Position numbers and translations under genes: made by a program | Virus record (IMG/VR): IMGVR_UViG_3300042486_000458 | Location: 1 to 53,845 of that record | Length of the DNA stretch: 53,845 nucleotides | Direction: 5' to 3' (one strand) | Source of the DNA: a virus | In this document: piece after piece, positions 1-53,845 of the stretch | Numbering within the stretch: position 1 is the stretch's first letter | How the letters are laid out: every line of letters starts with the position of its first letter | Notes under the pieces: generated by a model | The model's database searches: none | The model's input: the letters and a program-made list of their open reading frames with translations, nothing else | Told to the model about the DNA's origin: nothing

Positions 1-276
1 TGCTACATACGCTGCTACAGACGCTGCTACATACGCTGCTACATACGCTGCTACACGCGATGCTACAGACGCTGCTACATACGCTGCTACACGCGATGCT
101 ACACGCGATGCTACAGACGCTGCTACATACGCTGCTACACGCGATGCTACACACGCTGCTACAGACGCTGCTACACGCGATGCTACATACGCTGCTACAC
201 ACGCTGCTACAGACGCTGCTACACGCGATGCTACATACGCTGCTACAGACGCTGCTACATACGCTGCTACAGACGC
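1..276 (+). repeat. 12-bp tandem repeat, 23 units (left end)
   Basis: There are twenty-three perfect-length units of TGCTAC followed by one of four hexamers (ATACGC, AGACGC, ACGCGA, ACACGC). They are in frame with the gene and encode A-T-Y-A, A-T-D-A, A-T-R-D and A-T-H-A. The only differences between units change an amino acid; the GCT and ACA codons never vary. The first 120 bases equal 53670-53789, and 133-188 equal 53790-53845. Confidence 0.95.
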
Positions 277-1042
277 TGCTCAATTTGATAGGAAATATAA
301 TAATACAAACTACTATACGGATACATCTGGGTACGTATCTGCTGGTATAGCGTTAGGAGTTGGTAAATTCGGGTTTGAATGCGCTGCGTTATCTTGGCGT
401 ATGTATCAAGGGGGTAATTTTTGGTCAGGATGGGCAGCGTTCCTGTCATTTTTTAAAGATGTTGCCAAACTCCCATTAGATTGTAGTAAATATATTCACT
501 GGGAAAATGCGGCCATACACGGCTCTTTTCGCATTATGCATTCTGATTTCTGTATGGTTTCAGATCGGCCTAGGGTATTAAAACTTGATGACCAAGGACG
601 CGCACATTGCGAAACAGGGCCATACATACAGTGGGCAGACGGTTCAGGTATATATGCATGGCATGGTACGAGAGTGCCAGCTATTTGGATTGAGGATAAA
701 TCATCTTTGACACCTGAAATTGCTTTAACTTGGGAAAATGTAGAGCAACGCAGGGCTGCTTGTGAGATACTTGGTTGGCATAATGTGCTTGAGCATCCTA
801 GCCTAAACCCGAAGATTATTGATACTGATGAACCGCATATCGGTGAGTTAATCGAGGTTGATTTACCTGATGCGCCAAAGCAGCGGTTTCTAAAGGTGCA
901 ATGTGGCACGGGTAGAACATTTGCTTTATCTATAAATGATAGAAAGTATAATACTGCTTTACACGCCAATGCTGCCATAGGTGGATGGAGGCATGATAGC
1001 AACGATGACCCAATGAATTTCATTCCAATGTTTAGAACTTGA
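2..1042 (+). CDS. DUF6745 repeat protein, C-terminal part (continues from 53260)
   Basis: This is the C-terminal part of a gene that begins at 53260 and wraps round the window ends. It opens with 23 copies of a four-residue unit (A-T-Y/D/H-A or A-T-R-D), then from about position 279 a globular domain of roughly 255 residues with the look of DUF6745: motifs RIMHSDFCMVSDRP, a GPYIQWADGS segment and the HGTRVP motif. The frame is open from base 2 with no start needed; an ATG at 401 is internal, because the conserved domain begins well before it. The biochemical role of DUF6745 is unknown to me. The long Ala/Thr linker separates a small N-terminal domain from this domain. It is followed closely by the partner gene at 1069. 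Confidence 0.85.
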   Translation, partial: ATYAATDAATYAATYAATRDATDAATYAATRDATRDATDAATYAATRDATHAATDAATRDATYAATHAATDAATRDATYAATDAATYAATDAAQFDRKYNNTNYYTDTSGYVSAGIALGVGKFGFECAALSWRMYQGGNFWSGWAAFLSFFKDVAKLPLDCSKYIHWENAAIHGSFRIMHSDFCMVSDRPRVLKLDDQGRAHCETGPYIQWADGSGIYAWHGTRVPAIWIEDKSSLTPEIALTWENVEQRRAACEILGWHNVLEHPSLNPKIIDTDEPHIGELIEVDLPDAPKQRFLKVQCGTGRTFALSINDRKYNTALHANAAIGGWRHDSNDDPMNFIPMFRT

Positions 1043-1068
1043 TTTTTAAAACCAAAAGGAGAAGTAAA

Positions 1069-1488
1069 ATGGAAGTAGTAAAATTAACGCATGATATGTT
1101 CAAGTCAGGGCAGCCAATAGCGCAAGGAGAGGCTAGAATATGGCTTAAGCAATACGCACCCAAAAGTGTGCTTGATAAATTAGGAAAACTTAAAAATCTT
1201 CAAGAGCTTAAACTTGAAAACGGTATGCTTATTGTCGCGCATTCCGAATCAGGGCATCACCACGTTCTTGAGCCTGTTGCAAAAAACATGCCCATATCGC
1301 AAGCAGCAAAGCTACTGATTGATGACACGAATGCACTAATTGGTGAATTACAAATAGCAAATGATTGCTACTTGTTGCACCAAAGAGGGCACGATACTCA
1401 TAAAGCGTTTTTATTACCAGCAGGTACGTATGTCAGGTCTTTGGATGAGGAAACTTCTCCGGAAGGCTGGCGCAGAGTGGCTGATTAA
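1069..1488 (+). CDS. Conserved phage protein paired with DUF6745
   Basis: This encodes a 139-residue soluble protein. The start at 1069 is chosen over an upstream ATG at 1039 because an AGGAG Shine-Dalgarno lies 8 bases before it and the upstream ATG falls inside the previous gene. The sequence has an ESGHHHVLEP motif in the middle and a THKAFLLPAGTYVR segment near the C-terminus. I associate this arrangement (GHxH motif, later TH...LPxGxY) with small proteins found directly after DUF6745 genes in other phages, so the two may work together. No catalytic assignment can be made; the histidine-rich motif could bind metal (inference). Confidence 0.7.
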   Translation: MEVVKLTHDMFKSGQPIAQGEARIWLKQYAPKSVLDKLGKLKNLQELKLENGMLIVAHSESGHHHVLEPVAKNMPISQAAKLLIDDTNALIGELQIANDCYLLHQRGHDTHKAFLLPAGTYVRSLDEETSPEGWRRVAD

Positions 1489-1504
1489 GAAAGGAATATA
1501 TATC

Positions 1505-1918
1505 ATGAACTTAGATTTAAAAAACTTAAGCCTTGAACAGTTAGTCGCGGAAGCGAAGGCGGCGAAGGGTATGAAAAAACAATGGGACGATCATTTATCG
1601 TGCGTGTTAAGCGAAATTGTTTTGCGGAACAATGATAGAATAAACGACCAACTCGCGCAAAAAGATGATCCATTCGGTACTGTGCGCGTGGATGATTTGA
1701 AGTTTACCGTTCCGAAGGCTGTTATTTGGGATCAGGAAAAGCTCGCAAGGCTTCATTCTGAAATCAGCAATGCGGGTGATAATCCTGATGAATACATGGC
1801 TGTAAATTACAAAGTGCGGGAAGCTGCGTTTAAGAATTGGCCTACGCATATTCAGGAGTGTTTCGCAGATGCGCGTACTGTGAAGCAAGGAACAATCAAA
1901 CTAGAGCTGGAGGATTAG
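1505..1918 (+). CDS. Hypothetical phage protein
   Basis: A 137-residue charged, soluble protein. The start at 1505 follows a GAAAGGAA ribosome site; the frame is open further upstream but that part overlaps the previous gene. No domain recognised. The residues around a LKFTVPKAVIWDQEKL segment alternate charged and hydrophobic positions. It lies in a tight plus-strand operon, 3 bases before the MazG-like gene. Confidence 0.65.
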   Translation: MNLDLKNLSLEQLVAEAKAAKGMKKQWDDHLSCVLSEIVLRNNDRINDQLAQKDDPFGTVRVDDLKFTVPKAVIWDQEKLARLHSEISNAGDNPDEYMAVNYKVREAAFKNWPTHIQECFADARTVKQGTIKLELED

Positions 1919-1921
1919 TAT

Positions 1922-2314
1922 ATGGACCAAAGAATACCTGATTTATCACAAACAAGATTGGCAGCGGATACATTGCTGGCAGCTTGTCATTTAAGGGCTT
2001 TAAAGGCTGGCTGGTGGAATTCCCTTGAAACAGGCGAGCATATCAGAAGGCCAGTGCCTGAGCTTTTATGCTTGATCCATAGCGAGATTAGTGAAGCTCT
2101 TGAAGGGTATCGCAAGTCTTTGCGTGATGATAAATTACCACATAGGGAAATGCTGGAAGTCGAGCTTGCCGATGCGGTAATACGAATTTTTGATATGGCT
2201 GGCGGCTATGGTTTAGACATAGGCGGCGCGATAGCAGAAAAACTAGAGTACAATAGTAACCGCGAGGATCATAAAGTTGAAAATCGCAAACAACAAAACG
2301 GAAAAAGGATATAG
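1922..2314 (+). CDS. MazG-like nucleotide pyrophosphohydrolase
   Basis: A 130-residue all-helical protein of the MazG/dUTPase-2 NTP-pyrophosphatase type, which hydrolyses (d)NTPs to the monophosphate and pyrophosphate. The metal-binding pattern ExxE followed by ExxD is visible as E55-x-x-E58 in HSEISEALEGYRK and E81-x-x-D84 in EVELADAVIRI. A GGAGG site precedes the ATG, and the previous gene stops 3 bases upstream, so the two are probably translationally coupled. In phages this family is thought to tune nucleotide pools or alarmones. Substrate cannot be told from sequence. Confidence 0.85.
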   Translation: MDQRIPDLSQTRLAADTLLAACHLRALKAGWWNSLETGEHIRRPVPELLCLIHSEISEALEGYRKSLRDDKLPHREMLEVELADAVIRIFDMAGGYGLDIGGAIAEKLEYNSNREDHKVENRKQQNGKRI

Positions 2315-2316
2315 AT

Positions 2317-2490
2317 ATGAGTGACTTGATTGATAAAAAGTTATTGCAACACAAAACAACAGCATTGCTTGAGTTTCTGGGTCAGCAAGATATGACGAGC
2401 GCAGAATGCCAATTGGTTATGGCAACAGCAACTGATTTTATTCGCACTCAAAGTATAAGAGGTTTACTTTTAGGAGGCCATGATGCTTAA
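2317..2490 (+). CDS. Small hypothetical protein
   Basis: A 57-residue protein preceded by an AAAAAGGA ribosome site. It starts 2 bases after the MazG-like gene and its end overlaps the start of the Sak4-like gene. Predicted helical. No known domain seen. Confidence 0.55.
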   Translation: MSDLIDKKLLQHKTTALLEFLGQQDMTSAECQLVMATATDFIRTQSIRGLLLGGHDA

Positions 2491-3259
2491 CATCGAAAAG
2501 CGAAAACCTAAGCCACCAAGGATTTTAATTTATGGTCCTCAAAAGATTGGTAAATCAACATTTGGAGCGGCTGCACCTAATCCAATATTTTTACCGACAG
2601 AAGATGGGCTTGATAACTTGAGTGCGGATTCTTTCCCGCTTGCGAGGGATTGGGCCACGGTTATGAATAATTTAACCGAGTTATGCACAAAAGATCATAG
2701 CTATCAAACACTTGTTGTTGATAGCGTCGATTGGCTTGAGCGTCTTGTCTGGGATCAGGTTGCTAAAGAAAACGGCAAAAAGCAGATTGAGGATATAGGG
2801 TATGGCAAAGGGTATTTGATGGCTATTGATTTATGGCGCGAATACTTGGAAGCCTTGGACTATCTTCGATCTGAAAAGAATATGCTTATCATTCAGATCG
2901 CACATTCCGAAATTAAGCGTTTTGAAAACCCTGAAACAGATGGTTATGATCGGTACGTTATCAAGCTGCATAAAAATGCTGCTTCAGTCCTAATGGAATA
3001 CGCCGAGATTATTCTTTTTGCTAATTACTATGTTGGCGTAAAGAAAAGCAAGAATGGATTTTCCGAAACATCTAAAGCTGTGGGTTCTGGTGAACGTATT
3101 CTTTACACAGAAGAACGACCAGCATTTATTGCAGGGAATAGGTACGACCTACCAACCGAAATTCCATTTGATAAGAATGGAGAGTATTGGAATGTGATAG
3201 CGCAACACGTTCCGTTTTTTAAAGCGCAATTTATTAACGAGGAGACTACAAATGGCTAA
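2483..3259 (+). CDS. Sak4-like ATPase (AAA_24 family, RecA fold)
   Basis: A 258-residue P-loop ATPase. Walker A is GPQKIGKS at residues 18-25 and Walker B is LVVDSVDWLE at about 77-86. A later LIIQIAHSEIKRF strand and KLHKNAASVLMEYAEIILFA segment are typical of phage Sak4/AAA_24 proteins, which act in single-strand annealing recombination and replication. Two ATGs are adjacent (2480, 2483); 2483 is preferred because AGGAGG at 2472-2477 would be too close to the first. It is followed with an 8-base overlap by the DUF669 gene, the usual partner. Confidence 0.85.
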   Translation: MLNIEKRKPKPPRILIYGPQKIGKSTFGAAAPNPIFLPTEDGLDNLSADSFPLARDWATVMNNLTELCTKDHSYQTLVVDSVDWLERLVWDQVAKENGKKQIEDIGYGKGYLMAIDLWREYLEALDYLRSEKNMLIIQIAHSEIKRFENPETDGYDRYVIKLHKNAASVLMEYAEIILFANYYVGVKKSKNGFSETSKAVGSGERILYTEERPAFIAGNRYDLPTEIPFDKNGEYWNVIAQHVPFFKAQFINEETTNG

Positions 3260-3752
3260 ATTATTTGAACCTTTCAATATCGCAGATGTGCCTGAGAATC
3301 AGTACGAACTGATTGCGCCGGGCAAGTATCAGGCAATGATCGTCGCAAACACTTTGAAGGAAAATAAGGCAAAAGACGGTGCTTACTACGAGCTTGAGGT
3401 TTCTATCCAGACGCCAAGCGGAAGTAAAACACTGAAAGAAATGCTGAATATCCAGAACAAGAACGAAACAGCAGTCAGAATTGCGCAGCAAACACTGCGT
3501 GATATTTGTATTGCTTGTAACAAAACTTCTATTCAAGACCTTGATGAAGTCATGAATATCAGGATGCTTGTTAATGTTGTTGTTGAAGGTGTTGGCAAGA
3601 AATATACCGACTCAACAACAGGTGAGGAAAAGGAAAGTAAGGGGCAAAACCGTATTAAGAAATACGAGCCTTACAATGCAAATGCAGCAACACAGCAGGC
3701 GCAGGCTAGCACGCAGGCGACTGATAACCGCCCGATCTGGCAGAAGCGTTAA
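3252..3752 (+). CDS. DUF669 family protein (probable ssDNA-binding)
   Basis: A 166-residue protein with the DUF669 pattern: N-terminal LFEPFNIADVPE, then GKYQAMIVANTLKENKAKDG, YYELEVSIQTPSG, and a C-terminal low-complexity Gln/Ala/Thr tail after a KGQNRIKKYEP segment. In other phages DUF669 genes sit next to Sak4-type ATPases and RecB/Cas4-type nucleases, and are suspected to bind single-stranded DNA. It overlaps the ATPase gene by 8 bases. The function is by family context, not by a visible active site. Confidence 0.8.
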   Translation: MAKLFEPFNIADVPENQYELIAPGKYQAMIVANTLKENKAKDGAYYELEVSIQTPSGSKTLKEMLNIQNKNETAVRIAQQTLRDICIACNKTSIQDLDEVMNIRMLVNVVVEGVGKKYTDSTTGEEKESKGQNRIKKYEPYNANAATQQAQASTQATDNRPIWQKR

Positions 3753-3766
3753 GTAAAAATCAGCCC

Positions 3767-3796
3767 TAAGCATGGCTTAAAACTGCTTATTTTTTT
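3767..3796 (+). terminator. Possible rho-independent terminator
   Basis: TAAGCA at 3767-3772 pairs with TGCTTA at 3784-3789 and is followed by seven T at 3790-3796. The stem is only 6 bp with an 11-base loop, so termination may be partial. It lies in the 56-base gap after the DUF669 gene. Confidence 0.4.
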
Positions 3797-3808
3797 GAGA
3801 GGATAAAA

Positions 3809-4513
3809 ATGTCAGCACCAACACCACGCGATCCTATTCTGGACGCGATTGATGAAATATTGATTAAAGACAACGAGAATCAGCCCAATAGAGATTATAT
3901 CGGGGCTTCCATTGTTGGTGAACCGTGTTCGCGTAAGGTATGGATTAAGTACAATACGCACCATAAGGAAAAAATGAGCGCAGAATCAGTCCGCCGTATC
4001 AATGATGGCCATAGATGTGAGGCCGTAATGGCATCACTACTCAAGCGCGTGCCAAACGTGGAGCTTATAACGCATGATGAGGCTGGGCAGCAATACGGTT
4101 TTAAGAATGGCGTTATGCGCGGTCATTATGATGGCGTTATAAACGGCATTAGAGGACTTTCCACTTGGGCGATATGGGAACACAAGGCAACAAATGAGAA
4201 GAATTTTAACAAGTTGGTAAAACTTGCCTCGAACCTTGAACATATGGCGTTGCAGCAATGGAATCCTGTTTATTACGCACAGGCCGTTGTCAATATGCAC
4301 CATGAGAAGTTGGATTACCATTATATGACAGTATCAACCGCAGGACTGCGTGATTATACCAGCGTATTGACAGAGGCAAACCCGACATTTGCGGAAGGGC
4401 TGATTACGAAGGCAAATAGGCTGGCGACAATGAAAGAGCCACCACAGAAGATTGGCGGTAAGGATTATTTCGGATGTAAGATGTGCTGCTTTTATGAGGT
4501 ATGCCATGCTTAA
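3809..4513 (+). CDS. Cas4/RecB-like PD-(D/E)XK exonuclease
   Basis: A 234-residue nuclease. Visible residues are C40 (IVGEPCSRKVW), D108 (RGHYDGVI), E124 and K126 (IWEHK), Q158 (YYAQAVV) and a C-terminal cysteine group C223, C226/C227 and C232 (FGCKMCCFYEVCHA). This order matches PD-(D/E)XK enzymes of the Cas4/AddB type that carry a four-cysteine iron-sulphur cluster. It probably resects DNA ends for the neighbouring Sak4/DUF669 annealing system. The ATG follows a GAGAGGA site; the gene end overlaps the helicase start by 8 bases. Confidence 0.85.
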   Translation: MSAPTPRDPILDAIDEILIKDNENQPNRDYIGASIVGEPCSRKVWIKYNTHHKEKMSAESVRRINDGHRCEAVMASLLKRVPNVELITHDEAGQQYGFKNGVMRGHYDGVINGIRGLSTWAIWEHKATNEKNFNKLVKLASNLEHMALQQWNPVYYAQAVVNMHHEKLDYHYMTVSTAGLRDYTSVLTEANPTFAEGLITKANRLATMKEPPQKIGGKDYFGCKMCCFYEVCHA

Positions 4514-7103
4514 CTTGCGTTACTATCAGCGCGATGCAGTCGATTCTGCGTGGCGATACTTACAATCCAACCATGGCAATCCGCTGATTGTGATCCCGAC
4601 CGGCGGAGGTAAATCGGCAGTATTATCGAAAATAATAGAAGAGGCAATGCAATACGATCAGGCGCGTATCATTGTCGCCACGCACGTTAAGGAATTGGTG
4701 CAACAGAATTACGAGGAGTATATAGGCTTATCACCTTTTGCGCCTGCGGGTATTTACAGCGCAGGACTAAATCGGCGTGATCATCATGCGCGTATCTTAT
4801 TCGCTGGCATCCAGTCTATTTATAACAAGGCCGAAAAGCTGCAACGCTGCGATTTGCTACTTATTGATGAGTGCCACACTATAGCTCAGAAAGATGATGG
4901 CAGGTGGCGCACGTTTCTAGGCCATATGCAGGCGATTAATAGAGGTATGCGGATTATTGGCCTGACAGCCACACCATACAGACTTGATAGCGGTATGCTT
5001 ACCACAGGCGAGAATAAAATATTTGATGATATTTGCTATGAATACCCGTTGCTCAGAGCAATTGAAGATGGATACTTATGCCCTATCGTGCCGACCACTA
5101 TGGCAACGCGGTATGATTTATCGAATGTGCGGACACTTGGCGGCGATTACAAACAAGATGAACTTGAAGCGGCTTTTAATATTGATGAAAAAACAATGAG
5201 GGCCATTGATGAAATAGAAGCCTACGGACAAGACCGCCGTAGCTGGCTTATATTCGCCGCTGGTAACAATCACGCTTATGCCATACATGAGGAATTAAAG
5301 AAACGTGGCTATCTTGGTGCAGTTGTAACGAAGGATACCAACAATACAGACCGCGATAGAGCAACAGCAGAGATAAAGAATTATAAGATTAGGTATTTGG
5401 TGAATAACAAGGTATTCACAACTGGTTTTAACGCCAAGAATATTGATCTGATTGCCGACTTTGGCGCGACTAAATCCGCTGGTTTACATGTTCAAAAACT
5501 CGGGCGCGGCACGAGAACAATTGGCGCAAATATTGAACAGAGCATTGCGAACGGAAAATCTAATTGTATATCCAGTGGATCTTTAGTTTTGACTAATTAC
5601 GGCCTAATTCCTATTGAAAAAATTACGAAAAATATGAAAGTTTGGGATGGTATTGATTTTGTAAATCACGATGGTATTATATTTCGCGGTGTTAAAGAAT
5701 GCATAAAATATGCTGGTTTAATAGCAACCCCAGATCATAAGGTATTGACAAAAAATGGATGGAAAAGTTTTAAAGAGTGCGCGGACAATAACATTGGAAT
5801 TAGAGTTGCGGAAAAAAATGGGGAAGCAATACAATTTTCTAGAAATATATTCCGATCAGATTCAAGAAAAAAAAGGATCGAAGAGGTCCTATGTTTTAAC
5901 AAAATGCGTTTTGTGCCAAAAGATATCAATGAAGGAATATACGAGTTTAATGATGTCAAAAGCTGGTTGCAGAAAATGTGGGAGAAAAAGAAACAAAAGC
6001 AAGCCAGTTTTTGGTGTTCCAAAATGGTTATGGGGGAGGTGCAATTCAGCGAAGCAGAGGTGTGTAAACAAAAGAAATCAAAGTTACAAAAATTATGGAG
6101 GAAGGGGGGTGCAATTCAAATTTGGGACTGCGAATCATATGGGGAAATATATAATGGAGAACCTTGGGTTAAACGCAGAATTACAAATAGACAGAATAGA
6201 CAACAATGGCCACTACGAGCCCGGAAATTTAAGGCTAGTAAAACCCAAAATAAATATGAACAATCAAAGGACAAGTTTTGGGACAAAAAATATGCACTTA
6301 TTCAGAAAGGAGTACCCGCAGGTAAGATATGCAGACTCTACAATAATAAGACTGTTAAGAATGGGTCTAACTCCTCAAGACATAGAGCATCGCTTTTTCA
6401 ATCTAAAGTCATGCAAACCGAAAGGGAAGTATGGGACATACTCAATTGCGGACCAAGAAATTCTTTCTGTGTTAATGGATTAATTGTTCATAATTGTGTC
6501 TTGCTCGATTTTGCCCGCAACGTGGATTACCACGGGCCACTTGATAAGATACGCGGTAGGGATAAATCATCAAAGGGCGATGCTGATGCACCAGTCAAGG
6601 TTTGTCCGCAGTGCAATCAGGTTTGCTTTGCGGGATTGCGCACATGCTTTAAATGCGGTTATGAATTTCCATTTGATGAGCAGAATAAAATAAGAACGGA
6701 TGGTGGCGATAATGCCATACTATCCACACAGATTGAACCTGAGTGGCATAAGGTTGCAAGTGTCGCGTATGATTTGCACCAGAAGGAAGGTAAAACGCCA
6801 AGTATGCGGGTATCTTATTTTACCTTTAATGGCATATACCGCGAATGGATATGTTTCGAGCATAGCGGATTTGCGAAGAAAAAAGCGCAAACGTGGCACA
6901 TGAACAGGCTTTTTAGAGAGGAAATACCAACAACGATAGATGCGGCTCTAAAGTTAAAGTATCCGAACCCGACCAAAATACTTGTCCTTCAAGATGGAAA
7001 ATACCCACAGATATTGGATTATGATTTTAAAACTTCGACAAATGAAGAAGAAGTTAAAACTTATAGGGGTATGGATGATGATGAAGATTATATCCCGTTT
7101 TAA
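4506..7103 (+). CDS. DEAD/DECH superfamily 2 helicase with intein
   Basis: An 865-residue precursor. The ATG at 4506 is chosen because GAGGT at 4496-4500 precedes it and the open frame back to 4452 overlaps the nuclease gene. N-terminal RYYQRDAVDSAWR is a Q-motif-like region; Walker A PTGGGKS is at residues 31-37, DECH at 121-124, TATPYR at about 154-159, and motif VI GRGTRTIG in the second RecA domain. The frame is interrupted after GKSN by a 310-residue intein (residues 354-663). The extein resumes as CVLLDFARNVDYHGP, then a zinc ribbon (CPQC...CFKCGYEF) and a C-terminal domain. The spliced protein would be 555 residues, normal for phage helicases of this type. It probably unwinds DNA in replication or recombination with the upstream genes. 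Confidence 0.9.
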   Translation: MLNLRYYQRDAVDSAWRYLQSNHGNPLIVIPTGGGKSAVLSKIIEEAMQYDQARIIVATHVKELVQQNYEEYIGLSPFAPAGIYSAGLNRRDHHARILFAGIQSIYNKAEKLQRCDLLLIDECHTIAQKDDGRWRTFLGHMQAINRGMRIIGLTATPYRLDSGMLTTGENKIFDDICYEYPLLRAIEDGYLCPIVPTTMATRYDLSNVRTLGGDYKQDELEAAFNIDEKTMRAIDEIEAYGQDRRSWLIFAAGNNHAYAIHEELKKRGYLGAVVTKDTNNTDRDRATAEIKNYKIRYLVNNKVFTTGFNAKNIDLIADFGATKSAGLHVQKLGRGTRTIGANIEQSIANGKSNCISSGSLVLTNYGLIPIEKITKNMKVWDGIDFVNHDGIIFRGVKECIKYAGLIATPDHKVLTKNGWKSFKECADNNIGIRVAEKNGEAIQFSRNIFRSDSRKKRIEEVLCFNKMRFVPKDINEGIYEFNDVKSWLQKMWEKKKQKQASFWCSKMVMGEVQFSEAEVCKQKKSKLQKLWRKGGAIQIWDCESYGEIYNGEPWVKRRITNRQNRQQWPLRARKFKASKTQNKYEQSKDKFWDKKYALIQKGVPAGKICRLYNNKTVKNGSNSSRHRASLFQSKVMQTEREVWDILNCGPRNSFCVNGLIVHNCVLLDFARNVDYHGPLDKIRGRDKSSKGDADAPVKVCPQCNQVCFAGLRTCFKCGYEFPFDEQNKIRTDGGDNAILSTQIEPEWHKVASVAYDLHQKEGKTPSMRVSYFTFNGIYREWICFEHSGFAKKKAQTWHMNRLFREEIPTTIDAALKLKYPNPTKILVLQDGKYPQILDYDFKTSTNEEEVKTYRGMDDDEDYIPF
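5565..6494 (+). other. Intein in the helicase gene (310 aa)
   Basis: The insertion begins with Cys in CISSGSLVLTNYGLIPIEKI (N-terminal splicing block A), has TPDHKVLT (block B), and ends with VWDILNCGP and VNGLIVHN, followed by Cys as first C-extein residue. These are all the Hint-domain residues needed for class 1 splicing. The junction SN/CVLLDFARN falls in the conserved helicase stretch that in relatives continues from motif VI into LDFA. Between block B and the C-terminal block, roughly 200 residues in this frame are Lys/Gln/Trp-rich and match no endonuclease. That stretch instead carries an HNH gene in another frame (5818-6483). Confidence 0.9.
5818..6483 (+). CDS. HNH homing endonuclease nested in the intein, different frame
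   Basis: A 221-residue protein lying entirely inside the intein but shifted by one base relative to it. It has a zinc-finger-like N-terminus (CVLC at 30-33 and CRKC at 51-54 after a YVLTKC strand), then RCNSAKQRCVNKRNQSYKNYGGRG, and IDRIDNNGHYEPGNLRLVKP with the D/H/N residues of phage HNH enzymes. The frame opens at 5755; the ATG at 5818 gives the usual N-terminus of these enzymes and has a weak GCGGA upstream. The stop at 6481-6483 is 11 bases before the intein end, so its C-terminus overlaps the intein splicing block. It probably cuts intein-less alleles and drives homing (inference). Expression would need its own translation start or a frameshift. Confidence 0.85.
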   Translation: MGKQYNFLEIYSDQIQEKKGSKRSYVLTKCVLCQKISMKEYTSLMMSKAGCRKCGRKRNKSKPVFGVPKWLWGRCNSAKQRCVNKRNQSYKNYGGRGVQFKFGTANHMGKYIMENLGLNAELQIDRIDNNGHYEPGNLRLVKPKINMNNQRTSFGTKNMHLFRKEYPQVRYADSTIIRLLRMGLTPQDIEHRFFNLKSCKPKGKYGTYSIADQEILSVLMD

Positions 7104-7123
7104 AAAATATTTTAAAAAAGATG

Positions 7124-7152
7124 TTGACTGTCCCGTAATAGAGATATATAAA
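7124..7152 (+). promoter_or_regulatory. Sigma70-type promoter
   Basis: TTGACT is at 7124-7129 and TATAAA at 7147-7152 with a 17-base spacer. It lies in the 78-base gap between the helicase and the small-gene operon, on the coding strand of the latter. Confidence 0.65.
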
Positions 7153-7181
7153 AGTTATATAACACAAGGAAAGGATATTTT

Positions 7182-7382
7182 ATGAGAACTTTATTAATGA
7201 TTGCAGGATTGTTGTCAATCGGTCTTGCGATATTTTTAGCGTGGGTTACGCATTGTGCTTGGTGGATTAAGTTACTGATGAATGAGCAGATGGATACCGC
7301 TGGTGAAGGTATTTTGGCCGTATTGGGCACTACCTTCCCCCCAATTGGTGTAATCCATGGGTTTATTTTATGGTTCTCGTAA
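7182..7382 (+). CDS. Small membrane protein
   Basis: A 66-residue protein with two hydrophobic segments: residues 1-21 (LLMIAGLLSIGLAIFLAW) and about 45-65 (GILAVLGTTFPPIGVIHGF). It follows an AAGGAAAGGA ribosome site and is the first gene after the promoter at 7124. Probably an inner-membrane protein of unknown role, possibly host-modifying or exclusion. Confidence 0.65.
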   Translation: MRTLLMIAGLLSIGLAIFLAWVTHCAWWIKLLMNEQMDTAGEGILAVLGTTFPPIGVIHGFILWFS

Positions 7383-7401
7383 TTATTTAAGGAAACACAC
7401 A

Positions 7402-7866
7402 ATGTTTAAATACGAACACCCAGTAAAGGACTTCATCCAAGACGCTGTGGATATTGCAACGCCGCATTTGATGACAGGAAGTGCCGCGAATAAGTTTAAA
7501 ATCGCTATTCACATGGTTTTGACTAACGTTGATGACCTGATATGGGGACGCGATGCCGCAGCAAAAGACCGCGATAAGTACAAAATAAAGGCCGCAGAGC
7601 TATCCGAGAAGCTCAAGGTATACGAAGGCATAGACAAAGGCGCGATTAAACAACAACAGCTTGAATCACGGCTTATCAAAGAGGTCCATGAAGATGCTAT
7701 CTTCGTAGGTATGGGGCAGGAAGGCGCGATACTGATTAAGGTGCTTGAAGATGGGCGGATGTTTAACGAGTATGGCGAGGTCTGGGACAAGACTGATCTG
7801 GACCACTGCGAGCGGTTCATAGAGCTGCCAGATGCTTATTATAAATGGTTTAAGGCTGTGAGGTAG
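7402..7866 (+). CDS. Hypothetical phage protein
   Basis: A 154-residue soluble protein. The start at 7402 follows AAGGAA and replaces an upstream in-frame ATG (7357) that overlaps the membrane-protein gene. Residues 50-85 are charged and probably form a coiled coil; the C-terminal half (FVGMGQEGAILIKVLEDGRMFNEYGEVW) looks like a small beta domain. Unrecognised. Confidence 0.65.
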   Translation: MFKYEHPVKDFIQDAVDIATPHLMTGSAANKFKIAIHMVLTNVDDLIWGRDAAAKDRDKYKIKAAELSEKLKVYEGIDKGAIKQQQLESRLIKEVHEDAIFVGMGQEGAILIKVLEDGRMFNEYGEVWDKTDLDHCERFIELPDAYYKWFKAVR

Positions 7867-7868
7867 TT

Positions 7869-8246
7869 ATGGAGAAAGGAGAATTAGTTAATAATTTGTG
7901 TAGAATAAATGAGCGCATTGGTCTTTTGGAATTAATGATAGCGCACAGCAAAGAAACGCTATCCAAGATAAAATTAGAACGGGCTGATCTGTCCTATAAA
8001 TTGGATGAAATTGTGCTGGCTGAAAGAGAGAAGTATGACGGCATAGAAATTTCAGACCATGGGCTTATTAGATACCTTGAGAGAAAGCATAAGCTTGACC
8101 TAGATGTTTACCGTGATGAAATTTTAACTCCAGAAAATATTAAGCGTATAAAGGATGGGGCTAAAATTATTGATTTAGGGACTGTTAAGCTTGTTATTAA
8201 AAACAACACTGTTGTAACCGTTCTCGATGCAAATATGGAGGTATGA
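7869..8246 (+). CDS. Hypothetical protein, coiled coil plus small basic domain
   Basis: A 125-residue protein. The first 55 residues are heptad-like. The second part, from ISDHGLIRYLERKHKLD to NTVVTVLDA, has the HxxxRYLER...G..K.V...TVL arrangement found in many small phage proteins and loosely recalling BrnT/RelE-fold toxins. That resemblance is weak, so no toxin call is made. It starts 2 bases after the previous stop. Confidence 0.6.
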   Translation: MEKGELVNNLCRINERIGLLELMIAHSKETLSKIKLERADLSYKLDEIVLAEREKYDGIEISDHGLIRYLERKHKLDLDVYRDEILTPENIKRIKDGAKIIDLGTVKLVIKNNTVVTVLDANMEV

Positions 8247-8350
8247 TGACCCTATGCGGATTATGCCAAGGCGCACAGAAAATAAAACTCGAGTACACAA
8301 TATGCCCCGTTTGCAATCACGCAGGGGTACGGATTTTGAAAGGAAAGTAA
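8246..8350 (+). CDS. Tiny zinc-ribbon protein
   Basis: A 34-residue protein with CGLC near the start and CPVC in the middle, a four-cysteine zinc ribbon. Adjacent ATGs at 8243 and 8246 exist; 8246 is better spaced from GGAGG at 8237-8241. It overlaps the stop of the previous gene. Confidence 0.55.
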   Translation: MTLCGLCQGAQKIKLEYTICPVCNHAGVRILKGK

Positions 8351-8351
8351 A

Positions 8352-8522
8352 ATGAACATTGAGCAAACAAAACGAGAAGAATTTAAAACGCTGTCTAAGG
8401 AATTAATTAGATGGCTAAATGAAAATTGCCACCCACACTGTGAAATACGAATAGATAATCAAAGTGCTGAACTTCTTGAGGGTCAATTTTGCGTTAGAAC
8501 AATGGCCTACATAAAGGATTAG
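8352..8522 (+). CDS. Small conserved phage protein
   Basis: A 56-residue protein with LIRWLNENCHPHCEIRID and SAELLEGQFCVRTMAYIKD. I associate this kind of sequence (WLN...HPH...ELLEG) with small phage proteins of unknown function. AAAGGAAA precedes the ATG. Confidence 0.6.
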   Translation: MNIEQTKREEFKTLSKELIRWLNENCHPHCEIRIDNQSAELLEGQFCVRTMAYIKD

Positions 8523-8526
8523 CAAC

Positions 8527-8877
8527 ATGACAACCAAACAAGAATTACCACAACCAGCGAGCGCGGCTTTGGAGGCCCTCAAGAGTTTGAATGATTTTCA
8601 AGAATTGAAGGGAACTTCAGAATACCATCCGCGTGTATTGGGCAACTTTCTTTGGATGCATAAGGAAACCATCCGCCAAGCCCTAGCGCAGGCTGCGTGG
8701 TTGCCGATCGACGAAAACACACCGAGAGACATCCCAATTCTAGGATGCGTAAGTGCGAATGGATGCAGAGATATTTTAACATTAGAAAATCCAGTTGATT
8801 GGAGATACGCAAGTTTCCCTGATTTATGGACGCCATTACCAGCCGCGCCAGTGGTGAAGGAGGGGAATAATGGCTAA
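8527..8877 (+). CDS. DUF551-like protein
   Basis: A 116-residue protein. The C-terminal half has W-L-P-I-D-E-N-T-P then DIPILG, and ends WTPLPAAP, the pattern of DUF551-type phage proteins. The N-terminal half is helical with ETIRQALAQAA. Unknown role. It overlaps the next gene by 8 bases. Confidence 0.6.
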   Translation: MTTKQELPQPASAALEALKSLNDFQELKGTSEYHPRVLGNFLWMHKETIRQALAQAAWLPIDENTPRDIPILGCVSANGCRDILTLENPVDWRYASFPDLWTPLPAAPVVKEGNNG

Positions 8878-9085
8878 AAATATAAAAGCAGACTGTGGTT
8901 CTGTAATAAAAGCGGGTGATAAAATATCATCTTCCTACGGAATACCGCCAACTCGGATTTGTGGAAATGTTTTTTCAAGAGACGGTGAGCTTTGGGTAAG
9001 CGTTGATGGAAACCACAAGCCAAAATTGGCATCTCTAAAGGAATTTAAAGAAACTTTGTTTGTAATTTATAAGGAAACACCATGA
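8870..9085 (+). CDS. Small hypothetical protein
   Basis: A 71-residue protein, mostly beta by eye (GKVISS-like turns, ELWVSVDGNHKP). A GGAGG site lies inside the upstream gene at 8860-8864. Overlaps both neighbours by a few bases. Unrecognised. Confidence 0.55.
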   Translation: MAKNIKADCGSVIKAGDKISSSYGIPPTRICGNVFSRDGELWVSVDGNHKPKLASLKEFKETLFVIYKETP

Positions 9086-9399
9086 CCAACCAACCGAGTG
9101 AGAAGATGAAGAATAACCGTGATGCTGTTCATAGAATACATTGCGGTATTAGTGTTTTGGATGGAGAGAAAGAGTATCCTCCAACTTGCAAATACGGTGA
9201 TGAAGATTGTCCTGTAGTGCTTGAATACAAAACTATCCCCGAATCTGTTATAATACCGAGGGAGGAGTTTGAGAAGGTGAAGGATTTATTGCGTAAGATT
9301 TCGTGCTTAGGAAACGGAGAGCGATTTGGTAACAGTGACGGGAATATATTAGGTCAAGAAGCCCTCGCAATATTAGAGAAGAATGGGGGTGGGGTATGA
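9082..9399 (+). CDS. Small hypothetical protein
   Basis: A 105-residue protein with four cysteines (HCGIS, TCKYGDEDC, ISC) and a helical segment PREEFEKVKDLLRKI. ATG overlaps the previous TGA (ATGA). Unrecognised; members of this gene run often mix an acidic cysteine-rich part with a helical tail. Confidence 0.55.
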   Translation: MTNQPSEKMKNNRDAVHRIHCGISVLDGEKEYPPTCKYGDEDCPVVLEYKTIPESVIIPREEFEKVKDLLRKISCLGNGERFGNSDGNILGQEALAILEKNGGGV

Positions 9400-9515
9400 T
9401 TAAATTATTAACTGGAGAACTAACTTTGAAGTATTGGCAATGGTTTTTAATTGCCATTGTTGGGCAGATACTTGGTCAATATTTTAAAGGTGTATTTACA
9501 GGATTAGGATTTTAA
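9396..9515 (+). CDS. Tiny membrane protein
   Basis: A 39-residue protein with one hydrophobic stretch (WFLIAIVGQILGQYF). ATGA overlap with the previous gene; the ribosome site GGGGGTGGGG lies in that gene. Single-pass membrane peptide of unknown role. Confidence 0.5.
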   Translation: MIKLLTGELTLKYWQWFLIAIVGQILGQYFKGVFTGLGF

Positions 9516-9516
9516 A

Positions 9517-9840
9517 ATGACGATGCCAGAGAAGATATATGTTTCGATTGGTAAAAAAGGGATACTACGCGTCACTCCGAATGAGGGTGTTTACGATAAA
9601 AACAGAGCTATTTACGTACCAGAAGCCCGAATTGCCGAGCTTGAGGCAAAACTTTCTGGAACACTAGAACAGAATAAGGGCTTTATGAGCTTGGCAAATG
9701 AAAAAATAGAGCGCATTGCCGAGCTTGAGGCGGAGGTGAGGAAGTTGAGGGATGCGCTGGAAAAGTATGCTGATCCTGAATACAACGGATATAACGCGGA
9801 CGGATCTCATGCTCGTAAAACTCTAGGAGACTCCAAATGA
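9517..9840 (+). CDS. Coiled-coil hypothetical protein
   Basis: A 107-residue protein. Residues 36-85 form a heptad coiled coil with two copies of a RIAELEA motif. The C-terminal tail is Gly/Asp/Asn-rich. Starts one base after the previous stop. Confidence 0.55.
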   Translation: MTMPEKIYVSIGKKGILRVTPNEGVYDKNRAIYVPEARIAELEAKLSGTLEQNKGFMSLANEKIERIAELEAEVRKLRDALEKYADPEYNGYNADGSHARKTLGDSK

Positions 9841-10154
9841 CCGAAGAAACACTACCGCAAAAACTGCGCATTAAAGCTGATATGATTACCCTATGCGAGC
9901 GCATACAGTGGGGTTCTGAGACTTCGCTCATGCGTGAGGCGGCGGATAGGATTGAGGAGTTGGAGGCCAGCTTAAACGTCGCTAGGATGCAGCGTGAAGG
10001 TCTAGCTCAAGCAAACAACAGCCTATCAGAGCAAAACGCAACGCTATTGAAGCGCATGGATGCCGCGATGAACTATATCAAAGCAATCGAAGGCGATGCA
10101 TACAAGTTATCTGCGGTTTATCTGATATTGAATGGGGGTAAGGATGGAGATTAA
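9837..10154 (+). CDS. Coiled-coil hypothetical protein
   Basis: A 105-residue protein; ATGA overlap with the gene before it. LMREAADRIEELEASL and the following residues form a coiled coil, and the LREAADRIEEL type of motif is common in accessory phage genes. Function unknown. Confidence 0.55.
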   Translation: MTEETLPQKLRIKADMITLCERIQWGSETSLMREAADRIEELEASLNVARMQREGLAQANNSLSEQNATLLKRMDAAMNYIKAIEGDAYKLSAVYLILNGGKDGD

Positions 10155-10332
10155 ACAAGCTGACATAAACGAGCATTACATGATAGTACCCAAACAATTG
10201 ATATTCAGCCGGCGGAGGAAATGTGTAAAATTCGCGCAAAGCGTCAAGTTGTCCTCAGACTACACATGGGATCAGTATATGATGGATCTGTATAAGATTA
10301 TGACAGGGCAGGATACCAATGAAACACCGTAA
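10144..10332 (+). CDS. Small basic hypothetical protein
   Basis: A 62-residue protein. The ATG at 10144 sits after GGGGGTAAGG and is preferred to the in-frame ATG at 10132. Basic patch SRRRKCVKFAQ. Unrecognised. Confidence 0.5.
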   Translation: MEIKQADINEHYMIVPKQLIFSRRRKCVKFAQSVKLSSDYTWDQYMMDLYKIMTGQDTNETP

Positions 10333-10489
10333 AGCACTCGCCAAGCGCATGAAAAGCACCGCTGCGGATATGCTTGCCATATCGGATGATCTGCAGGAGT
10401 ACAACGCCATGCGAGCGCATTTGTTACAGCAAGACGCAATTAGACTAAAAGAATACGCCGAGGATTTAATTATAGAAGGAGAGAAGTAG
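10319..10489 (+). CDS. Small helical protein
   Basis: A 56-residue, almost wholly helical protein (MLAISDDLQEYNAMRAHL...). Overlaps the gene before by 14 bases; an AGGGCAGG stretch precedes the start. Unrecognised. Confidence 0.5.
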   Translation: MKHRKALAKRMKSTAADMLAISDDLQEYNAMRAHLLQQDAIRLKEYAEDLIIEGEK

Positions 10490-10490
10490 G

Positions 10491-10703
10491 ATGAAAATAA
10501 AAACAGTTAATTATACATACGGCGGCATGAGCCTTGAGTTAATAGCTGAAACCGATATCGAATATATGGTTCTCAAGCAAATATTTACACACGGTGGTAT
10601 GACTATGGGTAACGGTAATACAAAAACACCTGATGGAATGGCTACTGGGTTCTATTTAAATACATCCTCTAAAAGAGAAGGAGAGGAGAGAAGTGATGGA
10701 TAG
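10491..10703 (+). CDS. Small hypothetical protein
   Basis: A 70-residue protein, Gly/Thr-rich in the centre (GGMTMGNGNTKTPDGMATGF), starting after GAAGGAGAGAAG. Unrecognised. Confidence 0.5.
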   Translation: MKIKTVNYTYGGMSLELIAETDIEYMVLKQIFTHGGMTMGNGNTKTPDGMATGFYLNTSSKREGEERSDG

Positions 10704-10884
10704 GGATGCTATAGAATTTTATGCACTTATATTAATACTTATACTTTTTTATATTATAGGAAACAATATATTCAAGAACGACACATCCGCCGATAAACTA
10801 TCCAAAATCTGCGCCATCGTTCAAGCAGACAGCGATTACATAGACAACGATTCAGAGCTTTATAAAGCGTGTGAGGGGATATGA
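10696..10884 (+). CDS. Small membrane-anchored protein
   Basis: A 62-residue protein with an N-terminal membrane segment (ALILILILFYIIGNNIF) and an acidic C-terminal part with two cysteines. GGAGAGGAG precedes the ATG; an in-frame GTG at 10693 is too close to it. Confidence 0.5.
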   Translation: MDRDAIEFYALILILILFYIIGNNIFKNDTSADKLSKICAIVQADSDYIDNDSELYKACEGI

Positions 10885-11006
10885 AAAGTTTAATGTGCTG
10901 GTTTATGGGTCACTGGTATATGATTACCTATGATTTTGATAAAACTAACTCAATCAAAGAAGCGAGATTTTATATATGCAGATATTGCGGAAAGAAAAAA
11001 AGATGA
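10881..11006 (+). CDS. Tiny Cys/His protein (possible zinc binding)
   Basis: A 41-residue protein with MCWFMGHW at the start and YICRYCGKKKR at the end, giving a Cys/His then CxxC pair. ATGA overlap with the previous gene, ribosome site GAGGGG. Too short for the usual ORF thresholds. Confidence 0.5.
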   Translation: MKSLMCWFMGHWYMITYDFDKTNSIKEARFYICRYCGKKKR

Positions 11007-11329
11007 AACATGATTACAAACAGGCGTTGGGAGTTTTTCAAGATTGGCTTGATAATGACCTTGGTGGTATTAAGGTATGCTTTCACGCGGACGCCATCCG
11101 TTCCGCGCTTGAGTTGGCAATAGCTTTACAGCCGAAGCCGATTAGTGAAGCACCGAGGGATGGGACGCCCATTCTAGCCTACAGCGAGACAAGAGGGCTT
11201 GAAAGTCCTGTCCAATGGGGGCGGTATGAGCGTTTCGATCTAAACGGATATAGTGGAGCCATAAGCAATTACGTTTATTACTATGACCTATCAGCATTGC
11301 CTAAAGTGGAGGAAACAAATGAAGATTAA
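11003..11329 (+). CDS. DUF551-like protein (second copy)
   Basis: A 108-residue protein with KPISEAPRDGTPILAYSETRG, resembling the 8527 gene's PIDENTPRDIPILG, then a VQWGRYERF segment. The N-terminal half is helical. The start at 11003 overlaps the stop of the tiny gene before it; an in-frame ATG at 10976 lies inside that gene. Confidence 0.55.
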   Translation: MKHDYKQALGVFQDWLDNDLGGIKVCFHADAIRSALELAIALQPKPISEAPRDGTPILAYSETRGLESPVQWGRYERFDLNGYSGAISNYVYYYDLSALPKVEETNED

Positions 11330-11567
11330 CCGAGAAGAGTTGAAACGCGACCTAGCCGAATTTAAACTACTACGCTGCGATGATGCTGGTGAACTACACG
11401 GCGAGAACAAAACAGTTTATAATGCGGCATTACAATTCTGGAAAATGTCCGACCCTAAGTACGTGCCGACGGAGGAGATGATAGAAGCCGCAAGGCGCAG
11501 GGATGAGACCTCGGACCTATATGTAGACATTTTCCGCGCAATGATTGCAGAACTGGTGGAGGGGTAG
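11319..11567 (+). CDS. Small helical protein
   Basis: An 82-residue charged, helical protein. GGAGG at 11308-11312 selects the ATG at 11319. The segment YVPTEEMIEAARRRDE is of the kind seen in phage early-region proteins. Unrecognised. Confidence 0.5.
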   Translation: MKINREELKRDLAEFKLLRCDDAGELHGENKTVYNAALQFWKMSDPKYVPTEEMIEAARRRDETSDLYVDIFRAMIAELVEG

Positions 11568-11570
11568 GAT

Positions 11571-11627
11571 ATGCAGGGGCATTTTGATGCTGAAATTATA
11601 CAAAAATCTGAGTTAATTTTAAGATAA
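11571..11627 (+). CDS. Possible 18-residue peptide
   Basis: A very short frame with a good ribosome site (GGAGGGGTAGG). It could be a leader peptide or chance. It fills the 71-base gap before the DHH gene. Confidence 0.2.
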   Translation: MQGHFDAEIIQKSELILR

Positions 11628-11638
11628 AGGAAAGCAAA

Positions 11639-12610
11639 ATGAATAATATTCTATGTATATATCACGGTAATTGTGCGGATGGTTTCAGCGCGGCATGGGC
11701 AATTTGGAAACGGTTTCCAGATGCTCAATTTCATGCAGGTGTTTATGGGCAAGAGCCGCCAGATGTTAAGGATAAGCACGTTGTTTTAGTAGACTTTTGC
11801 TATAAACCCGATGTTCTCGACAAGATGACGGAAACGGCTAAATCTATTCTGATATTGGACCACCATAAATCAGCAGTCGAATCCGTTCTTGCGGAGAAGA
11901 TGATTGGTATTTGTCCACCTGTTGATATGTTTAATAAATACACTGGCCCGATTACATGGGAACGTCACTTGCAAAATGTCTATCAAGATATTGGTGAGGG
12001 TATTTATAAAGCCGTGGTTTATACGCTTTTCGATATGGATCGTTCTGGCGCAATGATTGCTTGGCAATTCTTTCATCCAGAAAAAGATATACCGCAGCTT
12101 ATTAAGCACGTTGAGGATCGTGATCTATGGCGTTTCAAGTTGGGATACACGAAGGAAATACAAGCGGCTGTCTTTAGTTATCCTTACGATTTTGAGACAT
12201 GGGATTGGCTTATGTCTTATGCTGACGATGTCGATGGACATAAAAGCCTTGTGCATCAAGGTAGAGCCATAACGAGAAAGCATGAAAAAGATATTGCAGA
12301 GCTTTTGAGCGTCACAAAAAGACAAATGGTAATTGGTGAGCATGTTGTTCTTGTTGCTAACCTCCCTTACACAATGGCGAGCGATGCTTGCCATGAATTG
12401 TGTAAAATGCAAGTCCATGATTGTTTTGGTGTGTTAATTGGCGATACGCCATTCGCAGCGTCATATTATGATACTAATGACGGCAGGGTATTCTCATTGC
12501 GTTCAATTGGTGATTTTGATGTATCGGAAATAGCCAAAAAATACGGCGGAGGAGGACACAAAAATGCTGCTGGTTTCAAAATGCCAATTGGGTGGGAAGG
12601 CGATGCTTAA
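11639..12610 (+). CDS. DHH-family phosphoesterase
   Basis: A 323-residue protein of the DHH/DHHA1 superfamily (nanoRNase, pAp phosphatase and related enzymes). Motifs: HGNCADG with H9 and D14, DFCYK with D52, LDHHKSA with D74-H75-H76, a central D in DMDRSGA, and at the C-terminus the DHHA1 glycine/histidine loop GGGGHKNAAGF at about 303-313. It probably hydrolyses short oligonucleotides or pAp with Mn2+, which would recycle nucleotides. It ends the large run of small genes; GGAAAG precedes the ATG. Confidence 0.85.
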   Translation: MNNILCIYHGNCADGFSAAWAIWKRFPDAQFHAGVYGQEPPDVKDKHVVLVDFCYKPDVLDKMTETAKSILILDHHKSAVESVLAEKMIGICPPVDMFNKYTGPITWERHLQNVYQDIGEGIYKAVVYTLFDMDRSGAMIAWQFFHPEKDIPQLIKHVEDRDLWRFKLGYTKEIQAAVFSYPYDFETWDWLMSYADDVDGHKSLVHQGRAITRKHEKDIAELLSVTKRQMVIGEHVVLVANLPYTMASDACHELCKMQVHDCFGVLIGDTPFAASYYDTNDGRVFSLRSIGDFDVSEIAKKYGGGGHKNAAGFKMPIGWEGDA

Positions 12611-12650
12611 CGCCGAAGTAATCCATAACGCGGAAATGAGGTTAATATGA
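12603..12650 (+). CDS. Possible 15-residue peptide
   Basis: A short frame overlapping the DHH gene stop and sharing ATGA with the next start. A GGGTGGGAAGG stretch precedes it. It may only serve translational coupling. Confidence 0.2.
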   Translation: MLNAEVIHNAEMRLI

Positions 12651-12775
12651 AACAATCAGATGGGTACGGAATAACGGGTCTTTTATGTTTAACGCAAATT
12701 AGCAATAATTACGCTATATTTGCTGCAGCGTTAGCATTTATAATTGCTATTGTGTGTATTTGTAGGGATGAATAA
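12647..12775 (+). CDS. Tiny membrane protein
   Basis: A 42-residue protein with one membrane segment (YAIFAAALAFIIAIVCI) after GAGGTTAAT-ATG. It is the last plus-strand gene before the converging late genes. Confidence 0.45.
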   Translation: MKQSDGYGITGLLCLTQISNNYAIFAAALAFIIAIVCICRDE

Positions 12776-12802
12776 AAACCCCCGCTTTTTAGGGCGAGGG
12801 GT
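12774..12802 (-). terminator. Terminator of the late (minus) operon
   Basis: Read on the minus strand, a C-rich arm at 12795-12802 and a G-rich arm at 12778-12785 form a hairpin with a short A/T loop, followed by five T. It lies about 100 bases after the o-spanin stop and right after the last plus gene. Confidence 0.65.
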
Positions 12803-12901
12803 ACGCAGTGAGATAAGTTTATTACATTTCCGCTTGACGGGCAAGCCTAATCTTCCATCTCCATCTGAATGGCTTCCACGATGGTTATATCACCAGCGCA
12901 G

Positions 12902-13075
12902 CTACCCGCAGTTATTATTACAAACACACTCAAAAGCAGCAGCTTCATCTATTGATCCAATCCACTCGGGCCGAACGATCTGGCAATAATCATTTGAGAT
13001 TGTACTTTTTGCGCAGCTTGTCACGATAGGCAGAGTCAACACGAGAGCGAGCAATAGCTTTGTTTGCCTTGTCAA
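12902..13075 (-). CDS. o-spanin, Rz1-like outer-membrane lipoprotein
   Basis: It is encoded in a different frame inside the i-spanin gene and runs past its end, as is classical for Rz/Rz1. The lipobox LPIVTSC follows a hydrophobic stretch LLLALVLT; mature part AKSTISNDYCQIVRPEWIG and a terminal CVCNNNCG. No ATG is available. A TTG at 13075 gives a proper signal peptide (LTRQTK then hydrophobic); a GTG at 13165 would add 30 Arg-rich residues and looks less likely. With the i-spanin it fuses inner and outer membranes in the last lysis step. Confidence 0.75.
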   Translation of the reverse strand: MTRQTKLLLALVLTLPIVTSCAKSTISNDYCQIVRPEWIGSIDEAAAFECVCNNNCG

Positions 13076-13202
13076 TGTTCTCAAGCGTAGTCTCCTGTAT
13101 CTTCTCTTTCGTAGCCTGTTTCCCCGAGTTGTACGAGAAAAGCGCGACAGTGAGAACAGCCGCACTGCGTAGCATGTCCCAGATCCATCCGAATGAATTC
13201 AT
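12990..13202 (-). CDS. i-spanin, Rz-like
   Basis: A 70-residue protein: N-terminal membrane segment (SAAVLTVALFSY) then a periplasmic helical, highly charged part (KQATKEKIQETTLENIDKAN...). Short for an i-spanin but of the right plan, and the o-spanin frame overlaps its C-terminal half. Part of the lysis cassette with the endolysin and holin candidates. Confidence 0.7.
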   Translation of the reverse strand: MNSFGWIWDMLRSAAVLTVALFSYNSGKQATKEKIQETTLENIDKANKAIARSRVDSAYRDKLRKKYNLK

Positions 13203-13205
13203 GCA

Positions 13206-13418
13206 TTACTTCTTCTCTATTGGTGTGCTGTTTTTAAGCCCGTCAATTGCGTTGTTTAGCGTTTCCAGTAGCGGAATAAACGCATCATCCACTTTATTAG
13301 AGCTTGCCTTAAAGCTCTTGATAAGCGCAGTAGAACCCCACGCCAAGCCAGTCGCAATGACACCAGCAAGAAAAGTGGCAATCATTGTAGCAGTCTCAGA
13401 ATTTAAAAAATCTTCCAT
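13206..13418 (-). CDS. Holin candidate, small membrane protein
   Basis: A 70-residue protein with one long hydrophobic region (ATMIATFLAGVIATGLAWGSTALI), a charged tail ending in KK, and a location between endolysin and spanins. This fits a holin, though small membrane proteins with other roles occur there too. Starts after AAGGAGTAA. Confidence 0.5.
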   Translation of the reverse strand: MEDFLNSETATMIATFLAGVIATGLAWGSTALIKSFKASSNKVDDAFIPLLETLNNAIDGLKNSTPIEKK

Positions 13419-13423
13419 TTGTA

Positions 13424-13855
13424 TTACTCCTTTTCCAATTGAAAATGCATAGCGTCAAAAAAGCTGTTATCCAGCGTTTGACCATCTCTATCAAAATCAC
13501 CGCCCCATGTGATAGCAATGCCCTCAGCTTTACCAGCCGCGAGCATTAAACCAGCCAGTAATCCAAAGCGCGAAATCTCTTTAGCGTTACCAGCGCGGAC
13601 CGCCCCCATATCAATCGGGGACGGGTAGAGGTCAACCGCATGACCGAAGCCATCGGGTTGCCTTAGATGCCGTGATTTAAGCGTCTGTGTCGCTTTTTCT
13701 TTCAATAGCTGCTCTTGCCGCTCTGGTGTTCTTAAACCCTCTGCAACGGCAAAATCCATAACCTGCATATCCATTACTGTATGGACGACTCGGACTAAAT
13801 CAGGATGAACACCCTTTAAACGGTCTAGGCTTTGCTGTGAGAATTTGTACTTCAT
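13424..13855 (-). CDS. Endolysin, M15 L-alanyl-D-glutamate peptidase type
   Basis: A 143-residue VanY/M15-type peptidase that cuts peptidoglycan cross-linking peptides. Seen: EGLRTPERQEQLL, SRH (H63), GHAVDL (D75), WGGDFD, and DAMHFQ (H137). H63, D75 and H137 are the likely zinc ligands. The spacing between SRH and the GHAVD motif is a few residues longer than usual. There is no signal peptide, so a holin is needed for export. Shares ATGA with the upstream gene. Confidence 0.88.
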   Translation of the reverse strand: MKYKFSQQSLDRLKGVHPDLVRVVHTVMDMQVMDFAVAEGLRTPERQEQLLKEKATQTLKSRHLRQPDGFGHAVDLYPSPIDMGAVRAGNAKEISRFGLLAGLMLAAGKAEGIAITWGGDFDRDGQTLDNSFFDAMHFQLEKE

Positions 13856-14067
13856 TTCGCATACCTTCCGCGTTTATTGTTCTTACCTAACCGTTCAACT
13901 GCAATTTTTAGTATTTTTATTTCATTCTCTAATGAGATTTTATCTCGTTCACTTTTCGCCGATTCACAAAACAGATCAAGATTTCTTGACTTTAAGCGAT
14001 TGATTTCTTCAATCTGCTTATTATTGTCTGCCTTCAATTTGTTATATGTGGATTTCAATACGAACAT
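13852..14067 (-). CDS. Small coiled-coil protein
   Basis: A 71-residue protein, charged and helical throughout (coiled coil residues 5-60), basic C-terminus (NNKRGRYAK). Lies in the lysis cassette, overlapping the endolysin start. Unrecognised. Confidence 0.5.
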   Translation of the reverse strand: MFVLKSTYNKLKADNNKQIEEINRLKSRNLDLFCESAKSERDKISLENEIKILKIAVERLGKNNKRGRYAK

Positions 14068-14078
14068 GACCTATCCTA

Positions 14079-14366
14079 TCACGGGGTTAACAGACTTGCA
14101 ATCATAGCGGCAATCGCCTTTGCGTTATGCAGAGCGGCACCAACTGCGCCCGAGGCCATAGAAACGCCGAATAATACGCCGTTGGAATAGCCTTTAGCCG
14201 TATGGCGCATATTCTCCAAGTTGGAAACAATCGGCTCTATTTCCTCAATTTTCGCCCGTAATTCGCGTATATCCCGCCCTTGGTGTAATTGAGTATCCCG
14301 AACTTCTCCCAAAGTACGGCTCATAGTATCAACACTTCTAACAACGTGTTCAACACGTTCCGCCAT
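14079..14366 (-). CDS. Holin-like protein, coiled coil plus membrane segments
   Basis: A 95-residue protein if started at 14366, where AGGTGGG gives a good ribosome site; the frame also offers an ATG at 14399 but with no ribosome site and with a promoter-like element touching it. N-terminal coiled coil, then two hydrophobic stretches (GVLFGVSMASGAVGAAL and AIAAMIASLL). This plan is seen in XhlA-type/holin-associated proteins. It and the 13206 gene are the two holin candidates. Confidence 0.55.
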   Translation of the reverse strand: MAERVEHVVRSVDTMSRTLGEVRDTQLHQGRDIRELRAKIEEIEPIVSNLENMRHTAKGYSNGVLFGVSMASGAVGAALHNAKAIAAMIASLLTP

Positions 14367-14399
14367 CGCGCCCACCTGAACTTGTAGATTTGTATCCAT

Positions 14400-14420
14400 G
14401 TTATAATACCATATTTAGAG
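14400..14420 (-). promoter_or_regulatory. Late-unit element, degenerate palindrome (site A)
   Basis: On the minus strand it reads CTCTAAATATGGTATTATAAC. GGTATTATAA is one and a half arms of the 14-bp palindrome found at 20912, 32558, 38048 and 42078. The CTCTAAAT flank recurs, on the opposite strand, beside the 32558 copy. Just upstream of the holin-like gene. Confidence 0.45.
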
Positions 14421-14443
14421 TTAACATATAACTATTGAATGTG

Positions 14444-15265
14444 TTAGTTAGCGGAATGTGTAAGCGATACCCCAACAGGACCATACGCGCCATCTTTGGG
14501 GTAGAACTCATCTGGTCTGTCAAACGTGATAATACCACTATTACCATTAAAATTATAGGTCATTGTTTTACCATCCAGCGTCCATGAATAGCAGTATTTA
14601 TGGCCTTCTTTTAGCTGGTCTTTAGGAAGTAACTGAATAGTTTTATCATCTTCGGGCAATCCCCATTTTGTTTTGATCTGTGCCCGAACGCCATTTTTAC
14701 CAGTAACCCATTTAAAATATGGCGTATCGGATTTAACACCGTTCACAGTCCAAGGCGTCCCGTGGACTTGAGTAAATACCGTGTCCGCCGTTCCTAGATT
14801 TAACTTATGAAACGTCACGCAATTCTTTCTGGATATAGAATCACCTTGCTTGTAATTCGTCTTTGTTGCCATGTCTTTGTATTCCCTGCGTTCAATGCGA
14901 AGGAATTTGGCGTTTGCTGTTGGTGTTCCCATTAGCCCTGCTGGAAGTGAATAGGTAATAGAGCCATCCGAATTAAACTTGATATATTCCGAGGTCATCT
15001 TCATAACTTCAAGCGCGGGATACTCTTTCGCATCTGGAAATGTATACTTGGAATTCTCGAAATTACCATAAGGATATTTTATCTGTGGCACTGATCCTAA
15101 TGCATCAACTCGCGCTTCAAGCTCTGCTATTTTTTTAAGTATATCCTCAATCGTGTCATTTTGCGCCGCAACCGTTCCATCAAGTTTTGAGGTATCAATA
15201 AGCTGCGCGTTTGCCGAGAAGAAAGGTACGCAGAGAAGTAAGAATATATAGATATATGTTTTCAT
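14444..15265 (-). CDS. Virion-associated protein with signal peptide
   Basis: A 273-residue protein. It begins with a clear Sec signal (basic start, IYIFLLLCVPFFSANA, cut before QLID), followed by a short coiled coil (DTIEDILKKIAELEARVDAL) and a long beta-rich part. No family recognised. It follows the tail-spike gene directly, yet a Sec signal suggests export to the periplasm or cell surface rather than the virion. It could be a secreted receptor-blocking or exclusion protein (inference). Confidence 0.55.
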   Translation of the reverse strand: MKTYIYIFLLLCVPFFSANAQLIDTSKLDGTVAAQNDTIEDILKKIAELEARVDALGSVPQIKYPYGNFENSKYTFPDAKEYPALEVMKMTSEYIKFNSDGSITYSLPAGLMGTPTANAKFLRIERREYKDMATKTNYKQGDSISRKNCVTFHKLNLGTADTVFTQVHGTPWTVNGVKSDTPYFKWVTGKNGVRAQIKTKWGLPEDDKTIQLLPKDQLKEGHKYCYSWTLDGKTMTYNFNGNSGIITFDRPDEFYPKDGAYGPVGVSLTHSAN

Positions 15266-17650
15266 TTAAGCCACCACGTTCCATTGTGTTCCATTATACA
15301 TTACTTGAGCCTTACCATAATTTGTACCAATAACATATGTTGCGCTGCCATCAATATTACCAGACGCAGGCGTTATTGTAATATTATGAGAATTCGCATC
15401 ACCCCTGCCATCTTTAATCGTATAGATACGACCCTTTAATGGATTGGCTGGTAGGTTAACAGTCGTTGCGCCGCCGACAGTTTTATTGACGATAATAATA
15501 TCATCCAAGTGTTCAACAGTAACTGCGCCAGATGCTGTAACCGTTCTCGGCTTTGTGCTACTACCTGTGTCAACATTTGCCACACAGCCAGCCGTTGTTG
15601 TAAGGCTATAATCCCTTGCGTTACTGCCAAGGATAATTTGACAATTTTCAGTCACATCAGCATCAATAATGCCGCGCCCACGTGAGCCTGATAGATTAAT
15701 GGTGCAATTCTTCCCCTTGGTAAACTTCCAAGCATCCAGCGTTGTTGGATTACCGCTCGCGCCTATAATCTCGCCCGCTCCTGTACTAAACTGTACCAGC
15801 GTTCCCATATCAATCATCCAGTTACCTAAATGAGCATCACGGGAGTAGAACCCGTTTGCGCCAATTTCAAGGCCGTAAACATTCTGGACCTTTGCGCCGT
15901 AAACATACAATCCACTTGCATTCGCCACGCGCCCGATGCGGAACGCCGCCTCATCTGGTTGCCCTGCGCCGTTCGCTGCTTGCCATTGCGAGACTGACAA
16001 TTGACCCGCAACATATCTGCATCCCTGAATATCAAGCAATGTGCCGTAACCATGGATAACATGGAAATTATTAAAGAACATCGTGTCAGCCCATGCGCGG
16101 GATGAGCTGCCGCTTGAACTTGTCCCCGCACCAACAACGATACACCTGCGCCCGTTATGGCCTCGCATCAAACCAGACAATCTCGAAGCCTTGCCGTTAC
16201 GGAATAGGAAGCATGGCGCGTCATCACCAGCAGTATTATTGGCATAGGAAGCAGGATCAACACGCGGCTCTAATCGCATAATATAATCCTGCCATGAGTC
16301 AAGCCCTTCTGATTCGTAGACTGCAAATTGATAATTAGAACCTGAGATAAACCACTGCATACTATCAGGCGTACCAGATGTAGCTTTAAACGCGCAGTAC
16401 AAATACTTTGAATATGTGCCGCGCACATTGACAACGTGTTTTTCATTCTCTGTATTCGTACCAACAGAGACATAACAATATGTCGCTGAGTAATCATACA
16501 CAGAGTGCGGGCCACGATCACCGCAATGGAGAACGCCGATACAAGACGGGTTTGTCGTCCAGTCAAAGTTACCGTCACCACGTACAACGACACGCTGGCG
16601 GTAGGATGAACGAATAGAGCCACCAAGCGCACCAGCTTTAACAATAACACCCAACCTGCGAATACGGCCCGACCACTCCACCATATCAATGGTATCAATA
16701 TTGGATTGTGTACCACTTTGGAATAAGTAATACGTTCCTGAATAGGCTGTTGTGAACGCTAAAGCTGCGCCGCCATTTGTTGATGAAATAGTAAATGTAT
16801 CGGCTGATAAAACATCTTTGACGTAATACGTTGTAAGGAATGTTAAAGACCCCGGCAATCTTCCACCATGGGATACGCCGAACATAAAACTGTCACCAGA
16901 TGCAAGACTGTGTGCTGTCAGATTTACAATGCCGGGCGTTCCTGTTGTAAACGTAACTTCACGGTTTGTCTGTGTCGCGGTAAAGAATGTAGCGGGGTTT
17001 GATCCTGTTGATGTGCGCTCAGTACCGCCTTGGAATAGAAGATTTTCACCTTCAAAGTGGGTCATGTTGATGTCAACTGTTTCAGTACATTGCAACACGC
17101 CTGCGCCAGTTAATGTTATGTTATACAAGCCAGCCGCCCAAGTTGCTATATTCTGGAATCTCGAATGCCATCCAGTAACGCCAGCAGCACATTGAATGCC
17201 GAGTGCGCGAATGTCAACCATACCACCCGCTTCTGGGATTATAACGAAACGGTAGTTAGTCCCCTCAATGTACCCATCAGATGTGAATGTACCAAGCGTA
17301 CCAGAATACGGTACATCTGGATCGCGAATTTCAGCAATACGGTATAAACCACCTGATTCATACGCATGACCTATATACCATTGTAATGTGCGAATAAGCG
17401 TACCAACTTCATAACCAGTTGGTAACTGCGTCATATTATCATCTGGTGCTGCGCTGTTAATTGCCCATTTCTTTGAAATGATAGAACTCGCACCTAAATC
17501 CTCAACCTCATCAGACATTGTAATAAACGCGCTATCCATCAAATCTTTAAACGCTGTTCTTACCTCTGATGGCGTAATATCATTAGTGTCATTATCCTGA
17601 ATATATTGGTCAACATATTGCTTTAAATCTGTTCTGTTTTTTGCTGTCAT
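15266..17650 (-). CDS. Tail spike/fibre protein
   Basis: A 794-residue protein. The N-terminus (RTDLKQYVDQYIQDNDTNDITPSEVRTAFKDLMDS) is the attachment-type head seen at the start of several phage fibres. The body is Gly/Ser/Thr/Asn-rich, consistent with a beta-helix. The C-terminal 90 residues (TASGAVTVEHLDD..., YTIKDGRGDA..., MYNGTQWNVVA) match the distal domain used by many fibres. It likely binds or degrades the host surface polysaccharide; no catalytic residues can be assigned. Confidence 0.8.
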   Translation of the reverse strand: MTAKNRTDLKQYVDQYIQDNDTNDITPSEVRTAFKDLMDSAFITMSDEVEDLGASSIISKKWAINSAAPDDNMTQLPTGYEVGTLIRTLQWYIGHAYESGGLYRIAEIRDPDVPYSGTLGTFTSDGYIEGTNYRFVIIPEAGGMVDIRALGIQCAAGVTGWHSRFQNIATWAAGLYNITLTGAGVLQCTETVDINMTHFEGENLLFQGGTERTSTGSNPATFFTATQTNREVTFTTGTPGIVNLTAHSLASGDSFMFGVSHGGRLPGSLTFLTTYYVKDVLSADTFTISSTNGGAALAFTTAYSGTYYLFQSGTQSNIDTIDMVEWSGRIRRLGVIVKAGALGGSIRSSYRQRVVVRGDGNFDWTTNPSCIGVLHCGDRGPHSVYDYSATYCYVSVGTNTENEKHVVNVRGTYSKYLYCAFKATSGTPDSMQWFISGSNYQFAVYESEGLDSWQDYIMRLEPRVDPASYANNTAGDDAPCFLFRNGKASRLSGLMRGHNGRRCIVVGAGTSSSGSSSRAWADTMFFNNFHVIHGYGTLLDIQGCRYVAGQLSVSQWQAANGAGQPDEAAFRIGRVANASGLYVYGAKVQNVYGLEIGANGFYSRDAHLGNWMIDMGTLVQFSTGAGEIIGASGNPTTLDAWKFTKGKNCTINLSGSRGRGIIDADVTENCQIILGSNARDYSLTTTAGCVANVDTGSSTKPRTVTASGAVTVEHLDDIIIVNKTVGGATTVNLPANPLKGRIYTIKDGRGDANSHNITITPASGNIDGSATYVIGTNYGKAQVMYNGTQWNVVA

Positions 17651-17651
17651 G

Positions 17652-19280
17652 TTACACCACCGTGAATGTTAATGTTCGTGTTTCACCGCCAAGCGTATTA
17701 GTACCCGTAACTTCAATAGTCACCGTCTGCCCCGCGCTTAGCGTCCCTGTAGCGTCATACGTCCAGCCGCTTGAGAAAGCCCCTGATACAACAACACCGT
17801 TTATTTTCATAACTCTTGTGAAAGCATTAGCCCAATCCGCATTACCACCAGCCCACACACCCGGCTCAAGAGTAATAAGCCCAACAGTTGCCGCCGTGAT
17901 AGTTGTTCCAGAAATACCAGTTCCGGTTGCCCGTAATTGGAAGTTAGTGGTAAATATAGTGTCGTCACCAATATAATACATCGGTGCTTTGGCTTCTTTT
18001 TCTATTTGGAACAGCGCGGGTTTTGAAATCTGAATACGGCTATTTGCTGCAACTGCTCTATACCTAACCTGTAAGGATGGATTTACAGAGGGCGGCTGTG
18101 TCGCACCAAAAGAACACATCGGAACGCTTAGAATTGTATCAATCTTTCTTGAGTAAGGTCCAGAATGAGCAGCGGTTGATGGTGTGGTTGAACCAACTGT
18201 CCCGAATGAGCCACCAACAAGCGCGATATTTTCGATTCCCGCCGCGCCGTCCGCACCGTCATCAATAAGAATACCGACACGCCATTCATAGAAGGCACCT
18301 TTTACAAGACCCGTTAATGATATACTCGCAGTGTCATCTAACACAATAGAATTTTCAGCAGCGGGTGTACCTGATACAACGGCTTGTGCAAGTGTAGCAT
18401 CTGGAATAGAGCATACAACAGACATCCCTGTACCGTTTGTAAGGTTGTTTGTAATTCTTCGCCCTGTAGGCCAGTTTCCTGTGGGCGCAATCGTACCTGA
18501 TTTCGTACCAGCAGTACCTGAGAATGTATTACCAGGATGAATATTAGCAGACCGCCAAGTTTTCGCAGCAATGTCCGCAAGAATATTGGCTTTCGTTTCT
18601 GTCTCGACGATTGAATCAATAGCGTTAAACATTGCCAATCCGCAAGCATAACCGCCGCGCTCGTCTGGGTGTACCCTTGATGCGTCAGACGTAGGCGACA
18701 TATTTGTTGGGTCATTGTAAGCTGCGTAGGTGTCGCATAAAACAATACGATCTCCGTATGTTGCTTGACGCGCCGCAATAATTGCTTTCTGGGCGTCGTT
18801 AACAGCTAAGTGCCAGTTGCCCCCTGTGGTCTCTGTTGACACGTTTGATCTGATCGTTGTGCAGACAATTATTTTAGTATTTGAATTTAGTCCAGCTATA
18901 CACGCATCAAGGTTTCTTTCCCACAATGGCATAACTAAGGCATAATCAGCGGATTTCAGCGTTAACCCACCCGAAACCTGAGGGTTATGACCCTGTGAAC
19001 AGAAAACAAAGATTTCAGGTTGCTGTTTTATGGCTTGATTGCGTCTAGCATAGATGCTGTCCAAATCACCTCCTGACTGGCAACTCATCCAACCAATCGC
19101 AGGGCGAACGCGTCCATTCAACAACATAAGCGCGTGCTGAGGTCCGTTACGCAAGCCGGGCGCAGCCGCCGTACTCATCGTACCATCCCCATAGAACACT
19201 ATACGGGAATAAAGAGGGGCTAGGGCAGAGCCGCCACCACCTCCAGAACTGCTACTTTTAAGTAAAAGCAATAACGACAC
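17652..19280 (-). CDS. Tail protein with SGNH/GDSL-like domain
   Basis: A 542-residue protein. After a Ser/Gly linker (residues 9-18) comes a SGNH-hydrolase-like domain: IVFYGDGT at 27-34 as block I, a GWMSCQSGG segment, SQGHN at 95-99 as block III, and RVHPDERGG with H204 as block V. The C-terminal part contains Ig-like beta domains. Such domains deacetylate surface sugars. Here block I reads GDGT instead of GDS and the DxxH Asp is shifted, so the enzyme may be inactive or use different residues. Confidence 0.65.
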   Translation of the reverse strand: MSLLLLLKSSSSGGGGGSALAPLYSRIVFYGDGTMSTAAAPGLRNGPQHALMLLNGRVRPAIGWMSCQSGGDLDSIYARRNQAIKQQPEIFVFCSQGHNPQVSGGLTLKSADYALVMPLWERNLDACIAGLNSNTKIIVCTTIRSNVSTETTGGNWHLAVNDAQKAIIAARQATYGDRIVLCDTYAAYNDPTNMSPTSDASRVHPDERGGYACGLAMFNAIDSIVETETKANILADIAAKTWRSANIHPGNTFSGTAGTKSGTIAPTGNWPTGRRITNNLTNGTGMSVVCSIPDATLAQAVVSGTPAAENSIVLDDTASISLTGLVKGAFYEWRVGILIDDGADGAAGIENIALVGGSFGTVGSTTPSTAAHSGPYSRKIDTILSVPMCSFGATQPPSVNPSLQVRYRAVAANSRIQISKPALFQIEKEAKAPMYYIGDDTIFTTNFQLRATGTGISGTTITAATVGLITLEPGVWAGGNADWANAFTRVMKINGVVVSGAFSSGWTYDATGTLSAGQTVTIEVTGTNTLGGETRTLTFTVV

Positions 19281-19281
19281 G

Positions 19282-19629
19282 TTACGTTTCCAATGTTTTT
19301 ACAGCAAGAAGTGTTATTGACCGTTCAGACGCTTCCGCACTTCCTGAAACAACTTTAAGCCAACGCCAACCAACAAACTTTGTCGGCTCTAAGTAAAATG
19401 CTCGCGCAGTCCCATCGCACGTTACTGACACAGCAGTCTTTGTACTGTCGTGCAGCGTATAAAAATTTGTTTTATCAGCACTGACCTGAAACGTAACGCT
19501 CGTACCAGTCATAACAGGCAGGATCATGCCAACAAGTGTTCTGTCGTTAATGTCGATAATACCAGATGTTGTTCCCGCCGCCGCAATTGTAGCTGTTTCC
19601 CTAATGATACCTTGTGATAAACTTGGCAT
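19282..19629 (-). CDS. Small tail/structural protein
   Basis: A 115-residue beta-rich protein. The start at 19629 follows AAGGAG and its A overlaps the previous TAA; an upstream ATG at 19659 is inside that gene. Central VTFQVSADKTNFYTLHDS suggests a compact beta-sandwich. No family assigned; by position part of the fibre assembly. Confidence 0.6.
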   Translation of the reverse strand: MPSLSQGIIRETATIAAAGTTSGIIDINDRTLVGMILPVMTGTSVTFQVSADKTNFYTLHDSTKTAVSVTCDGTARAFYLEPTKFVGWRWLKVVSGSAEASERSITLLAVKTLET

Positions 19630-20897
19630 TATTTGATTCTCCTTACTGAAAATGTGCATCCAGAAACGCCAGTTGCGGTATTAACCGCGCCGCCTGATTC
19701 TTGAAATGCTTGATAATAAATATAATCTGTTGGCACTACGCTTGTTTCAATTGCGATATTTGTCTGCACATTCTCTGTGGAGTTTGTGCCTTCAAAGAAT
19801 TCTCGGCCTATTAACGTAGCATTTTTATAAATTCTTACACCATAAGCAGAGCCATTCGTGAGATTGAAAGCGTGGTTTACAATGATATGCACACGACCTG
19901 TAAAATCAACGGTAATGCGCTCACTGTTTGTCGCCGTATCATGCCAATTACCATCATCCCATTCTTCCGTATCGAACGTCATGGTGGTCCAAGTATTATT
20001 TGTTTGGCTCACCGCAGCGGTCATGTATAATTTTGTACCATTCGGATAAATATTTACACTCGGCGCAGGCGGGTTAAGCACAATCCACTTTGCAATTGAT
20101 TCGCGGTAAATAAGGAATAGCGTATCACTTGTTGTTGTTAATGTAATATCAGAGCTTGTTGGAATAAAGATATTACCAAGCTGATCGACAACAACATCCC
20201 TTGTAGAATCCGCTGTGGATATAATAAGCAATTGCCCGTCACGGTCAGCCGTTATTGTTGTGAGGTTATCACTTGCCGCGTTACCTTCTGTATCAACTGT
20301 ATGCACAAGCGCGATTGGTGTAATAACACCAGATGCTATCGTAAGCTCACTTTTTGTCGCCGAGGATACAACGCCGTTTAAAGCCGCTGTGCCGCTAAAT
20401 GTCTGGTTTCCAGACCATGTATTCGCGAGTGCGTAAAGCGCAACATTAACCCAATTCGAGCCATTGAAACGCACGAAATCATTAGTTGCCACACCAGTTA
20501 ATACAACAGGCAGGAAATCACCCTGCACAAGCGTGTTGAAATTTGAAAACGTAATTGAGCTTTGTGATGGAATAAGTGGGTCTGTGCCTTGCGCTACCCA
20601 TATAGTATTGGCGTTTTGCGTGCCGCCTGTAACAAACACTAGCGATCCAACACGCGCATCTGTATTACCATCGAAATCAGGTGTGCGAATCCAAGAGCCG
20701 CTTGATGTTGTGTATATACCGTTCTGCACTGGATTGGTTTGATTCTTAACCAGAATGCGAGAACCATCAGTAGCGTAGTTATCTATTGTCTGCTCACCTG
20801 ACAAGGTAATGTTTGCAGTCGTCGCGCATTCAACGGGTGCTTTAATAGCAACCGATCCTGTCAAACCATTCAGTCTATCGACAATAGTGGAACTCAT
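19629..20897 (-). CDS. Tail fibre-like structural protein
   Basis: A 422-residue protein. The N-terminal third (APVECATTANITLSGEQTIDNYATDG, RILVKNQTNPVQNGIY) is a repeat-type head typical of fibre and head-fibre proteins. The C-terminal 130 residues, from LYMTAAVSQTNNTWTTM to CTFSVRRIK, look like a C1q/TNF-like jelly-roll trimer domain. First gene after the palindrome at 20912; GGAGG lies before the ATG. Confidence 0.7.
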   Translation of the reverse strand: MSSTIVDRLNGLTGSVAIKAPVECATTANITLSGEQTIDNYATDGSRILVKNQTNPVQNGIYTTSSGSWIRTPDFDGNTDARVGSLVFVTGGTQNANTIWVAQGTDPLIPSQSSITFSNFNTLVQGDFLPVVLTGVATNDFVRFNGSNWVNVALYALANTWSGNQTFSGTAALNGVVSSATKSELTIASGVITPIALVHTVDTEGNAASDNLTTITADRDGQLLIISTADSTRDVVVDQLGNIFIPTSSDITLTTTSDTLFLIYRESIAKWIVLNPPAPSVNIYPNGTKLYMTAAVSQTNNTWTTMTFDTEEWDDGNWHDTATNSERITVDFTGRVHIIVNHAFNLTNGSAYGVRIYKNATLIGREFFEGTNSTENVQTNIAIETSVVPTDYIYYQAFQESGGAVNTATGVSGCTFSVRRIK

Positions 20898-20911
20898 AAA
20901 GCCTCCGTAGC

Positions 20912-20925
20912 GGTATCATGATACC
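20912..20925 (-). promoter_or_regulatory. Palindrome GGTATCATGATACC (site B)
   Basis: A perfect 14-bp palindrome in the 39-base gap before the 20897 gene, 14 bases upstream of its start. Member of the GGTATNATNATACC set. Confidence 0.7.
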
Positions 20926-20936
20926 ACATTGTTTTT

Positions 20937-23900
20937 TTAATCAGAAGCCTTTTCTGCTGTTTTTTCTGTGTAGCCTATAGCTCTGAGTGCGCCTTTATAT
21001 TCTTCGCCCTCAGATATATCACCAACACCTTCTGTAGAGTTGAATACAGATTGTAGCGGCTTACCAGTCACGAGCGAGACAGCCATTATAAAGTCTTTAA
21101 GCTCTATACCCTCAAAGCCATCTTCCTGCATTTTTGTCATAATATCATAAACCTGCCTCAGGCTTAACTCCACACCAGAGGCGTTTAGGTTTTTGCTGTA
21201 ATCAATATCCCATAGGTTTGCAAGGAATGCTGTAGCAAAACCACCGAGTAATGGATACGAGTTTGCAGGACCAAGAATAGCAGCGCGAAGCAATGCGCCA
21301 TCGTCATCTTCATCATCGGCATTAAATGCATTTGCCGCCAATTGGAATAATACAGGGCCAATGATGTGATGGGTCAAAATAATCTTGGTCGCCTCAGCCT
21401 TTGACATTTGACCACGCACCATTTGCCTAAACGCTTTAGCCTCAACCCGCAATAACTGCAATGGATGGGAAATAAACATCATCGCACCACGCGCAATTGG
21501 ATTTGAAACAAGCTGTGCGCGGGAACGCTTATCAAGCCGTGTTGGTTGCTGCGAATTATCAGTCGCCCGCTCAAAAGCTTTAATCGCCTCCTCATGGCTT
21601 TTGCCAAGGGTGTCTTTATGGTATTTATAAACAGCCCAGCCGCCGACATAAATCGCAGACCTATCACCAAGTACAGTCGGATAGGCGAAGAAATCATCCA
21701 GCTTTGCATTAGCTCTTGATAATTTATTTTTATCAATCATCTTTTGCAATCCGCTACGTACCATTTCAATATTAACATCGCCGTGACGGTTTTTCATGAG
21801 CGGCGATTTGCTTAATATATCTATGGCTTCATTGAAGTTTACAGCAAAGTCAGCGACACCTTTTGCAAAATCTGCGGCAGGCATTTCAGCGGCATATCCA
21901 ACAAAACCCGTAAGCTGTTTGATAAACGCATTTGGCTTACCGTTAATCAAAGCCTTTGATACGTTCACATTGAAGCGCTCAAACCACTTTGCCGCTAGTG
22001 TCGCACTCTTGGTATATCCACGTGTGAAGTCCTCAATATAGGCTTTAACAATTTCGTTATAAACACCGCCCCATGTTTTCTCCAATGCCTTTGAAACTTC
22101 GGTATTTGAAAAGATTTCATTCAAATCTTTATTGGTTTCCGCCATTGCAACAAAATGAGATGCACCTCGAATATAACGCCCAAGCTCAAGTATATCCGAT
22201 TTTTCCTCAATCTTACGGAATGTGTTCATTCTATTCTTTGTAAATGACGGAAGCCCAGCAGCAACTTGCTCATTTAATCCAGTCAGAAAATCTTGAGAAT
22301 CAACCAAATCACGTTCATATTCACGCACCACTGGGGAATAAAACTTTTCAAACGGCAAGTTGATGCCATACATACGCTTGTAAACCTCATTAACTTCCGC
22401 GTACATTTCCTTGTAAAACTCAAGTGTTTTCTCCGCCATTACTTTATCATCAACATCAAGCTCTCGCTCAAGGCGGTCAATCATGTCTTGCGTGATGCCA
22501 TTACCCATTTGCCCGTCAGATGTTTTCTTAATTGGCGCGGTTAATGTTTCGCGCAGCTTTTCGTTTTTAAGCTGCATATAAAGCGTTCGCATTTGTGAGC
22601 GCGTCAACTTCCATGGTCTAGCTTTCTTGTCACCATCCCGTTGGAATGTGCCAAGGTTAACCTCAACCTCATCCTGCAACATTTTATTTGTTATAGCTTT
22701 ACCATTTTTAAGGCGGTACACACTACCCATCAAAGACAACATCTTATCTGTGTACCTTGTGTAAAGCGCACGTTCATCCATTAATGACTCACCAACGCGG
22801 TTTATCAAGTAATCAGATAATGCGCGGTCTTTACCAAATGGAATATCAATCACACCTTCCCATGAATGCATAACAGCCATGTTGAGCGAAGATGCTTGAT
22901 TGACTTTCTTCGTTACTCTATTTCTAAAGGCTTTCTCGTCAAAATCTTCAATATCCTGACCTTTTAACACAAGGTCCAATATACGCGCCCGCACTTCATT
23001 TACCGCGTCCCTGCGTTTTTGGGCCGCGCTTTTTGCCGCAGACTTCGCACCTTTTTGCAGATTATTAAGATCAAGTAATAAATCAGCGGCTTCATTACCA
23101 CCAGTTTTGCCAAGTTTTAAGTACAACAACTGGTTTTCATATAATGTCGCTTGCTCACTCTGCCCCTGCGTTTCCTTCATAATATTTTCAGCGAGCTTCT
23201 TTGATGCTTCATCTGGTGTCATTTTATCAGCACGTTTCAGCACATCGAATATTTCCTGAATATCAGCGTCATTGGTTTTACCAACTGGTCTCGCGCCACG
23301 CTTCTCGGGCTTCATTTTGTTGATAACCTTGGTTATCTCGGTATTCAATTTACCACGCTGCAACTTCATGACTTCACGATCTATTTTCGCTGCTATTCTT
23401 GGCAGAGCGTTAATCGCACGTTCGGTTGTTTGCAGGTTTCTGATCGTTGCTTCAAACTTGTTACGCTGTTGAGCCGGTAATCCTGATTGGCGCACCATGT
23501 CGGAAATAACCATCTGCACGCTCGCGACTTCCTTACGGACATTTTTCGGCAGCTTCTTTATAGCTTCCTGCGCTGCGGATAGTCTGGCCTTTGATGAGTT
23601 AATACCAAGGTTAACAACAGCAGAACCCTTAAGCGTCACATCCTCTTGCATCATTTTGCGGACACTTAATAATTCCTGATCTGTTGTTTTAGCGGTCATT
23701 ATATCAGCAAGTTCTGATTCAAGCTCATTCCTACGCGCCAACAAGTCCTCAACATCAATATCTTGAGCTTGCTGTTCAATCTCAAGCAATGACTGATTTA
23801 TCTTTGCTATCTTTTTATCAATTGCAACAAGCGGTTTTTTAGCCGCTATACGCTGCGTGCGTTCTTCTTGCAAAGCTGCGGCCTGCGCCTGCAAATCAGC

Positions 23901-25457
23901 AACCTCGGAAGCCCTGCTTTGCATAGCGGCGTCCTCCAAAGCGGACCATTCATTATCGATAGATTCAAGTTCACTGGTAATCGTACGAACACGGCCCTTC
24001 ATGGCGCGATAAGTGGCGTTCTTTATATCGTTGCCGCCGCGCTCTCCTATAGCTTCTAATATCTGCGCCCTATCGGAATCGGTTAATTCCTTAATACCAT
24101 CAAGTTCGGCTTTAATATCGACAACATCGCCTTGCTGGAATTTATTAAACAACTCTGCTGTTTTCTTAACAACTGGATCACTTATGTCAAATTTACCAGC
24201 TTCGTTTTCCAATATCTCGGCGAGTCTATCCTCGAATTTCGGCATATTCTCATTTAGCTTAGACATGAGTAAATCAGCCTCGCGTGGCTTTACTTTAGTC
24301 TCAAGCAGTTTATTATAAACATAAGTAGAGCCACCGCCCGCGAAAGCACCAAGGAGGCCAGCATACAGCGCATCTTTAAACCCGCCAAGTATATCAACTT
24401 CACGAACACCAGTTGTTTGCGTTAATGTTTCCTCTGCGCCAGTTTGGAAGAATTCCTGCACAGCTTCAACCGCCATTGCCTCAACGACTTTGCCGATCTT
24501 TAAATCGGAAGTAATGGCAGACATGAGCTTGTCGAAACCAACCATTTCAAGACCAGCTTCAATCGTACCACCAAGAGCGGAAACCCTCGCGTTCTCATCA
24601 AGCGATAACTTATCACGGCCTTCTAGGTATAAAGAGCTTTTCTGTATTCCACCCATCATAAGCATTGCTGCTTTCGGATCGCGGGTTAATGCGGAAACAC
24701 CAATGGCGGCCAATGTAGTTGAGCCTGTACTGCCAATATCGAACAAAACTTTCTCAACTGCGTTATCAGTCTGCGCCAATTTTGTTGTCTCGCGCCATTT
24801 CTGGTTATTAGCAGCAATGCGCTCGGCGGCTTGGATAAGCCTTTCATTTCTGATAAGGCTTTTTTCCTGTTCTGCTTCGCCTTTAAACACCCTGTCTGTA
24901 TTCGCCCATGCACGACCAGCACGCTCAAGTAAGTTGAACGGGCTTAGGAAACTTGATGGTGTTGTGCCAGTACCAGTACCTTGCATCAAAGCCTCATAGG
25001 CTGTTGGCCTTTGCTTGGTTAATTGGTCCTTATAAGCATCAGCAAACTGCATACGAGTTGATGCGCCAACTGTTGCTGGAATACTTTGCGCTTCTGTTGC
25101 TACACCTCTAAATGGTGCAGTTATAGTATCGCGCATTTCAGAGGCGATAACGGGCAACACTTCCTCGGATTGGTACTTAAGTGCGTATGATAACAAATCA
25201 AATACAGAATCACTCTTCGATGGCACATAACCAAAAAAGTCTTGCGGTTTTTGACCCTGATTACTGACTTTATCATGGTATATCGCCTCGTCAGCATTCA
25301 TATACGTAGGCTTTTCAATCACCCGCCCGCTTTGCTGGTCTAGCAGCGTTTGTGGTGGCAGTACAGGCGTATCAGGCGATATACCTAACTCAGATAATAA
25401 ATCATTATTTTGGTTCTGTTTCGGGTCTACACCCAATTCTTGCAAAAGGTCTGCCAT
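20937..25457 (-). CDS. Large internal virion/ejection protein (1506 aa)
   Basis: By size and place (directly after the transglycosylase protein) this is the large internal virion protein equivalent to the T7 gp16 class. The N-terminus repeats a LLxELGxxPD motif (residues 4-9 and 20-30). The middle is long coiled coil (about 470-700). The C-terminal third is helical and ends in a hydrophobic part around MFISHPLQLLRVEAKAFRQM and HIIGPVLFQLAANAF. It probably enters the host with the DNA and forms the trans-envelope conduit. Its start overlaps the previous stop by one base. Confidence 0.75.
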   Translation of the reverse strand: MADLLQELGVDPKQNQNNDLLSELGISPDTPVLPPQTLLDQQSGRVIEKPTYMNADEAIYHDKVSNQGQKPQDFFGYVPSKSDSVFDLLSYALKYQSEEVLPVIASEMRDTITAPFRGVATEAQSIPATVGASTRMQFADAYKDQLTKQRPTAYEALMQGTGTGTTPSSFLSPFNLLERAGRAWANTDRVFKGEAEQEKSLIRNERLIQAAERIAANNQKWRETTKLAQTDNAVEKVLFDIGSTGSTTLAAIGVSALTRDPKAAMLMMGGIQKSSLYLEGRDKLSLDENARVSALGGTIEAGLEMVGFDKLMSAITSDLKIGKVVEAMAVEAVQEFFQTGAEETLTQTTGVREVDILGGFKDALYAGLLGAFAGGGSTYVYNKLLETKVKPREADLLMSKLNENMPKFEDRLAEILENEAGKFDISDPVVKKTAELFNKFQQGDVVDIKAELDGIKELTDSDRAQILEAIGERGGNDIKNATYRAMKGRVRTITSELESIDNEWSALEDAAMQSRASEVADLQAQAAALQEERTQRIAAKKPLVAIDKKIAKINQSLLEIEQQAQDIDVEDLLARRNELESELADIMTAKTTDQELLSVRKMMQEDVTLKGSAVVNLGINSSKARLSAAQEAIKKLPKNVRKEVASVQMVISDMVRQSGLPAQQRNKFEATIRNLQTTERAINALPRIAAKIDREVMKLQRGKLNTEITKVINKMKPEKRGARPVGKTNDADIQEIFDVLKRADKMTPDEASKKLAENIMKETQGQSEQATLYENQLLYLKLGKTGGNEAADLLLDLNNLQKGAKSAAKSAAQKRRDAVNEVRARILDLVLKGQDIEDFDEKAFRNRVTKKVNQASSLNMAVMHSWEGVIDIPFGKDRALSDYLINRVGESLMDERALYTRYTDKMLSLMGSVYRLKNGKAITNKMLQDEVEVNLGTFQRDGDKKARPWKLTRSQMRTLYMQLKNEKLRETLTAPIKKTSDGQMGNGITQDMIDRLERELDVDDKVMAEKTLEFYKEMYAEVNEVYKRMYGINLPFEKFYSPVVREYERDLVDSQDFLTGLNEQVAAGLPSFTKNRMNTFRKIEEKSDILELGRYIRGASHFVAMAETNKDLNEIFSNTEVSKALEKTWGGVYNEIVKAYIEDFTRGYTKSATLAAKWFERFNVNVSKALINGKPNAFIKQLTGFVGYAAEMPAADFAKGVADFAVNFNEAIDILSKSPLMKNRHGDVNIEMVRSGLQKMIDKNKLSRANAKLDDFFAYPTVLGDRSAIYVGGWAVYKYHKDTLGKSHEEAIKAFERATDNSQQPTRLDKRSRAQLVSNPIARGAMMFISHPLQLLRVEAKAFRQMVRGQMSKAEATKIILTHHIIGPVLFQLAANAFNADDEDDDGALLRAAILGPANSYPLLGGFATAFLANLWDIDYSKNLNASGVELSLRQVYDIMTKMQEDGFEGIELKDFIMAVSLVTGKPLQSVFNSTEGVGDISEGEEYKGALRAIGYTEKTAEKASD

Positions 25458-27766
25458 TATAATTTCCCACTTTGGCGCATAAGCTCTATAACTCTTTCTG
25501 GTGTTATTCCATTATTTTTTGCTGAATCAAGTATGCGGTCGGATGTAATAGTAGTACCATCTTTTAATGTATAACTCGCCTGTAATTTAAACGGTGCAGA
25601 TACTTTATTGACAGCAACGGATTTTACACCAGTTTTGGTTAACTCAGGCGGTACAGCAACGGAATTTCCAGCATCATCATAAATAAGAGTCGGGAATTCA
25701 CCAGCTTTAAAGTTATTAAACTGTGGGAATTTCTTCTTTATAAAGGTTTCTGTAATCTTTGCCGCCGCACTATATTCCTGACCTTCTTTCAAGCCACCAG
25801 CTTCTTTAGTGGCTTGAATAGTTGGCGCAATGGATGCAAATAACTCAAGTCTTGTTTCAGGCGTGTTGATTGCCTCATTGCCTTTAGCTGAAAGGAATGA
25901 ATCAATTGCATCATAGGAATCAACAAGCTCATCATTGGCTATTGTATCACCGCGTGAAAACCAACCAGCGGATGGATCGATGCCCTTAATCTTGGCTTCA
26001 ATGACGGGCATAATTGCGGCAAATTTTACGCGCTGCTCTTTAGATAAATACTGTGAATTTTCAATATAATCAGCCTGAAACTTGGCAAATTCAGATAACC
26101 CGTCAGCAGGTTTATATACACCTTTCTTTTTTACCATCAGTTCATCAAAACGCGCTGTAAGATTTTGCTGTATAGATGCTATTTCAATCGGGTCTTTATC
26201 TGTGAGATTAACAGGCTTTTCCATTTTATTAAGCAAAGCCTTACCGACCTTGAGCTTGTTTTGATCCTCGCCAGCATCAGCCATAAAATTCATGACTTCG
26301 GAATATGTCAAAGTCTCATTAGCGTCTTTATCAATCAGTTCGCGATATTGCTCTGTATTTTTTTGCAATACAGCAAAATCAGCCGCTTCCTGCTTTTTCT
26401 TTATAGCAGCATTGGCAACATTTATAAAATTAGTACGCTGTGTTGGCGTAAGACTTTTATACCGATCACCATCAATCTCTGACAAGAATTGTTCTGGATT
26501 ATTTTCAATAACCTCAGTCGCCATATTACCAACAGCAGACATATTATATTTCTTCAAATCATCCATGGAAAGCAAATCAAGCGGCGTTCCTGTTTTACCA
26601 GTCGCCCCATCAAATTTCTCGACCCACTTTTGCGCGAATTGTCCAGCGGTTTGAATTACAGTACCATCGTTATTTATAATAGAATCACGGCCCACAAGAG
26701 ATACAGCGTTCTCGCTTGGGTTCGTCAGCAGTTTTGCAGCACCAACTCTACCTTGTTGGTGTGCTAGATAAAGCTCGCCATCAGTCGGTTCACGTCCAAG
26801 TTTTTTTGTTAAATAGGCTTTATTATCAGCAGTGAATTTCTCAAGCGCAGCTTTTTCCTTTTCTGGATCGCCGCGATAATCAAACCCGTCACCAAGTAAG
26901 CCATACTCTCTCGCTGTGCCATCAACCCATTGATACAATCCTTTTGCTGTAGAATTTGGATTTTTGGCAGCAGGATTACCGCCGCTTTCAATAGCTGTTA
27001 GTTTGTCAATATAAGAACCACTCGTGCCATTTACAGCCCTATTCGTCAGCTCAACCAGTTTTTCAGGTGAAAGTCGGCTTGCATAAATACGTCCAGTTTC
27101 AGCCTCTAACGCTCTTGTGCGTCTGCCATACTCAATATCATCTATAAGACCTAAGTTCCTTAAATTAGCATCAATCTCAAGTGTCGCCGAGGCGAGCTGA
27201 GCAAACCTTCCATCATCAGGAGATAACTCCATTGCTTTAAAATTATCAGCCCTTGTTTGTTCCGCTGATGCGAGTGCTGCAGTATTGCGCTTCTCACGTA
27301 CCTTACCATTAATTGAACCCATTTGTTTGGCGAGGAAATCGCCAGTCCATAAATCAGCGTCAATCTGTGCATCTGGTGAAAACGAGCCTTTGTACTTCGC
27401 CTTAATGCCATCAATGAGTTTTGTCGCATCAGTGCCGAAGTTTTCAACGTCCGTTCTGTCAGCTATTTGATTTTCAAAATCAATGCTTGAGCGCAGAATT
27501 TCGGAACGCATTTGTGCATCAAGTAAGCGGTCCTTCCTATCCTGCATTTCTTTACGTGCTTTTAATTCCTGCTCCTGTGCAGCTCTATCACGCTCAATCG
27601 CTTCAACGCCTGTGCGCGTCATTGTATTACCAGCATCTTCAATAGTCGCGCCCATACGCTGTGCTGCATTTGAAATAGCAGATGTGTCATACCCTTGAAT
27701 AGAGGCTTGCACCCGTGGTGCTTGACGTGTGCCATATACTTCTTGCGCGGTTGGTAACTTTGGCAT
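25457..27766 (-). CDS. Internal virion protein with lytic transglycosylase domain
   Basis: A 769-residue protein. A helical N-terminal region (30-230) is followed by a lysozyme-fold transglycosylase domain: IDKLTAIESGGNP with catalytic Glu at about 260, then AKGLYQW (274-280) and a later DGELYLAHQQGRVGAAKLL. The C-terminal 400 residues are helical. It should open the peptidoglycan locally during genome ejection. In T7 the transglycosylase is fused to the giant gp16; here it is a separate protein. Confidence 0.82.
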   Translation of the reverse strand: MPKLPTAQEVYGTRQAPRVQASIQGYDTSAISNAAQRMGATIEDAGNTMTRTGVEAIERDRAAQEQELKARKEMQDRKDRLLDAQMRSEILRSSIDFENQIADRTDVENFGTDATKLIDGIKAKYKGSFSPDAQIDADLWTGDFLAKQMGSINGKVREKRNTAALASAEQTRADNFKAMELSPDDGRFAQLASATLEIDANLRNLGLIDDIEYGRRTRALEAETGRIYASRLSPEKLVELTNRAVNGTSGSYIDKLTAIESGGNPAAKNPNSTAKGLYQWVDGTAREYGLLGDGFDYRGDPEKEKAALEKFTADNKAYLTKKLGREPTDGELYLAHQQGRVGAAKLLTNPSENAVSLVGRDSIINNDGTVIQTAGQFAQKWVEKFDGATGKTGTPLDLLSMDDLKKYNMSAVGNMATEVIENNPEQFLSEIDGDRYKSLTPTQRTNFINVANAAIKKKQEAADFAVLQKNTEQYRELIDKDANETLTYSEVMNFMADAGEDQNKLKVGKALLNKMEKPVNLTDKDPIEIASIQQNLTARFDELMVKKKGVYKPADGLSEFAKFQADYIENSQYLSKEQRVKFAAIMPVIEAKIKGIDPSAGWFSRGDTIANDELVDSYDAIDSFLSAKGNEAINTPETRLELFASIAPTIQATKEAGGLKEGQEYSAAAKITETFIKKKFPQFNNFKAGEFPTLIYDDAGNSVAVPPELTKTGVKSVAVNKVSAPFKLQASYTLKDGTTITSDRILDSAKNNGITPERVIELMRQSGKL

Positions 27767-28314
27767 TATACGCGATTCCTCGTCTTGGTCGTTGTACCAT
27801 CATTCCAATAGATAGAGCCGCCACTGTTACCACCATACTTGCCGTATAGCGTGGAAGTGGATGACGCGGCGTTCGCCAGTGTTGAAATAGTTTTAGCCTT
27901 CGCTTCTGCGTTTGCTGCTATTCTCGCGTTTTGGCCTTCGTATTTCAACAAGTCGGATTGCTGCGTCAACTTGCCCGCTCTATCCTTACTTTCAAACAAG
28001 GCAAAATCTTTTGCGTACTGCCCTTCTGATTCCAATCCTGACATAATATTAAGGAATGAATCATCCATAGTGCCACCAGTAGCTGCCGCAACTGCGGTAG
28101 CGCGTGATTGTGCATATCTGAGCTTACGCGCTTCCTCGGCTTGTTGCCTTTGCCCAGTGGCGAGTTCCTGACCAGCAGCGACTTGCGCTTGCTTTGCCTG
28201 ATATTCGGCTTGTTGCTGCTGAGCCTTACCAGCAGCGCGAATAGCAGATGCTTGCTGCAATCCGCCAACAGTAGATAAAACAGTACCTATAATTGCCGCT
28301 TCAATACCAGTCAT
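27766..28314 (-). CDS. Internal virion protein, T7 gp14-like
   Basis: A 182-residue protein: N-terminal hydrophobic AAIIGTVLSTVGGLQQ, then a long Ala/Gln-rich helix (AAGKAQQQQAEYQAKQAQ), RYAQSRATAVAAATGGTMDDSFLNIM, and more helix. This is the usual look of the small internal/ejection protein of podoviruses that inserts in the outer membrane. One-base overlap with the next gene. Confidence 0.72.
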   Translation of the reverse strand: MTGIEAAIIGTVLSTVGGLQQASAIRAAGKAQQQQAEYQAKQAQVAAGQELATGQRQQAEEARKLRYAQSRATAVAAATGGTMDDSFLNIMSGLESEGQYAKDFALFESKDRAGKLTQQSDLLKYEGQNARIAANAEAKAKTISTLANAASSTSTLYGKYGGNSGGSIYWNDGTTTKTRNRV

Positions 28315-28685
28315 GTCGCCTCCAATACATACAAGCCATCAAGTTTCTTAAACCCTAGGCGAGACAAAAACAGCGGCGCACGCGCTATGCTTTCATTCGC
28401 ACAAGCGTAAACATCAAAGCCCATTGATTTTATAAAAGACTTAAACAACAAAGCGCACCGCCACATAGTTTGCTTATTTATATTAACATCTTCTTTCATA
28501 TCATAAAATCCATAAAAGAACCCTTTTTCATATTTTACACCCGCAACACCTGATAATTCGCCGTTCAGGTAAAATGCCATACCGCGTATTGACCGCTCTA
28601 ACTTATAATCTGGGTAAAACGCTTGAAACTCGCTAAGCTCAATCGGTTTATAAGAGATACCACTATTGCCTGTCATGTTTTTCAT
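28311..28685 (-). CDS. GNAT-like acetyltransferase in the virion cluster
   Basis: A 124-residue protein. Pattern of a small GNAT fold: YLNGELSGVAGVKYEKGFFYGFYDM, then a helix with MWRCALLFKSFIKSMGFDVYA, and a final APLFLSRLGFKKLDGLYVL. The acetyl-CoA loop is poorly visible. Podoviruses often carry such a gene between nozzle and internal proteins. Overlaps the nozzle gene end by 23 bases. Confidence 0.55.
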   Translation of the reverse strand: MKNMTGNSGISYKPIELSEFQAFYPDYKLERSIRGMAFYLNGELSGVAGVKYEKGFFYGFYDMKEDVNINKQTMWRCALLFKSFIKSMGFDVYACANESIARAPLFLSRLGFKKLDGLYVLEAT

Positions 28686-31359
28686 GCATCGTCACCTGTA
28701 ATACACACGCTAGAATATTGCATGGCCTTGGCGCGGAAGCCTCAAGGCATAATCTGCTATCAGTTTCCCAATCACCATCAAATTCAAACACTTCATTATC
28801 ATACTGCGCGTGGATCGTATCCGCTGGTGTTTTAAGATAATCCTCCATCAAAGGCAAATCATCAAGCGTGTCAAAGTTAGGCCCATAACGTAATCCTTGA
28901 TAATGCGTATTCTTCATAATAACGCCAAGGGTATTTATCTTCTTTATCTGATTGAGTGACGACCCAAGACTTGACTGCAAGCTGAGTTTAACGCCCTTGT
29001 ACTGTGCCTTATATGGCAGTCCGACAACAACTTTGCTTAATGACGCTGGAAGCTCTATACGTCCGCTAACAACAGTTTGTCTATTGCCATCACCATCATA
29101 TGTGTAATCTTTACCGTCACCCCATAATACAACTTCCTCACCTTCCAAATGATTAAGGCCAGTCAGTTGATTTATTGGCGTTCCGTCATAGACGACAAAG
29201 CTATCAGCTTGTTTGTTTAACAAACCGCCGGCACACTCTGTTTCCATGGCAAACTTCTCAAGATACCTGACCGTGTTGCCGTTTATCGTGCGTTTTACGC
29301 AGTAGTAAACATTATCTTCTTGTGCGCCGGGCAGAATGACAACATCTTCAATCACGCCGCTTGTTGAGACCGTAAACCAGCTTTTCACATCCTCAAGCTC
29401 ATCTTGTAAATAAACAGCAACAGTGCCGTCACCTAAAACGCAATGCGTCCGCGTGTCAGGTGTTCGCTGCACCGCAGTTCTAACCACGCCGCTATACAAA
29501 AACTCAGGAACAATCTTTGAAATATCATCGGACTTATAATCATCAGACTCTATAGTATAACCAGACTTCATAAGTCTCGTTGTCGATCTCTGTACAAACA
29601 AGCCAGCGTTATCAATTTGCAGGGCTTGAACGGGCGATGATCCAAATGTTGAAGTTACTTTCATATTGGCATTTGATGGCGTTAAGACTTCATCTTGTGT
29701 TGACGAGCGTAAATACCATTCCGCTTGCTGTGTGCCAACCATTAAACGCTTCATTGATAAAAGCCAGTTTATCGTATTCGCAGGGCCAGACGGGATTGTT
29801 TTGGTAAACGCCGCGCTATCGCCTTCAATGGTATCATCAAATGATTCATAAGCATCAGACACGGACAGGAATACACGTGATTGACCGCCGAACACCAAGC
29901 GGCCTTCATGTAGTGCAACAGCTGTAGGCCAGCCGCGTCTATTCGACCAATGCCCTTCGTACCAGTTTTCAGACGCGCTTGTTGATCCAAAATCTTTTAG
30001 CACGATAGCAGATACAGATGTTGCAGATGTATAGCCAGTAACGCGGCAAATACCAGTTATTGAACCCGTAGAAAAATCAAGTGAAGCGGATACTGTTCCA
30101 GATGAAAGACCACCAGATTTTACACCAATGCGATAATACGCAATCTGGTTATCAAGATCATCATCATATGTTGTTGTGGTATTTGCGCTCCAATTACTAA
30201 CATCCGTCCATGAGCCTTCCTCGCCCAATGAACGCTGTAAATAAACCGCACCAACCCATGTGCCGTTTAGTTCAACTTGAAACTTTCTGGTATCACCAAC
30301 GCCCGTTACACGGATTGCATCGGAAAACTGATCGGCAGCAACTGGGGATGGCGCATCGATTTCAACAGATTGCCCAGCCGATGCTATTTTAAATAATTGC
30401 CCGACACTCGCAGATGAAAATATAGGCCGTGATGCCGTTAGTGTAATATCGCCGCGCAATGCGGAAGGCGTTAATCTTGTTTTGCTGACATTGATTGTCC
30501 GAAATGGTCCATCGTTAATATAAAGCGTTTCAATGCCCCACGATTGCGCTGAATACCTGATAACCTTGGCTTGTTGATAATCCTTGACCGCAATATAAAC
30601 CACATCGCCAGATTGATCGTACCTTATAAACGGCAAATCGGCCTCACCCCATGGTGTCGTCAGCGCCAAATCGCCAGCGGATTCCACCGTAATTGAATCA
30701 ACCAGTGAAGCATATTCTGTGCTTGATGATAGCTCAATATGGAAATTATTGGTTGGAACAAAAGCTATAGAATACGTTCCCGCGGGAAAATCTGTTGCGG
30801 CAAATAAATCATCGCCACCAGAAGATAAACCAACTTTTAACGTGACAACACCGCGTGTAACAACAAGGCGTAGTGCGTGCTGTGTATTAAAATAAGCACC
30901 AGCTACGTTCACAACTTGCCTGCGTATAGCAGAGTTAAACCCAGTACCTTTGAGCGACATATAGCCGCCTGTGGCCCATACGGATGTGCAACCAGCATCA
31001 TCTGCATCAGTCCAGCCACTCAGGTCTGTATTAAACGTACCATTTGTTACAGATGTATTAACTTCTGGTCTGGATATAGCAGTCTCACCAACTTTTACAC
31101 GCAATCGGTTTGCACTGAATTCCAATATAGCTGTATCATCATTCTCATAAATAAACGGCACATGGAATGACTTCGCATTTGAGTACGTACCGCCAGTATA
31201 TCCAAGGCCAGCACGAAGCATCATAGAGCCAAGCACTCGTGGCATCCAATTATTCTGGACAGACGCGGACATTGCCAGACGTTCAATGTCTTGTCGCGCA
31301 AGACCAAGATCGGAGATAACGCCGCGATTAAAGTTGAGCAATATCGTGTTTTGCTTCAC
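28663..31359 (-). CDS. Nozzle (tail tubular protein B-like)
   Basis: An 898-residue protein. N-terminal LLNFNRGVISDLGLARQDIERLAMSA, NWMPRVLGSMMLRAG, then a beta-propeller-like body with IRYDQSGDVVYIAV and GRLVFGGQSRVFLSVSDAYESF. This is the pattern of podovirus tail nozzle proteins (gp12 role in T7), which form the tail tube below the adaptor. Directly follows the adaptor gene. Confidence 0.8.
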   Translation of the reverse strand: MKQNTILLNFNRGVISDLGLARQDIERLAMSASVQNNWMPRVLGSMMLRAGLGYTGGTYSNAKSFHVPFIYENDDTAILEFSANRLRVKVGETAISRPEVNTSVTNGTFNTDLSGWTDADDAGCTSVWATGGYMSLKGTGFNSAIRRQVVNVAGAYFNTQHALRLVVTRGVVTLKVGLSSGGDDLFAATDFPAGTYSIAFVPTNNFHIELSSSTEYASLVDSITVESAGDLALTTPWGEADLPFIRYDQSGDVVYIAVKDYQQAKVIRYSAQSWGIETLYINDGPFRTINVSKTRLTPSALRGDITLTASRPIFSSASVGQLFKIASAGQSVEIDAPSPVAADQFSDAIRVTGVGDTRKFQVELNGTWVGAVYLQRSLGEEGSWTDVSNWSANTTTTYDDDLDNQIAYYRIGVKSGGLSSGTVSASLDFSTGSITGICRVTGYTSATSVSAIVLKDFGSTSASENWYEGHWSNRRGWPTAVALHEGRLVFGGQSRVFLSVSDAYESFDDTIEGDSAAFTKTIPSGPANTINWLLSMKRLMVGTQQAEWYLRSSTQDEVLTPSNANMKVTSTFGSSPVQALQIDNAGLFVQRSTTRLMKSGYTIESDDYKSDDISKIVPEFLYSGVVRTAVQRTPDTRTHCVLGDGTVAVYLQDELEDVKSWFTVSTSGVIEDVVILPGAQEDNVYYCVKRTINGNTVRYLEKFAMETECAGGLLNKQADSFVVYDGTPINQLTGLNHLEGEEVVLWGDGKDYTYDGDGNRQTVVSGRIELPASLSKVVVGLPYKAQYKGVKLSLQSSLGSSLNQIKKINTLGVIMKNTHYQGLRYGPNFDTLDDLPLMEDYLKTPADTIHAQYDNEVFEFDGDWETDSRLCLEASAPRPCNILACVLQVTMHEKHDRQ

Positions 31360-31361
31360 AG

Positions 31362-32081
31362 CTAGAAGAACCCTTCACTGAAACCATCACTAAAACCGCC
31401 ACCACTCGGAACACCGCCGCCTGAGCTACTAGACGAACCAGATGATGCGGAGCTTGTATTATTCGCAATACCAAATGTGCGATTGCCTGAAAATCTTGCG
31501 CTCGCCCATGAACCCATTGGCATACGCTTTGATGGGCCATTCATACCATCCACAGCCTTTGCCTCTCGCCTTACACGATCAGCCTGTTTGCGTAATTCCG
31601 CAACCGCTACATCGCTATCAGTTATCGGTTTGCAAGCCAGCGCAGCAAACTCAAGCTCTGCGTATTCAACCACGCTTTGAGGCCATAGAGATAAGTCGCC
31701 ACCGTAAAACTGGTCTGCTGATATAATGCGGAAATATAAAGTGTCATAATTCGCATAAATATGAGAACGCTCATCCTCATAATCATTAAACGGAGGGTTA
31801 AAATTTTCATTAGCAGATACGCCGATTGTGCGCACCCAATCAGAAGGTTTTTCATGTGCAAACTCATATCCGAACGCTGGGGTTACAGTGTTATCATACG
31901 TACTTTGATAGGTGCGAACCGCAAAATTCCATTGGCCTTTCTCAAGAATTCTCTTAACAAAGTCATTATCCCATATCGCATCGAGGACACGGCGGGATTT
32001 GCGGTTTTCGGATAAGCTCGCAAGCGGTCTTGCGCCTAAGCGCATTAACGTAGAATTATAAAGTCGCAGCTTATCCGTCAT
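31362..32081 (-). CDS. Head-tail adaptor, tail tubular protein A-like
   Basis: A 239-residue protein. LRLYNSTLMRLGARPLASLSENRKSRRVLDAIWDN and YDTLYFRIISADQFYGGDLSLWPQSVVEYAELEFAALA are typical of the T7 gp11/adaptor family that links portal to nozzle. The C-terminal 40 residues are Ser/Gly-rich low complexity. Confidence 0.8.
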   Translation of the reverse strand: MTDKLRLYNSTLMRLGARPLASLSENRKSRRVLDAIWDNDFVKRILEKGQWNFAVRTYQSTYDNTVTPAFGYEFAHEKPSDWVRTIGVSANENFNPPFNDYEDERSHIYANYDTLYFRIISADQFYGGDLSLWPQSVVEYAELEFAALACKPITDSDVAVAELRKQADRVRREAKAVDGMNGPSKRMPMGSWASARFSGNRTFGIANNTSSASSGSSSSSGGGVPSGGGFSDGFSEGFF

Positions 32082-32083
32082 GC

Positions 32084-32536
32084 CTACCCAACAACTTTCC
32101 GATGATTATCCAAGAAAAGCTCAGCTTCCTGTTTCGTCATACCCTCTTTGATAACCTGACCATTACCGTTTACCACACGGTGTTTTGCGTGAGGTCCGCC
32201 ATATGTAACGCGCAGGCCATCTTCGCTCTGGACACCATTTTCGGCAGCCCCTGATAAATCAACTGGACCATTAAGAATTTTAAGAACAGCATGACCCTTG
32301 CTTGACTGCACAACAACAGCATCAATCAGCCATGATACATCATCAGGCACTATTTCAATGCGCGGCAAAATACCCGCAGTTGTAAATTGAATAGCCACCA
32401 AAGACCAGAAGTTAGCGTCTTTAATATCCTCAACCGTTACATCATTTTCAACAACAGCGCGAAATTCAACGCGGCCTGTTGATACGTTAACGCGGGTGAA
32501 ACGATTGGGGTTCAATATTTTGTTATCTTTTGACAT
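32084..32536 (-). CDS. Hypothetical structural protein
   Basis: A 150-residue beta-rich protein between capsid and tail genes. C-terminal VVNGNGQVIKEGMTKQEAELFLDNHRK is helical. Not recognised. AGAGAGGA precedes the ATG and a palindrome lies 22 bases upstream. Confidence 0.6.
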   Translation of the reverse strand: MSKDNKILNPNRFTRVNVSTGRVEFRAVVENDVTVEDIKDANFWSLVAIQFTTAGILPRIEIVPDDVSWLIDAVVVQSSKGHAVLKILNGPVDLSGAAENGVQSEDGLRVTYGGPHAKHRVVNGNGQVIKEGMTKQEAELFLDNHRKVVG

Positions 32537-32557
32537 AAAATAATCCTCTCTAAATGT

Positions 32558-32571
32558 GGTATAATGATACC
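32558..32571 (-). promoter_or_regulatory. Palindrome GGTATAATGATACC (site C)
   Basis: A 14-bp palindrome (one centre mismatch) in the 109-base gap between the 32536 gene and the decoration gene, between a terminator and a ribosome site. Confidence 0.65.
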
Positions 32572-32595
32572 TTATGAGTATTTTTATTGCAATGA

Positions 32596-32624
32596 CAAAA
32601 ACCCCGCAACTTTCGCTGCGGGGC
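32596..32624 (-). terminator. Terminator after the decoration protein
   Basis: CCCCGCA at 32602-32608 pairs with TGCGGGG at 32617-32623 (8-base loop). On the minus strand the hairpin is followed by five T. It lies 22 bases after the decoration gene and separates it from the tail unit. Confidence 0.8.
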
Positions 32625-32645
32625 TTCGCTTCCGAGAGGAATTCG

Positions 32646-32939
32646 TTAATCGCTGTTTGTACCGCTTCCGATAACTGTACCGTTGCTCAAGTCAACAGCT
32701 CCAGTTGTCGCGTTTACAGATACAACAACGTGTGAAGTCGTCACAGGTGCAGTTGGTGTCGTAATGTCTGTGTGGAACACAATGTCATTACGCTTCATGC
32801 CGTAGTTACCACCATTTGAGATGAAACCAGAGGCATCAGCCGCAGTTGTCGCATCAGCAGAATAGTGTGTAAAAACAGACGGTCCAATACCACCAAGTGA
32901 AGAAACGACACAAGATAGATTTGCAGGAGTATAAGCCAT
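32646..32939 (-). CDS. Small head decoration-like protein
   Basis: A 97-residue protein with a Ser/Thr/Ala-rich, beta-rich composition (DATTAADASGFISNGGNYGM, TSHVVVSVNATTGAVDLSNGT). It immediately follows the capsid gene. Probably a capsid decoration or head-fibre protein. The family is not named with certainty. Confidence 0.6.
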   Translation of the reverse strand: MAYTPANLSCVVSSLGGIGPSVFTHYSADATTAADASGFISNGGNYGMKRNDIVFHTDITTPTAPVTTSHVVVSVNATTGAVDLSNGTVIGSGTNSD

Positions 32940-32963
32940 GGTAAAAATCCTTTCATAAGCCTA

Positions 32964-33845
32964 TTAGATTGTTACGAGTGCGCCAGCAGATGCGTCATTG
33001 AACAGCAACTTCTGAACACCAGTGTTTTGCAACAGAGCCGCACCAGAGAACGCAGAAGCGCGTACCCAGCTATAGTTTTGCTCTTTGTTGTAATCCATCT
33101 CCACCTCAAAGTTTTCCTTATTGATGGCGTGACCGATTGCAGTCTTGTGATACATGAAGCAAGTCGCGCTTGATGTACCAACACCTGAAAGGCCATTCTG
33201 GATAAAGAAGTTCATGCCGTTCCACTGATACATTTTCTTCGTGCTTGATACGCCATCATCCCATTTTTTCATGGAGACATATTCAGCATTTGAAAACTCT
33301 TTCGTGCGCTGCAAGGAAGCCAAGAAGCCCGGCGTACAAGCAACATAAACGTCACCATCATCACACGTTACGAAGTTGTTACCCAAGTTCACAAGACCCT
33401 GCGTTACAAGATCAAGTGCACTGTCAATCGCTGTACCAGAAGGACCAGTTGTAGCTGTTCCGAGAGCTGTCAGGATTTCGTTTTCAACAGTACGTGAAAT
33501 AACCTTGTATGATGTTTTGAACATCGCAGCACGCTGCATCGCAGATGCTTGGTGTCCGAAAATGTTAAAGCCGCTCATACGAGGCAAGTCATGCCATTCT
33601 GTCAAGGAAAGCGTAACTTGGTTGTTGTTCATTGAACGTGGCACAATGTTACCATCAAGGCCGCGTGTCGTTGCTGTCGCATTACCGCTATCCTCAACAA
33701 CGAAAACGAATTGTGATCCGCGTTGCATGATTTCAGTTGTTACAGTTTGACGGAGTAGGGAAGCACCTCTTTCAAAGCCTTCGATGTACTCCATTGAATA
33801 TAGTTTTGCATTAGCAGACGTGCTGCCAGTAATAGTCTGTCCCAT
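32964..33845 (-). CDS. Major capsid protein
   Basis: A 293-residue protein. Position (after scaffold, before adaptor), its own strong promoter upstream and its terminator downstream of the next gene all fit a highly expressed coat protein. Visible segments: YIEGFERGASLLRQTVTTEIMQRGSQFVFVVED, LTEWHDLPRMSGFNIFGHQASAMQRAAMFKTS, GDVYVACTPGFLASLQRTKEFSNAEYVS and WNGMNFFIQNGLSGVG. This resembles podovirus coats of about 300-340 residues. Confidence 0.82.
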   Translation of the reverse strand: MGQTITGSTSANAKLYSMEYIEGFERGASLLRQTVTTEIMQRGSQFVFVVEDSGNATATTRGLDGNIVPRSMNNNQVTLSLTEWHDLPRMSGFNIFGHQASAMQRAAMFKTSYKVISRTVENEILTALGTATTGPSGTAIDSALDLVTQGLVNLGNNFVTCDDGDVYVACTPGFLASLQRTKEFSNAEYVSMKKWDDGVSSTKKMYQWNGMNFFIQNGLSGVGTSSATCFMYHKTAIGHAINKENFEVEMDYNKEQNYSWVRASAFSGAALLQNTGVQKLLFNDASAGALVTI

Positions 33846-34018
33846 TTGGAGACTCCTCTGATGTTAAAATGGTTGATTGTTTTCCACTTTAGAAAGGGTG
33901 TCTGCCTATAAAGGGGCTTTATCAGGGTGTCCTAAAGAGGGGCTGATGAGCGCAAAAGCAGGGCTTATCTAGTAATGGTATATGATATGGGGCGCGTTAA
34001 GCGGGTATCCATGATGCG

Positions 34019-34048
34019 ATAATACATAATTTATGTATTTTTTGTCAA
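34019..34048 (-). promoter_or_regulatory. Capsid promoter with palindrome
   Basis: Minus strand: TTGACA (34048-34043), 18-base spacer, TATTAT (34024-34019). The spacer holds a perfect 9+1+9 palindrome AATACATAATTTATGTATT (34021-34039), which would let a dimeric regulator block the promoter. The capsid start is about 175 bases downstream; the rest of the 433-base gap (33846-34278) shows no gene. Confidence 0.7.
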
Positions 34049-34173
34049 ATATTTTTTTATTGACGCGAGAAATATATTGGGACTATCATTTGATTATCCC
34101 TATACTCTCCCTCCCTAGAAGCAGGCTCGTCAACTCCCAGACGGGCTTGTTTCAATGTGAGGCCTACTACGCA

Positions 34174-34206
34174 CAAAAAAACCCCCGCAGGTTTTAAGTG
34201 CGGGGG
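34174..34206 (-). terminator. Terminator after the scaffold gene
   Basis: CCCCCGCA (34182-34189) and TGCGGGGG (34199-34206) form an 8-bp stem with a 9-base loop; on the minus strand it is followed by seven T. It insulates the capsid unit from the terminase-portal-scaffold unit. Confidence 0.85.
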
Positions 34207-34278
34207 AAAGGATAAGTCAAACAACACTACAAGGAAACTCAAATAAATACTATCATCCACTTTAGGGACGTGCAAGTA

Positions 34279-35136
34279 TTATCTTCTCATGCGTTCCTGC
34301 GCGTCTAAAAGTTCAACCATTCTAGCTTGACCCTTGGTGTCTTTAGCCCATGAATCAAGGTTTTTCATCTTGGCTTTTAGCGTTTCAATTTCATCAGAAA
34401 TCGACTGTGCAGGATTTGAAGAATTCGGAACAACAGTTGCGGCAGGGTTAATCTCACGTGCAATTGCAGCGAGTTCCTTTACCACTTCTGGGGATGATTC
34501 AAGCAAGGCAGCTCCAACCACATCACCAAAACGGGTTTTAACGAAATTTTCGGTCATGTTTTTATTCGCGAGATATTCTGGCCCCCATTCACCGCGCAAT
34601 GTTTCCTCAATCAGAACGCGCTGCGCTTTTGTCTCCTCAGCCGCTCTCGCCGCTGCCTGCTCTTGTGTTTTGTAGTACCAATCCACCGCTTGTTTTACTG
34701 CGCCTTCTGGTGCGTTTTCAGCGTGCATGGCTTTTAAAAACTCATCGACAACAGGCTTATCAGCCTCGCCAATTACAAGACCGTCTGGCATTTTGTATTT
34801 ATCAGGCGAATCAGGAATACCATTCTCGGCGCGCCATTTTATCTGATCTTCGGCAGAACCGTCTTTTGGAAACGCTATGTTACGTTTATATTCTCCAGAT
34901 GAGACTTTCTGCTTTAACTCAAAGCCAGCCTTGATCGCATCCTTCTGTGAATTATATCGCCCCAAATGCGCGAGGATTTTCTCATCATCACCTGCAATTT
35001 CCCTGCGCCAATCAACAGCAGGTTCTGCTGCGGGTTGCTCGGCTGGTGTGGCGGGTGTAGCCGCTACCGCTGGTGCAGCTTCGCTGCTACTTGGTGTATT
35101 CGGCGTTTCTGCGGGTTGTTCTATTACGTCTGTCAT
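34279..35136 (-). CDS. Scaffolding protein
   Basis: A 285-residue protein. The acidic/Pro/Ala-rich disordered N-terminus (residues 1-40) is followed by YNSQKDAIKAGFELKQKVSSG, PDSPDKYKMPDGL, a long helix and a C-terminal coiled coil (SISDEIETLKAKMKNLDSWAKDTK) ending in RMRR. This is the typical scaffold pattern upstream of a capsid gene. Confidence 0.75.
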   Translation of the reverse strand: MTDVIEQPAETPNTPSSSEAAPAVAATPATPAEQPAAEPAVDWRREIAGDDEKILAHLGRYNSQKDAIKAGFELKQKVSSGEYKRNIAFPKDGSAEDQIKWRAENGIPDSPDKYKMPDGLVIGEADKPVVDEFLKAMHAENAPEGAVKQAVDWYYKTQEQAAARAAEETKAQRVLIEETLRGEWGPEYLANKNMTENFVKTRFGDVVGAALLESSPEVVKELAAIAREINPAATVVPNSSNPAQSISDEIETLKAKMKNLDSWAKDTKGQARMVELLDAQERMRR

Positions 35137-35374
35137 TTTTTTGTTCCTCTCTCAGTTTTAGTAAATCAGTCTCAAGTTCCTTCACGATCGCAAGTCCTGC
35201 ACCGCGCACGCCTTGAGCGTAAAGCGTTTCGCGTTCACTATCGCGCTTGAATGTTTCATGCCTTATTCTGCATATTTTATGCAGTATTACGTCAATTGCA
35301 AGTTTTTGTTGCTCAGGTGTGGCTTCGCCTTTTGCTAAACATTGCAATGCGTGTGTTTCGCTAAATTCTATCAT
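35087..35374 (-). CDS. Small conserved phage protein between portal and scaffold
   Basis: A 95-residue protein. LAKGEATPEQQKLAIDVILHKICRIRHETFKRDSERETLYAQGVRGAGLAIVKEL resembles small proteins seen next to portal genes in other podoviruses (GxATPEQQKLAL...G..F.G..I). It overlaps the portal stop by 4 bases and the scaffold start by 50 bases, in another frame. Confidence 0.65.
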   Translation of the reverse strand: MIEFSETHALQCLAKGEATPEQQKLAIDVILHKICRIRHETFKRDSERETLYAQGVRGAGLAIVKELETDLLKLREEQKNDRRNRTTRRNAEYTK

Positions 35375-37011
35375 TGCCTGATCTGCTCTAATGATTGCGC
35401 TGCTGCGCCGATTGACTGAGCCGCATCACCGCCCTGCTGCGCCATTGCCATGAGTTGCTGCATTTCTGCGGCCTGTTGTTGTTGCGCCTCAAGCTCTGCG
35501 GCTTGCTCAACCGTTCTAAACCATTCACGTGGCGCGCCAATACCATCAAGTGTATCGCGTGTCGCAGTCTTGCCATCAAGAATAAACTGAACAGCAGGAT
35601 CGAACGAAGCCATCTGTGCGATAATGCCAGTCGCTTCGGAAAGCATATTACCTTTAGCGCGGTCCATCGTTTCGCGAAGTGGATTGACGAATTTAAATTC
35701 AATATTCTCGCCGAGTAAATCTTCTGGTATTTCGCGTGTCGGGCCAAACAAGCCATTCGCGAAACCAACTTCAAACGCAAGCGAGCATATACCGCCATTG
35801 TATTCAGCTTCGAGCGGATCAAGTAGCGGCAATGCGCCGCGTATGTAATCATTGATACGCTGTGATACTTCATAGGGCGACATACCACCACCTAAAGGCG
35901 GCAGGCCGATCTTGGTCATAAAGTGTGCATCTTCAATTGCAAGCGCGGTACGCTCAAGCATATCAAGCCCCAGCGGAATTGCACCATTCTGCCGCGTAAT
36001 CGGGCGAAGCACTTCACCCAAACGCTCATCGTAATCAGCATCCACGTTTGTAATACCGCCAGCATAGGCGTTAATATCCGAGCGCAGCGCATCACCAACA
36101 GAAATCATTGGCGGATCAACAGCCTTCTGACCAGCTTCTAGCAAGACCAGCATCATATCCTGAATTAAAAACGCATCAGGCAGTGAGGATGTCGTCGGCG
36201 GCGAGTAGGCGTACTGCGAACCGCTTATTGTTTTCCAGCGCGGAATACAGTAAAATGGTACATTTGTATATTTTTCCTCCAGAATAGCCCTGTTCTCAAC
36301 ATCATAGAATATGGAAACATATTTGAAGCGCTTATTGCTTTTACCAGTGGCGTAATCCTCGGCATCCATAAATGTATGGCGCACTTCAAACTGCTGGTAC
36401 GGATTCTTCTCCGCCGCTTTACGCACCTTTTGATGCACGCTGGATGGAAATATTTTAATTAAATCTTCTGCGGTTGGCTTCCAGCGGCGATCAACGCGGC
36501 TAATCTTGCCGTATTGGTTTTCACACCATACCACATCGCGCAAGTGCCAATTGCGGAACAACAGAGCATTACTGCGCCAATTCATTTCGCACGAAATTAC
36601 AGTATTTCCGAAAGCGGCGAGGTCATCATCCGACTCTTTTGTTGCCCTGCTGAAATTGCTATCATTGTCATACATAGCGCGGCGCAAGATATGCCCGCTT
36701 TTTTGCAACCAGCGTTTCGCATCCTCACTACGTTTTTCGTAAAAAGGAACAGTTGCGTAAAACCAGTCTTTATCCTGCGGCCTAAATATTGTCGAGATAA
36801 TATTGGATAATTCCCTATGCGCCCGAAGCGGCTGGGAAGTTGTTAGATGCGATGCGAAGTTTTCCCCTATGTTGCGCGTCATAGTGAAATCAGCGCGTTC
36901 CACGTAGAAGTTTTCGGCAATCTTTTGCCATAGTGAAAGCAGGGGAAGCCTATCCGAAAATAAGCGGTCACCCTGCCTTACCAACAATTCGCAATCCGCG
37001 ACAGATGCCAT
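35371..37011 (-). CDS. Portal (head-tail connector) protein
   Basis: A 546-residue protein of the podovirus connector type: LFSDRLPLLSLWQKIAENFYVERADF, HLTTSQPLRAHRELSNIISTIFRPQDKDWF, VWCENQYGKISRVDRRWKPTAED, and a helical, Gln/Ala-rich C-terminus that could reach into the capsid. Twelve copies should form the DNA channel. GGCAGGGTGAC follows the start; directly adjacent to the 37012 gene. Confidence 0.83.
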   Translation of the reverse strand: MASVADCELLVRQGDRLFSDRLPLLSLWQKIAENFYVERADFTMTRNIGENFASHLTTSQPLRAHRELSNIISTIFRPQDKDWFYATVPFYEKRSEDAKRWLQKSGHILRRAMYDNDSNFSRATKESDDDLAAFGNTVISCEMNWRSNALLFRNWHLRDVVWCENQYGKISRVDRRWKPTAEDLIKIFPSSVHQKVRKAAEKNPYQQFEVRHTFMDAEDYATGKSNKRFKYVSIFYDVENRAILEEKYTNVPFYCIPRWKTISGSQYAYSPPTTSSLPDAFLIQDMMLVLLEAGQKAVDPPMISVGDALRSDINAYAGGITNVDADYDERLGEVLRPITRQNGAIPLGLDMLERTALAIEDAHFMTKIGLPPLGGGMSPYEVSQRINDYIRGALPLLDPLEAEYNGGICSLAFEVGFANGLFGPTREIPEDLLGENIEFKFVNPLRETMDRAKGNMLSEATGIIAQMASFDPAVQFILDGKTATRDTLDGIGAPREWFRTVEQAAELEAQQQQAAEMQQLMAMAQQGGDAAQSIGAAAQSLEQIRQ

Positions 37012-37200
37012 CTAGCTACCCAATTTATCTTTCTGGTTTTGAGAAACATAAGTAGATTCCCGCCCAGAAGCGGAAATCCGCTGGGCTACACGTTTCTGTG
37101 CAGCCAGCTTTTTCGTAGGATCTTCCGCGTCCGGCATTGCGACCGGATCGGGAATAGCAGGCGCAGCCGCCTGCTTAGGTTTTGACATCAGCCCGCCCAT
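37012..37200 (-). CDS. Small hypothetical virion-cluster protein
   Basis: A 62-residue Pro/Ala/Lys-rich protein (SKPKQAAAPAIPDPVAMPDAEDP, ISASGRESTYVSQ). Such short proteins beside the portal gene are common in podoviruses; role unknown. Its ATG overlaps the previous TAA; a second ATG at 37188 is possible. Confidence 0.6.
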   Translation of the reverse strand: MGGLMSKPKQAAAPAIPDPVAMPDAEDPTKKLAAQKRVAQRISASGRESTYVSQNQKDKLGS

Positions 37201-37997
37201 TAGTAGCGATCCTTGCGAACATCAACGTAATCCACGTCGATTGTGCGCGTAGCCGCGACAAGTGAAGTCGCATAAACCGCTGGCGTCAAACCAACTGTTT
37301 TTGTTACAGCGTTCGACATTACACCGCCGCCGCGCCCCTGACCGTTAACGAAGAATTTCGCCGCGCCATCCTTATCAACCTCAATCTTGAGGATAACGAA
37401 TGTATCAGCAACAGGCGCAACACCAAGGTTAAGAGCGGTTGCATCTGTATCAGCCTTAACGCCAACACCCCAGAAATTTGCAGTCGTCATGCTTGTATCG
37501 AAGATAATACCAACCGCATCAGAGGCGTTTGTCGTAATACCGTTTGCAGTACCAGAGCCTTCAATCGGTGCTTCAAACGTGCCGAGGTCGGTAAAACCAA
37601 CGAATAGTTTTACAGTCGTAATAGCTGATAGCTTCAAACGTGCTTCAAATGAAAGCCCGCCATCTTCTGCTTTGAAGTTATAAAACGCGCCAAATGTAAT
37701 ACCGATACCGTTACCCGCATATGTCAGCGTTGCAGAGTCGCCAGTCGTCAAGCGGCAGATACCGTTAATGCCAGATACAACAGCCGCATCTGATGTTGTG
37801 GTGTCAGCACCTTCAACGACAGACCACTGATCGGCAATTACATCACCGAAAAAGTCATCAAAGAATACAACGCGCTTACTATTATCATATGGCGCAATCA
37901 AGCGGTTGCGTGAAACAACGTCACCATCTTTTGTTAAGCCGAACCCAGACGGGCCAGAACCGTGTAGAGAAACTCGAATTGTTTTATCGACAGCCAT
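37200..37997 (-). CDS. Structural protein with jelly-roll (LamG-like) domain
   Basis: A 265-residue protein. FDDFFGDVIADQWSVVEG, GLSFEARLKLSAITTVKLFVGFTD, VGIIFDTSM and FVILKIEVDKDGAAKFFVNGQ are strands of a concanavalin/LamG-type sandwich. Probably a head decoration or fibre protein. First gene after the promoter/palindrome at 38048. Confidence 0.6.
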   Translation of the reverse strand: MAVDKTIRVSLHGSGPSGFGLTKDGDVVSRNRLIAPYDNSKRVVFFDDFFGDVIADQWSVVEGADTTTSDAAVVSGINGICRLTTGDSATLTYAGNGIGITFGAFYNFKAEDGGLSFEARLKLSAITTVKLFVGFTDLGTFEAPIEGSGTANGITTNASDAVGIIFDTSMTTANFWGVGVKADTDATALNLGVAPVADTFVILKIEVDKDGAAKFFVNGQGRGGGVMSNAVTKTVGLTPAVYATSLVAATRTIDVDYVDVRKDRY

Positions 37998-38047
37998 TTG
38001 CTTGTCTCCTATATAAGAATTACCCCCACGTTACTCTCAGGGGCAAT

Positions 38048-38080
38048 GGTATTATAATACCATATAGGAAGAAATGGCAA
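38048..38080 (-). promoter_or_regulatory. Late promoter with palindrome GGTATTATAATACC (site D)
   Basis: A perfect 14-bp palindrome at 38048-38061. Its centre contains TATAAT (38056-38051 on the minus strand), and TTGCCA (38080-38075) lies 18 bases upstream. A sigma70-type promoter whose -10 sits inside an operator-like palindrome; 51 bases from the 37997 gene. Confidence 0.65.
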
Positions 38081-38085
38081 CACTA

Positions 38086-40617
38086 TTATATGTGTCTCTT
38101 GCGTTCCGAGTGCCCGACATTCATAGATGGCCTTCCACCGCTGCCGTATAGCGTCTTATTCGTCACTTCCTTCTGCCGTTTCAGGTATGTCCAGTATGCG
38201 ATACGCAGCGCGTCAGCTCTGCCCGGCGATCTGCCGATTTCCTTCTTTATCTTTTCCTTTGGCGTAATACTGATACACTGCTTGCCACCGATGCGCTCAA
38301 CTTCAAATGTATAAGCACAAAGCTCTGTCATAAGCTCCTGATCTTCTGGAAGTGCCATGGTTGGATTGTATTCAGGATCGAGAGCTTCGCGAAGCCGCCA
38401 CAGGCTTTCAGCTGTTACCTTATCAAAGTGCAGTACCTTATTCTGGTCCATTGCGGATGATGTTTTTGAGCCGACATAGTGCAGCACCTTTATGCCACTG
38501 TCCGACAATATACGCTTTGGATCGCCGCCATATCCGCCGCCCATATCCATACCAACCCATGCGCCGTTACGAAGATGTTTAACAACAAGGGCGGCGACAT
38601 CAGAGCCATCCACAATATCCTTCCCACCTTTTGCAATAAGCGGATCGACAAACAGGTCATCACGTATTGGCGCGAGAACGGTATCATCGCCACCAAGTGA
38701 CGGGTCACACCCCATGGAGTTCATAGGCTTGCGCTGCTCATTCTTCCGCTCATTCCATCTCGCGTTTGCAGCGCGTATCCATGATGTCGGAATAACCTGA
38801 TTTTCCTTATCGGTTCGTGATAACATGAAATTACCATCGCGCATTGCGGAACGTAGCGGTTCTGGTAGCGCGTCAAGCGTGGATTTGTAATCCGTATTTA
38901 TAAGGTATGGGTTATCGGACAGTTTGCCGGGGATGAATGTCCGTGATTTCGGTTTAGTCGGCGTTTTCTCGCCTGAAAACAATATCGGCTCAGGGCCATC
39001 AACCCACATATCCTTACCATCTGGATCAGTCACAACCCATCGAAGCTCGCCATGCTTTGCGGGTTTGTGATATGTCGGATCAAGCCATGGCCTCCAATAA
39101 CCGATAATCCAGTCACCCGCAGATGAGGTTGGCGGGTTTGATGCGCCGAGAACACGGGTGCGCTGGTTTTTCTTTACCGATCTGACCCATGTCTGCAAGA
39201 ACCTGAAATCATGCTCCTTAAAGTTCGCCAATTCGTCATACGCCAAAAGGTCGTGAGGCTGACCTTGCCAAGTGGTCGAGTTGTCACCAATAGCCCCAAA
39301 TTCAATTGTGCGCTTATCCTTTGTCCGCAGCCTTGGCCTCGTACCACCTGTAAAACCCTCCCGCGTACCATTAAGGCGGATGGCATCTTCGGTGAGTGCG
39401 AAAAGATCAGTATAAGACGGTCTTAAAATAAGCGACTTTTCATGCTCGCTCAGTGCCAAGCCGAGGATAAGACCAGACTTGCCACTATTGCCTGTAATAA
39501 ATATCTTTCCATCCCGCCTTGCCAGCCAGAAGCCAGTCGTTGTTGTAAAGCAGTACATACGCTCGGCTGGTATTCTTGTGATATTAGTCACATCACAGCG
39601 TATTGATACCGACGATGCCACGCTACCAGCTTTTGATATATGAACGCGGTATATGGTTTTATGATTTGCACTGTGAGGAGGGACTACCGATATACTCGCG
39701 AACCTTCCGCAGGCGTGGGCGGCGAATTGAATAAAGTCGGCATCGCATTTATTTGTCGTGTTATAACATATATCACCACCAGTTGCGCCTGAGTAAGCAC
39801 CATCCCAATATGATACCTCATCTAGCACCACTTGAAGATGACGAGCGGGTAGAGTGTACCAATACGGCTCGTCATATTTCTTGGATAGCGTCGGCGACTC
39901 AAACCCATATCTAACCTCTGTTGGCCTATTTGGATTATTATATGTATGATATGCTATATTTAATTCACTCAGGAAACCAAGGAGTCTATCCTTCTTGCGT
40001 TGCTTGCGTAGCGATATGCGGCAATACGCACCACCATCTTTTCTGTGTGTCAAATTGCCATCTGCTTTAATTGCTACAGCAAGGCGCAGGAATAACTCAT
40101 CACGCGGCGATATGTCATCATCCCATACATTAAAGGATGTAGGGACTTTATTCTTTGATGGTTTACGCTCCACCTGCGCGGCGGTTTTAACAACAAGTTT
40201 ACCGTTGTATTGGTACAACGGCATTTTGTGGCATTCGGATAGTGCCATGGAGATACGGCTGGATTTAAACTCGATAAGCTCTTTGCAAGGCGCGTCTATG
40301 TATGCCAGTGGTGTTTCAAAGTGGAGAAATGGTTGGTGTTTGTCTTGCAAATAAAGAACGGCAATTGATTGTGGATTATTGACATCATAGCTATCAATGC
40401 GCTGCCATCCTGCGCTTGTCAGGTATTCAGTATCTCCAGATGTGCAACCAGCCGCGCCGCCATATAGCAACACATCAGCCTCGGAGAAGTAGGCATCCGT
40501 TTGTGGCCCCGGATTTGGAACAAATTTAATACCCGCCATTAGCTGCTCTGTTTCAGCAACCAGCTTGTCGTATTCCTCAGGTGATAGGTTTGCGATTATA
40601 TCTTCGTAGTTGGTCAT
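38086..40617 (-). CDS. terL: Large terminase with intein
   Basis: An 843-residue precursor; without the 320-residue intein, 523 residues, normal for TerL. The ATPase Walker A GGAAG/SGKS is split by the intein after residue 57. Downstream: DLLAYDELANF (Walker B) and GASNPP (coupling motif). The nuclease domain shows MGCDPSLGGDD and VGMDMGGGYGGDP, with acidic residues that bind metal. It packages DNA at the portal and cuts concatemers. Followed by structural genes. Confidence 0.9.
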   Translation of the reverse strand: MTNYEDIIANLSPEEYDKLVAETEQLMAGIKFVPNPGPQTDAYFSEADVLLYGGAAGCTSGDTEYLTSAGWQRIDSYDVNNPQSIAVLYLQDKHQPFLHFETPLAYIDAPCKELIEFKSSRISMALSECHKMPLYQYNGKLVVKTAAQVERKPSKNKVPTSFNVWDDDISPRDELFLRLAVAIKADGNLTHRKDGGAYCRISLRKQRKKDRLLGFLSELNIAYHTYNNPNRPTEVRYGFESPTLSKKYDEPYWYTLPARHLQVVLDEVSYWDGAYSGATGGDICYNTTNKCDADFIQFAAHACGRFASISVVPPHSANHKTIYRVHISKAGSVASSVSIRCDVTNITRIPAERMYCFTTTTGFWLARRDGKIFITGNSGKSGLILGLALSEHEKSLILRPSYTDLFALTEDAIRLNGTREGFTGGTRPRLRTKDKRTIEFGAIGDNSTTWQGQPHDLLAYDELANFKEHDFRFLQTWVRSVKKNQRTRVLGASNPPTSSAGDWIIGYWRPWLDPTYHKPAKHGELRWVVTDPDGKDMWVDGPEPILFSGEKTPTKPKSRTFIPGKLSDNPYLINTDYKSTLDALPEPLRSAMRDGNFMLSRTDKENQVIPTSWIRAANARWNERKNEQRKPMNSMGCDPSLGGDDTVLAPIRDDLFVDPLIAKGGKDIVDGSDVAALVVKHLRNGAWVGMDMGGGYGGDPKRILSDSGIKVLHYVGSKTSSAMDQNKVLHFDKVTAESLWRLREALDPEYNPTMALPEDQELMTELCAYTFEVERIGGKQCISITPKEKIKKEIGRSPGRADALRIAYWTYLKRQKEVTNKTLYGSGGRPSMNVGHSERKRHI
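39487..40446 (-). other. Intein in the large terminase, LAGLIDADG type (320 aa)
   Basis: Starts with Cys58 (CTSGDTEYLTSAGWQRID, block A), block B is SECHKMPL, then a LAGLIDADG-like motif LRLAVAIKADGNL at about 178-190 and a second helix DFIQFAAHACGR. It ends YCFTTTTGFWLARRDGKIFITGN with Ser as first C-extein residue. Splicing would restore the GSGKS Walker A loop. This insertion point is a known hot spot in phage terminases. Confidence 0.92.
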
Positions 40618-40650
40618 ATTGCTTCCAATATTGTGGAACAGGGGAGTTGG

Positions 40651-40869
40651 TCATGTGGACTCTGATGATAGCATGGGAATGGGCGCAGGTGCGGGTGCAT
40701 CACATACACGTTGTCCGAGCATAATGCGGGACACGGTGCTTTTTGATATTCCGGTTTTAAGTGCAATCGAGCGAACGGATTCGCCTGCTGCTGCGAGCTT
40801 AAGTACCAGTTCGGTTTCAAGAACCCATTGCGGCTTACGGCCTGCTGTTTTATTCGTCGTATTCGTCAT
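40651..40869 (-). CDS. HTH DNA-binding protein (possible terminase partner)
   Basis: A 72-residue protein with a resolvase-type helix-turn-helix (SVRSIALKTGISKSTVSRIM). Pro/Ala-rich tail. It sits between the candidate small terminase and TerL, overlapping the former by 20 bases. It may recognise the packaging site or act as regulator. Confidence 0.6.
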   Translation of the reverse strand: MTNTTNKTAGRKPQWVLETELVLKLAAAGESVRSIALKTGISKSTVSRIMLGQRVCDAPAPAPIPMLSSEST

Positions 40870-41323
40870 AATCTATATCTTCAATATCATGCGAGGTATG
40901 TGCGTTAGGTGCGTCAGGCGAAGCAGGAGGGGGAACTCCACGCATCCTAAGCTGATCCAAGAATGCGAGTTTGCGGGCGAGTTCATCGGGTGCAACGCTC
41001 ATTATGTTAATATTTGTCGTATTCCCAGCCTGCGTATCGCCAGTCGGCTTACCATCCGAGCGCGCCAATATCTCCTTCGCGGCGTCATTCGCGAGACGTT
41101 TATCCTCGCCTGCCATATTATCAAGCAGCGTCATCATGGCGATATGGCGCATGACCTCCGCCATTTCCTTCGCAGGCTTACCTTCCTCCGACATACGTTT
41201 GAGCTTATCACGTGCGACTTCAATGGATTCCACAAGTCCGATGTTTAACGGGACACCACCGTTTGATTTCTCCCCGTGGAGAGCCATCAATTTACGGTTC
41301 ATCATCTGCGTGCGTTCGTCCAT
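40850..41323 (-). CDS. Small terminase candidate
   Basis: A 157-residue protein. ANDAAKEILARSDGKPTGDTQAG followed by NINIMSVAPDELARKLAFLDQL is a plan (KEIL.R..GKPT...) seen in phage small-terminase-type proteins. Acidic C-terminus (DIEDIDYDEYDE). Position just before the HTH gene and TerL supports the call, but no DNA-binding domain is obvious. Confidence 0.5.
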   Translation of the reverse strand: MDERTQMMNRKLMALHGEKSNGGVPLNIGLVESIEVARDKLKRMSEEGKPAKEMAEVMRHIAMMTLLDNMAGEDKRLANDAAKEILARSDGKPTGDTQAGNTTNINIMSVAPDELARKLAFLDQLRMRGVPPPASPDAPNAHTSHDIEDIDYDEYDE

Positions 41324-41369
41324 ATTATTGTGCCAATGTGCCTGCGAGCGTGCGTTCGTCCATATGCGT

Positions 41370-41795
41370 TTATACTATATTATGTTTACATTGGAGAGCC
41401 ATCAGTCCCGATGCCTGTACGTTATTGATATGAGATAACACCTTCTCCAATCCATCAAGTGGATGCTCTGCGCGGACCAGAAAGTAATTGTGCCCCATAT
41501 CGGACATCTTGGCTTGCAAATCCTTTTGCGGCTGTGATTGTGGGCGGGACTCCACTTTTAATTCGATAAATACAGACATGCCACGGGGGAGAAGGACAGT
41601 TAGGTCAGGCCAACCTTTTAACGCGCCTGTTACGGTTTTCTGCTGCATACCCTTTGGAGATAGCGATAAACCATTACCATCGCCATGTATCACGTGGCCC
41701 AGCCTACGAAGCTCCTGAACAATGTAGGCTTGCACCATCCATTCCTTCCAGAAGTAGTGTTCATCATTTGGTAGTCGTCCGAGAAATAAATCCAT
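41370..41795 (-). CDS. VRR-NUC nuclease
   Basis: A 141-residue protein. GWPDLTVLLPRGMSVFIELKVESRPQSQPQKDLQAKM contains the VRR-NUC signature (G-x-P-D-L, E-x-K, then Q). PD-(D/E)XK fold; often a Holliday-junction or structure-specific nuclease in phages. The open frame extends upstream to 42131 through low-complexity sequence; the ATG at 41795 is chosen as domain start though its ribosome site is weak. Confidence 0.8.
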   Translation of the reverse strand: MDLFLGRLPNDEHYFWKEWMVQAYIVQELRRLGHVIHGDGNGLSLSPKGMQQKTVTGALKGWPDLTVLLPRGMSVFIELKVESRPQSQPQKDLQAKMSDMGHNYFLVRAEHPLDGLEKVLSHINNVQASGLMALQCKHNIV

Positions 41796-41910
41796 GTGGT
41801 TATAGTGCCATAAGAAAAAAGGGTATGCAAGAAGATATTGGGACAGTATGGAACATATTTCGGGACAGTGAAGTGGTGGAGGTGAGTGTGGTGGTGTATA
41901 TAGGGAATTC

Positions 41911-41930
41911 GGGGGTGGGGTAGGGGGGGG
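41911..41930 (+). other. G-run, possible G-quadruplex
   Basis: Runs of five, four and eight G separated by one T and by TA. The longest run can supply two strands of a quadruplex. It lies about 115 bases upstream of the VRR-NUC start, and would appear in the non-template strand for minus transcription as C-runs. Confidence 0.45.
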
Positions 41931-42077
41931 TATCAAAGAAAAAGCATCCACAGCGAAACATAACGATACGGCCCGTCCTAGCGCGCGGAATACATTCCCA
42001 TAATACGATGTGATAATATATAGTATGTAAAAGAAAATGAGAACAAAGCGCGAACACGTGAGAACAAATGCGAACAT

Positions 42078-42091
42078 GGTATCATAATACC
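42078..42091 (-). promoter_or_regulatory. Palindrome GGTATCATAATACC (site E)
   Basis: A 14-bp near-perfect palindrome, the farthest upstream member of the late set, some 280 bases before the VRR-NUC start. Confidence 0.55.
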
Positions 42092-42516
42092 GCCTGAAAT
42101 TTGCTCGTACATTCGTTCTAATGTCCCGCAATAGGGAATCATACAGCCAGAAAATAAACCACTGTAGCGCGCTCTATTGCGATTTAACGGGTTAAAGCCG
42201 CTTTGCGGCCAGTGTCCAAACGCGCATATATATTGATAATGACACGCATTTGCAGTTATATAAGACTTATATACACCTTGCGCCATATACCGCCACTTAC
42301 CCCCTCGCAATCCCGCAGTATTCCTAGGGTTTTGATTTGTGCCTTAAATTGCACGCAGGAACGCAACGAAAATGGTTTTATATGGAATCATCCACACAAC
42401 AAACAAAACGCACGTAGCACGTGATTTTCGGCCTTTGCGTGCCTATGTACTTTTCATGCTATTTTATGCGTAAAATAGTGAATAAAAAATGCACTTTTAG
42501 GCCTGTTTTGAAAAAA

Positions 42517-42535
42517 TTGTCTAAATACTAGACAA
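42517..42535. repeat. Inverted repeat TTGTCTA-AATAC-TAGACAA
   Basis: Seven-base arms with a 5-base centre, like a dimeric repressor operator. Half-sites TAGACA (42810-42815) and TGTCTA (43021-43026) occur further along the same non-coding region, the latter overlapping a TTGACT. Confidence 0.65.
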
Positions 42536-42560
42536 AATGAAATTTTTTACATTCTAAAAG

Positions 42561-42586
42561 CAAAAATGCCTCGAATCGCTTCGAGG
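42561..42586 (-). terminator. Hairpin terminator, minus strand
   Basis: CCTCGAA (42569-42575) and TTCGAGG (42580-42586) with loop TCGC; read on the minus strand it is followed by CATTTTTG. It would stop leftward transcripts entering from the AT-rich region. Confidence 0.6.
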
Positions 42587-43277
42587 TTATTGGCTGGAAA
42601 TCTTCAATGTTTCCAATGTATTACCCTTCTTCATGCCGGGTTACTTCAGCGTATCATGGGTATAATATGGCAGTTTTTACCCCAAAATGCAAGCAGAATT
42701 ATTTATGCGTATCGAAATTGCTAGGAATTTGTTCATAAGTGTAATAGTTAATACGATATGGAAATAATTTTCCATATGATTAGTCGTTATATAATGCTGT
42801 ATCAGGAATTAGACAGTGTAAGAGAAAAAATTTAATAATATCAATATATTATATATATAAAGTATATACTTATATTACCTTCTACTAGAAAAACCTGTTA
42901 TTTACCATAACTAGTGCTTTATTTTCCGTAACTACACCTTCCGACTTTTTTTTCGGTTTTGGACGAAAAATAAATAAAATAAATCCAACACACTGATTTA
43001 ATTAAACAATTCGCGTTGACTGTCTAAAAATAAATACACAAATAAATGAAAGTAATCATATGGAAACTCGAAATAATATTGCGCGCAACTACCGTATCGA
43101 AATACCCCTGCGCTATCATGTTTTATAGCATATTATGCATAAATAATAACATTCCCATAATACTTAATATCCCCATGGCACTAACCTTGGTATTCCTGCA
43201 GCATACCCCTTGGCGTTATGGCGCTCTTCATAAACCTATGGCATAAAAATAAATGTAAAAAATTTATACAATTTGTA

Positions 43278-43307
43278 TTGACAACATTTATATAACTATT
43301 ATATAAC
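43278..43307 (+). promoter_or_regulatory. Strong sigma70-type promoter
   Basis: Consensus TTGACA at 43278-43283 with TATATA at 43300-43305 (16 bases) or TATAAC at 43302-43307 (18 bases). It drives the plus operon that starts at 43349. Confidence 0.7.
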
Positions 43308-43319
43308 TATTATATAACT
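43289..43319 (+). repeat. Three direct repeats of TATATAACTAT
   Basis: Units at 43289-43299, 43300-43310 and a partial one at 43311-43319. They overlap the -10 region of the promoter. Confidence 0.7.
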
Positions 43320-43348
43320 TGAACACATAAACTCATAAGGACAAAACA

Positions 43349-43501
43349 ATGCTAAACACAATCCTAATTCGCAAATATGGCATTCGTGGCATGAGCAACG
43401 ATGACCTTCGTAATATGATGGTATTCCATAAGTCTAACCGTCGCCTTGTGGCATTATGCCGCAGGCAATTGGTATTCAATAAACTAGCTGGAATTGGTTA
43501 A
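43349..43501 (+). CDS. Small basic protein
   Basis: A 50-residue protein, first of the plus operon, after AAGGA. Basic and helical (KSNRRLVALCRRQLVFNKL). Unrecognised; could be DNA-binding. Confidence 0.5.
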   Translation: MLNTILIRKYGIRGMSNDDLRNMMVFHKSNRRLVALCRRQLVFNKLAGIG

Positions 43502-43505
43502 TAAT

Positions 43506-43661
43506 ATGGAACTGGTTCAAGTTTTAAAGAATGTTTATGTGTCACAGGCTGATTTGCAATCAGGTTCAAAACTTCTTGTGGCATATAACGCAAATGGTTC
43601 ATTCAAGCTGAAGCGTGGCAGAATGTGCTTTTACGATACTAAATGGAAGACAATAACATGA
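43506..43661 (+). CDS. Small hypothetical protein
   Basis: A 51-residue beta-rich basic protein (KLLVAYNANGSFKLKRGRMCFY). Shares ATGA with the next gene. Unrecognised. Confidence 0.45.
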   Translation: MELVQVLKNVYVSQADLQSGSKLLVAYNANGSFKLKRGRMCFYDTKWKTIT

Positions 43662-43810
43662 CAATACGTGACTATCTAATCTCAAAAGCTGATGAGTATC
43701 AGAATGACTATCTAACCATCGCCAAATTCGGCGAACACAATGGCTTAAGCGAAACGCAAGCTCTTGAATTCATCGCACTAGCACAAGCAATACGAAACAC
43801 AAAGGTATAA
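43658..43810 (+). CDS. Small hypothetical protein
   Basis: A 50-residue protein with a helix-turn-helix-like spacing (YLTIAKFGEHNGLSETQALEFIALAQ). Too short to be sure. Confidence 0.45.
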   Translation: MTIRDYLISKADEYQNDYLTIAKFGEHNGLSETQALEFIALAQAIRNTKV

Positions 43811-43822
43811 GGATATAAACAC

Positions 43823-44689
43823 ATGACAAGTAAACATAAACACTACGATCTGGCATATAGAGCTTTTTATAATACCAGTTTTACACCAGATAAGAGGGCC
43901 GCTGATTATTGCGCGGGTTTTGATGCTGATATTGAAAAGCTAAAATCCCTTGGCGTTCCTGATGATAAAATCATCAAATATGAAGGCTTATGGGTTCAAT
44001 GGATGCAGGCAAAGAGCCGTTGCCTATCGTCTATGATAACAGGGCCGGCTAATTTCCCCGTTGCGAGAGCTGAAAAGGCAAATCAGGCAGAGCATAACCG
44101 TGGCGAGGAATGCAGCGCGTATTTTAATAAACTTGTGGATTATGCGGAAAAGGAAAAATACTACGCTGAAAATCCTACAGCGCGGCCTATTCAATCGGAT
44201 GATGAAAACGCCATTGAAAAACTACAGGCTAAACTTGATATATGCAAAGCAAATCAGGAAAAGATGATACAAGCCAATAAGCTGATACGCAAAAACGATC
44301 ATGAAGGCTTGCGGGTACTATTGGGGGATGATTTTGCGGGAAAGGTATTAAAACCCGATTATTTAGGCCGCGTTGGTTTCAGGCAATTTGAATTAAACAA
44401 TAACCGCGCTGAAATTAAAAGGCTTGAAGGGCGTATCAATGAAATTCAAAAGCGTAAAGCCACAACACCAAAGGATTTAATGATAAATGGCGTTCGCTTT
44501 CTTGAAAATCACGAGGCTATGCGTATTCAAATATTCTTTGAAGGCAAGCCAGACGCGGCAATGATTGCCTTGCTTAAATCATGCGCGTTTAAATGGGCCC
44601 CAAGTGTTAAAGCATGGCAAAGGCAATTGACGAATAATGCTATAGACGCGGTTAACCGTCGTATCATTCCAGCGGTTAAGGGGGTGTAA
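43823..44689 (+). CDS. Conserved mobile-element protein
   Basis: A 288-residue protein. Pattern: SSMITGPANFPVARAEKANQAEHNR, then a coiled coil (ENAIEKLQAKLDICKANQEKMIQANKLIRK), RVGFRQFELNNNRAEIKRLEGRIN, and finally IQIFFEGKPDAAMIALLKSCAFKWAPSVKAWQRQLTNNA. I recognise this arrangement as that of a protein common in plasmids and phages of diverse bacteria, with unknown function. AAGGATATAA precedes the ATG. Its usual small partner follows. Confidence 0.7.
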   Translation: MTSKHKHYDLAYRAFYNTSFTPDKRAADYCAGFDADIEKLKSLGVPDDKIIKYEGLWVQWMQAKSRCLSSMITGPANFPVARAEKANQAEHNRGEECSAYFNKLVDYAEKEKYYAENPTARPIQSDDENAIEKLQAKLDICKANQEKMIQANKLIRKNDHEGLRVLLGDDFAGKVLKPDYLGRVGFRQFELNNNRAEIKRLEGRINEIQKRKATTPKDLMINGVRFLENHEAMRIQIFFEGKPDAAMIALLKSCAFKWAPSVKAWQRQLTNNAIDAVNRRIIPAVKGV

Positions 44690-44690
44690 T

Positions 44691-44852
44691 ATGCACGCTG
44701 TCAAAGTCACATTTGAAAACGGGGATAGTATCACAACGGAAATAAATGGAACGCGGGAAAGCGTTTCAGAATACTACGCCATAGGAAAGGTTTTTAACCT
44801 TGGCAGTGTATCGGATAATTTACAGCGCGTAACAAATATTCAATTTATATAA
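44691..44852 (+). CDS. Small partner of the preceding protein
   Basis: A 53-residue protein with VTFENGDSITTEINGTRESVSEYYAIGKVFNLG. I associate this type with a small gene next to the preceding family. It starts one base after the previous stop. Confidence 0.6.
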   Translation: MHAVKVTFENGDSITTEINGTRESVSEYYAIGKVFNLGSVSDNLQRVTNIQFI

Positions 44853-44864
44853 GGAAACAAAGAC

Positions 44865-45770
44865 ATGAAACTATTATCGAAAGTTGCCCCTAAACATACA
44901 AGAGTACCAACATTATCCGATATTTACATATCAAATGGCATTGCATACGCAAGTGACGTTGATACAATTATCAGCACGCCATGCACGTATCCTGATGGAC
45001 TACGGCTTGTAAAGTATCCTGATTTAGTATCAGAGCGTAGCCCATTGGATTATCCAACGGATATTATAGCGCGGGATATAAAGGAAAAGATTTTTTCTGT
45101 ACCAGTAACGGTTGATATATTCAAAACGCTATCCCCTGCCATGAGTAAAGAGGCTACGCGTTATTACATATGCGGGATTGCTATTCTATCAAGCGGCATA
45201 TTCGCTGCGACAAATGGCCATATGCTGATGATGCATCCAGCGCAAGGCGCAATGGAACACTATAATTACAAAGCGGGGGTAATTATTCCATCCGATTTTG
45301 TCAAATTTGCGCTTGAGGCGGCAAAGGAATGTAAGGTAAAGGATTTTGTACTTGATATACACCCTCGCCATGTTGTCGCAAGAATTGGGAAATACACCAT
45401 TCAATCAAAGCTGGTCGATGGTAGTTACCCTGATATTGCGCGGGTTATTCCAGAAGGGTATGCACGCACGACTATGCACGATCAAAAGCAAATGGCGGGG
45501 ATTGCCAAAGTAATAGCCACAATTGAAAAGGCTAAGGGCAAAAAGGTTTCACACACGGTTAAGTTTAGCCCTGATTCGGGCTGTACCATGCTTAGTGATG
45601 AAAGCATCCGCTTTGAAAGTGTGTCAAATTTTGAAGAAATGGGAATTGGGTTTAATGCCTTTTACCTTTCCAATATCCCTAGTGGAATTGTGGAATATAA
45701 GGATAGCACAAGCCCTATCAAGGTTATATCGGGCGAATACACCAGCGTATTGATGCCATTGAGGGTGTAA
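44865..45770 (+). CDS. Sliding-clamp-like protein (DnaN-related)
   Basis: A 301-residue protein. Segments typical of the DNA polymerase III beta clamp: SSGIFAATNGHMLMMHP, GVIIPSDFVKFALEAAK, IGKYTIQSKLVDGSYPDIARVIP, GIGFNAFYLSNIP and a terminal YTSVLMPLRV, like the MPMRL end of DnaN. At 301 residues it is shorter than the about 366 of a bacterial clamp, so domain boundaries are compressed. It may recruit the host polymerase to phage DNA or compete for the host clamp loader. Confidence 0.75.
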   Translation: MKLLSKVAPKHTRVPTLSDIYISNGIAYASDVDTIISTPCTYPDGLRLVKYPDLVSERSPLDYPTDIIARDIKEKIFSVPVTVDIFKTLSPAMSKEATRYYICGIAILSSGIFAATNGHMLMMHPAQGAMEHYNYKAGVIIPSDFVKFALEAAKECKVKDFVLDIHPRHVVARIGKYTIQSKLVDGSYPDIARVIPEGYARTTMHDQKQMAGIAKVIATIEKAKGKKVSHTVKFSPDSGCTMLSDESIRFESVSNFEEMGIGFNAFYLSNIPSGIVEYKDSTSPIKVISGEYTSVLMPLRV

Positions 45771-46027
45771 TGACCATAGCAAAGGCTCGTAAAATGTTTG
45801 AACGCTTCTGTCTGGCAAATGATGTCACGCCGGAAGCGGTTATATCAAAGGAACTATGCAGGGAAGATATTGAACACGCAAGAAATGTTATTGTTTACAA
45901 TATGGCACACGCCGGTATTCAATTTTGGAAAATATCGTACATAATGGAAAGGAAAAAGCATAATCTTATAAGAAATTTAAATAATTTTATCGTAAAACAT
46001 AACCTTAAACATATTGGAGAAAAATGA
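45770..46027 (+). CDS. Small protein, DnaA domain IV-like helices
   Basis: An 85-residue protein. ARNVIVYNMAHAGIQFWKISYIMERKKHNLI has the spacing of the DnaA C-terminal HTH (basic helix, G.S...I, R..H). The similarity is faint. It follows the clamp-like gene with a one-base overlap. Confidence 0.45.
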   Translation: MTIAKARKMFERFCLANDVTPEAVISKELCREDIEHARNVIVYNMAHAGIQFWKISYIMERKKHNLIRNLNNFIVKHNLKHIGEK

Positions 46028-46329
46028 TGGGTAAGCACACACAAGGGCCAAACCTTCAAATGATTTTACAGGCCAAAGCAATGATCAAAAACGGCCATAG
46101 CGTGGAATGGGTTGACGCAACAATGCTTAGTGAATACCAAGGTAAAAAAGGATTAAAAGCCTGTAAAGACGCGATAGCAATTGCACGTATGGAATTGGCC
46201 GCGCCTGATCTGTTGGAGGCTTTGGAGCTTATAGCCAATGATGACCCACGCAATAAAAAGCAGATGAACCTATCAATGGTTAGGGAAATAGCACGCGCAG
46301 CAACCGCAAAAGCAAAGGGGGAGGTGTAG
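46027..46329 (+). CDS. KHTQGP-family phage protein, copy 1
   Basis: A 100-residue protein. GKHTQGPN at the start and AAPDLLEALELI in the middle mark a frequent family of small phage proteins of unknown function. Adjacent ATGs at 46024 and 46027; 46027 is better spaced from GGAG (46016). The first copy has lost the usual Trp after GP. Confidence 0.6.
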   Translation: MGKHTQGPNLQMILQAKAMIKNGHSVEWVDATMLSEYQGKKGLKACKDAIAIARMELAAPDLLEALELIANDDPRNKKQMNLSMVREIARAATAKAKGEV

Positions 46330-46331
46330 TT

Positions 46332-46628
46332 ATGACACAGAAACACACACAAGGACCATGGAAGGTTCAGGAAATCGAAAATTTTAGAACTGGCGAAGTT
46401 ATATACTATGTCCGCGATGAAAGTTTTGACACGATTTGTGATATGTATTTTGAACGCAATCAAATTTTTTTCAAACACCAAAACGCGAAAGCCAACGCTT
46501 GCCTGATCTCAGCCGCGCCTGAATTACTTGAAATTGCAGAGGCTTTGATAGATTGGGATTTTAGAAACAATCGCAAGGCCTTTATACAAATGGCATTGGA
46601 AGCACTCAAAAAAGCAAAGGGCGAATAA
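46332..46628 (+). CDS. KHTQGPW-family phage protein, copy 2
   Basis: A 98-residue protein. MTQKHTQGPWKVQEIE and ANACLISAAPELLEIAEAL are the family marks; a paralogue of the gene just before it. GGAGG precedes the start. Confidence 0.6.
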   Translation: MTQKHTQGPWKVQEIENFRTGEVIYYVRDESFDTICDMYFERNQIFFKHQNAKANACLISAAPELLEIAEALIDWDFRNNRKAFIQMALEALKKAKGE

Positions 46629-46629
46629 C

Positions 46630-46857
46630 ATGAAACTCCTACTAATCGAAAACATCCGAGGCTCATTCGTCGCAACGCCTGTACTCAATGGCAAGCGCGA
46701 TGATTTCATGACCTGCGAATTCTGGACCGAGGCGGAATTAACTCTATTCGTATCAGAGTTTTTTCTAAATCCATACGCAGCGATATACGCATTTGAGGCG
46801 ATTAAACAACATTCCGGCCTTGCTGAAATAGCTGGTCATGGGGCAGGTGCAGCATGA
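46630..46857 (+). CDS. Small hypothetical protein
   Basis: A 75-residue protein with a Phe-rich segment (CEFWTEAELTLFVSEFF). Unrecognised. Confidence 0.45.
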   Translation: MKLLLIENIRGSFVATPVLNGKRDDFMTCEFWTEAELTLFVSEFFLNPYAAIYAFEAIKQHSGLAEIAGHGAGAA

Positions 46858-47132
46858 GATATATACTTGCTTGCTTATTGCTGTGTAGCTGCTCACCAGA
46901 GCCAGAGCCCACAGAACCATATTGGAATCACGCTTGCGTAAAGGACCATACAGAGATTATGCCCGTTAGAACAACACAATTAGAAGGAAAGTTGATAAAA
47001 ACCAGAATGCAGATGATGCCAATTTCAATATGTGATGAGCGCGAATGGCAATGTGTTATCCCTGAGAATTGGAAGGGTGAATTAGCTTGCCCGAAAAAGT
47101 ACAAAGAAGAATTTGAAGATAGAAACCCATAA
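46854..47132 (+). CDS. Small lipoprotein
   Basis: A 92-residue protein. MRYILACLLLCSCSPEPEP is a short lipoprotein signal with lipobox LLCSC. Mature part has five cysteines that could pair in the periplasm. Early-region lipoproteins may act in superinfection exclusion (inference). ATGA overlap with the previous gene. Confidence 0.6.
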   Translation: MRYILACLLLCSCSPEPEPTEPYWNHACVKDHTEIMPVRTTQLEGKLIKTRMQMMPISICDEREWQCVIPENWKGELACPKKYKEEFEDRNP

Positions 47133-47143
47133 GGAGACCCACA

Positions 47144-47623
47144 ATGAACTACAACGAACAAATTGCCGCGCTACAGGCGCAAATTAAAGAGCTTGAGGCT
47201 AAGCGGGATGGTATAACCCCGTGGATGCCTGAGAAAGGTGGCGAGTATTTTGCTGTCACCATCAATAACGGTCATGAAGTTGCAGTAGCAGAATGTATTT
47301 ACAGGGATCATGGGTTATTCAAAAACAGAGCTAAAAACCTAGGCACATTCAAAACCAAAGTTGAAGCCGAAAACCGCATAAAGCAAATCCGCGCCATTAC
47401 CAAGTGGCAGTCAATACCGAATGATTTTGTGCCTGATTGGGGGGATTATAAGCAGTGGAAATATTATCCGATTATTAGACATGATGAAATAGATTTAGAT
47501 TATAGTTGTGGATTACAATTTTTCCCCTTCCAACACTTCGCCACCAAAGAACAATGCCAACGCGCAATCGACTGGATGGGCGAGGAATCTATGCGTCACT
47601 TGTTCGGGATATTTGGGGATTAG
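47144..47623 (+). CDS. Hypothetical phage protein
   Basis: A 159-residue protein. N-terminal coiled coil (NEQIAALQAQIKELEAKRDG), then WMPEKGGEYFAV, a LGTFKTKVEAENRIKQIR part and a Trp/Phe-rich C-terminus. This W-P...GE.YF...F.T..EA plan is seen in other phage proteins of unknown role. Confidence 0.55.
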   Translation: MNYNEQIAALQAQIKELEAKRDGITPWMPEKGGEYFAVTINNGHEVAVAECIYRDHGLFKNRAKNLGTFKTKVEAENRIKQIRAITKWQSIPNDFVPDWGDYKQWKYYPIIRHDEIDLDYSCGLQFFPFQHFATKEQCQRAIDWMGEESMRHLFGIFGD

Positions 47624-47625
47624 TT

Positions 47626-47826
47626 ATGAAAGAAAACTTGAGCATAGCACGCGACAAACTCCGCCACGCCTTGAACATAGCTATTATCTTTATCCTTGGC
47701 TACGTGGCTGGTAACGTGTACCCGACATTTGAGGTTAGGCCTATTTCAGACAATGGTTTACCCCGTCTGGAAAGCCTAGCACCAGAGATTAAAACAGATT
47801 TAAATTTTAACGATGAGGTGAAGTAA
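47626..47826 (+). CDS. Small membrane protein
   Basis: A 66-residue protein with one membrane segment (IAIIFILGYVAGNVY). The ATG at 47626 is placed after the previous stop, not at 47506 inside that gene. Confidence 0.5.
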   Translation: MKENLSIARDKLRHALNIAIIFILGYVAGNVYPTFEVRPISDNGLPRLESLAPEIKTDLNFNDEVK

Positions 47827-47827
47827 T

Positions 47828-48049
47828 ATGACTAAAGAAACAGGCGGCCCAGCATTTCCACAAAGCGTTCTCGATAATCATCAATACAAAATATATGACG
47901 GCATGACCCTACGTGATTGGTTCGCGGGCCAACAATTGATTGCTTATCGTGCGCATCCAGCAAATGAACCTATAGCAAACTTAAATTTTATTGCTGATTA
48001 TTGTTATGCAATGGCAGACGCAATGCTGAAAGCGAGGAGCAATGATTAA
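47828..48049 (+). CDS. Small conserved phage protein (GGPAFP family)
   Basis: A 73-residue protein. GGPAFPQS, GMTLRDWFAGQQ and YAMADAMLKAR mark a small protein family very common in phages and of unknown function. Confidence 0.65.
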   Translation: MTKETGGPAFPQSVLDNHQYKIYDGMTLRDWFAGQQLIAYRAHPANEPIANLNFIADYCYAMADAMLKARSND

Positions 48050-48542
48050 CCAACTTCTTGAAATGATCGAGACTGTAGACCCGAAGGACACGGCAAAACT
48101 CGATGAGATTGACGCTAGGGTGTGGTGTTATTTAGGGGGAGAACATTGGGGGAGGATAGAGCCAGTAAAATTTTTATACTTTGGTCCTACTGAAACAGAA
48201 AATTTATATGGTGAGCTAAAAATTGTATGTGGCTTGACTTTTTCATATAAGGGAAAATTCCCGCATGAAGCCGAGTACAGAGATTGTACTGAATTTATGA
48301 CTGGCTTTAAAAAATACACCCGATCCCGCGACGCGCTTAAGCAAATTCGGCCGAAGGGGTGGGATATACATATCAAATATTGGCCTACAGAATTAGGCAA
48401 AAATAGAGCGTATGCTTGGATCGAAAAGGACAAAAAACAGTTTCGATACAGTTTACCAAACGAAGAACTCGCCGAACTGCACGCAATTTTACAAGCCATA
48501 GATTTTGAAAGGAAACAAAATGAACACGAAAACCATAAATAA
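48042..48542 (+). CDS. Hypothetical phage protein
   Basis: A 166-residue protein. The central YTRSRDALKQIRPKGWDIHI recurs in phage proteins (SxDALxxLxPxGW). Overlaps genes on both sides. Unknown role. Confidence 0.55.
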   Translation: MINQLLEMIETVDPKDTAKLDEIDARVWCYLGGEHWGRIEPVKFLYFGPTETENLYGELKIVCGLTFSYKGKFPHEAEYRDCTEFMTGFKKYTRSRDALKQIRPKGWDIHIKYWPTELGKNRAYAWIEKDKKQFRYSLPNEELAELHAILQAIDFERKQNEHENHK

Positions 48543-49398
48543 AGTCATAAGAAAAAAACTAGCTGATTGGACATCAAGCATTGATGATCTATCTCTTATT
48601 AAAGACATTGAAAGAGATGTGATTGTTACAGGTGGATGTATTGCATCCATGCTTTTGAATGAAGAAGTAAATGATTATGATTTATACTTCAAAACAAAAG
48701 AAACCGCATTGAAGATCGCGAATTTTTATTGCTCTAAATTTAATGCGACTCACAGTAAAACAGAAGCAGAGGTTAAAGATGAGAATGGTAGAATTAAAAT
48801 ATTTATTTCAAGCGCGGGGGTTGCCGCTGAAAATGAAGAAGTGCTTGAAAATCCATTTTCTGATGCAGTTGATGCGCTATCAAAAATTGATGATACTCCA
48901 TTAATAAATACCGAGGAAAAACCAAAATATAGGCCAATTTTTCTTAGCTCAAACGCTATTACTTTAGCAGGGGCTGTACAAATAATTGTCCGTTTTTATG
49001 GCGATCCAGAAGAGATCCATAGTAATTACGATTTTGCACATTGCACAAATTATTGGACTTACGAAACTGGAGTTATATTAAATTCTAACGCGTTAGCAGC
49101 TTTGCTTGCAAAAGAGCTTATATATATGGGAAGTAAATATCCATTATGCTCTATAATAAGGACTAGAAAGTTTATTAAACGCGGGTTTCATATTAATGCT
49201 GGTCAGTATTTAAAAATGTGTTTTCAGTTAAATGAGCTTGATTTAAAAGATGTAAAAGTCTTGGAAGATCAATTAATTGGTGTTGATAGCTCTTATTTTA
49301 ATATCCTCATTTCTGGCATTAATTCAAAAATTGAAAGTGACCCCAATTTTAAAATAACAGTGCCATATGTAACATCAATAATTGACAAAATATTTTAA
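48520..49398 (+). CDS. Nucleotidyltransferase-like protein
   Basis: A 292-residue protein. VIVTGGCIASMLLNEEVNDYDLYF (residues 35-57) has the GG...S and D-x-D metal motif (D52, D54) of polymerase-beta-fold nucleotidyltransferases. NYDFAHCTNYW, KELIYMGSKYPLCSIIRTRKFIKRGF and EDQLIGVD follow as in a phage family I know. Substrate unknown; a tRNA- or protein-modifying transfer is possible. The ATG at 48520 follows AAAGGAAAC. Confidence 0.7.
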   Translation: MNTKTINKVIRKKLADWTSSIDDLSLIKDIERDVIVTGGCIASMLLNEEVNDYDLYFKTKETALKIANFYCSKFNATHSKTEAEVKDENGRIKIFISSAGVAAENEEVLENPFSDAVDALSKIDDTPLINTEEKPKYRPIFLSSNAITLAGAVQIIVRFYGDPEEIHSNYDFAHCTNYWTYETGVILNSNALAALLAKELIYMGSKYPLCSIIRTRKFIKRGFHINAGQYLKMCFQLNELDLKDVKVLEDQLIGVDSSYFNILISGINSKIESDPNFKITVPYVTSIIDKIF

Positions 49399-49412
49399 GA
49401 AAGGAACACCCA

Positions 49413-49616
49413 ATGACAACCTACCGATTTCACCACAGGACAGAGGGTTGGACCGCTGCTTGTGAACACATGGACCGAACTGTTAATGTCGGATTTTACG
49501 CGACAGAGGCTGAAGCTAGGTTCGGACTAAACAAAGCCCTTGGACAGGCAGGACTCGCTCACCTGAGGCTTAACGGGGCGGTGTTGGAACAACAAGTATT
49601 ACCGAAGGATGAATAA
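49413..49616 (+). CDS. Small hypothetical protein
   Basis: A 67-residue protein; RFHHRTEGWTAACEHMDRT then ATEAEARFGLNKALGQAG. AAAGGAA precedes it. Unrecognised. Confidence 0.5.
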   Translation: MTTYRFHHRTEGWTAACEHMDRTVNVGFYATEAEARFGLNKALGQAGLAHLRLNGAVLEQQVLPKDE

Positions 49617-49617
49617 C

Positions 49618-49956
49618 ATGATTAAATTTGATGGTGCATTGCTCAAGAAAAGACGTAAAGAATTGGGCTTCACATTAGACCAGCTTGCGAAGATTTCTAA
49701 TTCTTCAAAAAGCTACATATGGGAGCTTGAGAATAATTCAAAGATTGAGCCATCTGGGCAGAAGATATTTTTACTCGCTAAGGCTTTAGGTGTGAGTATG
49801 GAGTATTTTTATGGAGAGGAAGTTACTCAGGATAATGTTAAGCAAGCAATAGTGCATTTAGCTCATGCTGTTAGCTCTATTATTGGCGGCCATGAATACT
49901 ACAGAATTTGTAAAATGGTTTATCCTGATTTTAATAATGCACAGAAAGGAATTTAA
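49618..49956 (+). CDS. XRE-family HTH regulator
   Basis: A 112-residue protein. Residues 4-60 form a Cro/CI-type HTH (LLKKRRKELGFTLDQLAKISNSSKSYIWELENN, LAKALGVSMEYF). The C-terminal helices may dimerise. An ATG at 49609 is too close to AAGG, so 49618 is used. It could bind one of the palindromes described here. Confidence 0.82.
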   Translation: MIKFDGALLKKRRKELGFTLDQLAKISNSSKSYIWELENNSKIEPSGQKIFLLAKALGVSMEYFYGEEVTQDNVKQAIVHLAHAVSSIIGGHEYYRICKMVYPDFNNAQKGI

Positions 49957-49957
49957 C

Positions 49958-50227
49958 ATGGACATTAGATCAATTTTAATAAACGCATTGGCCTCAGCAT
50001 GGGAAAGCACAACAACGGATGATGTGCCCATAGAAAATAAAACTAGCTATAGACAAGGCAGGGATAGGCTACATGAATTTGCAGTACATGCCTTGGAGGT
50101 ACAAGCAAAACACCTTCAAACGCGGTTTGAAGATGAAGCTGACACCATACACAGGCTCAACACAAAAATAGCGCAACTTGAGAACCAGCTACAACGCCAA
50201 TTAGAAAGCAAAATCTATGAAGAATAA
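49958..50227 (+). CDS. Small coiled-coil protein
   Basis: An 89-residue protein, helical, C-terminal coiled coil (IHRLNTKIAQLENQLQRQLE). GAAAGGA precedes the ATG. Overlaps the next gene. Confidence 0.5.
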   Translation: MDIRSILINALASAWESTTTDDVPIENKTSYRQGRDRLHEFAVHALEVQAKHLQTRFEDEADTIHRLNTKIAQLENQLQRQLESKIYEE

Positions 50228-50345
50228 TTTCAGATACTTCTTTCGCCGAAGCCACGCGGTGCAGCCGGCCCTTGCGGTTCTGCATTTGAAAGCTGCAAAC
50301 GATAATTTGAAATACGAAGATGGAGATTGCAACGATGAACATTAA
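50217..50345 (+). CDS. Small hypothetical protein
   Basis: A 42-residue protein, basic at first (NNFRYFFRRSHAVQ) then acidic. Overlaps both neighbours (11 bases each), as in coupled translation. Confidence 0.4.
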   Translation: MKNNFRYFFRRSHAVQPALAVLHLKAANDNLKYEDGDCNDEH

Positions 50346-50583
50346 AAAATCGTATATCAAAAAACTTAGAAAGGGATTGCCGTTAACAACCTATGAAATC
50401 GCTGCTTGGCTCAATGTAAGCAGGGCAACAATTCATAACATGGAAACCCCAGAGGAGGATAATGCAGATATAATATGGTATTATGCCTTATCCCACTTAG
50501 CAACCGTATGTGAAAAAGAGGGGCGCACAAAAAAGAGAAATGTGCGCATCCCCAGAACAATGGAAGTTAAACCAGTTTTATAA
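50335..50583 (+). CDS. HTH protein
   Basis: An 82-residue protein with a helix-turn-helix (TTYEIAAWLNVSRATIHNMETPEED). A GGAG eight bases upstream selects the ATG at 50335. It runs 17 bases into the end of the primase gene on the other strand. Confidence 0.65.
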   Translation: MNIKKSYIKKLRKGLPLTTYEIAAWLNVSRATIHNMETPEEDNADIIWYYALSHLATVCEKEGRTKKRNVRIPRTMEVKPVL

Positions 50584-52759
50584 TCTTTGATGGTCGGCCT
50601 TGTCCTGATTGTGGCGGGACAAGGTCCACTATTATTAAACCCTGCTCTATTAAATCGTTAATCAATATATCACGCTGCTTTGAAGGCCATTTCTTGCACC
50701 GCTTGACAAACTCGGTCCATGAAATACTACCGCCATTCATCTGAACAATACGCATAATATCATTGATATTCTTCTCATGGTCACTTTCATATAAATGCGT
50801 AGCGACCAATGATTCCGTAAACTCTATAGCCTCGGATACAATTGCTTCCGCAATATCCATATCATCATTATTCATGATTGGCACAAGCGGGTTGCGCGTA
50901 ATGGCAAATATCATGGCGATCTTAATGCAATTCTCGCGATACCGTCCCCATAATGGCCCGACTGTACGGCTTGCGATAAACTTTTTATCCTCAAGTAATC
51001 CCATTTCCCATAGGCGGTCATCCATTTCAGGCCATGTTACGGTAATAGTTTCAGGAATAATGCGGCTATCGTTTACTTTGAAGCCGGGGTACAAATTCAC
51101 CCACCCCGTCAACACCTGCTCTGACGGTCTGCATTGCCCGACAAAACGCTGCCTTTGTGGTATATCAACCTTTGTACGGCAAACAATAAAGCGGTTAAGC
51201 TCACCTGATTGTACGGCTTCCTTGTTTAAATTATTGGCGTATGTATCTGGCGTTGCTGTGCCATAGATAGAAAGGCAAGGATGTGGTATTCTGGTTGATT
51301 GGCTTTTCTCATCTGCGTATTGTCCGCCGAGATAAATACCACCCGATGAGGAATACAGCTCTGTAAAAACTTGACTGACAACGCGCATATGGGTTGCGCG
51401 CTTGTCCATCATGGATTCCAGCACCATACCGAATTCGTCAATGTGCATGATTTGCGCAGGCTTGGCTTTTACCGAGGTTAATATACCCGCTCCTGAAACG
51501 ATCTTGTCAGGGCCAAGGAATTGCTCGTAATCAGCCTCCAGCATAAGTGTCTTGATATATTCCCTTGAGTGGTTCTTACCGCTTGCCGTTGATCCTAGTG
51601 CAATAGTGTATAGGTTGGTGCGCGTATTCATTGGCGACTTATAACGCCTGCCATATATTGCGCCGAGGGCTGAAAGCACATTCATCAAGGCAAACATTGG
51701 CTGTGGCTTTTGTGCTGATCCGACAATATCACGCACCGTATCACCAATAAGGCCCGGCAGTTTTAATGGATCAAGCAAACCATTCGCAGGTGGCTCGTCT
51801 TTATCATCCTTAACCTTGATTTCGCCGCGTTGAAATCTTAAAAGAAATTCACGCGCTGGGTGGTCATCAAGCGTCATCGGTTCATGAACGATTGGTTTCC
51901 ATCCATTCCTTTTAGCAGCAAATACCAATGTGCCAAAAGATACGCCGCCATTTGGTTTAAATGATTTCCATTTGCGTACCGTTTCGCCGGGCTTATACTT
52001 CGATCCTGACCGCCTGCTCCACTCATCCCATATGGCAAGCCCATACCCGCCGTCATGCAAGGCCATGCCGATTTCAATCCATTCACTATAAGAGCAATCA
52101 GGCGATATATGCACAAGCATCCCGCGCACATCATCAACGCTCCATTCAAGATTAGCCCCTGCCCGCTCCTCTTTTGGAATAACCGAATTATCACGCTCAT
52201 TCGGTGGCTTGCACGCACGCTCTAACACCCATTCAGGCGCGTCTGCAATTTCCGCGTTTTCATCGAGGAAATCATACACAGCCCCACTATAATGCTGACT
52301 TGGTGGCGCGATAACGTAACCACCAGCCCCGCGCACATCAAGACCAAGCGCAAATTGACCTGATCTTGAATACACCTTTCTATCCTTCGGATACCTGAAA
52401 TATATATGCTTGCCGCGCCCTGTGGTACTCACCAATGTTTCAGGCATTTCAGGCAGGTTCATCAAGCTCGCCTCCCCTGCTGGTCCATCAACATCAACGA
52501 CGAAGAAATTGGATACAGGCCCAGTAACGATACCGATATTGGCATTTGGCTTATTTCTGAACATGGCGGTAATGGCATCGGGTTCATTCGAGGCATCAAG
52601 GAGACCATTGCGTGTCCATGGATGCTTGCCAGTCATAAGCCCGCATTCAGGATTGCCGCATGTGCAAGAGCCATCAGGTAATACGCCGTGAGTTGGAAAA
52701 ACGGAAAAGCCGTATTTCTCCGCGTAGTTAAGCGCGGCTTGTAATATATTCGTTGTCAT
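50567..52759 (-). CDS. Primase-polymerase/helicase (PrimPol)
   Basis: A 730-residue protein. The N-terminal bifunctional primase/polymerase domain has VDVDG (88-92), GRGKHIYF (114-121), GGYVIAPPSQH and a Cys cluster (CTCGNPEC) at 32-39. Next is a PriCT-type region (ECSYSEWIEIGMALHD-like, then WKSFKPNGGVSFGTL). The C-terminal P-loop helicase domain has Walker A GSTASGKN at 389-396 and Walker B IMHIDEFG at 437-444. A winged-helix-like tail follows. It probably primes and starts phage replication. Confidence 0.88.
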   Translation of the reverse strand: MTTNILQAALNYAEKYGFSVFPTHGVLPDGSCTCGNPECGLMTGKHPWTRNGLLDASNEPDAITAMFRNKPNANIGIVTGPVSNFFVVDVDGPAGEASLMNLPEMPETLVSTTGRGKHIYFRYPKDRKVYSRSGQFALGLDVRGAGGYVIAPPSQHYSGAVYDFLDENAEIADAPEWVLERACKPPNERDNSVIPKEERAGANLEWSVDDVRGMLVHISPDCSYSEWIEIGMALHDGGYGLAIWDEWSRRSGSKYKPGETVRKWKSFKPNGGVSFGTLVFAAKRNGWKPIVHEPMTLDDHPAREFLLRFQRGEIKVKDDKDEPPANGLLDPLKLPGLIGDTVRDIVGSAQKPQPMFALMNVLSALGAIYGRRYKSPMNTRTNLYTIALGSTASGKNHSREYIKTLMLEADYEQFLGPDKIVSGAGILTSVKAKPAQIMHIDEFGMVLESMMDKRATHMRVVSQVFTELYSSSGGIYLGGQYADEKSQSTRIPHPCLSIYGTATPDTYANNLNKEAVQSGELNRFIVCRTKVDIPQRQRFVGQCRPSEQVLTGWVNLYPGFKVNDSRIIPETITVTWPEMDDRLWEMGLLEDKKFIASRTVGPLWGRYRENCIKIAMIFAITRNPLVPIMNNDDMDIAEAIVSEAIEFTESLVATHLYESDHEKNINDIMRIVQMNGGSISWTEFVKRCKKWPSKQRDILINDLIEQGLIIVDLVPPQSGQGRPSKIIKLV

Positions 52760-52774
52760 GTATGTTTCCCTTTT

Positions 52775-52957
52775 TTAAAATGGACAAGGCTCTAATTCGG
52801 CCCGTTTCAGGTGGTAATTGTGGCATACACATTCGAGAAAGGTTTGCCATTCGGTTTCGTTTAAGGTTGCGAGATCGGTTTTCCTGATAGAATCAAGATA
52901 CTCGCCGCCCATTTGCCCGCCATATAATATCGCAGGCTTTTCCCAGTCCTCTATCAT
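52775..52957 (-). CDS. Small hypothetical protein
   Basis: A 60-residue protein in the PrimPol operon; ATGA overlap with the gene before. LNETEWQTFLECVCHNYHLKRAELEPC. Unrecognised. Confidence 0.55.
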   Translation of the reverse strand: MIEDWEKPAILYGGQMGGEYLDSIRKTDLATLNETEWQTFLECVCHNYHLKRAELEPCPF

Positions 52958-53169
52958 TGATCCACGCCTTCACTTTTTGCTGCTGCTTTGTTAACAATAT
53001 AACGCGATAGACGCTCATGTGTTTTGTATGGATCGTTTTCCATTTGCTCAATACCATCTTCGAGAAGGAAGCGCATAAACGCCATACGGGAGTCGAACGG
53101 GCTTAGATTAAAAGCCTTGTTTAATCGAATGATTAAACCGTGTTCAAGAATTAATAATATTTTTTTCAT
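52954..53169 (-). CDS. Small hypothetical protein
   Basis: A 71-residue helical protein, first in the minus operon, preceded by AAAAAGG. RLSRYIVNKAAAKSEG tail. Unrecognised. Confidence 0.55.
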   Translation of the reverse strand: MKKILLILEHGLIIRLNKAFNLSPFDSRMAFMRFLLEDGIEQMENDPYKTHERLSRYIVNKAAAKSEGVDQ

Positions 53170-53186
53170 TTTCGTACCTTTTTATA

Positions 53187-53214
53187 TTGACGTTATATAT
53201 TATCTATATATATT
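53187..53214 (+). promoter_or_regulatory. Promoter of the repeat-protein gene
   Basis: TTGACG (53187-53192), 16 bases, TATATT (53209-53214), 46 bases before the ATG at 53260. AT-rich divergent region. Confidence 0.5.
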
Positions 53215-53238
53215 GTATATATCTGCTATATAAGTCAA
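53212..53238 (-). promoter_or_regulatory. Divergent promoter of the PrimPol operon
   Basis: On the minus strand TTGACT (53238-53233) and TACAAT (53217-53212) with a 15-base spacer. It overlaps the plus promoter, so the two may exclude each other. Confidence 0.45.
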
Positions 53239-53259
53239 CACAAAAAAAGGTATAAAGAT

Positions 53260-53845
53260 ATGAAGAAATATAAATTAACACCTGAGCATAGAGAGCAATT
53301 AAAACCTTGGGCCGATAAGTGGATCGCAAATGGATTATCAACCAAACCAATGGATGATTACGATTGTGAGCAAATGCGTGTAGCTATCAAGGGATTGTAC
53401 GAATCAGCGGGATTAACACCGCCTCCACCTGAGCGTATTGTCTTTGTTCCATCTCCTTTTGTTGCGCGTTTTGCTGGCGGTTTTGCCTCAAGTATCTGGT
53501 GGAAGCGCAAAAATGCTACAGACGCTGCTACAGACGCTGCTACAGACGCTGCTACAGACGCTGCTACAGACGCTGCTACATACGCTGCTACATACGCTGC
53601 TACAGACGCTGCTACATACGCTGCTACACGCGATGCTACAGACGCTGCTACATACGCTGCTACACGCGATGCTACATACGCTGCTACAGACGCTGCTACA
53701 TACGCTGCTACATACGCTGCTACACGCGATGCTACAGACGCTGCTACATACGCTGCTACACGCGATGCTACACGCGATGCTACAGACGCTGCTACACGCG
53801 ATGCTACACACGCTGCTACAGACGCTGCTACACGCGATGCTACAT
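53260..53845 (+). CDS. DUF6745 repeat protein, N-terminal part (continues at 2)
   Basis: Starts at ATG 53260 after AAAAAAAGG. The 84-residue N-terminal domain has WADKWIANGLSTKPMDDYD, AIKGLYESAGLTPPPP, RIVFVPSPFVARFAGGFA; then 12-bp repeats run to the window end. Direct joining of base 53845 to base 1 would shift the frame. Joining 53669 to 1 (overlap removed) keeps it and gives about 483 residues. Confidence 0.85.
   Translation, partial: MKKYKLTPEHREQLKPWADKWIANGLSTKPMDDYDCEQMRVAIKGLYESAGLTPPPPERIVFVPSPFVARFAGGFASSIWWKRKNATDAATDAATDAATDAATDAATYAATYAATDAATYAATRDATDAATYAATRDATYAATDAATYAATYAATRDATDAATYAATRDATRDATDAATRDATHAATDAATRDAT
53514..53845 (+). repeat. 12-bp tandem repeat (right end)
   Basis: Twenty-seven full units and an 8-base partial unit of the same array as at 1-276, opening with five identical A-T-D-A units. 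The part 53670-53845 repeats the window start with one A-T-Y-A unit missing (start unit 121-132). The overlap-free array would have 36 (or 35) units. Confidence 0.95.

Follow-up and report, generated by a model that had tools for sequence, protein, structure and literature searches.

Inteins usually carry their nuclease in frame. Those with a homing endonuclease of the LAGLIDADG or HNH type have class-1 splicing blocks, hold the nuclease between blocks B and F as part of the intein polypeptide, and occupy conserved active-site insertion points. A different arrangement, termed 'fractured genes', was reportedly described by Dassa et al. in 2009 and consists of split inteins whose halves flank a homing-endonuclease gene. 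Phages also have free-standing HNH endonucleases (phrog_374, phrog_3377), whose DNA is not shared with another coding frame. Outside inteins, Arsenault, Gosselin and Gogarten (2025, PMC11855218) described DNA methylases of mycobacteriophages that contain an out-of-frame HNH insert, the ShiLan domain or the Pacc40 insertion; they found no self-splicing domain in the ShiLan insert, regarded it as neither intein nor intron, and thought that it stays in the methylase. Another methylase with an out-of-frame HNH insert has been reported (PMC12613952).

The locus considered here lies in a 53,845-nt stretch of viral DNA (IMG/VR record IMGVR_UViG_3300042486_000458, positions 1 to 53,845), referred to as the window. 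A 310-codon intein interrupts a helicase gene directly after motif VI, and an HNH gene is nested in the intein in the +1 frame (Table 1). Like the inteins that contain endonucleases, this one has class-1 blocks, a nuclease between blocks B and F and a conserved active-site insertion point, but its nuclease has a start and a stop of its own and is read in a different frame. The separate endonuclease gene between the N- and C-intein halves is shared with split inteins, in which, however, the two halves are separate ORFs, the first ending and the second starting anew, whereas the intein frame in the window is continuous. As in ShiLan, the insert has no stop in the host frame and encodes a complete zinc-finger HNH in another, and the type to which the window belongs has the same patchy, homing-like spread and presumed HNH-frame product. 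Unlike ShiLan, the insert is a full intein with splicing blocks and a Hint fold, and the type occupies many genes and sites, has over a hundred relatives and comes with codon-level evidence for selection. We consider it highly probable that a mobile class-1 intein here hosts an independent gene for its homing endonuclease, placed out of frame in a stop-free loop and initiated internally.

Table 1. Features of the helicase intein, its nested HNH gene and the second intein in the window
Feature	Position	Strand	Remarks
N-extein, RadD-like SF2 helicase	4506-5564	+	Walker A to just past motif VI, end ...LGRGTRTIGANIEQSIANGKSN
Intein	5565-6494	+	310 codons, stop-free; Cys1 ... His-Asn, then Cys+1; Hint fold by AlphaFold/Foldseek
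N-terminal splicing half, blocks A and B	5565-5819	+	intein residues 1-85; TPDH at 5727-5738; pLDDT >=95 to residue 80
Intein-frame middle	5820-6404	+	stop-free filler, predicted disordered (pLDDT about 40-60); identity to relatives and substitution pattern as given in the text
C-terminal splicing half, blocks F and G	6405-6494	+	VWDILNCGPRNSFCVNGLIVHN; pLDDT 94-96; HNH tail overlaps up to 6483
C-extein of helicase	6495-7103	+	begins CVLLDFARN...
HNH homing-endonuclease gene (putative)	5818-6483	+	intein frame +1; 221 aa; earlier start possible at ATG 5755
Zinc ribbon CxxC...CxxC, HNH N-terminus	5905-5979	+	cysteines 30, 33, 51, 54
HNH catalytic region	6094-6228	+	YGGRG ... DRIDNNGHYEPGN; invariant residues in 65 sequences
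HNH stop codon TAA	6481-6483	+	within C-terminal splicing block
Second intein, terminase large subunit at Walker A	39487-40446	-	320 aa; inside ORF 38086-40617; GGAAG/CTSGD...FITGN/SGKS

In profile searches the N-extein matched ResIII (E=2.8e-23) and NF053632 RadD (E=6e-79). The mechanical ORF begins at TTG 4452, ATG 4506 being our choice of the likely start, and runs from 4452 to 7103 without any stop, so that the intein is in one continuous frame with both exteins. Intein-less homologues of the helicase are common in phages (2,560 records match at least 80% of the joined exteins) and align across the insertion site, showing that empty sites exist. The splicing blocks are complete, as the original prediction from the bare sequence had it: the intein opens with CISSGSLVLT, closes with VNGLIVHN and is followed by Cys, and the class-1 residues C1, T55-P-D-H58, H309-N310 and Cys+1 are all present. 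The Pfam Intein_splicing match (E=0.001) is under its curated cut-off. An AlphaFold model of the intein frame, run with 59 relatives, reached a pLDDT of about 94-97 over residues 1-80 and 281-310 and mostly about 38-60 in the middle, and Foldseek matched it to the DnaB and RecA mini-inteins with a probability of 1.00, identifying a Hint fold.

The same phage has a second intein, in its terminase gene, where the middle is in frame and an AVAIKADGNL stretch resembles LAGLIDADG, an ordinary arrangement. Positions 2480-4513 and 11639-12610 of the window hold a Sak4-like annealing protein, a Cas4-like exonuclease adjoining the helicase, and a DHH phosphoesterase.

The HNH ORF is open from 5749. A full HNH enzyme had been predicted one base out of the intein frame, at 5818-6483, with a zinc finger, YGGRG and IDRIDNNG motifs and a tail running into the C-terminal splicing block. 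The motifs agree with that prediction (cysteines at 5905, 5914, 5968 and 5977, YGGRG at 6094, DRIDNNGHYEPGN at 6190), and the stop codon indeed lies inside the block. Among 65 relatives the four cysteines are conserved at 90% or more and residues Y93, G94, R96, G97, D125, R126, Y133 and N137 are invariant; the window keeps all of these residues in an intact ORF. The zinc ribbon and YGGRG...DRIDNNG core are also those of the free-standing phage enzymes, and in PHROGs the protein falls in the HNH endonuclease families phrog_374 (E=1e-21) and phrog_3377 (E=1.2e-18). Similarity to the Streptococcus phage loci described below is far past chance (E=7e-32), and an AlphaFold model built from the window sequence and 65 relatives has a mean pLDDT of 90.7. 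Fold and sequence searches of the PDB gave no significant match and a Pfam scan no HNH match, so the assignment rests on PHROGs and the conserved motifs. The protein is probably a homing endonuclease that would cut the empty allele site-specifically.

Searches with tblastn using either frame matched the same DNA, in DNA polymerase I genes of Streptococcus and Gardnerella phages, with the same +1 relation. The original prediction had proposed looking for relatives with an HNH ORF in another frame, and scans of viral and genome contigs followed by an HMM frame map brought up two sets: inteins with the HNH in +1 (117 distinct, 95 non-redundant) and inteins with the HNH in +2 (33 distinct, 27 non-redundant), the latter including those of Salmonella Jersey-like phage polymerases and Pseudomonas phage MR14. 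The insertion sites include several in DNA polymerase and others in SF2 helicases and other phage genes, and the hosts named in the records include Bacillota, Gardnerella, Proteobacteria, Synergistales, Spirochaetaceae and Lentisphaeria. The layout is thus far more widespread than one window suggested. Over all loci, counted redundantly, rows with an open intein and an HNH divide into 148/188 in +1, 40/188 in +2 and 0/188 in frame 0. The only apparent in-frame cases, L168 and L230, are both frameshifted and contain stops. In L168 (3001-3926, Eubacterium plexicaudatum) the N block contains a 1-nt frameshift by which N-intein and HNH frame would be fused, and this would be a decayed copy or a sequencing error. 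Members of the +2 class among polymerase inteins are L004, L005, L006, L063, L083, L171-L183 and others. One locus, L147, has two intein-like elements: the first is a 363-nt mini-intein that lacks an HNH, and the second, a short way downstream, has an HNH in +1.

The next question is how a protein in the second frame would be made. The window has only two candidate starts, ATG 5755 and ATG 5818, and its sequence fits either. ATG 5818, the second conserved ATG, is homologous to the M(V)GxQYG start of relatives, which is the natural HNH N-terminus. Most polymerase-type +1 loci have an HNH-frame ATG at intein nt 146 that follows a Shine-Dalgarno sequence formed by block-B codons (e.g., AAGGAGGTaatcgagtATG), and the mean best length of the Shine-Dalgarno match upstream of HNH-frame starts is 5.69, versus 1.98 after synonymous shuffling. 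In the window the corresponding site is weak (TAAGG, 12 nt 5' of ATG 5755), with no clear Shine-Dalgarno-like site upstream of ATG 5818, and most +2 loci do not have one before the HNH frame. Some HNH-less mini-inteins keep the Shine-Dalgarno-like block-B sequence, so the signal is supporting and neither decisive nor proof of initiation. An internal promoter belonging to the HNH was considered and rejected, as promoter-like sites (4) were not above the number in shuffles (3.5). The idea that the nuclease is a separate polypeptide is supported by selection on the HNH frame, by its own stop, and by the conserved start with a Shine-Dalgarno sequence in many +1 relatives; internal initiation is the best inference for how it would be expressed.

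An alternative is that +1 ribosomal frameshifting or slippage on an A-run produces the HNH as a fusion of helicase, N-intein and HNH. The lack of a strong Shine-Dalgarno sequence in the window, the A-runs near 5812-5818 and 5868, and an HNH frame that is open from intein nt 3 in some +2 relatives would all suit such a mechanism. Yet no slippery site is conserved (a -1 heptamer occurs in 2/27 +2 representatives), a single mechanism would need to serve the +1 and +2 types alike, and most of the listed +1 loci have an HNH frame that is not open upstream of nt 140, and an ATG at nt 146 with its Shine-Dalgarno sequence. We therefore regard frameshifting as unlikely.

Constraint on the two frames was addressed through stop codons and substitutions. 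The intein frame had been predicted to stay free of stops for some 200 codons under the HNH gene; the figure is better given as about 190-200 codons, in which no stop was seen. When the HNH amino acids were fixed and synonymous codons shuffled, 15.0 stops were expected over 196 codons against 0 observed (P<1/300), whereas the third frame had 22 stops for 20.2 expected under the same shuffling. Relatives likewise have 0 stops in the intein frame where 9.1 (first 67 +1), 7.65 (all 95 +1) and 2.67 (27 +2) were expected, in rows that had been chosen as open, and their third frame agrees with the shuffled expectation. Where an HNH-bearing row has N and C blocks in one frame together with stops, it is of the split-intein type only. 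The shuffling disposes of a chance open frame under the HNH in the window and in the relatives, and shows that the intein frame has been selected to stay open.

Substitutions were counted in 24 independent +1 pairs of 60-75% identity. In the N block they number 331/196/787 at intein positions 1/2/3, with 787 of 1314 at the third position. In the HNH core the counts are 2399/1195/875, so that HNH third positions take 2399 of 4469, and +2 loci have 175/574/247, HNH third positions again taking the largest share (574/996). At the amino-acid level the +1 core is 70% identical when read in the HNH frame, against 38% for the intein frame and 37% for the third frame, which is unused; in the overlap with the C block both frames are conserved, at 76% and 73%. 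These patterns show purifying selection that acts on the splicing blocks when the intein frame is read and on the HNH when the other frame is read. Judged by substitution positions, both frames are constrained, the middle in the HNH frame only. The HNH is accordingly a maintained protein, and the intein-frame middle is filler. Identity of that middle to relatives is 15-25%, for an expected 15-20%, and it has no amino-acid conservation past what the HNH frame imposes. A functional protein there was ruled out, its identity equalling that of the unused third frame and its model being disordered. The same substitutions bear on whether the HNH is a decayed passenger, no longer functional, and the overlap a relic. 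The many HNH-less mini-inteins do attest to frequent loss, but with selection on the HNH frame in the relative pairs, and with the invariant residues, zinc cysteines and ORF intact in the window, we find this very improbable.

Because inteins usually carry their nuclease in frame, a pair of sequencing or assembly frameshifts in an ordinary HNH intein had to be weighed, and in-frame relatives or paired indels had been named beforehand as what would overturn the prediction; none of the 188 open rows is in frame, identical frame relations recur in independent phages and prophages, isolates among them, and many inteins are exactly 927 nt long, so this reading is refuted by the relatives and we give it practically no weight. 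Equally negligible is a self-splicing RNA intron with an ORF, since, although group I introns often house HNH genes, all splicing blocks are present in a continuous frame with a confident Hint fold, and Rfam gave no match in 4400-7200 even at E<=1.

Under the preferred reading, a nested gene initiated within the intein, the helicase-intein precursor would be translated end to end, and the intein's N- and C-terminal parts, some 85 and 30 residues long, would fold as a Hint domain and splice out. The approximately 195 residues between the splicing halves would be a tolerated disordered loop that needs only to be free of stops. The HNH would be translated from the same mRNA in +1, most likely by internal initiation at ATG 5818 or 5755, up to its own stop in the C-terminal block, and may, in a co-infection, cut the other phage's helicase allele at the insertion site if that allele has no intein, driving copying of the intein.

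Relatives of other forms bear on how such elements evolve. Natural mini-inteins without an HNH, about 110-140 aa long, recur on the splicing-domain tree, where the presence of the HNH changes 12 times, with at least 3 changes forced; the +1 and +2 types are about 3 changes apart on this tree and few on the HNH tree. A related clade has split inteins, with an N-intein ORF of about 94-111 codons, then the HNH ORF, then a C-intein with a new ATG or GTG start, which the HNH stop overlaps at several loci. A related HNH lies between the halves at L057, L060, L064, L065, L066, L068, L070, L073, L080 and L082, several of them with polymerase-like C-exteins, and in L057, L060, L068 and others N- and C-intein lie on separate ORFs. 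Mini-inteins without an HNH and split inteins with an HNH between the halves complete the series. Possibly, when a free-standing HNH gene that brings its own start and stop lands in an intein, only an out-of-frame position would let it persist, since its stop, if read in frame, would truncate the host protein. We lean slightly towards the broader proposal that out-of-frame nesting is a recurrent, selected route by which complete free-standing HNH genes enter inteins, with initiation from a Shine-Dalgarno sequence in block-B codons, and that a frameshift or stop then yields split inteins.

The original prediction held that the architecture may be undescribed. This stands for inteins in the literature searched, but out-of-frame HNH inserts as such have been known since 2025 (PMC11855218). 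Literature searches for an intein whose endonuclease overlaps it or is out of frame, with limited coverage of subscription journals, returned only the methylases of PMC11855218 and PMC12613952. The design is widespread, and for inteins it is apparently undescribed. In the annotation of the phage regions L001-L008 the HNH is absent as a separate gene inside the intein, and many polymerase and helicase records hide an unannotated nuclease of this kind.

On this reading the endonuclease of an intein can be a separate gene on the same DNA that would be expressed separately, and nuclease dose and fate would then be uncoupled from splicing. The elements, about 120 non-redundant inteins, also form a large collection of conserved genes that overlap on one strand, and with natural deletion (mini) and split versions at hand the origin of split inteins and the constraint on overlapping frames become testable. 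If out-of-frame nesting is indeed recurrent, these inteins would represent a general unannotated class of phage mobile element and of overlapping genes.
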